Positions 1 to 45,914 of a stretch of DNA of 45,914 nt are shown piece by piece (position 1 is the first letter of the stretch; every line of letters begins with the position of its first letter). The DNA is from Melioribacteraceae bacterium (GTDB taxonomy: Bacteria; Bacteroidota; Ignavibacteria; Ignavibacteriales; Melioribacteraceae). The position numbers and the translations under genes were made by a program. The notes under the pieces are model-generated. The model saw only the letters and a program-made list of their open reading frames with translations. It was not told where the DNA came from and ran no database searches. Where the stretch lies: the NCBI GenBank assembly GCA_022181065.1, contig BQMY01000132.1:1-45914 (forward strand). Direction: 5' to 3'.

Positions 1-159
1 GTTTTGGGGAATGAGGTAGCTAAACTTGTGAATGGATACAAACCGGCAGGTACACATGAAGTTACTTTCAACGCGACAAACCTCCCGAGCGGGGTTTATA
101 TATACCGAATAAAATCTGAAGAATATTCAGAAAGTAAAAAAATGATTCTTTTGAAATAG
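1..159 (+). CDS. T9SS C-terminal sorting domain protein (3' end only)
   Basis: Only the last 52 codons are in the window, in frame 1 and ending with TAG at 157-159. They encode the end of a type IX secretion sorting domain: VLGNEVAKLV, then NLPSGVYIYRI, then a basic tail SKKMILLK. In this family the domain routes an exported protein through the T9SS and is removed or anchored at the surface. The peptide differs from the end of the next gene at 7 of 52 residues, so the two are tandem paralogues at least in this domain. The function of the missing N-terminal part cannot be judged. Confidence 0.85.
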   Translation, partial: VLGNEVAKLVNGYKPAGTHEVTFNATNLPSGVYIYRIKSEEYSESKKMILLK

Positions 160-167
160 GGGGAAGT

Positions 168-2246
168 ATGAAGGGGGGAATTTTTTCAATTTTGTTATTC
201 TTATCAACTGCAATATTCAGTCAGCAGGTTGTATGGGAGGAGATGACTTCTCCAGTACCCTGGTTGAGTATTTACGGTGCAATGTATTCAGATTCTAATG
301 ATGTAGTTTATTTCGATAATCATGATGTATATGTATCGTATGATTCAGCCAAAAGCTGGGAAAAAATTCATAATAATAATAGTAATCCACTTGGTTATGT
401 GGTGCGTAGTGGTTTGTGGAATGAAAAGATTACAATAGCAAATAATGACGGTGAAATGTATCAGTATCAAAATACAATTGATACCTGGGAAGAAATATCA
501 ATTCCAACCCCTGTTTATGGATATTTTACCATCGGTGAATTTAATGATTATTATGTTATCGTATTTAATGAGAAACTCTATTATCAGAATAAAAATACCT
601 CTGCCTGGGATAGTCTGAGTCTCTCACTAAGTTATAATCATAAGGGAGTTATTCTGGACGGGAAGTACTACCGCCCGAGGTTACTGGATGTTGAAGTATA
701 TGATCTGCAAACGGGTGAAATGGATATCAGATTTACTTTCGATAATTATATCGAGAGTTTCGTCGAGAATAATGGACAGTTTTTCATTGTGACGGAAAAT
801 CCCTTCGAAAAAAAATTGTTCATTAGTAATGATACTTGTTCTACCTGGCAGGAAAAACCTTTCGGTGATGCCAGGCTCCATGGAGTCGCTAAAGATGGAA
901 CTCTCTATAAGGTCTGGTACGAGAATTTTTTATTCTCGGAAGATTTGGGTGATACATGGGAACCTCTCAATATTGCAAATTATGATTTTGGCATAAGTGT
1001 ATTCGCGCTCAAAAATAGTGTTAAGTATGCTTTCGCAGGGGGTATGAAGCGATATTTCGGTCAACCCGTAAACTACTACAAGGGTAAAAACTTCGTACCG
1101 ATGCATGTGGGAAACAAGTATTTATATCTTGACTATTGGGAAGATAATGGAGTTTTAATGCGTGGTTATAGTGTGAAAGAGCTGGTTCGTGATTCGATTT
1201 TTGAAGGCAAGCACTATTATTCCTATGGCGACAATAATTTCTATCAATACGATGATAGTACAATGGCTTATTCAAGATTATATGAGGGGGTTGTTGAAAA
1301 AATATTCGACTTCAATCTGCCGGAAGGAGGTTTGTTTATAACACCGGAAGGAGAACCACGCACCACCATCACTTATAATGGCGTCTTTCAAAATAATCCC
1401 GTTTATATGAAGGGTTTCAGGTACAACTCCGGATATGATAAAACAGATCAGTACTGGGCTGAAAATTTAGGATTGATAAGTTTAGAATACGAATCGATTA
1501 TGAACGATTACTCCGGAACTGATTTAATTGAGGCTTACATTTACTCAGATTCTCTGGGTGAATTCGTTTATCATACTGAAGGAAATAGAACGTCCTTGCA
1601 AAGAAACGCTTATAGTTATTTCGAAACAGGCGTAATGATTTTCTACGTAAATTTCGCGCATGCGTATGATATCCATAATATTGGATATCCCAGCGAGGCG
1701 TTCACGGATAGTGTCTATTTTTCATATGCGTTTTCAAATACTTCTGACACATCTGAAGTCAATACACTTTTTGCGACTGATCTTTTGAGCGATGAAACGG
1801 TCAAGTTTAAGCTTAATATTAACGATGCGATTTTAACAAATTTCGATAATTTGCTATACAAATTTCATACTGTCGATAAAAACCTGATACCAGATCATCG
1901 AAACTTTCCTGAAGAAGACTTCTTCAAAATAAATTTCGACACGATGACTGACTTACCTGATGAGTCAATTGATCAGAAGATCAGTCAATATCAACTCAGA
2001 CAAAACTATCCTAACCCATTTAACCCCGAGACGAAAATATCATACTCGCTGAAGGAAGCGGGGAATGTAAAATTGATCGTTTATGATGTGTTGGGAAATG
2101 AGGTAGCAAAACTCGTGAACGGTTATAAAACAGCAGGGAGTTATGAAGTTAGTTTCAATGCCTCAAATTTACCGAGCGGGGTGTATATATACCGTATTAA
2201 ATCGGGAGAATATTCAGAAAGTAAAAAAATGATAATCTTGAAATAG
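168..2246 (+). CDS. Secreted Asp-box beta-propeller-like protein with T9SS sorting domain
   Basis: A 692-aa protein. The start ATG at 168 follows a GGGGGAAG ribosome site. Residues 1-19 form a signal peptide (hydrophobic ILLFLSTAIF then SQQ). The N-terminal third has at least three Asp-box (BNR) signatures of the S-x-D-x-x-x-x-W kind: SYDSAKSW near 57, SNDTCSTW near 220 and SEDLGDTW near 257. These usually mark beta-propeller blades of sialidase or sortilin type; no catalytic residues can be assigned. The last ~85 residues hold the T9SS signal, with QNYPNPFNPETKISYSL, VLGNEVAKLVNGY and a KKMIILK tail. It is likely exported and then surface-bound or released. Substrate and role are unknown. 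It lies 8 bp after a paralogue with nearly the same C-terminus. Confidence 0.85.
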   Translation: MKGGIFSILLFLSTAIFSQQVVWEEMTSPVPWLSIYGAMYSDSNDVVYFDNHDVYVSYDSAKSWEKIHNNNSNPLGYVVRSGLWNEKITIANNDGEMYQYQNTIDTWEEISIPTPVYGYFTIGEFNDYYVIVFNEKLYYQNKNTSAWDSLSLSLSYNHKGVILDGKYYRPRLLDVEVYDLQTGEMDIRFTFDNYIESFVENNGQFFIVTENPFEKKLFISNDTCSTWQEKPFGDARLHGVAKDGTLYKVWYENFLFSEDLGDTWEPLNIANYDFGISVFALKNSVKYAFAGGMKRYFGQPVNYYKGKNFVPMHVGNKYLYLDYWEDNGVLMRGYSVKELVRDSIFEGKHYYSYGDNNFYQYDDSTMAYSRLYEGVVEKIFDFNLPEGGLFITPEGEPRTTITYNGVFQNNPVYMKGFRYNSGYDKTDQYWAENLGLISLEYESIMNDYSGTDLIEAYIYSDSLGEFVYHTEGNRTSLQRNAYSYFETGVMIFYVNFAHAYDIHNIGYPSEAFTDSVYFSYAFSNTSDTSEVNTLFATDLLSDETVKFKLNINDAILTNFDNLLYKFHTVDKNLIPDHRNFPEEDFFKINFDTMTDLPDESIDQKISQYQLRQNYPNPFNPETKISYSLKEAGNVKLIVYDVLGNEVAKLVNGYKTAGSYEVSFNASNLPSGVYIYRIKSGEYSESKKMIILK

Positions 2247-2289
2247 TAGCTTGTCTTAAGTCTGTATCAATAGTCGAAATTGGAAACAA

Positions 2290-2343
2290 TTTGCGGAATG
2301 TTTTCAGGATGGATTTAATTTTGTTATTTTTCTATCCTGAAAA
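2290..2343 (+). promoter_or_regulatory. Putative promoter and operator-like inverted repeat before cmoA
   Basis: TAATTTTG at 2316-2323 matches the Bacteroidota -7 element TAnnTTTG. TTTG at 2290-2293 is a -33 candidate, with a slightly long 22-nt spacer. A perfect 10-bp inverted repeat, TTTTCAGGAT at 2301-2310 and ATCCTGAAAA at 2334-2343, brackets the -7 element and ends 12 nt before the cmoA ATG. The pattern suggests an operator or a 5' UTR hairpin; the assignment is inferred. Confidence 0.4.
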
Positions 2344-2355
2344 TATGAGATTATT

Positions 2356-3084
2356 ATGACCGGATTTGATGAAGTTTACGGCGAAAGACAAAAACAAATA
2401 AAATCATTTGAGTTTGATGAGAAGGTAACCGCGGTTTTCCCGGATATGATTAAACGTTCGGTACCGGGTTACAACCTCATCATTTCAAATATCTCCATGC
2501 TTACCGAAAAATTTGTTCAGCCTTACACCGCGTGTTACGATCTGGGCTGTTCGCTAGGTGCTTCCACTCTTGCGATAAGTGAGGGAATAAATGTGGATGG
2601 ATGCGAAATTATAGCTGTGGATAATTCTGAGGCTATGATAAACAGTCTAAAAACAAGACTGAAAGGTTTCAAGTCCGAAATCCCCGTTCATGTTGTTCAT
2701 GAAGATATAACCAGACTCGATTTCAAGAAATCATCTGTGAATGTTCTAAACTTTACATTACAGTTCATAAACCCTGAAAAAAGGGGGGATTTGCTGAAAA
2801 AAATCTGTGACTCTACAGTTCAAAACGGGATACTTGTATTATCGGAAAAGTTACAATTCGGTGAAGAAAATAGTAATAACCATCAAATTGACCTCTACCA
2901 CTCCTTTAAAAAATATAATGGCTACAGCGATCTTGAGGTAAGTCAAAAACGTACCGCACTCGAAAACGTGCTAATCCCCGAATCATTTGAAACACACAAA
3001 AAAAGATTGCTTGCGGCCGGATACTCAAAAGTTGATATCTGGTTTCAGTGTTTTAACTTTTTTTCAATTCTGGCGATAAAATGA
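2356..3084 (+). CDS. cmoA: Carboxy-S-adenosyl-L-methionine synthase CmoA
   Basis: A 242-aa class I SAM-fold enzyme, close to the ~247 aa of the E. coli enzyme. CmoA converts SAM and prephenate into carboxy-SAM, the donor used to make 5-oxyacetyl-uridine at tRNA position 34. Visible signatures are the N-terminal GERQKQIKSFEFDEKV, the nucleotide-binding loop YDLGCSLGAS near residue 60, and NFTLQFINPEKR near 136. Its stop overlaps the start of cmoB by 4 nt (ATGA), which supports translational coupling and the identity of both. A promoter with an inverted repeat lies directly upstream. Confidence 0.93.
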   Translation: MTGFDEVYGERQKQIKSFEFDEKVTAVFPDMIKRSVPGYNLIISNISMLTEKFVQPYTACYDLGCSLGASTLAISEGINVDGCEIIAVDNSEAMINSLKTRLKGFKSEIPVHVVHEDITRLDFKKSSVNVLNFTLQFINPEKRGDLLKKICDSTVQNGILVLSEKLQFGEENSNNHQIDLYHSFKKYNGYSDLEVSQKRTALENVLIPESFETHKKRLLAAGYSKVDIWFQCFNFFSILAIK

Positions 3085-4052
3085 TCGATTTTGGCAAGTT
3101 AAAATCGTCGGTAGCTGAATCAGCACTTCTCCCATGGATAGAGGAAATTCAGCCGGTTGTTGAAGCAAAATTTGATCACCGGAAACATGGTGATCTTCGC
3201 AAATGGAAGCTGATAATCAGAGAATTACCTGAACCGGAAATCAGCAAGATTGTTTTTGATGATCGATTTATTTCCATTAGTTCCGCAGCAGCACTTGATC
3301 GTGAAGAAAGAGAAATGGCGAGTTCTATGCTTAAAGAACTTATGCCGTGGAGAAAAGGTCCGTATAATATTCTTGGCATAGAGATAGATACTGAATGGCG
3401 ATCTGATCTGAAATGGGACAGGCTGAAGGATGCGATATCGCCTTTATCAGGGAAGACGGTGCTGGATGTTGGCTGCGGTAACGGATATCATATGTGGAGA
3501 ATGGCAGGCGCAGGGGCAAAAACTGTTATTGGTATTGATCCATATATGCTTAGTAACGTTCAGTTTCATGTGTTGAACAAATATATAAATTCTGAAAGTA
3601 CATTTCTGCTTCCTCTGGGGATTGAAGAGATGCCCGCGGATTTACCCGCATTTGATACGGTTTTCTCGATGGGTGTATTATACCACAGGCGATCACCATT
3701 TGATCATCTTTACGAGCTAAAATCACTTCTGTCACCGGGAGGTGAACTTGTCCTTGAAACTCTCGTGATTGATGGCAAGGAGGGCGAAACGCTCGTACCG
3801 ATGGGAAGATACGCCAAGATGCGCAACATATGGTTTTTACCCTCTGTTCCGACATTGAAAAAATGGCTTGAACGATCGGGGTTTAAAGAGATTAAAGTAA
3901 TTGATGTAACCAGAACCACTTCTGAAGAACAAAGAGTTACAGATTGGATGGATTTTGAGTCTTTGGAAAATTTTTTAAATCCCGCCAATCCCCATATCAC
4001 CATTGAGGGATATCCCGCACCGGTAAGAGCAATTTTCACCGCAAGGAAATAA
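3081..4052 (+). CDS. cmoB: tRNA U34 carboxymethyltransferase CmoB
   Basis: A 323-aa protein, the same length as E. coli CmoB. It transfers the carboxymethyl group of carboxy-SAM to 5-hydroxyuridine-34 in tRNA, widening wobble reading. The N-terminal ~100 residues carry the family's own domain, with RKHGDLRKWK and LMPWRKGPYNILGIEIDTEWRS. The SAM-type fold follows with VLDVGCGNGYH near 127, FDTVFSMGVLYHRRSPFDHL near 192 and GGELVLETLVIDG near 218. It is coupled to cmoA by a 4-nt overlap. Nothing unusual is seen. Confidence 0.94.
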   Translation: MIDFGKLKSSVAESALLPWIEEIQPVVEAKFDHRKHGDLRKWKLIIRELPEPEISKIVFDDRFISISSAAALDREEREMASSMLKELMPWRKGPYNILGIEIDTEWRSDLKWDRLKDAISPLSGKTVLDVGCGNGYHMWRMAGAGAKTVIGIDPYMLSNVQFHVLNKYINSESTFLLPLGIEEMPADLPAFDTVFSMGVLYHRRSPFDHLYELKSLLSPGGELVLETLVIDGKEGETLVPMGRYAKMRNIWFLPSVPTLKKWLERSGFKEIKVIDVTRTTSEEQRVTDWMDFESLENFLNPANPHITIEGYPAPVRAIFTARK

Positions 4053-4109
4053 TTCGTGCATTTTTAATGTAACGTTATTATTTTCACAACGGAAATTATA
4101 TGGAAAAAA

Positions 4110-4517
4110 ATGGAAAATATTAGTTTTTGGTTAATTCCTCTTTTAATGATCCCTGCGCTTTCCCTTCTGGTCCTTTCTACAGCGAGCAGATACGCGCAAA
4201 TTCATATAGAGATACATCATCTGCTTGATGCCCCGGGTACACCCTCTGACAACCTTCTGAAATTTTTGCTCGTTAGAGCGGGAATGTTCAGGAATGCTCT
4301 TGTTTCATTGTATATTTCCATCAGTTTGCTTACTCTTGCCGGATTGGCGGGCGGTATGGCAGGTATGGGTGAGAATGACTGGATAGGAATTGTGATTGCT
4401 ATCAGCGTAATCGCGGCGCTTTTTCTAATTTATGCCGCAGCTCAACTGATACGTGAGGCAATTTTATCGCTTGTTATGATGAAAGAGCACGAGAAAGAAC
4501 TCCGCGGAAGACAATAA
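4110..4517 (+). CDS. Small membrane protein, DUF2721-like
   Basis: A 135-aa protein with three or four hydrophobic segments (about residues 4-24, 57-80, 88-115) and a basic, charged C-terminus. The STASRYAQIHIEIHHLL stretch after the first membrane segment resembles the DUF2721 family, whose function is unknown. An ATG 10 nt upstream (4100) opens only a seven-codon frame that stops at once, so ATG 4110 is the start. It lies 57 nt after cmoB and may be cotranscribed. Its stop is one base from the stop of the convergent gene, inside a shared hairpin (4503-4536). Confidence 0.7.
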   Translation: MENISFWLIPLLMIPALSLLVLSTASRYAQIHIEIHHLLDAPGTPSDNLLKFLLVRAGMFRNALVSLYISISLLTLAGLAGGMAGMGENDWIGIVIAISVIAALFLIYAAAQLIREAILSLVMMKEHEKELRGRQ

Positions 4518-4536
4518 CTTAGAAATATCTTCCGCG
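4503..4536. terminator. Inverted repeat spanning both stop codons of a convergent pair
   Basis: CGCGGAAGA at 4503-4511 pairs perfectly with TCTTCCGCG at 4528-4536 around a 16-nt loop. The loop contains TAA (4515-4517) of the plus gene and the complement of TAA (4519-4521) of the minus gene. The stem encodes the RGR-containing C-termini of both proteins. No T-tract follows on either strand, so it may stabilise 3' ends or act as a factor-dependent terminator. Its role is inferred. Confidence 0.5.
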
Positions 4537-5655
4537 ATACTTGTTCACCCCGTAATCTGAAACAGATAAAACCATCAATGGTATTACAAATGCCAGATAG
4601 GACAGGTCTATCTTGTCATGGAAAAATGCTGTGTCAAATCCGAATTGGTAAATTTTCAGGATAAAAGAGAGCATTACCATTAAAAAGATGATCAAACCGG
4701 ATGTAAAAAACACCTCCTGAAGAGTGGATACCATCCATCCGGCTAATAGTGCAGACAAAATAAATAGCAGACTAACGAAAAAGGGTAGATTGGAAAGATG
4801 CGACTGTATCGCAAACGGTCCGTTATTGAGGAATGCGTCCACATCCCACATTATAAAGGGAACAAGCATGCCAATAAAAACTGCTGCAATAACTATTGAA
4901 AAGAAAATCATATTCTTTAAATCGTAACGGAATCGGTAAAGTAAATAAATTGCGTAGATAACGGCTACCACTGATCTGGTTGATAGTCCGATACCAAACG
5001 CCACCGCTATAAGAACAAAACGGGAAGAGAGTTTTTGGGTGTCCAGATATTTTTCTGCTAAGTAAATAAGATATAGTATAAAGGTGACGTTGAAAAATAG
5101 TTCGCAGCGCACCACAAACTCGTAATAGATTACAGGTGTGGCTAGCAAAAGTAAAAATCTGTGACTCAACTCAGTTGTATTTGTACTTCCTTTGTAAAGA
5201 AGAAACAAAAACAAACCGAAACCCGCAATTTCGAAAATTCCAAGGAAGTTTATAAAGTAAAAGGGCATCGCCATAAAGAAGAGAGCAGGAAATGATGATG
5301 GTGTATAACCGGAATTATATGGGAATTCACCGGCAAAATATAAGTCGAGCCAATCAATAATTGCCGGTACTCTTCCAATCTCACCAATTCGGGGTACAAC
5401 CAGCACATACAATATCGATAGGATAAATGAAATGATAAAAAGGTACTTGAAGAATTTAAGATTCAAGAACTTATATCTCGATAAATCATGTTTACCGAGG
5501 TAAAGAAAAAAAATATAAAATAATGCTGCATAAGTAGATGTGATAATTGCCGGAAAAAAGTTATAGATGACAGAATATTTTAGGATAAATAAAAATCCTA
5601 TCAGTCCCACAACTGTAATTGATACAACATTGATAATTTTGTTTGAACTATACAT
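4519..5655 (-). CDS. Polytopic membrane protein, GT-C glycosyltransferase-like
   Basis: A protein of about 378 aa with roughly ten hydrophobic helices. It is probably in the inner membrane. The layout, with a short loop carrying an acidic residue pair after the first helices (IDWLDLYFAGEFPYNSGYTP), resembles GT-C polyprenyl-phosphate-dependent glycosyltransferases (GT87/DUF2029 type), but I see no decisive motif. ATG 5655 is chosen; an in-frame TTG lies 6 nt upstream at 5661. No clear ribosome site is visible. It diverges from the glutathione peroxidase gene across about 39 nt, so their promoters must be compact or overlap. Confidence 0.65.
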   Translation of the reverse strand: MYSSNKIINVVSITVVGLIGFLFILKYSVIYNFFPAIITSTYAALFYIFFLYLGKHDLSRYKFLNLKFFKYLFIISFILSILYVLVVPRIGEIGRVPAIIDWLDLYFAGEFPYNSGYTPSSFPALFFMAMPFYFINFLGIFEIAGFGLFLFLLYKGSTNTTELSHRFLLLLATPVIYYEFVVRCELFFNVTFILYLIYLAEKYLDTQKLSSRFVLIAVAFGIGLSTRSVVAVIYAIYLLYRFRYDLKNMIFFSIVIAAVFIGMLVPFIMWDVDAFLNNGPFAIQSHLSNLPFFVSLLFILSALLAGWMVSTLQEVFFTSGLIIFLMVMLSFILKIYQFGFDTAFFHDKIDLSYLAFVIPLMVLSVSDYGVNKYRGRYF

Positions 5656-5694
5656 CCGCAAAATAATGTTATTATCTAAAAATTGGAGTTAATG

Positions 5695-6258
5695 ATGTAC
5701 AAAATAGCAAAATCAATTCTTATTTCTATTTTTCTTTTTTCACAAATTTTATTCGGTGCTGACGGAGGCGAAAAAGTGAATAATATATATCAGTTTTCAG
5801 TTAAAAATATAGATGGTAAAGAAGTAAATCTTTCAGAATATAAGGGTAAAGTGCTGCTGATTGTAAATGTAGCCAGTAAATGCGGTTATACAAGGCAATA
5901 TGAAGGATTACAAAAAATTTATGAACAATACAGGTCGGAAGGATTAGAAATTTTAGGATTCCCGTGTAATGATTTTGGCGGGCAGGAACCGGGGACAAAT
6001 GAGGAGATAGTCGAATTTTGTACTTTAAATTTTGGTGTAGAGTTTCCCATGTTTGACAAAATTAAGGTATTGGGAGATGATAAGGATCCACTATATCAAT
6101 ATCTCACTACCAATGAAGATACGGGTAAAGGTGATATAGGATGGAATTTTGAGAAATTCCTTATCTCTAAAGAGGGGAAAATTTTGGGAAGATATAAAAG
6201 TGGTGTTAAGCCGGAAAGTGAAGAATTGACTATCGCGATTACGAACGCATTGAAATAG
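5695..6258 (+). CDS. Glutathione peroxidase family thiol peroxidase, exported
   Basis: A protein of about 187 aa in the GPx family. It reduces peroxides with thioredoxin-type or glutathione thiols. The catalytic set is visible: Cys63 in ASKCGYT (cysteine, not selenocysteine), Gln97 in FGGQEPG and Trp150 in GWNFEKF. A signal peptide covers about residues 1-21 (KSILISIFLFSQILFGA), so it likely acts in the periplasm. GGAG at 5685-5688 lies 6 nt before ATG 5695 and favours it over ATG 5692 or the upstream TTG 5683. It ends in a hairpin that has lost its T-tract through an insertion (see 6261-6514). Confidence 0.92.
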   Translation: MYKIAKSILISIFLFSQILFGADGGEKVNNIYQFSVKNIDGKEVNLSEYKGKVLLIVNVASKCGYTRQYEGLQKIYEQYRSEGLEILGFPCNDFGGQEPGTNEEIVEFCTLNFGVEFPMFDKIKVLGDDKDPLYQYLTTNEDTGKGDIGWNFEKFLISKEGKILGRYKSGVKPESEELTIAITNALK

Positions 6259-6260
6259 CT

Positions 6261-6286
6261 AAAAAGCCCCGAACAAAATTCGGGGC
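6261..6286 (+). terminator. Left half of a split bidirectional terminator
   Basis: AAAAAGCCCCGAA-CAAAA-TTCGGGGC forms an 8-bp hairpin 3 nt after the peroxidase stop, but GAGTTTG follows instead of a T-run. The missing T-tract is found 223 nt downstream after a second copy of AAAATTCGGGGC (6498-6509). Joining 6261-6286 to 6510-6514 restores a perfect 13-bp-armed terminator that would serve both convergent genes. Confidence 0.7.
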
Positions 6287-6497
6287 GAGTTTGTTGAAAA
6301 ACCTGATTGTTTATTTCCAAGTCCCCCTTCCGAAGGGGGAAATCACTCCGCCAGCGGCGGATTTTGTGATGGGGGATGACCAAATGTCGTGAAAAAAGTA
6401 AAAAAATCATCCTCCGTCTTCCGACATTCGTCGGAACCCACCTCCTTCGAAGGAGGATCTTAGAACGAAATGACTTTGCAATAGTCTGAGCTCAAAG
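6287..6497. mobile_element. REP/MITE-like palindromic element with 12-bp flanking direct repeat
   Basis: About 211 bp of non-coding, palindrome-rich DNA. It is flanked by AAAATTCGGGGC at 6275-6286 and 6498-6509, which looks like a target-site duplication. Module 1 has TCCCCCTTC-C-GAAGGGGGA (6322-6340) and TCCGCC-AGC-GGCGGA (6347-6361) enclosed by TCAC/GTGA, with GGGGGA again at 6371-6376. Module 2 has ATCCTCC (6409-6415) pairing with GGAGGAT (6452-6458), TTCCGAC/GTCGGAA (6419-6436) and the perfect palindrome CCTCCTTCGAAGGAGG (6441-6456). No ORF is present, so movement would need a transposase in trans. Confidence 0.6.
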
Positions 6498-6514
6498 AAA
6501 ATTCGGGGCTTTTT
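6498..6514 (-). terminator. Right half of the split terminator
   Basis: AAAATTCGGGGCTTTTT is the second copy of the 12-bp repeat followed by the T-tract that the left half lacks. It has no local pairing arm, because CTCAAAG stands upstream where GCCCCGAA should be. It lies 5 nt past the stop of the minus-strand TerB-like gene. That gene has therefore also lost its local hairpin. Confidence 0.6.
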
Positions 6515-6519
6515 GGTCA

Positions 6520-6987
6520 TTATATGTTCATCTCTTTTTTAACTTCAAGTTTGGAAGCAATAAACTGCTCATGCGGCATTTTAAGATTTGTGCTGATTTT
6601 ACGTACGTAATAATCTTCATACTGGTGGAGTTCTTCATCAACATAAACGAGCCGCCACAAATTTTTAAGTACTTCTTTTTTCTCTGCATCAACGAAGTTT
6701 TGATTTACGATATCAGTAAACTCATAAATACTGATACTTCGCTTTCTGTGTTCCTCAGAGAGGTCTATAAGATTTTCAACTTCTTCAGTATCAAGTTTGA
6801 AAGTTGATTTCATAATCTCAATAATTTTTTTTCTCTCATCGTCGGAGAAGTTTTCATCAGAGTTGGCTACTTCAAGAAATAAAGCGCAAGTAGCGATCTG
6901 GATTTTTTTCTTTTCATCAGGCTGGTCAAGTTCGGGTGTAGTGTCAACTTTGTGCGCCTGTAAAAGCTCTTTAAAGATATCTTTCAT
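6520..6987 (-). CDS. TerB-like (tellurite resistance TerB family) protein
   Basis: A 155-aa soluble, helical, acidic protein. ATCALFLEVANSDENFSDDERKK and LVYVDEELHQYEDYYVRKI are the two helical repeats of the TerB/DUF533 fold, where acidic loops may bind metal. TerB-family proteins are linked to envelope stress and metal responses, but the biochemical role is unclear. It begins 17 nt after malQ and is probably cotranscribed with it; no functional link is evident. A tellurite function should not be assumed from the name. Confidence 0.8.
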   Translation of the reverse strand: MKDIFKELLQAHKVDTTPELDQPDEKKKIQIATCALFLEVANSDENFSDDERKKIIEIMKSTFKLDTEEVENLIDLSEEHRKRSISIYEFTDIVNQNFVDAEKKEVLKNLWRLVYVDEELHQYEDYYVRKISTNLKMPHEQFIASKLEVKKEMNI

Positions 6988-7004
6988 TATTCAGCCCCTA
7001 AAAA

Positions 7005-8546
7005 TTATTCTTCGTGAGTTTTGATATCATCAAGGTCATCACTTATTTCAACGCCGCGTTGGTAAAATTGACACATCTCATTATATGCTCCGGCAAGATA
7101 ATCGGGTACCTGATCCCAGGTGTAACGCCAGGTCCAGTTTCCACCAAGTTTACCGGGGAAATTCATTCTTGCTTCTGCGCCCAGGTTCAGCATATCCTGC
7201 ATGGGAATTATACAAGTATCAGCTACCGATGCATAGGCAATTCTGATCAATTCGTTAGTAAGGTTGTCACCATGATAGTTTAAGTATTTTTGAGTCCATT
7301 CAAAAATACCGGAATTATTGGCTTTTTCTTCGTCGAAAAATCCTTTTGTAGTATTGTTATCGTGAGAGCCGGTATGCACAACGCAATTCTGCACCAGACG
7401 ATGAGGAAGAAATTTTTTATCCCCGGTTTCACCAAATGCGAATTGAAGGATTTTAATTCCGGGAAAATTGAATTTATCTCTGAGATCAACTACAGATTGA
7501 GTTATCACACCAAGATCTTCCGCAATGATAGGAGGTTCGCCAAGTACTTCCTTGATTCTGTTGAACAACTTATTACCGGGAGCTTTAACCCAGCGTCCAT
7601 CAATGGCTGTTTCAGCGTCACCCGGAATTTCCCAATAGGCATCGAAACCTCTGAAATGATCGATGCGAACGATATCTACCATTTCAAAAAGTTTTTTAAA
7701 TCGATTTATCCACCAGTCAAAGCCATCTTCTTCCATTTTTTTCCATCGGTAGAGCGGGTTACCCCACAACTGACCGGTTTTACTGAAATAATCGGGCGGT
7801 ACACCGGCAACTTTCTCGAGTTTACCTTTTTTGTCAACCGTGAACTGATCCTTGTTTGCCCATAAGTCCGCGCTATCGTACGCGATAAAAATTGGAAGGT
7901 CGCCAATAATTTTAATTCCTTTTGAATGGGCGTAATCAACTACATCATTCCATTGTTTATCAAAAATATACTGTACGAACTTCTGGTAGTTTATCTCATC
8001 AGCAAGTTTTTCGTTCCATTTTTTAACCGCGCCACGTTTCCTTAAAGCGATATCTTCGCTCCAGTCAGTCCACACAACACCGTCATGATATTTTTTAGCC
8101 GCCATAAAAAGAGCGAAATCATCCAACCAGAATTTGTTCTTTTTACAATAACTTTTATACTCTTTGTCATCCAGCATACCTTTTTCCGCAAAGATTTTGT
8201 ATGCCTTTGCTAGCAGCTCTGCTTTATACCCGATGAGTGGACCAAAGTCAATGTTATGGGGATCAAATTCCGGTACATTTTCAATATCTTCATCGTTAAG
8301 AAGACCATCGCGATGAAGGAAGTCGGGACTTACCATATTTGGGTTACCCGCAAACGCTGAGAAACATTGATATGGTGAATCGCCGTATCCGGTTGGACCG
8401 AGCGGAAATACCTGCCAGCGGGTTTGTCCACTCGCTTCCATAAAATTAATAAAGTTATAAGCTTCATGACCTAAATCGCCAATACCGTATTTACCCGGAA
8501 GGGAAGTGGGGTGCAGAAGTATTCCGGCGCATCTTTCAAATTTCAT
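7005..8546 (-). CDS. malQ: 4-alpha-glucanotransferase (amylomaltase) MalQ
   Basis: A 513-aa GH77 enzyme that moves alpha-1,4-glucan segments between maltodextrins or glycogen breakdown products. Motifs in order are GILLHPTSLPGKYGIGDLG at the N-terminus, VRIDHFRGFDAYWEIP with the nucleophile Asp, PIIAEDLGVI with the acid/base Glu, and HTGSHDNNTTKGFF with the third Asp. ATG 8546 is chosen because GAGG lies 5 nt upstream and the family N-terminus starts here. An in-frame upstream start exists at 8570 but adds non-conserved residues. The 513-residue length is normal for the bacterial enzyme. A TerB-like gene follows. Confidence 0.95.
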   Translation of the reverse strand: MKFERCAGILLHPTSLPGKYGIGDLGHEAYNFINFMEASGQTRWQVFPLGPTGYGDSPYQCFSAFAGNPNMVSPDFLHRDGLLNDEDIENVPEFDPHNIDFGPLIGYKAELLAKAYKIFAEKGMLDDKEYKSYCKKNKFWLDDFALFMAAKKYHDGVVWTDWSEDIALRKRGAVKKWNEKLADEINYQKFVQYIFDKQWNDVVDYAHSKGIKIIGDLPIFIAYDSADLWANKDQFTVDKKGKLEKVAGVPPDYFSKTGQLWGNPLYRWKKMEEDGFDWWINRFKKLFEMVDIVRIDHFRGFDAYWEIPGDAETAIDGRWVKAPGNKLFNRIKEVLGEPPIIAEDLGVITQSVVDLRDKFNFPGIKILQFAFGETGDKKFLPHRLVQNCVVHTGSHDNNTTKGFFDEEKANNSGIFEWTQKYLNYHGDNLTNELIRIAYASVADTCIIPMQDMLNLGAEARMNFPGKLGGNWTWRYTWDQVPDYLAGAYNEMCQFYQRGVEISDDLDDIKTHEE

Positions 8547-8921
8547 GCAAACCTCAATAGTGATTCTCAAAATAAAAATTAATTTACGTAATTTTACATT
8601 TGATTTGGCAATAAAAATTAATTGTTTATATTTCGTGTGATTTTACTGTTAATCTATTGAATGAAATATTAATTTTTTATCAGACAATTGCTTTAAATAT
8701 AAAAAAAAATTAATTTCATTAATAGTTCTCATCTCCTTATCCTGTTGAACAACTACTTTTTGGAGACAAGTTGCGCCCAACTTGTATAGGCGGTCTTACC
8801 CTTAAATGTAATTCCAGCCTTGATTTTTGGCATACGGTTTGAAATGGCATTGTTTCATAAGTTTAATTAAAACAACAATTTATAGATTTTTTTTACACCA
8901 AATGTTTTTTATGGGGTACAT
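8547..8921. other. Divergent malQ-nrdJ intergenic region with AT-rich repeats and a hairpin
   Basis: This 375-bp gap has no credible ORF. AATAAAAATTAATT occurs twice exactly (8571-8584 and 8610-8623, 39 bp apart) and its core AAAAATTAATT a third time at 8705-8715. A perfect hairpin ACAAGTTG-CGCC-CAACTTGT lies at 8766-8785 without a T-tract. I looked for a B12-box riboswitch before the B12-dependent reductase and for an NrdR box, and saw neither. Promoters for malQ and nrdJ must lie here but could not be fixed with confidence. Confidence 0.5.
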
Positions 8922-11900
8922 ATGCAAATAAACAGATATTTTACCACTGAGGGAAAAGATCCTTTTGATTCGATGGAGTTTGTAAGTCGTGTTTCCGAGA
9001 TCAAAAATCCCGATGGATCGACAGTCTTTCGTATGGAAGACGTTCAGGTTCCCAAGGCATGGTCGCAGGTGGCAACTGATGTAATCGCTCAGAAATATTT
9101 CCGAAAAGCCGGAGTCCCAAAACTCCTGAAAAAGGTAGAAGAGGAAGGTATTCCTGAGTGGTTACAACGGTCGGTCGCAGACAATGATCGCCTTAAAGAT
9201 TTACCTGAAAAAGAAAGATTCAGTAATGAATCTGATTCCCGTCAGGTATTTTTAAGATTAGCTGGAACATGGACATACTGGGGTTGGAAAGGCGGATATT
9301 TCGATTCTGAAAACGACGCGATCGCATTTCGTGATGAAATGGCTTTTATGCTTGCTAACCAGTATGCAGCTCCTAATAGCCCGCAGTGGTTTAATACCGG
9401 TCTTCACTGGGCTTATGGTATAAACGGACCTTCTCAGGGTCACTATTATGTTGATTATAAAACAGGTGTTTTAACCAAATCCGAAGACGCTTATACCCAT
9501 CCTCAGCCTCATGCGTGTTTCATCCAGTCTGTTGATGATGATCTTGTCAATGAAGGCGGAATCATGGATTTGTGGGTTAGAGAAGCACGTCTGTTCAAGT
9601 ATGGTTCCGGAACCGGTTCAAACTTCTCAAATTTGCGTGGTTCAAATGAGCCATTAAGCGGTGGTGGAAAATCATCCGGATTGATGTCATTTCTTAAAAT
9701 TGGTGACCGTTCCGCGGGTGCTATCAAATCAGGTGGAACAACCCGAAGAGCAGCCAAGATGGTTACACTTGATATTGATCATCCCGATATTGAGGAATAT
9801 GTCAACTGGAAAGTTGTTGAGGAGCAGAAAGTTGCGGCTCTTGTTGCGGGCTCAAAACTCGCTAATGAGCACCTTAACGCGATAATCAAGGCGTGTTTTG
9901 CTGAACATCCTGAAAATGACAGGTTTAATCGCAAGACTAATCTGAAACTTAAAAAAGCAATCACAGAAGCAAGAAACGCGAGAATTCCTGATAATTTCAT
10001 CGAGAAAGTTATTCAGCTCGCTAAATTGGGTTATAAATCAATTGAATTTCCTGTTTACGATACTGACTGGAATTCAGACGCATACGCAACTGTGGCGGGG
10101 CAAAATTCTAATAACTCTATTCGGGTGACGAACGAGTTTATGAACGCTGTGCTTTATGATGAAGAGTGGAGCTTGTTCTGGCGTACTGAACTTAAAAACG
10201 CAGGTTTACAGAATCGTAAACCAAAGCCCGCAAAAAATCTTAAAGCCACTGACTTGTGGGAAGATATCGCTTTTGCGGCATGGTCCTGCGCCGATCCCGG
10301 AATACAGTACCATACAACTATTAATGAATGGCATACCTGTTCCAATGATGGTGAAATACGCGCATCAAATCCGTGCAGCGAATATATGTTCCTTGATGAT
10401 ACCGCTTGTAATCTGGCATCACTCAATGTGGTCAAATTTTACAGCAGCGAAACCCATAAATTCAACATTGAAGCTTACAGACACGCCTCAAGATTGTGGA
10501 CAATTGTTCTTGAGATTAGCGTAATGATGGCGCAATATCCTAGTAAAGAGATTGCCCAGTTAAGTTATGACTACAGAACCACAGGGCTGGGATTCGCGAA
10601 CCTCGGTTCTCTACTTATGCGTCAGGGAATTCCTTATGATAGTAAAGACGCTACTTCTATCGGCGGCGCGTTAACTGCTATTATGCATATGACCGCATAT
10701 GCTACATCTGCTGAGATGGCAAAAGAACTTGGTACATTTCCTCGTTTCGAATCGAATAAGGAAACAATGCTCCGTGTGATTAGAAATCATAGAAGAGCAG
10801 CTTACAATGTACCACGTGAAGAGTATGAAGGACTTACTGTATTCCCGATGGGCATTAACCCTAAACATTGTCCTAGCGATTTGTTGAAAGCTGCAAGAGA
10901 GGATGCTGACAGAGCATTTGAGCTTGGTAACGAAAACGGATTCCGTAATGCACAGGTTACTGTTATTGCTCCTACAGGAACAATCGGACTTGTAATGGAT
11001 TGCGATACAACAGGTATTGAACCTGATTTCGCATTAGTCAAATTTAAAAAACTGGCAGGCGGCGGATATTTCAAAATTATTAATCAGTCCATACCTCCTG
11101 CATTGGTAAAATTGGGTTACAACGAATCACAGATTAATGAAATAGTGAAATACGCCAAAGGTGCCGGTACACTTGATGGTTGTCCTTATATAAATAAAGA
11201 ATCATTGAAAGCAAAAGGCTTCACAAGCGATGCCATAAATAAAATTGAAGGAATGCTACCGACAGTCTTCGATCTGAATTTCGCGTTCAATAAATTTACA
11301 CTTGGCGAGGATTTCCTGCGGAATAAATTATCTATTCCTGAAGAGGAAGTTGAGTCATACTCATTTGATTTACTTAAATATCTCGGATTCTCGAAAGAGG
11401 AAATCGCAACCGCAAACAATTATGTCTGCGGTACAATGACAATTGAAGGTGCTCCATTCCTCAAACATGATCACTATCCGGTTTTCGATTGCGCGAACAA
11501 GTGCGGTAAAATTGGTAAACGTTATATCCGTCCGGAAGCACATATCTTCATGATGGCGGCATCACAGCCATTCATTTCCGGTGCGATTTCAAAAACTATC
11601 AATCTTCCGAATGGTGCCTCTGTGGAAGATATCAAAAGCGTTTACACTTCATCATGGAAGCTTGGTCTGAAAGCGAATGCTATTTATCGTGACGGTTCCA
11701 AACTGTCTCAGCCGTTAAATTCAGTTTCTGTTGAAGAATATGAAGAAATTATGGAAGATGCTGAGAACAATGATATCGTTAAAATTGCGGAGAAGATCAT
11801 TCACCGCTATATCGCGAAAAGAAGGAGACTTCCGGACAGACGCGAAGGTTATACTCAAAAGGCCAAAATCAATGGTCAGACTGTTTACATCAGAACCGGT

Positions 11901-12512
11901 GAATATGATAATGGACAGATAGGTGAAATTTTCATCGATATGCACAAGGAAGGCGCTGCTTTCCGTAGTTTGCTAAACAGCTTTGCCATCGCTATTTCAC
12001 TTGGGTTACAACATGGTGTTCCGCTGGAAGAGTATGTTGAAGCGTTTGTATTTACTCGCTTTGAACCAAGTGGTGTTGTGATTGGAAATAATCGCATCAA
12101 GATGGCAACATCGGTTATTGACTATATTTTCAGAGAATTGGCAGTATCCTATCTCGGCAGGAATGATTTGGCGCACGTTGATGATGATGATATTGTAGTC
12201 TCGGGAAAAATAGGTGGTGAAGATTACGAAAGTGAAGAGATAGTTTCTGAAAGAATGATAGAGCTTGACAAAACAGAACTTCCCAAGACCCCTGTTATAT
12301 CAGGAAACGGAAGTAATGGGCATACGAAGCAAACTGCCGCTCCGGTTACCGCCGAACGCGCGAAAGTAATTGCCCATCACAGAAAAGTTCAAGATGCTGT
12401 AAACCGTGGTTATACAGGTGATATATGTCCTGAGTGTCAGAGTATGACAATGGTCAGGAATGGAACCTGCCTGAAATGTACCACATGCGGAGCGACCACG
12501 GGTTGCAGTTAA
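8922..12512 (+). CDS. nrdJ: Adenosylcobalamin-dependent (class II) ribonucleotide reductase NrdJ
   Basis: A 1196-aa enzyme that reduces ribonucleotides to deoxyribonucleotides with a radical from coenzyme B12, independent of oxygen. The active-site set is visible: PHACFIQS near 197 (redox Cys), SNPCSEYMF near 482 (Asn, radical Cys, Glu), TACNLASLN near 495 (second redox Cys) and APTGTIG near 685. The C-terminus [22 protein letters not shown] is the cysteine-rich tail thought to re-reduce the active site or bind zinc. Length fits the large NrdJ subfamily. There is no N-terminal ATP cone. GGGG lies 5 nt before ATG. No NrdAB-type small subunit gene adjoins it. A terminator follows at 12531. Confidence 0.95.
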
Positions 12513-12530
12513 GATAAACGGATTAAGCGC

Positions 12531-12556
12531 AAAAGGGGGCTGTATGCCCCTTTTTT
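12531..12556 (+). terminator. Rho-independent terminator after nrdJ
   Basis: AAAAGGGG at 12531-12538 pairs with CCCCTTTT at 12547-12554 and runs into a T-tract (12551-12556). It lies 18 nt after the nrdJ stop and separates nrdJ from the next operon. Confidence 0.85.
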
Positions 12557-12601
12557 CGTTGACTTTATTCATGGAAACCCATACATTCCCAACCTTGAAA
12601 A

Positions 12602-13288
12602 ATGATCGAGAAGAATATAAATATCGTTGAAGAGCGCATCAAATCCAGGTGTGCCGCAGCAGGAAGAAATCCCTCTGATATCACTCTTGTTGCAGTTTCA
12701 AAAACACATCCGGCAGAGATGGTTAGAGAAGCTTTTTCAGCCGGACTGATACATTTCGGCGAAAATAAAGCACAGGAAATGGACGCTAAATCGTTGGAGA
12801 TCAAAGAATCTGTTTTATGGCATTTTATTGGTCATCTTCAAACCAACAAAGTCAAGAACGTTATTAAATCGGCTGAATATATTCACTCCGTGGAATCGGT
12901 AAAACTTGCTGCCGAAATTGAAAAACGTGCAGCCAAACTCGATAAGGTACAGAAAGTACTTCTTGAAATAAAAACTTCCTCCGAGGAAAGTAAATTTGGT
13001 TTGGAAACAGAAGATCAGATAAAAGAAGTGGCGGATTTTTGCATGGAATCGGGAAACATTCAGCTCTCCGGTTTTATGACAATGGCACCTTTCACAGATG
13101 ATGAATCTGTTATCAGGAAATCTTTTTCCAACTTGCGGGAATTAAAAGAAAAATTCAACGCGAGAGGATATGGTCTTGATGAACTTTCCATGGGAATGAC
13201 ATCTGATTATGAAATAGCGATTGAAGAAGGCTCCACAATGCTGCGGGTTGGAACAGCTATTTTTGGAAGCAGGAGTTATACTATATGA
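12602..13288 (+). CDS. YggS/PROSC-family pyridoxal phosphate homeostasis protein
   Basis: A 228-aa single-domain TIM-barrel protein that binds PLP and maintains B6 and amino-acid balance; no enzymatic reaction is established for the family. LVAVSKTHPAEMVREA contains the PLP-binding lysine near 36. HFGENKAQEM, WHFIGHLQTNKVKNV, ESKFGL, GFMTMAPF and LSMGMTSDYEIAIEEGSTMLRVGTAIFG are all family signatures, shown here in order. It is the first gene of a packed run. In many bacteria yggS lies upstream of division genes, and here its last codons overlap a divIVA-like gene by 4 nt (ATGA). Confidence 0.93.
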   Translation: MIEKNINIVEERIKSRCAAAGRNPSDITLVAVSKTHPAEMVREAFSAGLIHFGENKAQEMDAKSLEIKESVLWHFIGHLQTNKVKNVIKSAEYIHSVESVKLAAEIEKRAAKLDKVQKVLLEIKTSSEESKFGLETEDQIKEVADFCMESGNIQLSGFMTMAPFTDDESVIRKSFSNLRELKEKFNARGYGLDELSMGMTSDYEIAIEEGSTMLRVGTAIFGSRSYTI

Positions 13289-13830
13289 AATTTACTCCTC
13301 TTAATATTCAGCAGCAGGAATTTACAAAAGCTCTCAAAGGGTACAAAGCAGAAGAAGTTCGTACTTTTTTAGATTCCGTCGCTAATTCATATGAAGACCT
13401 GCTGAGTGAAAATAGTGCGCTAAAGCAGGAAATAGAAGAGTTAAAAAGAAAAAATTCAGAATTCAAAAAAATTGAAAAATCTTTACAGGATACCTTGTTA
13501 AACGCTCATGAATCATCCTCAAAAGCGGTTGAAGAAGCGAAAAAGAAAACGGGTACTCTGGTAAAGGAAGCGGAAGAAAGAGCCGCTAAAATTCTGGATA
13601 ACGCCAAAAGAGAAGCTGAATCAATTAAAAATTCTGTTTCAAAATTGAGAGATGAAAAACATCTTTTGATTTCCAGATTGAAGGGAATAATTGAATCACA
13701 GGCGGGAATATTAAATATTGGTCTCTCCGATAATGAAGATAGAAAAGAGCCCTCTGAAAACAGAAACAAAGGGAACAAGGGTGGAGAAGATCAGATTGAT
13801 GTAGATGAAATTGTGGAGAAATTGTTATGA
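13285..13830 (+). CDS. DivIVA-domain coiled-coil protein
   Basis: A 181-aa protein. The N-terminal MKFTPLNIQQQEFTKALKGY and KAEEVRTFLDSVANSYEDL are the DivIVA/Wag31 membrane-curvature-sensing domain. A coiled coil follows from about residue 45 to 150, rich in EA-AEKI heptads (VKEAEERAAKILDNAKREAES). A charged, probably disordered tail ends in DQIDVDEIVEKLL. Family members recruit division or polarity factors to curved membranes. It overlaps yggS and the PNP gene by 4 nt each, so expression is coupled. Its true partner in this lineage is unknown; the membrane coiled-coil protein two genes on is a candidate. Confidence 0.88.
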   Translation: MKFTPLNIQQQEFTKALKGYKAEEVRTFLDSVANSYEDLLSENSALKQEIEELKRKNSEFKKIEKSLQDTLLNAHESSSKAVEEAKKKTGTLVKEAEERAAKILDNAKREAESIKNSVSKLRDEKHLLISRLKGIIESQAGILNIGLSDNEDRKEPSENRNKGNKGGEDQIDVDEIVEKLL

Positions 13831-14648
13831 GCGGATTAATCGAAAAAATTAATGACTCGCTAAAAGTTATCAGAGAAAAATCGGAAGAGACTTACGAAGT
13901 AGGAGTAATACTAGGTACAGGTCTGGGCGGTTTAGTAAATGATATAGAGATAGAACATGAAATACCATACGAAAATATTCCTCATTTTCCGTTATCGACT
14001 GTTGAGTCGCATAAGGGTAAACTAATACTTGGAAAGCTCGGTGGAAAAAATGTTGTAGCAATGCAGGGACGCTTTCATTATTACGAAGGTTACACTATGC
14101 AGCAGATTACATTTCCGGTTAGAGTATTTCATTTTCTTGGTGTTAAAACACTTCTGATATCGAACGCTTGCGGCGGAATGAATCCGCTTTACCGCAGGGG
14201 TGATATAATGATCATGACCGACCATATCAATATGCTTGGTGATAATCCGCTGACAGGTAAAAATGAAGATGAGTTAGGTCCACGTTTTCCCGATATGAGT
14301 GAACCTTATGCCAACGAACTAATAGAAATGGCACAGGAAGCAGCTCTGGAACACAAGATTAAAGTTCATCAGGGGGTTTATGTTGCGGTTCCGGGTCCGA
14401 ATCTTGAAACAAAAGCAGAGTACAGGTTTTTAAGGACGATCGGCGCGGATGTTGTCGGAATGTCAACCATCCCTGAAAATATAGTTGCCAATCATATGGG
14501 TTTGAAAGTTTTAGGTATGAGCATCATCACTGATGAATGTTTTCCTGAAGCGCTAAAACCGGTTAATGTTCAGGAAATTATTGAAGCGGCAATGGGTGCT
14601 GAGCCCAAAATGACTAAAATAATGAAATCGGTAGTAGAAAAACTTTGA
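13827..14648 (+). CDS. punA: Purine nucleoside phosphorylase (trimeric type)
   Basis: A 273-aa enzyme that splits purine nucleosides with phosphate, giving the base and (deoxy)ribose 1-phosphate for salvage. Signatures are VILGTGLGGLV (phosphate loop), HKGKLILGKLGG, MQGRFHYYEGY, LISNACGGMNP, GPNLETKAEYR, and DVVGMSTIPENIVANHMGL with IITDECF near the end, where the base-binding residues lie. Length fits the low-molecular-mass trimeric class. It overlaps divIVA by 4 nt and the next gene by 4 nt. The gene symbol follows the Bacillus/Mycobacterium family naming. Confidence 0.94.
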   Translation: MSGLIEKINDSLKVIREKSEETYEVGVILGTGLGGLVNDIEIEHEIPYENIPHFPLSTVESHKGKLILGKLGGKNVVAMQGRFHYYEGYTMQQITFPVRVFHFLGVKTLLISNACGGMNPLYRRGDIMIMTDHINMLGDNPLTGKNEDELGPRFPDMSEPYANELIEMAQEAALEHKIKVHQGVYVAVPGPNLETKAEYRFLRTIGADVVGMSTIPENIVANHMGLKVLGMSIITDECFPEALKPVNVQEIIEAAMGAEPKMTKIMKSVVEKL

Positions 14649-15256
14649 TAAAAAAGTATATATATTATACTACACCGATTCTGATGGCGGTGTTGATGTT
14701 TTTTTCAAATTTCCTTAATGCAGAGATGTTTAAGGGAGGTTTTCAAAGTTTTTCCGTTTGGTTTGTTCTTTCAGTTTTTGCTTTTGCCTGTGGATGGCTC
14801 ATTAATAAAACCCTCGGGTGGACACACGGAGGAAGGGTCCTCTTTGCGGTAATAGTAGGAGCGTCATTTTTCAGTGTTCTTGTTGTTTCCTTTTTTAATG
14901 AGTATTTCGGGGTGGGGAACCTTCTTTCCGAAGAACTGATTCTGTTTACTTTACGACAGGTTACTTTGGGTTGTATGGGATTTTTCGGAATGGCTATTTC
15001 TGAAGTATTCCTTCAGCAAAAAAAGTTGACTGATCTGAAACAGGAAGCTGACAGGTGCAGAAATAATGAATCGCTTATAAAAAAAGAAGCTGAACTGATT
15101 TTGCGTGAAGCGGCGAATAAAGCTGAAAAAATGGTTTTTGAAGCACAAAAAAAAGCGGCGGAGTATGGTACCGCTAAAAATCAGCTCGAAAAACAAATAA
15201 GAGAATTTATTATCGCCGAACGTGAGTTGATAAAAAAATACGAACAAGATAGATAA
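14645..15256 (+). CDS. Four-helix membrane protein with cytoplasmic coiled coil, unrecognised
   Basis: A 203-aa protein I cannot place in a family. It has four hydrophobic segments (about 8-26, 37-55, 65-84, 97-117). A basic/acidic coiled coil from about 125 to 203 follows (ILREAANKAEKMVFEAQKKAAEY). The heptad style closely resembles the coiled coil of the DivIVA-domain protein two genes upstream. The proposed start is TTG 14645, overlapping the PNP stop by 4 nt, as at the other junctions here. Position suggests a role at the division site or envelope, but this is only inference. It ends 31 nt before ileS. Confidence 0.75.
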   Translation: MIKKYIYYTTPILMAVLMFFSNFLNAEMFKGGFQSFSVWFVLSVFAFACGWLINKTLGWTHGGRVLFAVIVGASFFSVLVVSFFNEYFGVGNLLSEELILFTLRQVTLGCMGFFGMAISEVFLQQKKLTDLKQEADRCRNNESLIKKEAELILREAANKAEKMVFEAQKKAAEYGTAKNQLEKQIREFIIAERELIKKYEQDR

Positions 15257-15287
15257 AGTTTAATTAAACCAATTACAGTTAAAAATT

Positions 15288-18200
15288 ATGTTCAAACAGT
15301 ACAAAGATAAGGTAAGCTATCCCGAAATTGAAGAACGGGTAATGAATTTCTGGAAAGAAAATGAAATATTTGAAAAAAGTATTTCTGAACGAGACGAAAA
15401 TAAACCTTTTACCTTTTACGAAGGACCTCCTACCGCAAATGGTAAGCCCGGCATTCACCATGTAATGGCAAGAACTTTGAAGGATTTGGTTTGCCGTTAT
15501 AAAACGATGAAAGGTTACAGAGTTAACCGTAAAGCAGGTTGGGATACTCACGGTTTACCGGTTGAGATCGAAGTTGAAAAAGCGCTCGGTATCAAAAGTA
15601 AAAGTGAAATACCCGAGTTTGGTGTTCAGAAGTATAACGAGGCTTGCCGGAATTCTGTATTTACATACAAGGATTTGTGGGAACAGATGACCACCCGTAT
15701 GGGCTACTGGATCAATCTTGATGAAGCTTATATCACTTGTACGAATGAATACATTGAATCAGTCTGGTGGGCGTTGAAGACTCTTTTTGATAAAGGACTT
15801 ATCTTCAAGGATTACAAAATTGTTCCTCAGTGCCCGAGATCTGAAACAGTATTATCCTCTCATGAGTTGGCTCTTGGCTACAAAGAAACTAAAGACCCTT
15901 CAGTTTATGTGGTAATGAAACTGAAAGATAGTGAGCTCACCAAAGAAGGAACAACATTCTTCCTTGTTTGGACGACAACTCCCTGGACACTTATCTCAAA
16001 CGTAGCGCTTGCGGTGGGACCCGAGATCGATTATGTTAAAATCAAAATTGAAGATGAATACCTGATCCTCGCGAAGGAAAGACTTGGTGTGATAAGTCAG
16101 GAATATGAAATTGTTTCGGAGCATAAAGGTAGCGACCTGTTGGGTCAGGAGTATGAGCAGCTTTTTGATTATATGAAGGTTGACAAAAAGGCGTTTTACG
16201 CAATTGAGGCTGATTTCGTGAGTACAGAAGATGGTTCCGGTATTGTTCACATCGCCCCTGCTTTTGGTGCTGATGACTATGAAATTTCCAAGAAAAACGA
16301 TCTTCCTTTTCTTCAGCCGGTAACCCGTGGCGGGTTGTTTACCGAAGAGGTCACAGATTTTGCCGGACAGTTTGTCAAAGACGCTGATAAAGATATTATC
16401 ATCAAACTTAAAGAGATGAAACGACTCTACAAGAAGGAGACTATCGTTCACTCCTATCCGTTCAGCTGGAGATTTGATAACGTTCCCGTTATTTATTACG
16501 CGCGAGAAAGCTGGTTTATCAAAACTACATCAATCGCTGACAAGATGGTTGAATTGAACAAAACTATCAACTGGTACCCGCCTGAAGTTGGAAGCGGCAG
16601 ATTTGGCAACTGGCTTGAAGATAACAAGGACTGGGCGCTTTCACGCGACAGATTCTGGGCGACGCCTTTGCCAATCTGGGTTAGTGAAGATGGCAGCGAT
16701 ATGTTTGCTGTTGGTAGTATAGAACAGCTTAAAGAAGGTTTCATTGAGCAAAATGGCGTAAGAAAACCTGTTGCAGAAATGGATGATATTGATCTTCACA
16801 AACCTTTTGTTGATGATGTGAAATTTGAAAAAGATGGAAAGATATATCAGCGCACTCCCGAACTAATTGACGTATGGTTCGATTCGGGAGCAATGCCGTT
16901 CGCGCAGTATCATTATCCTTTTGAAAATAAAGAGTTTTTCGAGCAGAATTATCCTGCGGATTTTATCTGTGAAGGTATCGATCAGACACGCGGCTGGTTT
17001 TATACTATGCATGCTATAGGTACTATGCTGTTTGATAGTGTTACGTACAAAAATCTTATCGTAAATGAACTTATCCTCGATAAAAACGGCATGAAAATGT
17101 CGAAATCCAAGGGTAATGCCGTAGATCCATTCAAACTTTTTGATGTTTATGGCGCGGATGCTACAAGATGGTATTTGATGACTACAAGTCCGCCGTGGAA
17201 ACCGACACTATTTGATGAAGATGGCATCGCGGAAGTACAGCGCAAGTTTTTCGGTACGTTGTTAAATACATATAATTTCTTCGCGTTGTACGCAAATCTT
17301 GACAAGTATGATGGTTCCATGGAAAAAGTCGCTTATGAAAAAAGACCTGAAATAGACAGGTGGATTATTTCCAAACTGGGTTCTTTGATAAAAGAAGTTG
17401 AAACTCAGATGGAAAACTATGATCCTACAAAAGCTGCTAGAGCAGTTGCGACTTTTACAATAGATCAGCTTTCCAACTGGTATGTCAGGCGAAGCAGAAG
17501 AAGATTCTGGAAGTCGGAAATGAACGATATAAAACTTTCAGCATATCAGACTTTAGAAGAATGTCTTGTAACAATCGCTAAATTATCGGCACCATTCGCG
17601 CCGTTTTTCAGTGAAGAACTTTATCAGAACCTTAATCAGGTTACAGGTGGTGACAAATCGGAATCGGTTCATCTTGTAGAATTTCCTTCACCATCATATA
17701 GTGAAAAATCTCTTGAAGACAAGATGGATATCGCGCAAAGAGTAGTATATCTTACACGCGCGATGCGCGCTAAAGCGAATTTGAAAGTCAGACAGCCGCT
17801 CGGCAGAATAATGATAGCGGTTGAAGCTTCAAAAAGAAGTGCTGTTAAAGAAATGGCAGAAGTAATACTTGATGAAGTAAACATTAAAAATCTGGAAGTT
17901 TTGGATGATGACTCGGGCATCGTCAATAAAACAGCTAAAGCTAACTTCAAGTCACTCGGTCCGAAATATGGCAAGTTGATGAAAAAGCTCGCGGCTGAGA
18001 TCGTGAAATTCGATAAAGATCAGATAACTTCCCTCGAGAAAGATGGAAAATTATCAATTACCCTTGACGAAACTGAAATTGAATTAACCACGGATGACGT
18101 TGAAATAATCAGCACTGAAATTGAAGGCTGGGTTGTGGAAACAGAAGAGGGGGTAACAGTTGCCATTGATTCTGAACTTACAGAAGAGTTAATTGCTGAA

Positions 18201-18446
18201 GGTTACGCCCGCGAATTTGTTAACCGTGTACAGAACATGCGCAAGGACGCAGGTTTGGATGTAGTTGATAAAATTAACATTTATTTTGACGCTAACGATA
18301 ATGTTAAAAACTACCTGGAAAAACACGCGGATTATATTAAGAACGAAACTCTTGCTAATATTCTGGAAAAAGGAAAGCATGATGGATTTACACAAGAGTG
18401 GAAACTTATTGAAGAAGATTGTTTAATTACTATTGAGAAAAATTAG
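15288..18446 (+). CDS. ileS: Isoleucyl-tRNA synthetase
   Basis: A 1052-aa class I synthetase that charges tRNA-Ile and edits valine. [20 protein letters not shown] holds the HIGH-type motif in the PGIHH form I associate with Bacteroidota enzymes. [17 protein letters not shown] and the CP1 editing region [18 protein letters not shown] follow. KMSKSKGN near 603 is the second catalytic loop. The anticodon-binding domain is in the last third. Length fits the long type-2 IleS. It is followed 26 nt later by the DksA-like gene and then lspA, a common bacterial arrangement. Confidence 0.96.
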   Translation: [1052 protein letters not shown]

Positions 18447-18472
18447 ATTGGTTTTCCTAATTGGAGGTCACT

Positions 18473-18976
18473 ATGGCTGACAGAAAAAATAAAAAAACTA
18501 AGGCGGAATCAAAGAATTCACGCAAGGAGGTTTCGGTAGTATCACCAAGCAAGAAGGTGAAAGTGATCAAAGGATATTCCAAAAATGAATTGGAAGAAAT
18601 AAAAAATATTATCCTTGAGAAACGTTCCGAAATTATTGAGCAGCTGCAGGCACTGAAGGATCAGATGATGGATCCTACTACCGGGCAGTATGTAAACGAA
18701 AGTTCTCCGTATTCACTTCATATGGCTGAGCAGGGTACCGATGCCCAGGAAAGGGAAAAATTATACCTTTGGGCCCAGCGTGAAAACAAATTCCTCGGGT
18801 ATCTTGAAGACGCGCTTCAGCGAATAGAAAATGGTACATATGGTATATGTATCGATTGTATAGATGAGCCACATAATTTGTGCCCAACTTGTCCTTTAAT
18901 TCCGTTGGACAGACTTAAAGCGGTTCCTCACACACAACATTGTCTGCAGATCAAGCAGCAAATGCAATCGAAGTAG
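18473..18976 (+). CDS. TraR/DksA-family protein with atypical zinc-finger cysteines
   Basis: A 167-aa protein. A lysine-rich N-terminus (1-40) precedes a coiled-coil-like region and the DksA-type C-terminus LYLWAQRENKFLGYLEDAL, NGTYGIC and IPLDRLKAVPHTQHC. DksA proteins enter the RNA polymerase secondary channel and adjust transcription with ppGpp. The usual CxxC-x17-CxxC finger is altered: cysteines are at 126, 129, 137, 140 and 157. An inserted CPTC pair is present, and the second partner of the last pair is missing (CLQI). GGAGG 5 nt before ATG 18473 fixes the start. It lies between ileS and lspA. Confidence 0.88.
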   Translation: MADRKNKKTKAESKNSRKEVSVVSPSKKVKVIKGYSKNELEEIKNIILEKRSEIIEQLQALKDQMMDPTTGQYVNESSPYSLHMAEQGTDAQEREKLYLWAQRENKFLGYLEDALQRIENGTYGICIDCIDEPHNLCPTCPLIPLDRLKAVPHTQHCLQIKQQMQSK

Positions 18977-18989
18977 AGAAAGGGAAAAG

Positions 18990-19709
18990 TTGCGAGTATT
19001 AAAAATTTCTATTTTTGTAATAATAGCTGATCAGCTTACAAAATTATTCGTAAAAGGTTTTTCAATTCCTTTTCTTGGCATATCGGTAGATGGAATGAGA
19101 TATGGTTCGAGTATTGAAGTACTCGGCAATTTTTTCAAGATCACATTTGTAGAAAATCCCGGTATGGCCTTCGGCATAGATGTCGGGGAGTCTTCCAAGT
19201 TATTCCTCTCTCTATTCTCCCTTTTTGCGTCAATCGGGATACTGATATATCTGTTCAGGATACAACATGAACGATATGTTGTGCGTCTTGCTCTGGCATT
19301 AATATTTGCCGGTGCTGTTGGTAATTTAATTGACAGGATGTTTTACGGGGTTTTCTACGATTATGCCCCTCTGTTCTACGGGAAAGTGGTTGACTTTCTG
19401 AATGTAGATTTTTTCGATTTCACAATATTCGGACATACATATGAACGGTGGCCGATATTTAATATCGCAGATTCTTCAGTAAGTATTGGCGTTGTTCTAC
19501 TGCTTATATTCCAGTCAAAAACTGAACCTTCAAATGAGGAGAATGAGGGGGATGAAGAAATTCAGCAGGATTTACCTGATGCAGATGGTGATGGTGAACA
19601 AAATGAAAGTGAAGTGAAGAAGACAGAAGAAACTTCTGAAAAAAATGACGACAATGAGGAGAATGTAACTAAAAGTGAAGATAATCGACGAGAAGAATTT
19701 CCGGTTTGA
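18990..19709 (+). CDS. lspA: Lipoprotein signal peptidase LspA with acidic C-terminal tail
   Basis: A 239-aa inner-membrane aspartyl protease that cuts the signal peptide of diacylglyceryl prolipoproteins. The start is TTG 18990, 5 nt after AGGG. DQLTKLFVKGF, FVENPGMAFGI, GNLIDRMFYG (catalytic Asp115) and FNIADSSVSIGV (catalytic Asp161) are conserved. The core ends near residue 175. The remaining ~65 residues are an unusual Glu/Asp/Lys/Asn-rich tail, probably cytoplasmic and disordered; typical LspA is about 160-170 aa. The last 35 nt of the gene overlap the start of rluD. Confidence 0.94.
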   Translation: MRVLKISIFVIIADQLTKLFVKGFSIPFLGISVDGMRYGSSIEVLGNFFKITFVENPGMAFGIDVGESSKLFLSLFSLFASIGILIYLFRIQHERYVVRLALALIFAGAVGNLIDRMFYGVFYDYAPLFYGKVVDFLNVDFFDFTIFGHTYERWPIFNIADSSVSIGVVLLLIFQSKTEPSNEENEGDEEIQQDLPDADGDGEQNESEVKKTEETSEKNDDNEENVTKSEDNRREEFPV

Positions 19710-20655
19710 TGTTCAGCCAAACAAAAAAAAAGAACGCCTTGACGTTTATCTCGCGAATAATTTAGAAAACGCCACAAGAAGCAGAGTTCAGAAGTTAATA
19801 AAAGCGGGTTACGTAACGGTTAACAATAATGAAGTTAAACCAAATTACATCGTTTCACCCAACGATGTAATTGATGTTACAATACCCGTTACACCCCGAC
19901 CGGATAAAGCATATCCAGAAGAAATACCTATCGACATTTTACACGAAGACGAGCACCTGATCATAGTGAATAAGGCTCCGGGGATGGTAGTACATCCGGC
20001 GTTGGGTCATTTTACAGGAACTCTTGTAAACGCTTTGCTGCATCATACCAGGGAACTAAGTGAAGTAAATGAACCGGGAAGACCGGGGATTGTTCATCGT
20101 ATAGACAAAGATACCAGTGGAATACTTGTGATAGCAAAGGATGAGGTCAGTCACGCGTTTCTTGCCAAACAGTTTGCTGATCATTCTATCGAGCGGGAGT
20201 ATTGGGCGGTTTGCTGGGGTAAGTTCAAAGAACCGAAAGGGGAAGTAACAGGTAATATCGCCAGAAGTGACAAGGACAGAAAGGTATTTACAGTACATGA
20301 GGAGAAGGGTAAACATGCGCACACATTTTACGAAGTGATAGAAGAGTTCGAATTTGCTTCATTGTTAAAACTTCATCTCAAAACGGGTAGAACTCACCAG
20401 ATCAGAGTACACATGAACCATATAAATCATCCTGTTTTCGGCGATCCTGTTTATGGAGGAAGAAGAATAGTTTATGGGTCTGACCTGGCAAAAATGAAGA
20501 GTCGGGTGGCAAACCTTCTGGAAATTATACAAAGGCAAGCACTCCACGCCAAAACTTTGGGCCTTATTCATCCCGATACAAAAGAGAAAATCAGTTTTAA
20601 CTCGCAACTCCCTGATGATATGTTGTTCCTTCTTCATGAACTAAGGAAGTATTAA
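19675..20655 (+). CDS. rluD: RluD-like large-subunit rRNA pseudouridine synthase
   Basis: A 326-aa RluA-family enzyme that isomerises uridines in 23S rRNA. An N-terminal S4 RNA-binding domain (ERLDVYLANNL, RSRVQKLIKAGYVTVN) precedes the catalytic domain. GRPGIVHRIDKDTSGILVIAK holds the catalytic Asp, and GRTHQIRVHM and HPVFGDPVYGG follow. The start is GTG 19675, inside the lspA tail (35-nt overlap). An ATG just upstream at 19663 is followed at once by TAA, so it cannot be used. The paralogue RluC/RluA is less likely because of the S4 domain and length. Confidence 0.9.
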   Translation: MKIIDEKNFRFDVQPNKKKERLDVYLANNLENATRSRVQKLIKAGYVTVNNNEVKPNYIVSPNDVIDVTIPVTPRPDKAYPEEIPIDILHEDEHLIIVNKAPGMVVHPALGHFTGTLVNALLHHTRELSEVNEPGRPGIVHRIDKDTSGILVIAKDEVSHAFLAKQFADHSIEREYWAVCWGKFKEPKGEVTGNIARSDKDRKVFTVHEEKGKHAHTFYEVIEEFEFASLLKLHLKTGRTHQIRVHMNHINHPVFGDPVYGGRRIVYGSDLAKMKSRVANLLEIIQRQALHAKTLGLIHPDTKEKISFNSQLPDDMLFLLHELRKY

Positions 20656-20738
20656 GAGAATTTCTTAAACACTCCGCGCAGTTCACTATTAAATATTCAA
20701 GAATTCAAACGATAACCCGATATAGATAACTATTATTT

Positions 20739-20770
20739 TTTGCTTTTATTTTATGCTCTGAGTATATTTA
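20739..20770 (+). promoter_or_regulatory. Putative Bacteroidota-type promoter for asnS
   Basis: TTTG (20739-20742), a 20-nt spacer, then TATATTTA (20763-20770), a 7/8 match to TAnnTTTG. The start point would be about 36 nt before ATG 20812. No experiment supports it. Confidence 0.4.
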
Positions 20771-20811
20771 ATAATTGTATTGATACTATTCCAAACTAAA
20801 TTTTGCAGAGT

Positions 20812-22110
20812 ATGAAACCAGAAATTTATATCAAAGATTTGAAGAATCACGCAGGTGAGACAGTCACCCTCAAGGGCTGGCTATATAACAAAAGAAAAAG
20901 CGGTAAGCTTAGATTCCTTATTCTCAGGGATGGAACAGGATTGCTTCAGTGTGTAGTATTTAAGGGGAGTGTTAGTGAGGAAGTTTTCGCTAAAACCGCC
21001 GATCTTACGCAGGAAGCTTCATTTGAAGTTACCGGTACCATAAGAGCTGAAGAAAGAGCCATGGGTGGCGTTGAGATGGATGTTACTGATTTTAATATAC
21101 TGGGTGAATCGGTTGATTATCCTATCACTCCCAAAGAGCATGGTCCGGAATTTTTGATGGATAAAAGACATTTGTGGCTTCGTTCGAAGAAACAGATGGC
21201 GGTGATGCGTATTCGTCACAGAATTGTAAAAGCTATCAGAGATTTCTTCGATGAACGCGGTTTTACACTGTTCGATCCTCCGATAATCACACCCAACGCT
21301 GTTGAAGGTACTTCAACACTCTTTGAAACTCCATATTTCGATTTGGGTATGGCATATTTATCGCAATCGGGACAGTTATATGCTGAAGCCGGCGCAATGG
21401 CACTTGGAAAAGTTTATACATTCGGACCTACGTTCCGAGCTGAAAAATCAAAAACACGTCGTCATCTTACCGAATTCTGGATGGTAGAGCCTGAAATGGC
21501 GTTTTTTGATCTTGACGACGACATGGACCTCGCCGAAGAGTTTCTTGAATATATCGTTCAATCGGTATTGAAAGACAGAAAAGAAGATTTGATAACACTC
21601 GAAAGAGATGTTGAAAAACTGGAAAAAATTAAACGCCCATTCCCGAGAATTTCGTACGATGAAGCTGTTAAAATTTTGAAGAAAAAAGGTCATGATTTCC
21701 AATATGGTGATGATTTCGGCGCGCCTGATGAAACAGTTATCGGAGAAGATTATGATACTCCGGTGATGATCCATCGATATCCCGCTGCGGTTAAGGCATT
21801 TTATATGAAACGCGATCCTGAAAATCCTGAACTCGCGCTCGCTGTGGATGTAATAGCTCCGGAAGGTTATGGCGAAATAATCGGTGGCAGCCAGAGAGAG
21901 GATGAGATTGAGCTCCTTCTTGAAAGAATAAAAGAACATGATCTACCTCAGGAGTTTTTTGAATGGTATCTTGATCTTCGCAGATATGGTTCGGTTCCTC
22001 ATTCCGGTTTCGGACTTGGATTAGAGAGAACTGTTTCATGGATTTGCGGTTTGGATCATCTTCGTGAAGCAATTCCTTTTGCGAGAATGATATACAGAAA
22101 TACTCCATAA
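20812..22110 (+). CDS. asnS: Asparaginyl-tRNA synthetase
   Basis: A 432-aa class IIb synthetase. The N-terminal OB fold ([24 protein letters not shown]) binds the tRNA anticodon. Motif 2 is [21 protein letters not shown] and motif 3 is [21 protein letters not shown]. The [17 protein letters not shown] wording and the absence of the AspRS insertion domain favour asparagine over aspartate. ATG 20812 is chosen over TTG 20803 because it begins the family-like [10 protein letters not shown]. It is a single-gene unit between a putative promoter and a strong terminator. Confidence 0.93.
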
Positions 22111-22137
22111 AATGAATAAAAATAGTTTTAAATAGAA

Positions 22138-22190
22138 TGGTTCTTTCGGTCAATAAATTGATTTAAGCCGCCGAAAGAATCATTTTTTTT
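22138..22190 (+). terminator. Rho-independent terminator after asnS
   Basis: TTCTTTCGG at 22141-22149 pairs with CCGAAAGAA at 22171-22179. The stem extends with TGG/TCA, and a run of eight T follows (22183-22190). The loop is 21 nt. Confidence 0.85.
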
Positions 22191-22234
22191 GTCTGATTAT
22201 AAATTAAAAATCTCTCAACACAAATTTGGTAAAA

Positions 22235-23677
22235 ATGAAAACTAAATATCTTCTGGTACTTGTTTTGTTCGGATTTCTGTTTATGTCGGGAACTGAACTA
22301 TTTGCCGCTGATGATCCTGTTTCTCCAGCAGGGACTACTGTCGTTGCTTCGGAAGGGGAAGCCGGTCATGGCGAACATGAACTTCCTGCTACAATTATGG
22401 TTTTGCCTTTCGCTCTTCTTCTATTGATGATAGCAACCGGACCACTTTTTTATCATCATTTCTGGGAAAAATATTATCCGCTGATAGCGATAGTTCTGGG
22501 AGCAATAACAACTGTTTATTACCTTGCGATACTGCATGATTATCATAGCTTGCTGCATACGTTGGCAGAATATTTATCATTTATCGCGCTTCTGGCTTCT
22601 TTATTTGTGGCATCCGGCGGGATACTTATCAAGGTGGATAAAAAAGCAACTCCGATGCTGAATACGATTATTCTTCTCATTGGTGCTGTGATTGCAAATA
22701 TTATTGGAACAACCGGTGCGTCGATGCTTCTCATTCGTCCTTTTATCAAGGTGAACAGGGGAAGAATAAAACCATATCATGTTATCTTTTTCATTTTTTC
22801 TGTAAGTAATATTGGTGGCGCGTTAACACCTATCGGGGATCCACCATTATTCCTTGGATTTTTACGCGGGATAGACTTTTTCTGGTTTATCGGTAACGTC
22901 TGGTATATCTGGCTTCCAACAATAGTGCTGCTTTTAGCTATCTTTTTTATTATTGATACCAGAAACCATGATGGTGACAGCTATACTGATGTTAAGTACA
23001 CCGGTAAAATTGAAATGACAGGTTCAAGGAATATAATATTTTTAATGATAATTCTTGCATCAGTATTTCTTGATCCCGCGGTATTGAGTTGGGTTCCGAG
23101 TTTGAGCCCGCTACCTTTTGGTATAAGGGAAATAATAATGTTTTCGGTAGTTTATCTTGCTTATAAAACCGCGGATAACAAGATTCTCGAAGAAAATGAA
23201 TTTGATTTTGAACCAATCAAGGAAGTCGCATACTTGTTCATTGGTATTTTCGCCACAATGATACCTGCTTTGCAACTGATTGCGCACGAGGCGAAGATAC
23301 TGGGTGATCAGCTGGATGCCGGAACATTTTACTGGGCAACCGGTATATTGTCGGGGTTTTTGGATAACGCACCTACCTACCTGAATTTCCTTGCTGCTGA
23401 ACTTGGTAAGTTTGGTGGAGATGTAAATAATATTGTTGACGTACATAACTTCCAGATTGAACACCCGCTTTATCTGCAGGCGATATCTGTAGCGGCTGTA
23501 TTTTTTGGCGCGATGACATATATCGGGAACGGTCCCAACTTTATGGTCAAATCAATTTGTGAAAGAGCCGGAATTAAAATGCCCTCATTCTTTGGCTATC
23601 TGGTTAAATACTCAATCCCGATATTGATACCGATATTTACTTTAGTTTGGCTTGTCTTCTACTATGGTAAAGGCTGA
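22235..23677 (+). CDS. NhaD/ion-transporter superfamily sodium:proton antiporter
   Basis: A 480-aa polytopic membrane protein of about 12 helices. The N-terminus looks like a signal peptide followed by a short His/Glu-rich periplasmic stretch (GEAGHGEHELPATIMVLP). NIIGTTGASMLLIRP, SNIGGALTPIGDPPLFLGFLRG and ATGILSGFLDNAPTYLNF are conserved re-entrant loop motifs of the ArsB/NhaD ion transporter superfamily. It likely exchanges Na+ for H+ in the inner membrane. Substrate is inferred from similarity; other anions or cations are possible. ATG 22235 is preferred to the in-frame TTG at 22226. Terminators flank the gene on both sides. Confidence 0.82.
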   Translation: MKTKYLLVLVLFGFLFMSGTELFAADDPVSPAGTTVVASEGEAGHGEHELPATIMVLPFALLLLMIATGPLFYHHFWEKYYPLIAIVLGAITTVYYLAILHDYHSLLHTLAEYLSFIALLASLFVASGGILIKVDKKATPMLNTIILLIGAVIANIIGTTGASMLLIRPFIKVNRGRIKPYHVIFFIFSVSNIGGALTPIGDPPLFLGFLRGIDFFWFIGNVWYIWLPTIVLLLAIFFIIDTRNHDGDSYTDVKYTGKIEMTGSRNIIFLMIILASVFLDPAVLSWVPSLSPLPFGIREIIMFSVVYLAYKTADNKILEENEFDFEPIKEVAYLFIGIFATMIPALQLIAHEAKILGDQLDAGTFYWATGILSGFLDNAPTYLNFLAAELGKFGGDVNNIVDVHNFQIEHPLYLQAISVAAVFFGAMTYIGNGPNFMVKSICERAGIKMPSFFGYLVKYSIPILIPIFTLVWLVFYYGKG

Positions 23678-23699
23678 TAAAAATAAATTCCAGTATTTA

Positions 23700-23730
23700 A
23701 ATCCCGTTCATTCAGAGCGGGATTTTTTTT
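23700..23730 (+). terminator. Rho-independent terminator after the antiporter gene
   Basis: AATCCCG (23700-23706) pairs with CGGGATT (23718-23724) and a T-run continues to 23730. Confidence 0.85.
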
Positions 23731-23814
23731 GTCCTGAATCTTGATTTATGAAGTGTTTGATCTCTACATTTAGTAGATTGTTGAGCAGAATTGTTAAAGA
23801 AAACTTGTACGAAA

Positions 23815-25386
23815 ATGAAAAAACTTTTTGATTCATCGCAGATCAGGGAAGCGGATAATTTCGCTATTCAGCAACAGGCGATTCCCGGTATAATACTAAT
23901 GGAAAATGCTGCGTTAAATATTTATCACGTTATAGAAGAAATACTTTCTTCGGCGGGCGGAGCTGATATAAATTCAATCGGAATCCTGTGTGGAAAGGGA
24001 AATAATGGTGGTGATGGTTACGCGGTAGCGAGGCACCTTGTTAATGCGGGCTATCCGGTGGATATAATTGCGTTTGCCGATGAGACTGAATTGAAAGGGG
24101 ACGCGCTCATAAATTACAAAATTTGTAAAAATTATCTTTTGCAAGTGGATAGGCTCACCTTGTCAACATATTCTTCTATATCGTCTCTGGAGAGTATTTC
24201 AAACAGTAATGTAATAATTGACGCATTACTTGGCACAGGTGCGTCAGGAAGCCTCAGAGAGCCTTACAGTAGCGTTATAAAGATTGTCAATGAGCTACCG
24301 GCGTTGAAAGTAGCGATCGACGCTCCAACCGGACTCGATTGTAACACGGGTCGGGGAGAGGATATCTTCAAGGCTGATGTTACTGTCACTCTTGGAGGGT
24401 TAAAAAAGGGCTTGTTTATTGAAGATGGAGCTGCTAATTCGGGTGAAGTTTTTCTGGGCGGAATTGGCATCGGAGATGAATATTTTGATTCATTGTCTGC
24501 CGATACTTTTTTGGTGGAGGAGGAAGACGCACAAATGTTTCTGCCCCAAAAGCGAAGCGGCATTCATAAATATAGTGCAGGCAAAGTTATTGTTCTGGGC
24601 GGATCGGGTGAATTACCGGGTGCCGGGTTATTTGCGGCATCAGGCGCGTTTCTATCTGGCGCGGGCGCTGTGATATCTGCCTTTCCAAAATCGATTAAGG
24701 GGTTGGCTTTCAATCAGCTAAACGGACCAACGGTAAAAACGTATGATGATAACAACTCTGAATTTTTCTCAGTAAATAACCTTGGTGAAATTACAGATGA
24801 AATCGATCGGAGCGATGTTCTGATTATTGGTCCGGGACTTGGCAGAAATGAGAAAACAATTGAGGGTGTTAGAAAAATTGTCGAAAAATATCCCTCGAAA
24901 CCTATGGTGATCGATGCAGACGCACTTTACGCTCTTGCCAATTATGAGTGGAAAAATTATCAACTGGATCACAAGGTTTTCACTCCGCATCACGGTGAAT
25001 TCGCCAGTCTGATGGGAATTGATACAAATGAGCTAAAGAAAAATATTCTTGAGTATGGAAGAGAATTTGTGGCTTATTCCGGGTCGATCCTGGTATTAAA
25101 AGGCGCGCCTACTGTTGTTTTTGATATAGATGGCTCGGCATATGTTAATCCAACGGGAAACAGGGGAATGGCAAAATTTGGAACAGGAGATGTTCTTACT
25201 GGTATAATTGGTAGTTTTATGGCTCAAGGTAACGAAATTATTGAAAATGTTATAGCAGCTGTTTATATTCACAGTTTGGCGGGAGATTTGGCTGCTGAAG
25301 AATTATCAATATATTCGATTACGCCTGATGCCTTAATGAAATATTTTTCTCCAGCCATCTTAAAAGTGAATAATGCAAATTTATAA
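23815..25386 (+). CDS. nnr: Bifunctional NAD(P)H-hydrate epimerase / ADP-dependent dehydratase
   Basis: A 523-aa fused repair enzyme that restores damaged NAD(P)HX. Residues 1 to about 215 are the epimerase (YjeF_N): MENAALNIYHV, GKGNNGGDGYAVARHL, DALLGTGASG and APTGLDCNTG. The rest is the ribokinase-like dehydratase: GSGELPGAGLFAASGAFLSG, GPGLGRNEKT, VIDADALYAL, TPHHGEFASLMG, and NRGMAKFGTGDVLTGIIGS with the catalytic Asp. ATG 23815 begins the family-like MKKLFDSSQIREAD; a TTG 24 nt upstream adds nothing conserved. The 3' end overlaps the VanZ gene by 14 nt, so the two are probably cotranscribed. Confidence 0.94.
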   Translation: MKKLFDSSQIREADNFAIQQQAIPGIILMENAALNIYHVIEEILSSAGGADINSIGILCGKGNNGGDGYAVARHLVNAGYPVDIIAFADETELKGDALINYKICKNYLLQVDRLTLSTYSSISSLESISNSNVIIDALLGTGASGSLREPYSSVIKIVNELPALKVAIDAPTGLDCNTGRGEDIFKADVTVTLGGLKKGLFIEDGAANSGEVFLGGIGIGDEYFDSLSADTFLVEEEDAQMFLPQKRSGIHKYSAGKVIVLGGSGELPGAGLFAASGAFLSGAGAVISAFPKSIKGLAFNQLNGPTVKTYDDNNSEFFSVNNLGEITDEIDRSDVLIIGPGLGRNEKTIEGVRKIVEKYPSKPMVIDADALYALANYEWKNYQLDHKVFTPHHGEFASLMGIDTNELKKNILEYGREFVAYSGSILVLKGAPTVVFDIDGSAYVNPTGNRGMAKFGTGDVLTGIIGSFMAQGNEIIENVIAAVYIHSLAGDLAAEELSIYSITPDALMKYFSPAILKVNNANL

Positions 25387-25795
25387 TTTCCTTAAAAAAC
25401 ACAAGCTGGGTCTTGTATATATCCCACTCATAGTTTATTGGATAATATTATTTACCGCTACATCTTTGCCGGGACGTTCACTTCCGAAACTGTTTATTAC
25501 TTTCGGAGATAAATTAAAGCATTTCGCCGCATATTTAATTTTGGCAATTTTGTTGAGCATAACGCTGAGATTACAGAACAAATATCCTCGTTTAAAGGAT
25601 GAATATGTTAAATATACCGTTGTTATTTCAAGTATTTACGGTATATTTGACGAGATACACCAAATATTTATTCCCGGCAGAAGTTTCGACTTGCTCGACT
25701 ATGTAGCCGATCTTGCAGGAATAGCTTTGGGAACAATAGTGGCAAGCAGGTTTATAATAAATAAAGAAAGAGTAGCAAGTATTAAAAAATATTGA
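25373..25795 (+). CDS. VanZ-like small membrane protein
   Basis: A 140-aa protein with four hydrophobic segments. GDKLKHFAAYLILAILL, YGIFDEIHQIFIPGRSFDLLDYVADLAGIALG are the conserved VanZ-family motifs (His in KHF, DEIHQ, and R-DxxD). The family is named for a teicoplanin-resistance accessory protein, but most members have no known function, and drug resistance should not be inferred. ATG 25373 lies inside the preceding gene (14-nt overlap). Confidence 0.88.
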   Translation: MQIYNFLKKHKLGLVYIPLIVYWIILFTATSLPGRSLPKLFITFGDKLKHFAAYLILAILLSITLRLQNKYPRLKDEYVKYTVVISSIYGIFDEIHQIFIPGRSFDLLDYVADLAGIALGTIVASRFIINKERVASIKKY

Positions 25796-25803
25796 GAACT
25801 TTG

Positions 25804-25835
25804 TTTGACAAAAAGCAAATCATTTACTAAGTTTT
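25804..25835 (+). promoter_or_regulatory. Putative Bacteroidota-type promoter for tonB
   Basis: TTTG (25804-25807), a 20-nt spacer and TAAGTTTT (25828-25835), a 7/8 match to TAnnTTTG. A sigma70-like TTGACA (25805-25810) overlaps the upstream element, but no well-spaced TATAAT follows. Confidence 0.4.
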
Positions 25836-25866
25836 ATGAATATAATATTGTATTTCGGAGGAAAAC

Positions 25867-26526
25867 GTGGCATTAAAGAAAAATCCTAAAGTGGACTTGA
25901 AGCGGAAGTATCAGAGATATGTAGAAACCTCTGTTATTCTTTCGTTGGCGTTCCTTGTAATCGCATTCAAATACTTCCCTGATGTCAAAACAGAAGAAGT
26001 AAAATTGGAAGCACCACAGGAACTGGTGAATGTTGAAGATGTTGAAGTAACAAAACAGGAAACAGCGCCTCCTCCGCCTCCAAAACCCCCAATCCCGATT
26101 GAAGCTCCTTCTGATGACGTTTTGGAAGATATTGAAATAGCTGATACAGAGATTGATCTTGAAGAAGAAATAGCGGCACCGCCTCCACCTCCTGTACAGG
26201 ATGAGGAAGAAGAAGAAGAAGAACCAGCTTTCTTCGTTGCTGTGGAAGAAATGCCGCAACCAATTGGTGGTATTGCGAAAATTCAGTCGAATATTGTTTA
26301 TCCTGAAATTGCAAAAAGAGCAGGTGTTCAGGGTCGTGTGTTCGTTAAAGCTTTCGTTGATGAAAATGGAAATGTTCAGAAAGTTGAACTTATTAAAGGC
26401 ATTGGCGCGGGTTGTGATGAGGCAGCGATGGAAGCTGTTAAGAAAACTCGATTCAAACCCGGAAAGCAGAGAGGTAAACCTGTTCGAGTTCAGGTTTCTA
26501 TACCAATCCTTTTCAAACTTCAGTAA
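25867..26526 (+). CDS. tonB: TonB-family energy transducer
   Basis: A 219-aa periplasm-spanning protein that passes proton-motive energy from ExbB/ExbD to outer-membrane receptors. One N-terminal transmembrane helix lies at about 22-38. A Pro-rich spacer (PPPPPKPPIPIEAP, PPPPP) alternates with an acidic Asp/Glu run. The C-terminal TonB domain begins near 140: YPEIAKRAGVQGRVFVKAFV, VELIKGIGAGCDEAAMEAVK, TRFKPGKQRGKPVRVQVSIP. The start is GTG 25867, 5 nt after GGAGG (25857-25861). ExbB/ExbD genes are not in the window. Confidence 0.92.
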   Translation: MALKKNPKVDLKRKYQRYVETSVILSLAFLVIAFKYFPDVKTEEVKLEAPQELVNVEDVEVTKQETAPPPPPKPPIPIEAPSDDVLEDIEIADTEIDLEEEIAAPPPPPVQDEEEEEEEPAFFVAVEEMPQPIGGIAKIQSNIVYPEIAKRAGVQGRVFVKAFVDENGNVQKVELIKGIGAGCDEAAMEAVKKTRFKPGKQRGKPVRVQVSIPILFKLQ

Positions 26527-26533
26527 TTTTTTC

Positions 26534-26559
26534 AGGGTCGCTTTTGCGGCCCTTTTTTT
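26534..26559 (+). terminator. Rho-independent terminator after tonB
   Basis: AGGGTCGC (26534-26541), a TTTT loop, then GCGGCCCT (26546-26553) with one G-T pair, running into TTTTTTT. Confidence 0.85.
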
Positions 26560-26673
26560 GTCCCCTCGTTATTAATTATCCTCCAAAAATTTGTTCAAAC
26601 CCCTTTTATACTTGACTAATTCGTATATTCTTGGTAACGTTTGGTCATATTTACAACCAGGAGTTCAGTAATT

Positions 26674-27324
26674 ATGATCGATAAGAAAATTGCCGATGCG
26701 GGGCTAAGCCGCAAAGAAAGAGAAAGATTGTTCAAACGGCTTGAAATTATTAATTCGGCTGTACTTCTATTTGCGGAGAAAGGTTACGAAAATAGTACGC
26801 TTGATGAAATTGCTGAAAAAGCGGAATTTGGTAAGGGCACTATATACAAATATTTTGATAATAAAGAAGAAATTTACTCGGCAATTATCGAAAATATTCT
26901 TAGTGACTATTATAATGATTTGCGGAGTATCAACTCGAGAACAGGCACCTTCAAGGAGTTTATTTCAGAAATGACCAGGATGCTGTTCAGGTTCGCTGCC
27001 GAGAATGAATCTGAATTTTCTGTTTTCGTTAGAGTTTACGGAAATGTGTTCGATAGTTACTGGCAGAATAAAACTGATGAAATTAAAAATCTTGTTTCCC
27101 GCATCGAAGATTTATTTAAAACCAGAATCCGGCAAGGTCTTCAAAATAAAGAAGTTAAGGAACTTGATCCTCAAAGATTTATTCATTTGTACAGATTTTT
27201 AAGTCTTTCTCATATTTATAATCTTTATAGCTCATCAGAGGAAGATGTAAACATTGAAAAAGAGTCAGTATTTATTCTGAATGTACTATTGCAAGGTATT
27301 CTTGAAAATAATTTTTGGGGATAA
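26674..27324 (+). CDS. TetR/AcrR-family transcriptional regulator
   Basis: A 216-aa regulator. The N-terminal helix-turn-helix is clear: RLEIINSAVLLFAEKGYENS, LDEIAEKAEFGKGTIYKYFDNKEEIYSAI. The C-terminal ligand/dimer domain is variable, and the ligand cannot be predicted. ATG 26674 follows AGGAG with a spacing of 10 nt; TTG 26641 would add residues unlike the family. It lies 87 nt upstream of an ABC ATPase gene with its own candidate promoter, so self- and neighbour-regulation are possible but unproven. Confidence 0.9.
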   Translation: MIDKKIADAGLSRKERERLFKRLEIINSAVLLFAEKGYENSTLDEIAEKAEFGKGTIYKYFDNKEEIYSAIIENILSDYYNDLRSINSRTGTFKEFISEMTRMLFRFAAENESEFSVFVRVYGNVFDSYWQNKTDEIKNLVSRIEDLFKTRIRQGLQNKEVKELDPQRFIHLYRFLSLSHIYNLYSSSEEDVNIEKESVFILNVLLQGILENNFWG

Positions 27325-27373
27325 CATTCGGTCGAACCAACACTCAAGTTTTTAACTTTTGCCAGGGGATTTA

Positions 27374-27405
27374 TTTGAAGCAAGTCAAACCGCATATTAT
27401 ATTTG
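27374..27405 (+). promoter_or_regulatory. Putative promoter giving a leaderless ABC ATPase mRNA
   Basis: TTTG (27374-27377), a 20-nt spacer and TATATTTG (27398-27405), a full match to TAnnTTTG. The start point would fall at about 27411-27412, which is the A of the ATG. No Shine-Dalgarno sequence precedes that ATG. Confidence 0.45.
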
Positions 27406-27411
27406 TTCGCA

Positions 27412-28194
27412 ATGAAAATCATTGAACTAAAAGATATATCATTTCAATATCAGTCGGGTAGCGAGAACTTCTCCCTCGACGATATAAATCTCCCAGTAAA
27501 AAAGGGTGATTATACATCCTTAATGGGTCCCAATGGTTCGGGTAAGTCCACACTGCTAAAATTAATATCCGGAGTGGTTCAGCCAAACCTCGGAGTTGTG
27601 AATCTGCTTGGAAAAAACATCACACATTATTCCAGAAAAGAAATCGCGCGCAAGATTGCCTTTGTACCACAAAGTACAGGAAATGCCTATCCGTTTTCGG
27701 TCTTTGAGATTGTAATGATGGGAAGAAGCCCATACCTTAATCTATGGGGTAACGAGAAAAAGGAAGATATTGAGATAGTACGGGAATCACTTAATCAGGT
27801 TGGGATTTATCATCTTCGTGAGAAGGGTATCAATGAAATAAGTGGGGGTGAGGCTCAAAGAGCTTATATCGCGCGCGCTATAGCTCAAAAAACTGAAATG
27901 ATCCTCCTGGATGAGCCAAACTCGCATCTCGATATTGAACATCAAATTGCAATCTTTAAATTGTTAAAAGAATTTAATGAATCGGCAGGTACCACCATTA
28001 TTACTATTTCACACGATCTTAATTTAGCTGCTTCATTTTGTAAAAAGGGAATAATTCTCAATCAGGGCGCGCTTGTAAAAGAGGGAATGATTGGTGAGGT
28101 GCTTACAGAAGAAAATATCAAGATGTATTTTAATGTAAATTCAAAAATTGAAAGACATAAATCTTCCTTTACAATTTCAATTCTGGCATCCTGA
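27412..28194 (+). CDS. FecE/BtuD-type ABC transporter ATP-binding protein
   Basis: A 260-aa ATPase subunit of the iron-siderophore/heme/cobalamin import family. Walker A is GPNGSGKSTLLKL, the Q-loop FVPQSTGNAYPFSVFEIVMMGR, the signature EISGGEAQRAYIARAIA, Walker B MILLDEPNSHLDIEHQ and the H-loop ISHDLNLA. The FSVFEIVMMGRSPYL wording is typical of FecE/BtuD. No permease (FecD/BtuC) or binding-protein gene adjoins it, so partners must be encoded elsewhere. ATG 27412 has no ribosome site but sits at a predicted transcription start. The next gene begins 10 nt after its stop. Confidence 0.9.
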   Translation: MKIIELKDISFQYQSGSENFSLDDINLPVKKGDYTSLMGPNGSGKSTLLKLISGVVQPNLGVVNLLGKNITHYSRKEIARKIAFVPQSTGNAYPFSVFEIVMMGRSPYLNLWGNEKKEDIEIVRESLNQVGIYHLREKGINEISGGEAQRAYIARAIAQKTEMILLDEPNSHLDIEHQIAIFKLLKEFNESAGTTIITISHDLNLAASFCKKGIILNQGALVKEGMIGEVLTEENIKMYFNVNSKIERHKSSFTISILAS

Positions 28195-28204
28195 TGGTAT
28201 TGAT

Positions 28205-29221
28205 GTGAGCAGAGATAATAAAATAATATTACTGTCAATATTTTTGATTTTTTTTGAACTTGCGTGCATCTACTATCTCAAGTATAACGTCAATGGACTA
28301 AGGCTTTCGGATTTTTCCATTTTCGTAACGGGGAACATGATTAACTTTGTTATTACAATTCTTATCGCAGGGGGATTGCTGGCGCATCTTATAACAGATA
28401 AGAAAAACAAAGCATCCGGTATCAGGATTGTTTTATCGCTCATTGTGTTTTCATTTATACCGGTTTTTGTCTTAGGACTTTTATACTTTTTCGGAATATC
28501 ATTACCCGATAGTTATCTCTGGGGTTATCCGATAAGGAAAGTAATCAACGGGATTTTGTTTTTCATGAGCCAGTTTATTCTGATTTATATAATTATCTTC
28601 CTTTTTAATCTGCTTTTTGAAAAAACGCTTATAATTTATCTAAAAGCTTTTATCAGAACAATTTATGTAATTGTACTCATGGCGTTGATAACATTTATTT
28701 ACACCCTTATTTTCAGTGTTGATGAGATAATGATCAGTGATGAGGAATATTATGATATTGGCGTTGTTCTTGGAGCGGCTGTATGGAGTTATGACAAACC
28801 GAGTCCGGTTTTTGAAGGAAGAATAAAAAAGAGTTATGAATTATTTCAGAAGGGAGTGATTCCTGAAATTCAGCTTACAGGAGGGAACGCCCCGGGAGAG
28901 ATAACAGAGGCGGAAGCTGCCTACAATTATCTCAGGAATCTTGGCGTCAGCCCGATAAGAATGAGGGTTGAGAAAAACAGTTCTACAACCTCTGAGCAGA
29001 TAAGGTACATAAGAAATAATATTCTGCGTAAAGAAAAATATAAAAGTATAATAATAATCACGGACAAATTTCATCTTAGACGCGTGCTTGAGATGTGCCG
29101 CTTCTACCGGGTAGAAGCAAAAGGAGTGGCGTCTGATTACAATCTCGGTTGGGAGAAAGAATTATTTTATCGATTTAGAGATAGTGTGGGTTTACTTTTG
29201 TTCTGGATATTTGCAATTTAA
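28205..29221 (+). CDS. DUF218/YdcF-SanA-ElyC-like membrane protein
   Basis: A protein of about 338 aa. Five hydrophobic segments occupy residues 1 to ~165. The C-terminal DUF218 domain follows: YDIGVVLGAAVW, VFEGRIKKSYELFQKG, IQLTGGNAPGEITEAEAAYNYL, VEKNSSTTSEQIRYI and IIITDKFHLRRVLEMC. Related SanA/ElyC proteins affect envelope integrity and peptidoglycan-precursor metabolism in E. coli; the reaction is unknown. The start is uncertain: GTG 28205, just past the previous stop, is preferred. TTG 28148 would overlap the ATPase gene by 47 nt. It ends 32 nt before the leucine dehydrogenase-like gene. Confidence 0.8.
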   Translation: MSRDNKIILLSIFLIFFELACIYYLKYNVNGLRLSDFSIFVTGNMINFVITILIAGGLLAHLITDKKNKASGIRIVLSLIVFSFIPVFVLGLLYFFGISLPDSYLWGYPIRKVINGILFFMSQFILIYIIIFLFNLLFEKTLIIYLKAFIRTIYVIVLMALITFIYTLIFSVDEIMISDEEYYDIGVVLGAAVWSYDKPSPVFEGRIKKSYELFQKGVIPEIQLTGGNAPGEITEAEAAYNYLRNLGVSPIRMRVEKNSSTTSEQIRYIRNNILRKEKYKSIIIITDKFHLRRVLEMCRFYRVEAKGVASDYNLGWEKELFYRFRDSVGLLLFWIFAI

Positions 29222-29253
29222 AGGCTGAAAAATTAATATTTTGGAGATACTAT

Positions 29254-30354
29254 ATGCAATCATTTGAACTGCTTGAACAATTTGGACATGAACAGGTTAT
29301 ATACTGTTCAAATAAAGAATCGGGGTTAAAAGCGATAATCGCGATTCATGATACTACTCTTGGTCCGGCGATTGGCGGTACACGCATGTGGAGCTACAGT
29401 TCTTATGATGCAGCATTAAAAGATGTATTGCGGCTATCCAGAGGAATGACCTATAAAGCATCTGTTGCCGGGCTTAACCTTGGTGGTGGGAACGCCGTTA
29501 TAATTAAAGACAAGGATACTGTTAAGTCTGAACAATTATTCAGGACTTTCGGTAAATTTGTTGATGGTCTTGCCGGAAGGTATATTACCGCAGAGGATGT
29601 TGGTACAACTGTCAGGGATATGGAATACGTTAGAATGGAGACAGAGTATGTTACCGGTATCTCAAAAGCGCTCGGCGGATCGGGAGACCCTTCCCCGGTG
29701 ACAGCATATGGTGTCTATATTGGTATGAAAGCTTGTGCCCAGGCAAGATGGGGGAGTGATTCCCTCAGAGGTAGAAAAATCGCAATTCAGGGTGCAGGAC
29801 AACTTGCAAGGTACTTGTGTGAACACTTGTACAATGAGGGTGCTGAAATATACATAACCGATATTGATGAAGAAAAAGTTAAAAGAGTTCTTGAAACCGT
29901 TAAGGCATTTGTCGTTAAACCTGAAGAAATATATGAGCAGGAAGTTGATATCTTTTCGCCTTGTGCGCTTGGTGGAATTATTAATGATGATACAATTCCT
30001 GAGTTAAAATGTGAAATTATCGCTGGTGGAGCTAATAATCAGCTTGAAGCTGAGGCTACTCACGGTAAACAACTCCTTGAAAAAGGTATTCTGTATGCTC
30101 CTGATTATGTTATTAACGCCGGTGGACTTATTAATGTGGCTAACGAAATTGAAGGGTACAGACAAGACCGCGCCATGAAACAGGCTGAATCAATTTATGA
30201 TATTGTTAAAAGGATTATCGCGATTTCGGAAAAAGAAAACATACCTACTTATTTTGCTTCCAACAGAATGGCAGAAGAAAGATTAGCCAGTATTGGCGGT
30301 ATTACCAAGATTTATTCAGGTGCCAAGAAAATATCCGGATTGAATAGAAGGTAA
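29254..30354 (+). CDS. Leucine/valine dehydrogenase-like protein with Asn at the Lys80 position
   Basis: A 366-aa member of the Glu/Leu/Phe/Val dehydrogenase family, which deaminates branched-chain amino acids with NAD. LGPAIGGTRMW, RGMTYKASVAGLNLGGG, ITAEDVGT and GGSGDPSPVTAYGV cover the catalytic domain. The Rossmann domain has IQGAGQLARYL and ends with GGANNQL and APDYVINAGGLINV. Lys68 (TYK) is present, but codon 80, where leucine dehydrogenase has the catalytic Lys (GGGK), is AAC, Asn. Activity is therefore uncertain. ATG 29254 follows TTTGGAG. It could be an enzyme variant or a regulatory paralogue. Confidence 0.88.
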   Translation: MQSFELLEQFGHEQVIYCSNKESGLKAIIAIHDTTLGPAIGGTRMWSYSSYDAALKDVLRLSRGMTYKASVAGLNLGGGNAVIIKDKDTVKSEQLFRTFGKFVDGLAGRYITAEDVGTTVRDMEYVRMETEYVTGISKALGGSGDPSPVTAYGVYIGMKACAQARWGSDSLRGRKIAIQGAGQLARYLCEHLYNEGAEIYITDIDEEKVKRVLETVKAFVVKPEEIYEQEVDIFSPCALGGIINDDTIPELKCEIIAGGANNQLEAEATHGKQLLEKGILYAPDYVINAGGLINVANEIEGYRQDRAMKQAESIYDIVKRIIAISEKENIPTYFASNRMAEERLASIGGITKIYSGAKKISGLNRR

Positions 30355-30515
30355 TTGATTAATTGTTTTTTCTTTTTTAGTTCTTTTAAATTGTTTAATT
30401 TCACGGCTCTTATAACAAAAGTTAAGTTGTTATTAAATATTGATATGATTGTTTGAAGAGAACTGTTTTCGATATATATTTAATTGTTTATTGATACGTT
30501 TATATTATTGAGATT

Positions 30516-30989
30516 ATGTTTACTAAAAAATTTAACAGAAGAGTTCTTCGCGAAAAAAGCCTCCAGGTTTTATACGCCTTCGAGATGAATAAAGATGGTC
30601 TTCGAAATCTTACCGAAGGGATATTGGCCGATGTACCCACAGATGCAGATAAAGAATTTGCCCGTGTTCTGATTAACAAAGTGATAGCAAACCGCGACTC
30701 CCTCGATGATAAAATCAAGGAAAGAGTTGATAATTGGGAAATGAACCGAATTGCTCTTATTGATAAGCTTCTACTGAGAATTGGAATTGCCGAATTACTT
30801 TTTTTTCCGGATATCCCGCCAAAAGTCTCCATCAATGAAGTGATTGAAATTGCCAAGGATTATTCTACCGGAAACAGTGGTAAATTTATTAACGGAATTC
30901 TTGATGCAATTCTCAACGAATTAAAAGAAACTGGAAAACTTGTTAAATCCGGAAGAGGATTAGTTGAAGCGACTCTCCCCAAAAAATAA
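30516..30989 (+). CDS. nusB: Transcription antitermination factor NusB
   Basis: A 157-aa helical RNA-binding protein. With NusE (S10) it binds boxA and supports antitermination in rRNA operons. [18 protein letters not shown] is the N-terminal signature, [46 protein letters not shown] the C-terminal one. Length is typical, with a short basic C-terminal extension. A 161-nt AT-rich gap lies upstream. Its stop is 1 nt before the ATG of the following transporter, so the two are probably cotranscribed. Confidence 0.93.
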   Translation: [157 protein letters not shown]

Positions 30990-30990
30990 A

Positions 30991-32280
30991 ATGGGAAGCC
31001 GTTCCGAAAAATTTAACGTGTTTGTCTGGTCACTTTTTGATTTTGCAAATACTTCATTTTCCATTGTTGTTGTTACATTTATTTACGCAGTCTATTTCAA
31101 GGAAGTGGTCGCCGAAAAGGAACCGATAGGGGATTTCTACTGGAGTCTAGGTATTAGTGGCGCCATGCTGATCACCGCTATTATATCACCGGTCCTCGGC
31201 GCGATTGCTGATCATTCCGCCGGTAAAAAACGATTCCTTTTGTTTTTTACGCTTGTTTGCGTGATAGGAACATCATTACTATACTTCGTCGGGCCGGGTA
31301 TGATTCTGGCCGGATTACTACTGTTTATTCTTGCAAATGTTGGTTTTGAGGCGGGACTTGTATTTTATGACAGTTTTCTTCCCGAAATCACATCTCCCAA
31401 AAACTATGGCAGAGTTAGCGGCTATGGTTTTGCTCTCGGGTATTTTGGATCGCTTGCCTCATTGGGGATAGCTTTTCCATTTATACAATCAGAAATGATA
31501 AAAGAAACCTTCCCTCTTTCAGCACTTTTCTTTTTAATCTTCGCGTTACCACTTTTCATCTTTTTAAAGGATACACGTAAAGATACAAAGGAAGATGTAT
31601 CATATGTAAAAATCGGGTTTAACAGGGTATTGAACACAATCAGGCATTTACCCAGGTACAAAAATCTCGGTTTTTTTCTGCTTGCGTTTTTTTTCTATAT
31701 CGAAGGTGTCAATACAGTAATATTTTTCTCCGGTAATTACGCCAGTACTACGCTCGGATTTTCAATGACAGAGTTGATAATATTTTTTATTATTGTTCAG
31801 TCAACCGCGATAGTGGGTTCAGTTGTATTTGGTGTTATTTCTGATTCAATCGGGCAAAAAAGATCAATTATAATATCCCTCTTCATATGGATTTTTACAA
31901 TAGTGACCGCATTCTTCTCCAGTGCTGAAGATGCGTTATTAACAAATTTATTTGCGCCTTTGCTCAATCAAACTCCCGCTGAATTCCTGAAGACAGCTTT
32001 TTACGTTATAGGATTGCTTGCCGGCAGTGTTATGGGAGCTACCCAATCGGTAAGCAGGTCTTTAATGTCGCGCCTTACACCTGTTGAGAAAAAGACAGAG
32101 TTTTTCGGATTTTATTCACTCTTTGGTAAAAGTTCCGCGATTGTTGGGCCACTAGTGTTCGGATATATCAGTTATATGTTTGAATCACAGAGGTTTGCGA
32201 TACTATCGGTTGGCATATTTTTTATTCTGGGACTTCTAATTCTCAGGAAGGTAAAAGAACCCGCTTTGGAGACAGAGTAG
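30991..32280 (+). CDS. UMF1-family MFS transporter
   Basis: A 429-aa inner-membrane protein of about 12 helices. VWSLFDFANTSFSIVVVTFIYAVYF at the N-terminus, ISPVLGAIADHSAGKKR and NYGRVSGYGFALGYFGS are typical of the UMF1 (Atg22-like) branch of the major facilitator superfamily. Substrates of bacterial members are unknown. ATG 30991 starts 1 nt after the nusB stop; an upstream TTG (30964) would overlap nusB. It converges on the Nudix gene with 8 nt between the stops. Confidence 0.87.
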   Translation: MGSRSEKFNVFVWSLFDFANTSFSIVVVTFIYAVYFKEVVAEKEPIGDFYWSLGISGAMLITAIISPVLGAIADHSAGKKRFLLFFTLVCVIGTSLLYFVGPGMILAGLLLFILANVGFEAGLVFYDSFLPEITSPKNYGRVSGYGFALGYFGSLASLGIAFPFIQSEMIKETFPLSALFFLIFALPLFIFLKDTRKDTKEDVSYVKIGFNRVLNTIRHLPRYKNLGFFLLAFFFYIEGVNTVIFFSGNYASTTLGFSMTELIIFFIIVQSTAIVGSVVFGVISDSIGQKRSIIISLFIWIFTIVTAFFSSAEDALLTNLFAPLLNQTPAEFLKTAFYVIGLLAGSVMGATQSVSRSLMSRLTPVEKKTEFFGFYSLFGKSSAIVGPLVFGYISYMFESQRFAILSVGIFFILGLLILRKVKEPALETE

Positions 32281-32288
32281 GTAAATTG

Positions 32289-33020
32289 CTACCTGTTTGC
32301 TCTCTCAAGCTTTGAAATAAACTCTGAAATTAATTCCGCGGTAATTCCCCAAATAGTATCTTCCATTCCTTCATAAACAAGCACATGTTGTTTTCTACCA
32401 CGCCATGGATTTGAGTATTTTTCCGGAAGTCCGAGTTTTTTAACGGGTAAAAGTTCAATATAATTGCCGTTCTCATCAGTATAACCGGAATTGACTTGTA
32501 TTCTTACATGATATTTAGTGGGCTTGTTTTTTCTGAAATATTCAATGGGTATTGTAAAGATTTTTTCAACTTCCGCGAGATCAATTTCAAGATTTAGTGA
32601 ATCATAATCTATTATTTCACCTATAAACGCTTCAACGGCAACACCCATTGGCGCAACGAGGATACCCAACTGTTTGGATATTTTAATATCATCCTCAGTT
32701 ATTCCCAGCTCCTCAATTGTTTCTCTTATTGCGGTATCCTGATAGGAGGAGTCAAAATCGGGATCAAACCTGCCACCCGGAAAGCATATTTCACCCTCCT
32801 GCCTGATATTCATAGCCCGTTTTTCGAAGAGGAAATGAAGCTCGCCACCAATTTCAACTATCGGCATCAGTACTGCGGAATTGAAAAATTCATGTCGGAG
32901 TATAAATCCGGGACACTCGGAAATGGAATCTATTAATCGGGTAAATTCGTTGTTATTCATATCAGAGGTATCAACTTTTTTTGAGTTGTGAAAGATATTT
33001 AATAATTTAACTAATTGCAT
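32289..33020 (-). CDS. CoA pyrophosphatase-like Nudix hydrolase
   Basis: A 243-aa Nudix protein. LHFLFEKRAMNIRQEGEICFPGG is the CoA-pyrophosphatase signature preceding the Nudix box, which reads GGRFDPDFDSSYQDT-AIRETIEELGI. These enzymes split CoA or oxidised CoA to 3'-phospho-ADP and phosphopantetheine; nucleotide substrates are also possible. ATG 33020 is used; an internal ATG (MNNNEF, near residue 21) is an alternative start. It diverges from a second Nudix gene with only 25 bp between start codons. Confidence 0.85.
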   Translation of the reverse strand: MQLVKLLNIFHNSKKVDTSDMNNNEFTRLIDSISECPGFILRHEFFNSAVLMPIVEIGGELHFLFEKRAMNIRQEGEICFPGGRFDPDFDSSYQDTAIRETIEELGITEDDIKISKQLGILVAPMGVAVEAFIGEIIDYDSLNLEIDLAEVEKIFTIPIEYFRKNKPTKYHVRIQVNSGYTDENGNYIELLPVKKLGLPEKYSNPWRGRKQHVLVYEGMEDTIWGITAELISEFISKLERANR

Positions 33021-33045
33021 AAATTTAATATTAGCAGGAATTGAA

Positions 33046-33684
33046 TTGGAGAGTAAGAATAAAAGAAACGGCTTGCTTTGGGCTGAAATAGCTCGCGAAA
33101 TACAAGCTCTGGCGCAGACTGGCTTAACATTTGCTTCAAATCATTGGGAGATTGATCGTAATAAAAGGTTAATGGAGATAGCGGAGGAGATTGTTCTAAA
33201 TAAAACTCTCCTTGAAGATGAACCAATAATGGAAACATTCACAACACAACCCGGTTATGCTACTCCTAAAGTTGACGTTAGAGCAGCAATCATAAAAGAT
33301 GGAAAAATATTACTCGTGAAAGAGGTGTCCGATGGCAAATGGTGCATGCCGGGAGGTTGGGCTGATGTAGGTGAATATCCTTCGGAAATGGTTATCAGAG
33401 AAGCCAGGGAGGAGAGCGGTTTTGATGTAAAACCTGTGAAAGTGATTGGTGTATTCGACGCTAACAGGGGAGGCAGACCTATGCAGTTTTTCCATGCGTA
33501 CAAGGTTGTGTTTTTATGTGAGATAATGGGTGGGGAAGCTACTCCGAGCGAGGAAACTACCGAAGTGGAATTTTTTGATTTCGAAAATCTGCCGGAGTTT
33601 TCACCAAACCGCACAAACGAAAAGCATATCGCTGAAATCAGGAAACATCTTGAGGATAAAAGCAGGGGAGTCTATTTCGATTAA
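33046..33684 (+). CDS. Nudix hydrolase with N-terminal Nudix-associated domain
   Basis: A 212-aa protein. The N-terminal ~60 residues (LLWAEIAREIQALAQTGLTF) match the helical domain found before Nudix domains of ADP-ribose or nucleotide-sugar pyrophosphatases. The Nudix box GGWADVGEYPSEMVIREAREE is complete, with all catalytic Glu residues. The start is TTG 33046, 6 nt after AGGA; no in-frame ATG covers the whole N-terminal domain. It ends one base from the convergent minus-strand gene. Substrate is uncertain. Confidence 0.88.
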   Translation: MESKNKRNGLLWAEIAREIQALAQTGLTFASNHWEIDRNKRLMEIAEEIVLNKTLLEDEPIMETFTTQPGYATPKVDVRAAIIKDGKILLVKEVSDGKWCMPGGWADVGEYPSEMVIREAREESGFDVKPVKVIGVFDANRGGRPMQFFHAYKVVFLCEIMGGEATPSEETTEVEFFDFENLPEFSPNRTNEKHIAEIRKHLEDKSRGVYFD

Positions 33685-33685
33685 A

Positions 33686-34450
33686 CTAATCGGTGATGAT
33701 TTTAGTGATCAGGTAAGAGGGCACAAGTTCGAAATAGTTGTTGAAAATATGCAGGTTAATATTTGATTTACCATAAATTTCAGCGGTTGGTTGTTCATCT
33801 TTCTCCCAGACAAATTCATCTGTAAGTTTGCTTTTTGAGGAAATTACGTAAACAGGTTTTTTATACCCCCTTGCCAAAATCGCTAAAAGTTTACTTCCGG
33901 TTTTGTTTATTACATCGTGGTTAGCAAGAATTTTGTCTGCACCCAGAATCACGGCATCACAATTTGCGATATGGTCAGGCAGTTGCGCTTCAGTTATCAG
34001 ACTTGTAGTAATACCTTCGATCGAGAGTTTTTCCGCTAAAATTACTCCCTCGTTATTTGGGCGAGATTCACAAACAGTAACTTTTATGTGTTTAGCGTTT
34101 TTACTGATATAGGATAAAACAGATACTACCGTTTTACTGTTTGATATTGTTACAAATTTGTTGTACTTCCCGAGATATGTGGAAGCATTTATCAAGATTT
34201 TGGCAAATCCCTGCTTTCTTCTATCAAGATATTCATTCAGAAATTCTCTTTTTGCTTCCGGTTTGATTTGCATGTAAGAATCTAAAAATGAAGTTACTGT
34301 TTTAAAGTGAGGGAACATCTTTCGGCATTGAGCGATAAATTCAGATTCTTCTTCATCCGAATTCGTTGAAATGTGCGTAATAATAGAATCCAGCAATTCT
34401 TCGCTGCCGGAGGTAATGTTTTGCAGGATTTGCTCAGAATTTTTATCCAA
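33686..34450 (-). CDS. eIF-2B/ISOCOT-family protein
   Basis: A 254-aa protein. The last two-thirds resemble eIF2B alpha/beta/delta and ribose-1,5-bisphosphate or methylthioribose-1-phosphate isomerases: TISNSKTVVSVLSYI, VTVCESRPNNEGVILAEKL, CDAVILGADKI and LAILARGYKKPVYVISSKSK. The acidic N-terminal ~70 residues are helical. Bacterial members are usually sugar-phosphate isomerases; the exact substrate cannot be assigned, and no translation role is implied. It is the last gene of a five-gene minus operon, 6 nt after the UspA gene. A short inverted repeat spans its stop and that of the convergent gene. Confidence 0.75.
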   Translation of the reverse strand: MDKNSEQILQNITSGSEELLDSIITHISTNSDEEESEFIAQCRKMFPHFKTVTSFLDSYMQIKPEAKREFLNEYLDRRKQGFAKILINASTYLGKYNKFVTISNSKTVVSVLSYISKNAKHIKVTVCESRPNNEGVILAEKLSIEGITTSLITEAQLPDHIANCDAVILGADKILANHDVINKTGSKLLAILARGYKKPVYVISSKSKLTDEFVWEKDEQPTAEIYGKSNINLHIFNNYFELVPSYLITKIITD

Positions 34451-34456
34451 TTCTAA

Positions 34457-34924
34457 TTATCCGTTGAATTTGAAGCCTTTGATAGGTTCTCTCAGAGTTA
34501 AAACCGGGCATGGAGCTTTTCTCACTACTTTCTCCGCTGTGCTACCGAACAGCAAATGTTCAACGCCTGTATGACCGTGAGTGGCAATTATAATCAGATC
34601 ACTGTTCTGCTCACTTGCGCATTCAATAATTTCGATGAAGGGACGACCAGTTCGAATCTCGGTTGTAGAATCAAGTTTATCTGCGATTATCTCGGAAGCA
34701 AGCCTGGATAATTCCTCCTGAGCTTTTTCGGTTGTTTCTACCTCGATGGCGGGAACAGATATTTGTCCCATGCTAAAATCAGCTGGGTAAATTGCGGGTT
34801 CGATAACATAAACAAGATGGAGTGAGGCGTTAAAATTTAATGCAAAATCTACAGAATATCGGAGAGAACTTTTAGAGTAGTCTGAAAAATCGATTGGAAC
34901 CAATATCTTTTTTATTTCATTCAA
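34457..34924 (-). CDS. Universal stress protein UspA-family, ATP-binding type
   Basis: A 155-aa single-domain Usp. KKILVPIDFSDYSKSSLRYSVDFAL is the N-terminal strand-helix. IIIATHGHTGVEHLLFGSTAEKVVRKAPCPVLTLR has the GxxG-x9-GS ATP-binding motif. Such proteins bind or hydrolyse ATP and respond to stress, starvation or redox change. The start overlaps the preceding cyclic-nucleotide-binding gene by 8 nt, so the two are translationally coupled. This suggests the cNMP-binding protein and the Usp work together. Confidence 0.92.
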   Translation of the reverse strand: MNEIKKILVPIDFSDYSKSSLRYSVDFALNFNASLHLVYVIEPAIYPADFSMGQISVPAIEVETTEKAQEELSRLASEIIADKLDSTTEIRTGRPFIEIIECASEQNSDLIIIATHGHTGVEHLLFGSTAEKVVRKAPCPVLTLREPIKGFKFNG

Positions 34925-35477
34925 GATTGAGCTCCTTTTGGTTTTTTAGCAAATTCTGGTAGCAGGACATATAATCGTGATTGACCGATTTAAGTCGTGT
35001 AGCAATAATTTGTGAAATCCCGCGCAAAACTTCAATACCTTGTTTCGGGTATTTTTCAATAAACTCGTCCAGATCAGGTTTGAATATTACCGCAATATTA
35101 GTCTCTTTTAGAGCTATTGCCGATGCTGAGCGAATTTCATCATCCAGCAGCGCAAGTTCACCAAAAAAATCACCGCGCGAAAATCTGCCAAGTTCATATT
35201 CACGATTTTCTTCATCGATCTGGTTAATTAAAACTTCACCCTCGCGAATTATATAGAGGCATATTCCCGGGTCACCTTGATAAAATATATATTCATTAGC
35301 TTCATAAACCCGGTTGTGTATCAGTTTCATGAATAACGCAATATGTTTTCTGTCAAAACTTTTAAAAGGCGGCATTGATAGAAGAACATCTTCAAGATCG
35401 GTTTTGTTGGAGGGAGTTTTAAATAGATTAGCCCAAAAATTACTTTTTCTGATTATCCTGTTGGATATTTCCATCAT
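34917..35477 (-). CDS. Cyclic nucleotide-binding (CNB) domain protein without DNA-binding domain
   Basis: A 186-aa protein. The CNB fold is clear from about residue 35 to 150: EYIFYQGDPGICLYIIREGEV, GDFFGELALLDDEIRSASAIAL (phosphate-binding cassette with the conserved Glu and Arg), and an end helix with PKQGIEVLRGISQIIATRL. No helix-turn-helix follows, unlike CRP/FNR, so it is not a classic transcription factor. It may sense cAMP, cGMP or another ligand and act through a partner. It starts 4 nt after the HisA-like gene and overlaps UspA by 8 nt. Confidence 0.88.
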   Translation of the reverse strand: MMEISNRIIRKSNFWANLFKTPSNKTDLEDVLLSMPPFKSFDRKHIALFMKLIHNRVYEANEYIFYQGDPGICLYIIREGEVLINQIDEENREYELGRFSRGDFFGELALLDDEIRSASAIALKETNIAVIFKPDLDEFIEKYPKQGIEVLRGISQIIATRLKSVNHDYMSCYQNLLKNQKELNLE

Positions 35478-35481
35478 TACC

Positions 35482-36234
35482 TCAAGTAAATATTCCTGAT
35501 TCCGCTACCCGCCAAATTTTTTGACAGGGGAATTTATTTTCGTAAAGTGCTCTGCCAATAATGACGGAGTCTATACTTAAATTTGCAAAATTTTTAAGAC
35601 TTAACAAATCGTTAAAACCCCTAATTCCACCTGAATGTGTAACTTTTACCCCGGTTTCGGTTGCAATTTTGTGAGAAAGCTTTAGATTTGGACCAGCTAA
35701 CATACCATTTCTTGATACATCGGTAACTATAATTCTCTGAACTCCTGCATCGGCTAGTTTCTGAGCATGATCAAGAGGTCTGATTCCGGAGTTTTGGGTT
35801 CTTCCGTAGTTTACAATTTCATCATCAACCACATCAATAGCGGCAACAACTTTTGTCGGACCGAATTTTTCGAGGATTTTAATAAACTCGGGCATGTCAG
35901 TTGTAGTTAAAGTTCCAATAACTATCCTGAATATCCCCAGATCAATAAGTCTTTCGGCAGTTTCCATATCCATGATACCGCCGCCAAGCTCAACGGGAAT
36001 TACAACAGAGTCGCAAATTTCCCCGATGAGTTCAAAGTTCTGCTTTGAGTGGGCAATAGCTGCGTCAAAATCGACAACATGAATACATTTGGCATTCTCG
36101 GCACGCCAAATCATAGCCATCTCAACAGGATCGCTTTCATACTTTTTGCACCCAAGCTCGGGAATTCCCTGAACTACTCTTACAGTCCTCCCGTCCTTAA
36201 TATCAATGGACGGGATGATAAGTAAATTTTTCAT
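35482..36234 (-). CDS. hisA: HisA-like TIM-barrel isomerase
   Basis: A 250-aa protein of the HisA/HisF barrel family. HisA opens the ribose of ProFAR in histidine synthesis. LLIIPSIDIKDGRTVRVVQG (Asp11), VIPVELGGGIMDMETA, AAIDVVDDEIVNYG (Asp134), TDVSRNGMLAGPN and HSGGIRGF with VIIGRALYE form the active site and the two phosphate sites. The usual GW(Q/T)E.SG stretch reads GRTQNSG (Trp to Arg at 145), and the common SRDGT has become SRNGM. No other his genes are near. It may be a true HisA outside the his operon or a divergent paralogue. It overlaps the acyl-CoA dehydrogenase stop by 1 nt. Confidence 0.8.
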   Translation of the reverse strand: MKNLLIIPSIDIKDGRTVRVVQGIPELGCKKYESDPVEMAMIWRAENAKCIHVVDFDAAIAHSKQNFELIGEICDSVVIPVELGGGIMDMETAERLIDLGIFRIVIGTLTTTDMPEFIKILEKFGPTKVVAAIDVVDDEIVNYGRTQNSGIRPLDHAQKLADAGVQRIIVTDVSRNGMLAGPNLKLSHKIATETGVKVTHSGGIRGFNDLLSLKNFANLSIDSVIIGRALYENKFPCQKIWRVAESGIFT

Positions 36235-37379
36235 TACAATTTCCAGACACCGTTGTTTTTCAAACTTTTACGGCTAATAATTAATTTTTGAATTTCACTG
36301 GTACCTTCAAAAATACGCAAAATTCTCGCGTCACGGTAAAATCTTTCTATAGGTATCTCTCTCGAAAATCCCATACCACCATGAATCTGTAGTGCGGTAT
36401 CAGCAACTTCGGATACACCTTCCGAACAGAAAAGCTTGACCATCGCCGCTTCCTGCGAGATATCCTCGTTCTTATCATACTTTGCTGCCGCACGATAAAG
36501 CATTGATTCCATCGCGTAGATTTTGGTTGTCATATCCGAAATCATGAACTGGATTGCCTGAAATTTTGAAATAGCCTGGTTAAATTGTTTTCGCTGATTG
36601 GAATATTTAACTGACATATCAAGCATTTCCTTACCCGCGCCAACACAGCAGGCACCAATTCCAAGTCTTCCGGCATCAAGGGTTTTCATAGCAATCAGGA
36701 AACCGCGACCTTCTGCACCAATCATATTTTCTTCCGGTACTTCTACATTATCGAAAGTTATCGCGTTTGTTACACTCCCCCTGATACCTAATTTTTTTTC
36801 ATTGGGACCAATTGTAACTCCGGGGAAATCCTTTTCAACGACAAAACCGGTAATTCCCCTGTCTGTTCTCGCAAATACAGAAAAAACATCTGCTATACCC
36901 GCGTTTGTTATCCACAATTTTTCACCATTGATGATCCATTTATCGCCCGATTTTACGGCGGTAGTTTTCAGATTAAACGAATCTGATCCTGCTTCGGCTT
37001 CGGTTAGAGCGAACGCCGCTATTTTTTTACCTGAAGTAAGATCGGGCATATATTTCATTTTTAAATCTTCGGTACCACCAATATATATAGCGTTGGTTCC
37101 AATGGAAATGTGAGCTCCTATTAGCGCTGCTGTTGAACCGCAAGCTTTGGTAACTTCTTCTTGCGCAATGCAGTAGCCAAGTTCACCAAAACCTCCACCG
37201 CCATATTTTTCGGGATAGGGGGTTCCAAGCAAACCTACTTCACCAAGTTGTTTTATAAGCTCAAGGGGTATTTCTTCATTTTTATCAATATCAGTTGCAA
37301 TCGGTCTTATCGCCCCATCCGTAAAATCTCTGACCATCTCTCTCAACATTTTATGGTCATCATTAAAAGTGTAATCCAT
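36234..37379 (-). CDS. Acyl-CoA dehydrogenase, short/medium-chain type
   Basis: A 381-aa FAD enzyme that introduces the 2,3 double bond in acyl-CoA during beta-oxidation or amino-acid breakdown. YPEKYGGGGFGELGYCIAQEE and FALTEAEAGSD lie in the N-terminal half, KWIINGEKLWITNAG in the middle, and QIHGGMGFSREIPIERFYRD with LRIFEGTSEIQ, which holds the catalytic Glu, near the end. Length is typical. Electrons should pass to an ETF, whose genes are not in the window. It is the first gene of the minus operon. Confidence 0.94.
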   Translation of the reverse strand: MDYTFNDDHKMLREMVRDFTDGAIRPIATDIDKNEEIPLELIKQLGEVGLLGTPYPEKYGGGGFGELGYCIAQEEVTKACGSTAALIGAHISIGTNAIYIGGTEDLKMKYMPDLTSGKKIAAFALTEAEAGSDSFNLKTTAVKSGDKWIINGEKLWITNAGIADVFSVFARTDRGITGFVVEKDFPGVTIGPNEKKLGIRGSVTNAITFDNVEVPEENMIGAEGRGFLIAMKTLDAGRLGIGACCVGAGKEMLDMSVKYSNQRKQFNQAISKFQAIQFMISDMTTKIYAMESMLYRAAAKYDKNEDISQEAAMVKLFCSEGVSEVADTALQIHGGMGFSREIPIERFYRDARILRIFEGTSEIQKLIISRKSLKNNGVWKL

Positions 37380-37446
37380 CAGTATCCGTTGTTTTATTTT
37401 AAGAATTATGTAGTGGGAATATAATGATTAATTAGATTTTCTTTTG

Positions 37447-37476
37447 TTTGCAATTCAAGCAATTTGTTTATATTTG
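37447..37476 (+). promoter_or_regulatory. Putative Bacteroidota-type promoter for the hydrolase-bioY operon
   Basis: TTTG (37447-37450), an 18-nt spacer and TATATTTG (37469-37476), a full match to TAnnTTTG. The start point near 37482 would leave a 5' UTR of about 125 nt. No stable fold or riboswitch motif was recognised in it. Confidence 0.4.
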
Positions 37477-37607
37477 ACAAGAAAAATAATACATTTATAT
37501 AATATTAGACGCTCTATTGTGTTCGCCTGTTAATTTAATGGAGTTTCTTGAAAGATAGGTTATGCAGTTTTGTTGACTTTTCGCTACCTATTCATCATAT
37601 TTAGCAG

Positions 37608-38444
37608 ATGCCAAAAAATTATTCTTTACATACGCAAGATAACGAAATAATTGATGTTACGGTTCATTTTACCGATTTGACCGACTTTGGTAAAATAATT
37701 GTTTTTGTGCATGGATTTAAGGGTTTTAAAGACTGGGGTTTTGGTCCCTACCTTGCCGAGTATTTCTCAAAACAGGGATTTTTTGTTCTTACTTTTAATT
37801 TCTCGCTTAATGGTATAGAATCCGGAACACAAGATTTTACGGAAATTGACAAGTTCGCGCGAAACACTATCAGCAGGGAAGTAGAAGAGTTAAATTTCGT
37901 GATAGCTCATCTTAAAAATGGTGATTTTGGTGAAATTTCAAACAATCCTTCAATAGGATTGCTTGGTCACAGCCGTGGAGGAGGTGTTTCTATACTTGCC
38001 GCAGCACAAAATGAGGATGTAAACGCCGTTGCTACCTGGGCAGCTGTTTCCGATTTTGACAGGTATTCCGACCGTCAAAAAAAGCAATGGCATGATATTG
38101 GATATTTCGAGGTGAAAAATTCCAGAACCGGTCAAGTCATGAGAATGAATGAGAGTTATCTGGAGGATATTGAGAAACACGCCAAAGAAAAACTTGGTGT
38201 TCTTAAAGCTGTCGCTAATTTGAAGAAACCTTTGTTCCTGGCGCATGGCGAGCAGGATTTAGCGGTTCCTGCGGCAGAGTGCGAAACGATTTTTAACAAT
38301 GCTGATAAAGATATTGCAGAAAAGATGATTATTCCGTCAACGGGTCATACTTTTGATATTAAACACCCGTTTGAGGGAAGTAATGCAAAATTTGATTCAC
38401 TTTTAAATAAAACATCAGAGTTTTTTAAAATATATTTAGGTTAA
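37608..38444 (+). CDS. Alpha/beta hydrolase, dienelactone hydrolase-like
   Basis: A 278-aa serine hydrolase. VFVHGFKGFKDWGFGPYLAEYF carries the oxyanion region. LLGHSRGGGVSIL holds the nucleophile Ser in GxSxG form. HGEQDLAVPAAE gives the acid Asp and STGHTFDIKHPF the catalytic His. Substrate is unknown; no signal peptide, so cytoplasmic. It lies 14 nt upstream of bioY and shares its direction. A BioH-like role is tempting, but the GHSRGG motif and overall wording resemble other esterases more. Confidence 0.88.
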   Translation: MPKNYSLHTQDNEIIDVTVHFTDLTDFGKIIVFVHGFKGFKDWGFGPYLAEYFSKQGFFVLTFNFSLNGIESGTQDFTEIDKFARNTISREVEELNFVIAHLKNGDFGEISNNPSIGLLGHSRGGGVSILAAAQNEDVNAVATWAAVSDFDRYSDRQKKQWHDIGYFEVKNSRTGQVMRMNESYLEDIEKHAKEKLGVLKAVANLKKPLFLAHGEQDLAVPAAECETIFNNADKDIAEKMIIPSTGHTFDIKHPFEGSNAKFDSLLNKTSEFFKIYLG

Positions 38445-38458
38445 ATGCCGAGGTAATA

Positions 38459-39037
38459 ATGACAACCAACGAACACGTTCAAACAAATTCGGTAAATGAC
38501 ATGATTAGCAAAGTCGCGAGTACTCAAATATTTTGGGTAATGTCATTTTCAATATTAACAGCGTTTTCCGCACAAGTATGGGTACCGGTTAATCCTGTTC
38601 CATTTACTTTGCAGACTGTATTGGTGCTTCTTTCAGGTGCCTTTTTAGGGTCTAAAAACGGTTTTTACAGTCAGGTAGTATATCTATTCGCCGGTGCGAT
38701 TGGTATTCCTGTTTTTGCCGGATTTTTTGCCGGTGCTCATGTTCTTTTCGGACCAACAGGCGGTTACCTCATAGCGTTCCCGTTTGCGGCATATCTTACC
38801 GGAGCTATCATTGAAGCTCGCCGTACAACTTTTAATATTATTCTTGGGATGGTAGCGGGAACAGCGGTAATATTGTTAACAGGTGCTTTATATTTAAGTA
38901 CATTCTTCAATGGGGATATTGGTCAGGCATTGTTTTCAGGCGCATTGGTGTTCTCAGTTTGGGATGTGATAAAAATAGCAGCTACTTTTAGTATATATAA
39001 AGCAATCGCTGTTAAATTTCCAAAATTACCAGCATAA
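38459..39037 (+). CDS. bioY: BioY-family biotin transporter
   Basis: A 192-aa membrane protein with about six helices, the substrate-binding S component for biotin, working alone or with an ECF module. WVPVNPVPFTLQTVLVLLSGAFLG, YLFAGAIGIPVFAGF and GPTGGYLIAFPFAAYLTG are the hallmark BioY motifs. GAGGT lies just before ATG 38459. No ECF A/T components are nearby; the FecE/BtuD-type ATPase at 27412 is not of that kind. The gene is followed after 24 nt by the Fe-S membrane protein. Confidence 0.93.
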   Translation: MTTNEHVQTNSVNDMISKVASTQIFWVMSFSILTAFSAQVWVPVNPVPFTLQTVLVLLSGAFLGSKNGFYSQVVYLFAGAIGIPVFAGFFAGAHVLFGPTGGYLIAFPFAAYLTGAIIEARRTTFNIILGMVAGTAVILLTGALYLSTFFNGDIGQALFSGALVFSVWDVIKIAATFSIYKAIAVKFPKLPA

Positions 39038-39061
39038 ATATTAAAAATAACCGGGCTGAAA

Positions 39062-41056
39062 ATGGAGTTAAAAAACATAATATTCGTATTTGTTTTTATC
39101 GCAGCATTTGGATTTTTAGGCTATAATCTTTCGAGAATTATTGGTTATCTAAAGACCGGACTTCCGGAAAACCGTTTCGATAATCCTTCAAAACGTATTT
39201 CGAGGGTACTCGGGATAGCATTTGGACAGTCGAAACTTCTCAGGGAACCTGTTGCGGGATTTATTCACTTTTTTATTTTCTGGGGATTTATGCTCTTCAT
39301 TTTTGCTGTTGTTGAAGCAATTATTCAGGGTTTTTATTCTCCATTTTCGTTGGAATTTTTAGGTCCGGTTTTCTCAATAATCACGGTTGTTCAGGATGTT
39401 TTCGGTCTTTTAGTGATTGCTGCGGTGTTATTCGCGTTATTCCGCAGGTTTGTTGTTAAGGTGGAAAGGCTTGATGTTGGTACATCAGGCGCAATGGACG
39501 CAGCTTTTATCCTGTTCATGATCTTTATGGTTGTTGCTTCGATGTTTGGTCAGAATGCATCACATATTGCAGGAAACGGTTTTATCCTCGGTGAATATGA
39601 AGTACGTCCGATAAGTTCTTTCCTTGCTGGAGTCTTTTATACAACTGGTGAAAGTTCCGCGATGTGGTTTGAGGTATTCTGGTGGATTCATATAGTTGTA
39701 ATTTTTGGCTTTATGAACTTTTTACCATACTCAAAGCATTTTCATGTTATAACATCGATTCCTAATGTTTATTTCTCAAAGCATGATGAGAAAAAATACG
39801 CTCTTAAACCGATTGATCTTGAGGATGAGGATGCTGAGCAATTCGGTGCCGCCGATATAGAACATCTGACTTGGAAACAGTTGCTCGACGGGTTTGCTTG
39901 TACAGAATGCGGACGTTGTACAGCCGCTTGTCCCGCCGCGAATACCGGAAAACCATTATCACCCAGAAAGATCATTGTTGATATTCGTCACCGAACTGAA
40001 GAAAAAGCCCCTCTTTTAGTAAACAAAACAGAAGAATCTTCGTTACTCGAGAAGCAGCTTGTTGGTGATTTTATCACTTCGGAGGAACTTTGGGCATGTA
40101 CTACTTGTAATGCTTGTGTTTATGAATGTCCGGTAACCATTGAGCATGTTGATTCAATTGTTGATATGCGCAGAAATCTGGTTCTTATGGAATCTGATTT
40201 TCCACCTGAACTGAACAATGTTTTTAAAAATATTGAAACTAACTTCACACCATGGGCGTTTAATGCTCAAGACCGGGCTGAATGGGCTGAAGGTCTTGAT
40301 GTTAAAACCATGGCAGAAGATTCTGAAGCTGAATATCTGTTCTGGGTAGGTTGCGCCGGGTCTTTTGATTCGCGTTACCAGAAAGTTTCACGCGCTTTTA
40401 CTCAGATTATGCAGAAAGCGGGAGTTGATTTCAGGATTCTCGGTACAGAAGAAAAATGCAATGGTGATACAGCGAGAAGATTGGGTAATGAATATCTCGC
40501 TCAGATGCTGATGCAGGAAAATGTAGAAACGCTTAAGAACTATAAAGTTAAAAAAGTTGTAACCGGTTGTCCTCATTGTTACAACTCTTTGAAAAATGAA
40601 TATCCACAATTCGGTGGTAATTTTGAGGTTTTTCATCACTCCGAATTGATTGATAAATTGTTGAATGACAAAAAAATTGAATTAAAAGAATCTGCCGAAA
40701 AATCGAAAGTTACATTCCATGATTCATGTTATCTCGGTCGATACAATGATATATATGATTCACCAAGAGACCCGTTGAAAATGATTGACGGAGTTGAAAT
40801 GGTTGAAATGGAACGTAATCTCGATAAAGGTTTCTGTTGCGGAGCCGGCGGCGGAAGAATGTTTTTGGAAGAAACTACCGGAACCAGAATTAATGAAGAC
40901 AGAACAAAAGAAGCTCTTGACACAGGTGCTGATACTATTGCTTCTGCCTGTCCGTTCTGTATGACAATGATGAGTGACGGTGTTAAAACATATGAAAAAC
41001 AGGAAGATGTTGAAGTTAAAGATATCGCAGAGATAATTTTCGAAAATCTTAAATAA
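39062..41056 (+). CDS. Membrane-bound (Fe-S) heterodisulfide-reductase/FadF-type oxidoreductase
   Basis: A 664-aa fusion. The N-terminal ~250 residues have five or six helices of the nitrate-reductase gamma type, probably binding heme b. Two 4Fe-4S sites follow: CTECGRCTAACP near 280 and CTTCNACVYECP near 346. Two CCG domains then give GCAGS...GCPHC near 430-505 and DSCYLGRY...CCGAGGG, CPFC near 555-640. Such FadF/HdrDE-like proteins pass electrons between soluble donors such as ETF and membrane quinone. The acyl-CoA dehydrogenase encoded nearby makes a fatty-acid role plausible but not proven. It is followed by the histone-like gene. Confidence 0.9.
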   Translation: MELKNIIFVFVFIAAFGFLGYNLSRIIGYLKTGLPENRFDNPSKRISRVLGIAFGQSKLLREPVAGFIHFFIFWGFMLFIFAVVEAIIQGFYSPFSLEFLGPVFSIITVVQDVFGLLVIAAVLFALFRRFVVKVERLDVGTSGAMDAAFILFMIFMVVASMFGQNASHIAGNGFILGEYEVRPISSFLAGVFYTTGESSAMWFEVFWWIHIVVIFGFMNFLPYSKHFHVITSIPNVYFSKHDEKKYALKPIDLEDEDAEQFGAADIEHLTWKQLLDGFACTECGRCTAACPAANTGKPLSPRKIIVDIRHRTEEKAPLLVNKTEESSLLEKQLVGDFITSEELWACTTCNACVYECPVTIEHVDSIVDMRRNLVLMESDFPPELNNVFKNIETNFTPWAFNAQDRAEWAEGLDVKTMAEDSEAEYLFWVGCAGSFDSRYQKVSRAFTQIMQKAGVDFRILGTEEKCNGDTARRLGNEYLAQMLMQENVETLKNYKVKKVVTGCPHCYNSLKNEYPQFGGNFEVFHHSELIDKLLNDKKIELKESAEKSKVTFHDSCYLGRYNDIYDSPRDPLKMIDGVEMVEMERNLDKGFCCGAGGGRMFLEETTGTRINEDRTKEALDTGADTIASACPFCMTMMSDGVKTYEKQEDVEVKDIAEIIFENLK

Positions 41057-41080
41057 ATGTATAATACGGAGGATCACAAT

Positions 41081-41272
41081 ATGAGTGAAAAGTATCAGAA
41101 TTTGGTTGAATTTGTTAAAAGTCTTGAAGCTGACGTTGAAAAATTCTATGGTAAAGGACAGGCAGCTGCAGGTACAAGAATCAGAAAAGCTATGAGCGAT
41201 GTGAAAACTATGGCTCAGGATATCAGAGTTGAAGTTCAGGATCTTAAAGCTCAACGTAAAGACGAAAAATAA
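41081..41272 (+). CDS. Histone H1-like (Hc1-type) small DNA-binding protein
   Basis: A 63-aa protein, MSEKYQNLVEFVKSLEAD... with KFYGKGQAAAGTRIRKAMSD and MAQDIRVEVQDLKAQRK. This pattern, an acidic helix, an AGTRIRKAM motif and a helical tail, marks the Hc1-like nucleoid proteins common in Bacteroidota. GGAGG (41068-41072) lies 8 nt before ATG 41081 and fixes the start; an in-frame ATG at 41057 touches the previous stop and lacks a site. It probably helps compact DNA. A terminator follows. Confidence 0.85.
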   Translation: MSEKYQNLVEFVKSLEADVEKFYGKGQAAAGTRIRKAMSDVKTMAQDIRVEVQDLKAQRKDEK

Positions 41273-41293
41273 AATTTGCAAAATTATTATTTG

Positions 41294-41338
41294 AACAGGG
41301 CTGGCATTTTTAAGTTTGATGTCCGCCCTGTTTTGTGT
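41294..41338 (+). terminator. Rho-independent terminator after the histone-like gene
   Basis: AACAGGGC (41294-41301) pairs with GCCCTGTT (41325-41332) around a 23-nt loop, followed by TTTTGTG, a modest T-tract. It lies 21 nt past the stop and 12 nt before the capA-like ATG. Confidence 0.75.
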
Positions 41339-41343
41339 TTTAA

Positions 41344-42603
41344 ATGAATACTAAATTTTATACATATATAATTTATATCCTCAAGGTTTTCCCCATTTTG
41401 GCATCACTTATAATTATTCCGGGGATCTCTTCATTTGAGGATAATTTTGAACAAGCTGAAATGCCGGCTGATTCACTGCTCGAGGGTAATTTTGAAGTTG
41501 AAATTACATTTTCCGCGGTGGGGGATTTGATGTGCCATTCAACGCAATTCAACTATGCAAGAGTTGATCCTGACAGTTTTGATTTTTCCGGTGTTTACGC
41601 GGGTGTGCGTGATGAGTTGCAAAATGTTGACTTTTTAATGGGGAATATAGAGACGACTTTTGCCGGGAAAAAGTATCCTTATTCAGGTTATCCGATATTT
41701 AATACTCCCGATGATTTTTTATACGGATTAAAGGGTGCCGGATTTGATCTTCTTTTCACAGCAAATAATCACTCCCTTGACAAAGGTTTGTTTGGGCTTA
41801 AGCGAACTATTTCACTAATGAAGGACGAGAATATTCATTACAGGGGCACAAACTTCACACCACAGGGAAAAGATACCGTTGAAGTTATTGATATTAAAGG
41901 ACTCAAAACGGTTATACTGGCATATTCTTACGGCGATAACGGAATGGGGAACAACAAAACCTCTGAATATTTTAACTTAATCGATTCGCTAAAAATTAAA
42001 CAGGATATAAACAAGGCAGATACACTTGGTGCTGAACTTGTTATCGTTTATTTACATTTTGGTTTGGAATACCAGAAAAAACCGAATTATTATCAGAAGG
42101 ATATCGTTTCCAGAGCTATAAACTACGGTGCCGATATTATTCTCGGTAGTCATCCGCATGTAATGCAGCCGATGCATTATTTCAAAGCAAAAAGCGGCAG
42201 AATTGATTCCGGATTTGTTGCATACTCTATGGGGAATTTTATATCCAATCAAAGATGGCGATATTCCGACGCTGGTATTATCGTAAATTTTTCGGTAATC
42301 AAAAACAGTGTGACCAGTGAGGTCAGGCTTGGCAATGTTTCCTATCTACCTACCTGGGTTTTTAAGGGAAATACAGGAGAAAAGAGAGAATATATAATCT
42401 ATCCCGCCGAACTGTCTTTAGGAGATGATCTTCCACAGTTTTTCAGCGATAAGGATAAGTGGTACATGAAAGAAAGCTTTTTTGATACTTATTCAATCGT
42501 TTCCGGTCTGGATGAAAAAATTCAACCTGATTTTTTGTACAACTTTTCAAAAACTGAACTCGATAGTATCAGATTGACGGTTCCGGAGAGTGATAACAAG
42601 TGA
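41344..42603 (+). CDS. CapA-family metallophosphatase-like protein (PGA_cap)
   Basis: A 419-aa protein with an N-terminal hydrophobic segment (about 8-25). The metal-binding fold is shown by FSAVGDLMCHS, MGNIETTF, TANNHSLDKG, LHFGLEYQKKPN, IILGSHPHVMQP and AYSMGNFISNQ. The family is named for poly-gamma-glutamate capsule export or release, but many members have no such link, and no pgsB/C genes are here. It starts 12 nt after a terminator. Its stop overlaps the following GTG by 4 nt, so it probably heads a five-gene operon. Confidence 0.88.
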   Translation: MNTKFYTYIIYILKVFPILASLIIIPGISSFEDNFEQAEMPADSLLEGNFEVEITFSAVGDLMCHSTQFNYARVDPDSFDFSGVYAGVRDELQNVDFLMGNIETTFAGKKYPYSGYPIFNTPDDFLYGLKGAGFDLLFTANNHSLDKGLFGLKRTISLMKDENIHYRGTNFTPQGKDTVEVIDIKGLKTVILAYSYGDNGMGNNKTSEYFNLIDSLKIKQDINKADTLGAELVIVYLHFGLEYQKKPNYYQKDIVSRAINYGADIILGSHPHVMQPMHYFKAKSGRIDSGFVAYSMGNFISNQRWRYSDAGIIVNFSVIKNSVTSEVRLGNVSYLPTWVFKGNTGEKREYIIYPAELSLGDDLPQFFSDKDKWYMKESFFDTYSIVSGLDEKIQPDFLYNFSKTELDSIRLTVPESDNK

Positions 42604-43793
42604 ATAAAAAAGCGAGTCTGCTGGCAGTCTTCCTGACCGTCTTTATCGATCTTATGGGATTTGGAATTTTAATCCCCATCCTCCCCAATTTTGCCAACAG
42701 GATTCTCGGAATAGATGAATTTGCCATTGGCGTGCTCATGGCGATTTTTTCACTTGTGCAATTTCTATTCAACAAGGTACTGGGGAGTATCTCGGATAGA
42801 TACGGCAGGCGTCCCGTAATTCTCACGACTCTTCTGATAACTACCGGTTCCTATGTACTCTTCAGTTTTTCAACTACTTTTTTGATGTTGTTTATCTCGC
42901 GACTTTTGGCAGGATTTGGCGGAAGTAATATTGCGGTTGCCCAGGCTTATATAGCCGACATTACAGATGATAAAAACCGTTCTCGCGGTATGGGGCTGAT
43001 CGGTGCGGCATTCGGACTGGGATTTGTATTTGGTCCGGTGATAGGTGGATTTCTTTCCAAGTTTGGTTATGATATTGCCGGTTTCGGTGCGGCGGGATTT
43101 TCTTTTCTGGCGTTCATTTTCGCCTTTATTTTTCTGAAAGAATCACACACTGAACGTGATACATCGATAAAAATTAATATGCGTCTGCTTGATTATTCGC
43201 TGATAAAACGAGTGATGCAGGCTCCCGTATTGGGTTTGTTGATATCAATATTTTTTATTATTGTGTTCTCCATGGCGAATATTTATGGTACTTTCGCGTT
43301 GATTGGTGAGAAAAAATACGAATTTGGAGACTTGAAAATTGGACTCCTGTTTGGTATTTTCGGACTCGTTGGAGCTGTGGTTCAGGGTGGTCTTATTAAA
43401 AGGCTCTCTGATAATTTTGGAGCCAAGAGACTGGTTTACGCCGGACTCGTATTGATGATGATTGGTCTGTCTTTTATTCCATATGGGGTAAATTTTACCG
43501 GAGTTGCTATTGCAGGTGGACTATTATCGTTCGGAACAGGAATACTCCAGCCCACGGTTTTGAGTATGATATCCAACACTATTGACAGGCGACAACAGGG
43601 TGAGATCCTGGGACTCAATCAGTCACTGGCTTCTCTTGCAAGAGTATTGGGCCCGTTGTGGGGTGGATTTTCATTCGAGTACCTTGGTTATGAAATTCCT
43701 TTTATTACCGGAGCTTTATTTACATTCTTCACTCTTATTGTTGCGCTAAAATATTTAAGAAAATTGGTTATTGAAGGTCAGAGATATGTTTGA
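42600..43793 (+). CDS. MFS drug-resistance-type transporter
   Basis: A 397-aa inner-membrane protein of 12 predicted helices. GFGILIPILPNFA, the loop SISDRYGRRPVIL, and LLAGFGGSNIAVAQAYIADITDDKNR are the TetA/Bcr-type motifs of the drug:H+ antiporter branch. Substrate cannot be told from the sequence. The start is GTG 42600, overlapping the CapA stop by 4 nt (GTGA). The 3' end overlaps the dus gene by 8 nt. Confidence 0.88.
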   Translation: MNKKASLLAVFLTVFIDLMGFGILIPILPNFANRILGIDEFAIGVLMAIFSLVQFLFNKVLGSISDRYGRRPVILTTLLITTGSYVLFSFSTTFLMLFISRLLAGFGGSNIAVAQAYIADITDDKNRSRGMGLIGAAFGLGFVFGPVIGGFLSKFGYDIAGFGAAGFSFLAFIFAFIFLKESHTERDTSIKINMRLLDYSLIKRVMQAPVLGLLISIFFIIVFSMANIYGTFALIGEKKYEFGDLKIGLLFGIFGLVGAVVQGGLIKRLSDNFGAKRLVYAGLVLMMIGLSFIPYGVNFTGVAIAGGLLSFGTGILQPTVLSMISNTIDRRQQGEILGLNQSLASLARVLGPLWGGFSFEYLGYEIPFITGALFTFFTLIVALKYLRKLVIEGQRYV

Positions 43794-44778
43794 AATAGAT
43801 GATATAAAAATAAAAAACGCGCTACTTCTCGCGCCAATGGAGGATGTAACCGATCTCGCATACAGGAAATTATGCAAGGAACTCGGCGCCGATGTAGTTT
43901 ATACAGAATTTGTGAATTCTGATGGTTTGATACGTAAGAACAAAAAAACCGCCCAGAAGATGAAAATTACTGAGGAGGAAAGACCGGTTGGAATTCAGAT
44001 ATATGGTTCATTCATCGAGGCTATGACAGAAGCCGCGCGGATGTCGGAGGAGGAGAATCCTGATATTATTGATATCAACGCCGGTTGCTGGGTAAAAAAG
44101 GTTGCTACACGAGGCGCAGGCGCTGGATTGCTAAAAGACCCGCCCTATTTGCAGAAAATGGTCGAAGAGATTGTAAAGGTCGTAGATAAACCTGTTACAG
44201 TTAAAACCCGTCTTGGCTGGGATGATGAAAGCATTTTGATTCCGGAAGTGGCACAAAGAGTCGAGGATGCCGGCGCAAGAGCGTTAACAATCCATTGCAG
44301 AACACGTCAGGGTGCGCATAAAAGTGATCCCGACTGGTCATGGATCGAAAAAGTGAAAAAAGTGGTTAATATCCCTGTTGTACTGAATGGCGGAGTGATG
44401 ACAGCTGAAGATGTAAAGCGCGCTTTTGATGAAACGGGCGCTGATGGCGTCATGATAGCTAGAGGAGCAATTAATCATCCCTGGATTTTCCGTGAAGCCA
44501 AAGAATTAATGGAATTTGGTGAAATCAAAACTATTCTCACAAATGAAGAACGTATAAATACCGCCATCAGGCATCTTGGGTACGAGATGGAAATCAAAGA
44601 CGAACGTGGCGCGGTAATACCATTCAGGAAATATTATACAGGATATCTCAAAGGTTTGCGTAATTCATCCAAAACGAGAAACCAACTTATGCAGCTTGAA
44701 ACTTATGAGGAAGTTAAAGCTTGTCTGTTGGAGTATCTTGATGAATTAAATAATTACGAACTTGAAGAGGCGGTTTAG
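43786..44778 (+). CDS. tRNA-dihydrouridine synthase (DusB-like)
   Basis: A 330-aa flavoenzyme that reduces uridine to dihydrouridine in tRNA. LLLAPMEDVTDLAYRKLCKE, VGIQIYGSF, NAGCWVKKVATRGAGAGLL (catalytic Cys101), VTVKTRLGW, TIHCRTRQG, VLNGGVMTAEDVK and GVMIARGAINHPWIF follow in order. The usual proline after the catalytic Cys is Trp102. ATG 43786 lies inside the MFS gene (8-nt overlap); an in-frame TTG at 43771 is unlikely. It is 5 nt before the PAP2-like gene. Confidence 0.92.
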   Translation: MFEIDDIKIKNALLLAPMEDVTDLAYRKLCKELGADVVYTEFVNSDGLIRKNKKTAQKMKITEEERPVGIQIYGSFIEAMTEAARMSEEENPDIIDINAGCWVKKVATRGAGAGLLKDPPYLQKMVEEIVKVVDKPVTVKTRLGWDDESILIPEVAQRVEDAGARALTIHCRTRQGAHKSDPDWSWIEKVKKVVNIPVVLNGGVMTAEDVKRAFDETGADGVMIARGAINHPWIFREAKELMEFGEIKTILTNEERINTAIRHLGYEMEIKDERGAVIPFRKYYTGYLKGLRNSSKTRNQLMQLETYEEVKACLLEYLDELNNYELEEAV

Positions 44779-44783
44779 CAGGT

Positions 44784-45368
44784 TTGACAAAAAAAAAGTT
44801 TGCCCGGGTAATTTCTAATATTTTTGTGCCTCCTTCGGGGACTTTACTCCTCTCACTTTTTCTCGCATCACAATTTGCCGTGGACTCTATCCAATGGCAT
44901 TTGATATTCTGGATCGGGGCGCTATTCGGGTTTATTTTACCTATCGTTGTATTTGCCATTTTACACAAGCTGGGCAAAGTAGCTGATGTGGACGCAACGG
45001 TTAAGGAAGAACGTTTACTCCCGTACCTCGCCGGAATAGTATTAGCGGGTATCGCTTCATATCTTAGTTCTACATTCAATCTGCCAATGATTGTGACAGC
45101 TATGTGGCTCTCGTACGCTCTCAGCACAACATTTCTCGTTATTATTAACAAGTTCTGGAAAATCAGCGCTCACGCTATTGGTAATTTTTCACCGGCGGCA
45201 ATATTGTTTTATGTTTATCCGTTATCACTGGTGTTGCTAATGCCATTACTAATTATCATATTGTGGTCACGGTTGGAGCTAAAAAAACATACGCCCGCAC
45301 AACTTCTTGCAGGATCGGTTTACGGGTTCGGGTTTACAATATTAGTAATACATTTATATCTTCATTAG
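44784..45368 (+). CDS. PAP2-superfamily-like membrane protein
   Basis: A 194-aa protein with six likely helices. KEERLLPYLAG, KISAHAIGNFSP and SRLELKKHTPAQLLAG line up with the three PAP2 phosphatase motifs. The last (SR-x5-H) is intact. The first lacks the full KxxxxxxRP and the second lacks PSGH. It may therefore be a degenerate or non-catalytic relative. The start is TTG 44784, 5 nt after the dus stop; no nearby ATG preserves the first helix, so the start is uncertain. It is followed 8 nt later by polX. Confidence 0.72.
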   Translation: MTKKKFARVISNIFVPPSGTLLLSLFLASQFAVDSIQWHLIFWIGALFGFILPIVVFAILHKLGKVADVDATVKEERLLPYLAGIVLAGIASYLSSTFNLPMIVTAMWLSYALSTTFLVIINKFWKISAHAIGNFSPAAILFYVYPLSLVLLMPLLIIILWSRLELKKHTPAQLLAGSVYGFGFTILVIHLYLH

Positions 45369-45376
45369 GATAAAAT

Positions 45377-45914
45377 ATGTCGTTCAAAAAAGACTTAATA
45401 TATATGCTTGAAGAATTCGCGGATTTAATGGAATTCAAAGGTGAAAACAGGTTCAAGGTTAACGCTTTCCGTAATGGAGCAAACACCATCAGAAGATTTG
45501 AAGGCGATTTTGAATCTGCTGTAGATGATGGATCAATAAAGAACGTAAAAGGTATCGGAAAAGGTCTGCTTGCGTTCATATCGGAGTTCAGAGAAACAGG
45601 TAAGGTAGAGGATTACAACACCCTTAAAAACGAGGTGCCACAGGGAATATTGGATATTCTCTCGATACGCGGACTTGGAGCTAAAAAAGTTAAAGTGCTC
45701 TTCGAAGTAGCGGGAATAGATGATCTTATAAAACTTGAATCAGCTTGCAAAAATGATGTTGTCGCGAATATTAAGGGTTTTGGTGGTAAGACTCAGGAAA
45801 AGCTGATAGATGAACTTGAGCGAATTAAACGGGAATCTGGTTATATCCATCTCTCGAGAGCAACCAGGCTGGCCTCTGAAATAGGGGATATCTTGGAAAG
45901 TTCACCAGATATTA
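45377..45914 (+). CDS. polX: PolX-family DNA polymerase/PHP protein, N-terminal part
   Basis: The window ends inside this gene after 179 codons. The visible part is the family X N-terminal 8-kDa-like domain with helix-hairpin-helix motifs: FADLMEFKGENRFKVNAFRN, then NVKGIGKGLLAFISEFRETG, IRGLGAKKVKVLFEVAGI and GFGGKTQEKLIDEL. Full-length homologues add the nucleotidyltransferase domain and a PHP phosphoesterase, acting in base-excision repair. The downstream domains cannot be confirmed here. ATG 45377 begins the typical protein. Confidence 0.85.
   Translation, partial: MSFKKDLIYMLEEFADLMEFKGENRFKVNAFRNGANTIRRFEGDFESAVDDGSIKNVKGIGKGLLAFISEFRETGKVEDYNTLKNEVPQGILDILSIRGLGAKKVKVLFEVAGIDDLIKLESACKNDVVANIKGFGGKTQEKLIDELERIKRESGYIHLSRATRLASEIGDILESSPDI

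Follow-up and report, generated by a model that had tools for sequence, protein, structure and literature searches.

The segment at 6287-6488 of the window, the whole 45,914-nt stretch of a Melioribacteraceae genome analysed here (contig BQMY01000132.1), is very probably a copy of an IS1182-derived MITE that inserted at a terminator hairpin and duplicated that hairpin whole. The preliminary description of this DNA had proposed a non-coding mobile element inserted, with a target duplication, in a terminator between convergent genes, a proposal that sister copies elsewhere in the genome support. The locus comprises the following features (evidence in brackets).

5683-6258, plus strand: glutathione peroxidase gene, the left neighbour (ORF; PF00255, E 4.4e-44)
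6261-6265, unstranded: A-tract serving as the T-tail of the predicted minus-strand terminator (sequence; terminator scan)
6265-6286, unstranded: left copy of the duplicated terminator hairpin, with its 8-9 bp stem intact (fold -15.9 kcal/mol)
6287-6488, plus strand: probable MITE copy, 202 bp, spanning family profile positions 1-202 (225 bits, E 1.1e-68)
6287-6303, plus strand: left terminal inverted repeat, GAGTTTGTTGAAAAACC (end-motif searches)
6322-6361, unstranded: inner module A, with hairpins at 6322-6340 and 6347-6361 (sequence; folding)
6409-6458, unstranded: inner module B, with hairpins TTCCGACATTCGTCGGAA (6419-6436) and CCTCCTTCGAAGGAGG (6441-6456) (sequence; folding)
6472-6488, minus strand: right terminal inverted repeat, which has diverged here from the minus-strand family consensus CAGACTGTTGACAAAGTC
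6489-6509, unstranded: right copy of the duplicated hairpin, with a decayed 5' arm (fold -5.4 kcal/mol, z 0.11)
6510-6514, plus strand: T-tail of the plus-strand gene's original terminator (sequence)
6520-6987, minus strand: TerB-domain gene, the right neighbour (ORF; PF05099, E 9.5e-29)

The peroxidase and TerB-domain genes form a convergent pair around the element, which starts 28 bp beyond the end of the glutathione peroxidase gene. The nested hairpins reported for the insert are real: it folds strongly both as DNA (z -4.3) and as RNA (z -4.9), with none of 200 shuffles equalling it in either case, and the predicted RNA fold contains the previously described 13-bp pairing between 6261-6273 and 6502-6514, which closes the whole insert. 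Only one ORF of at least 80 aa touches the element, a 104-aa frame on the minus strand that lies about half antisense to the upstream gene and is probably spurious. Rfam returned four sub-threshold matches and none above the gathering score for 5600-7100, and no tRNA genes were found in the window.

What was first described at this site holds in part and has to be revised in part. The motif AAAATTCGGGGC does occur at 6275-6286 and 6498-6509, 211 bp apart. With boundaries set by sister copies, the left duplication (6265-6286) reads AGCCCCGAACAAAATTCGGGGC and the right one (6489-6509) reads AGCTCAAAGAAAATTCGGGGC, so that the duplicated unit is the entire terminator hairpin of 21-22 bp. Only 12 contiguous bases are still identical because the 5' arm of the right copy has decayed, and the 12-bp duplication originally reported is the surviving half of the larger one. 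Nor does a terminator have to be reconstructed by excising the insert, as had been suggested, since terminator scanning and folding both place a complete hairpin at 6266-6286. On the minus strand this hairpin is followed by TTTTT and constitutes a canonical predicted terminator for the minus-strand gene; on the plus strand it was flagged too, with a weaker T-run (tail GAGTTTGTTG). On paper, then, each gene still has a terminator, good for the one on the minus strand and weaker for the one on the plus strand, which makes the earlier statement that both genes lack their original terminator too strong.

The insert belongs to a large family. Used as a query against its own genome (4.9 Mb in 164 contigs), it gave 51 matches, 40 of them strong, and a 21-bp core allowed up to three mismatches matched 92 sites, 46 per strand, compared with none for the reversed pattern; the search for further genomic copies recommended in the preliminary description therefore had a clear outcome. 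With oriented copies combined into a profile, the fetched loci yielded 106 matches, including partial ones and possibly some counted twice, from which we retained 56 complete copies having both ends and distinct flanks. These are 184-243 bp long with a median pairwise identity of 85%, and the family resembles MITEs in being short, non-coding and dispersed, with terminal inverted repeats and a target duplication. By gene context, assigned from simple ORF calling and lacking a control, 23 complete copies lie between convergent genes, 29 between co-directional genes and 3 between divergent genes, with 1 undetermined.

Several copies have themselves been interrupted by other elements. An element with ends CAATG..GTCAACTT splits MITE copies within their inner hairpins (loci L015, L044, L063, L070, L085, L091, L093 and L111), and its junctions break the assembly, because contigs stop shortly beyond them. 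A further element, with the end ..GTCAACCTATTTCAGGA and presumably IS3-like, splits the copies at L060, L086, L097, L115 and L160, near the left repeat in four of the five. At L121, positions 953-1949 hold five tandem units of degenerate MITE interior, each about 165 bp long, at a spacing of about 207-221 bp.

Comparison of flanks among copies establishes whole-hairpin duplication as a property of the family. Most of 19 copies aligned with their flanks adjoin a hairpin that varies from copy to copy and matches across each copy, as with AGTCCCCATCAGGGGACT on both sides of the copy at L005, AAGCCTCCAAAATCGGAGGCTT at L011 and a 29-bp duplication at L088. Flanking hairpins that differ between copies yet agree within a copy require insertion. 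Using a score in which the repeats must abut the element, 35 of the 56 complete copies reached at least 12, compared with 0 of 224 shuffled flank pairings; at a threshold of 8 the counts were 40/56 and 4/224, with both-side identity in 9 of those 40. The 16 copies scoring below 8 have no convincing duplication, and several of them are degenerate or truncated by eye. Stems scoring at least 6 abut the left junction in 31/56 copies and the right junction in 36/56, relative to 80/549 shifted positions, and the bases outside the duplications are enriched in A tracts (4.6 of 8) and T tracts (4.3 of 8) over a background of 2.6 (n = 40). Within the MITE set, hairpin length is only a loose guide to duplication length (Spearman 0.51; Pearson 0.23, p = 0.17; n = 39).

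These data bear on two readings that dispense with transposition or demote it. Had there been no insertion, two unrelated or slipped hairpins would lie on either side of an ancient intergenic repeat, with the 12-bp match arising by chance. The window copy taken alone, with its 12 contiguous matching bases and one flank that no longer folds, might be read in this way, but the excess of duplications over shuffled pairings (35/56 versus 0/224) contradicts it, as do the duplication-perfect sister copies L005, L011 and L088 and the element-free orthologous loci described below, and we consider it practically untenable. A domesticated composite terminator, that is, a repeat kept for its terminator or 3' UTR hairpins with the duplications incidental, is improbable, though far less so. 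It would account for the strong folding of the insert as DNA and RNA, for the internal hairpin at 6347-6361, which the terminator scan scored as terminator-like on the plus strand, and for the rarity of copies between divergent genes. Against it, the hairpins vary between copies and agree within each, for which insertion is needed, and no selection was seen on the hairpin that termination would need in 21 co-directional copies (6 better, 6 worse and 9 ties). Terminator function could nevertheless be a secondary role of the MITE.

Orthologous loci in relatives are free of the element. TerB orthologues occur in 41 of 78 same-family relatives, and 29 of the 41 were fetched and examined; the element profile matched none of these 29 TerB loci, and in 11 of them the peroxidase gene is convergent with the TerB gene, giving element-free versions of the locus. 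The spacer between the two genes is 15-76 bp in nine of these relatives and negative in two (-4 and -74 bp, kept as computed), and six spacers contain a hairpin evident by eye. The spacer in the window is 261 bp and shrinks to 38 bp when the element and one hairpin copy (223 bp) are subtracted. Many copies and element-free loci are the opposite of the single-copy, never-empty site that had been named as evidence against mobility.

Beyond its own genome, the MITE was not recovered. It was absent from all 28 relatives searched, and the 21-bp core had no match among public genome contigs, a set that possibly excludes its own genome. The right end had no match at one mismatch in 394 other genomes drawn from the phylum, and at two mismatches matched once in each of 11 genomes among 163 others from the order, relative to about 20 for a reversed control (our own count). 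The relative G013 has, at a terminator hairpin flanked by two convergent genes, an insert of about 139 bp whose ends are similar (L171, 1380-1518), and its right hairpin is degenerate.

An IS1182-family transposase is the likely mover of the MITE, judging from sequence comparisons. The relative G002 (Ignavibacteriae bacterium IGN16) carries a 1,570-bp IS encoding a 481-aa transposase with PF05598 (DUF772), PF13751 and PF01609 (DDE) domains, which scored 472 bits against the NCBIfam IS1182 model NF033551 (cut-off 270); the transposases of two public ISs scored 486 and 474 bits against the same cut-off. The ends of the G002 IS match those of the MITE at 16/18 positions on the right and 15/18 on the left, and ISs of Lentisphaera marina have one end that reproduces the MITE right end exactly (18/18 bp), with the MITE left end matching their ends at 14/18. 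The G002 IS has a hairpin at each end, and these hairpins, GAACTACTCCGTAGTTC and GAACTACGGAGTAGTTC, are reverse complements rather than direct repeats. They lie at 954-970 and 2541-2557 of L204, as if one had been flipped in repair or as if two separate hairpins were present. The G002 IS was selected from the 11 single end matches in the order, and because these are not above the reversed control, its weight rests on its transposase, both ends and the hairpins jointly.

No transposase of the G002 clade was detectable in the window's genome, and no autonomous partner with MITE ends was found there by end motifs, unpaired ends, IS1182 and general DDE families, or the transposase of the relative. 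The one IS1182-type gene of that genome (C95, L131) has different ends, GGGGCTGACTAAAAAG, and scored 250.9 against NF033551, below the cut-off of 270. The mover is therefore inferred from relatives, and the MITE looks orphaned; at a threshold of 1e-10, transposases related to that of G002 occur in 8 of 79 family genomes, the others being much more distant. A member of this clade would have moved the MITE.

A REP-type origin, with a RAYT (an IS200/IS605-like Y1 transposase) moving a REP or similar element, is a very unlikely alternative. The MITE is hairpin-rich and extragenic, and a Y1_Tnp protein (PF01797) is encoded near a lone element end in the same genome (L143, 3987-4550, minus strand), but the copies terminate in inverted repeats, are flanked by long target duplications and match IS1182 at their ends. 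Y1 transposases are not known to leave a target duplication, and a RAYT origin was rejected on account of the target duplications. REP elements are single palindromic units lacking terminal inverted repeats and target duplications, a description that the copies do not fit. Of the original REP/MITE designation, the MITE half thus stands, given the terminal inverted repeats, target duplications and IS1182-like ends, and the REP half falls. The RAYT-like Y1_Tnp gene at L143 itself lies between GGGAGGGT..ACCCTCCC hairpins, and the lone MITE-like end at 4633 abuts a hairpin.

ISs related to that of G002 also duplicate whole hairpins. Querying public genome contigs with the G002 transposase yielded 80 loci, 58 of which were tested (the rest being partial or too close to the locus end); ends could not be recognised in 4 of those tested, leaving 54 ISs. 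The duplication score was at least 12 in 45/54, and 41/54 have a perfect direct repeat 15 bp long or longer, figures that have no shuffled baseline and are biased toward duplications insofar as end pairs were picked partly on the duplication score. The 45 ISs with a duplication come from 34 genomes (hand count), and the genomes include Bacillus and relatives, Lentisphaera, Collimonas, Pseudoalteromonas and a Flavobacteriaceae bacterium. Across these 45, duplication length depends closely on hairpin span (r = 0.95), with agreement within 3 nt in 44/45; only L281, which has a 13-bp repeat, departs from this. Duplications in hairpin-flanked ISs range from 15 to 33 bp, and stems scoring at least 6 abut both ends in 46/54 ISs, relative to 69/533 single shifted positions.

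Nine ISs scored below 12 (L211, L227, L232, L269, L278, L205, L219, L244 and L265). Five of these (L211, L227, L232, L269 and L278) have two different complete hairpins at the IS ends, which suggests that they arose by recombination between copies, and L205 is the inverted-hairpin case of G002.

We propose that the MITE was inserted in the following way. A transposase would recognise its terminal inverted repeats and direct it to the foot of an intrinsic-terminator hairpin between convergent genes, where strand transfer would link both 3' ends of the element to both of the hairpin's 5' feet, after which gap filling would copy the hairpin on both sides. Each outward side starts with a hairpin and an A/T tract, and termination can therefore survive insertion. 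In the window copy, the right hairpin would have decayed later, with the left one still functional on paper for the minus-strand gene, where it may terminate transcription in vivo. If the hairpin were extruded as a cruciform at the time of attack, its feet would be adjacent at any stem length, and attack on the extruded structure therefore predicts that duplication length tracks stem length.

DDE transposases usually produce a target duplication of fixed length. The duplication described here varies in length and tracks the hairpin, which argues for DNA secondary structure as the real target in the cell. We therefore lean, by a narrow margin over doubt, toward a broader proposition: a widespread IS1182 clade and its MITEs would measure their target by DNA structure. 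The transposase would attack an extruded terminator hairpin, a four-way junction, and join at its 5' feet; the hairpin and not the enzyme would thus set the duplication length, and terminators would act as self-preserving safe harbours. Because the hairpin is copied and not destroyed, low-cost spread between genes is possible. If structure is the target, these insertions are natural recorders of cruciform extrusion at terminators.

Other mobile elements are known to favour such sites. Group IIC introns aim at terminators or palindromes. They and the REP-targeting ISs rely on other enzymes and are not known to produce whole-hairpin duplications. ISs that target REP sequences have been reported (PMC1525189). 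In Porphyromonas gingivalis, MITEPgRS and BrickBuilt resemble the window MITE in being short, non-coding and repeated, with terminal inverted repeats. As far as the available text of one report extends, BrickBuilt copies are often near predicted Rho-independent terminators, and the MITEPgRS repeat GAGACTGTTGCA resembles IS1182 ends (compare L195); in contrast to the copies described here, the duplications of BrickBuilt are short and inconsistent, and hairpin duplication was not found described in that text (PMC4596501).

The closest parallels lie within the IS1182 family, members of which were over-represented between convergent genes in a large survey (PMC9208149), and which differ from the window MITE in bearing a transposase. 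According to the portions consulted of two reports (PMC5678879, PMC4923244), IS1272 and TnSha1 of staphylococci, both of this family, recognise hairpin targets by structure; these are often transcription terminators, several of them confirmed, and insertion replaces the hairpin or deletes part of it, with no target duplication. The MITE and the related ISs share with them IS1182-family ends and a hairpin target. In the model figure for IS1272, joining at the 3' feet removes the stem-loop, and its duplication results from joining at the 5' feet (pathway b); whole-stem-loop duplication is drawn there as a pathway, and no example of it was found in the portions consulted (PMC5678879). In the open literature covered, we found no account of an IS or MITE observed to duplicate a hairpin-length target or a whole hairpin. 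A distant IS1182-type IS (28% identity) at L197 (1384-2921) sits in a hairpin loop, with the arrangement GCAGGGGT-ACG, IS, ACG-ACCCCTGC; the loop alone is duplicated, which corresponds to the third pathway of the IS1272 model. The MITE and IS data fit the 5'-feet, duplicating outcome of that model. IS1272 deletes its hairpin, whereas here the whole hairpin is duplicated (35/56 MITE copies and 45/54 ISs), and the two systems are thus complementary, allowing deletion and duplication outcomes to be compared within the same family.
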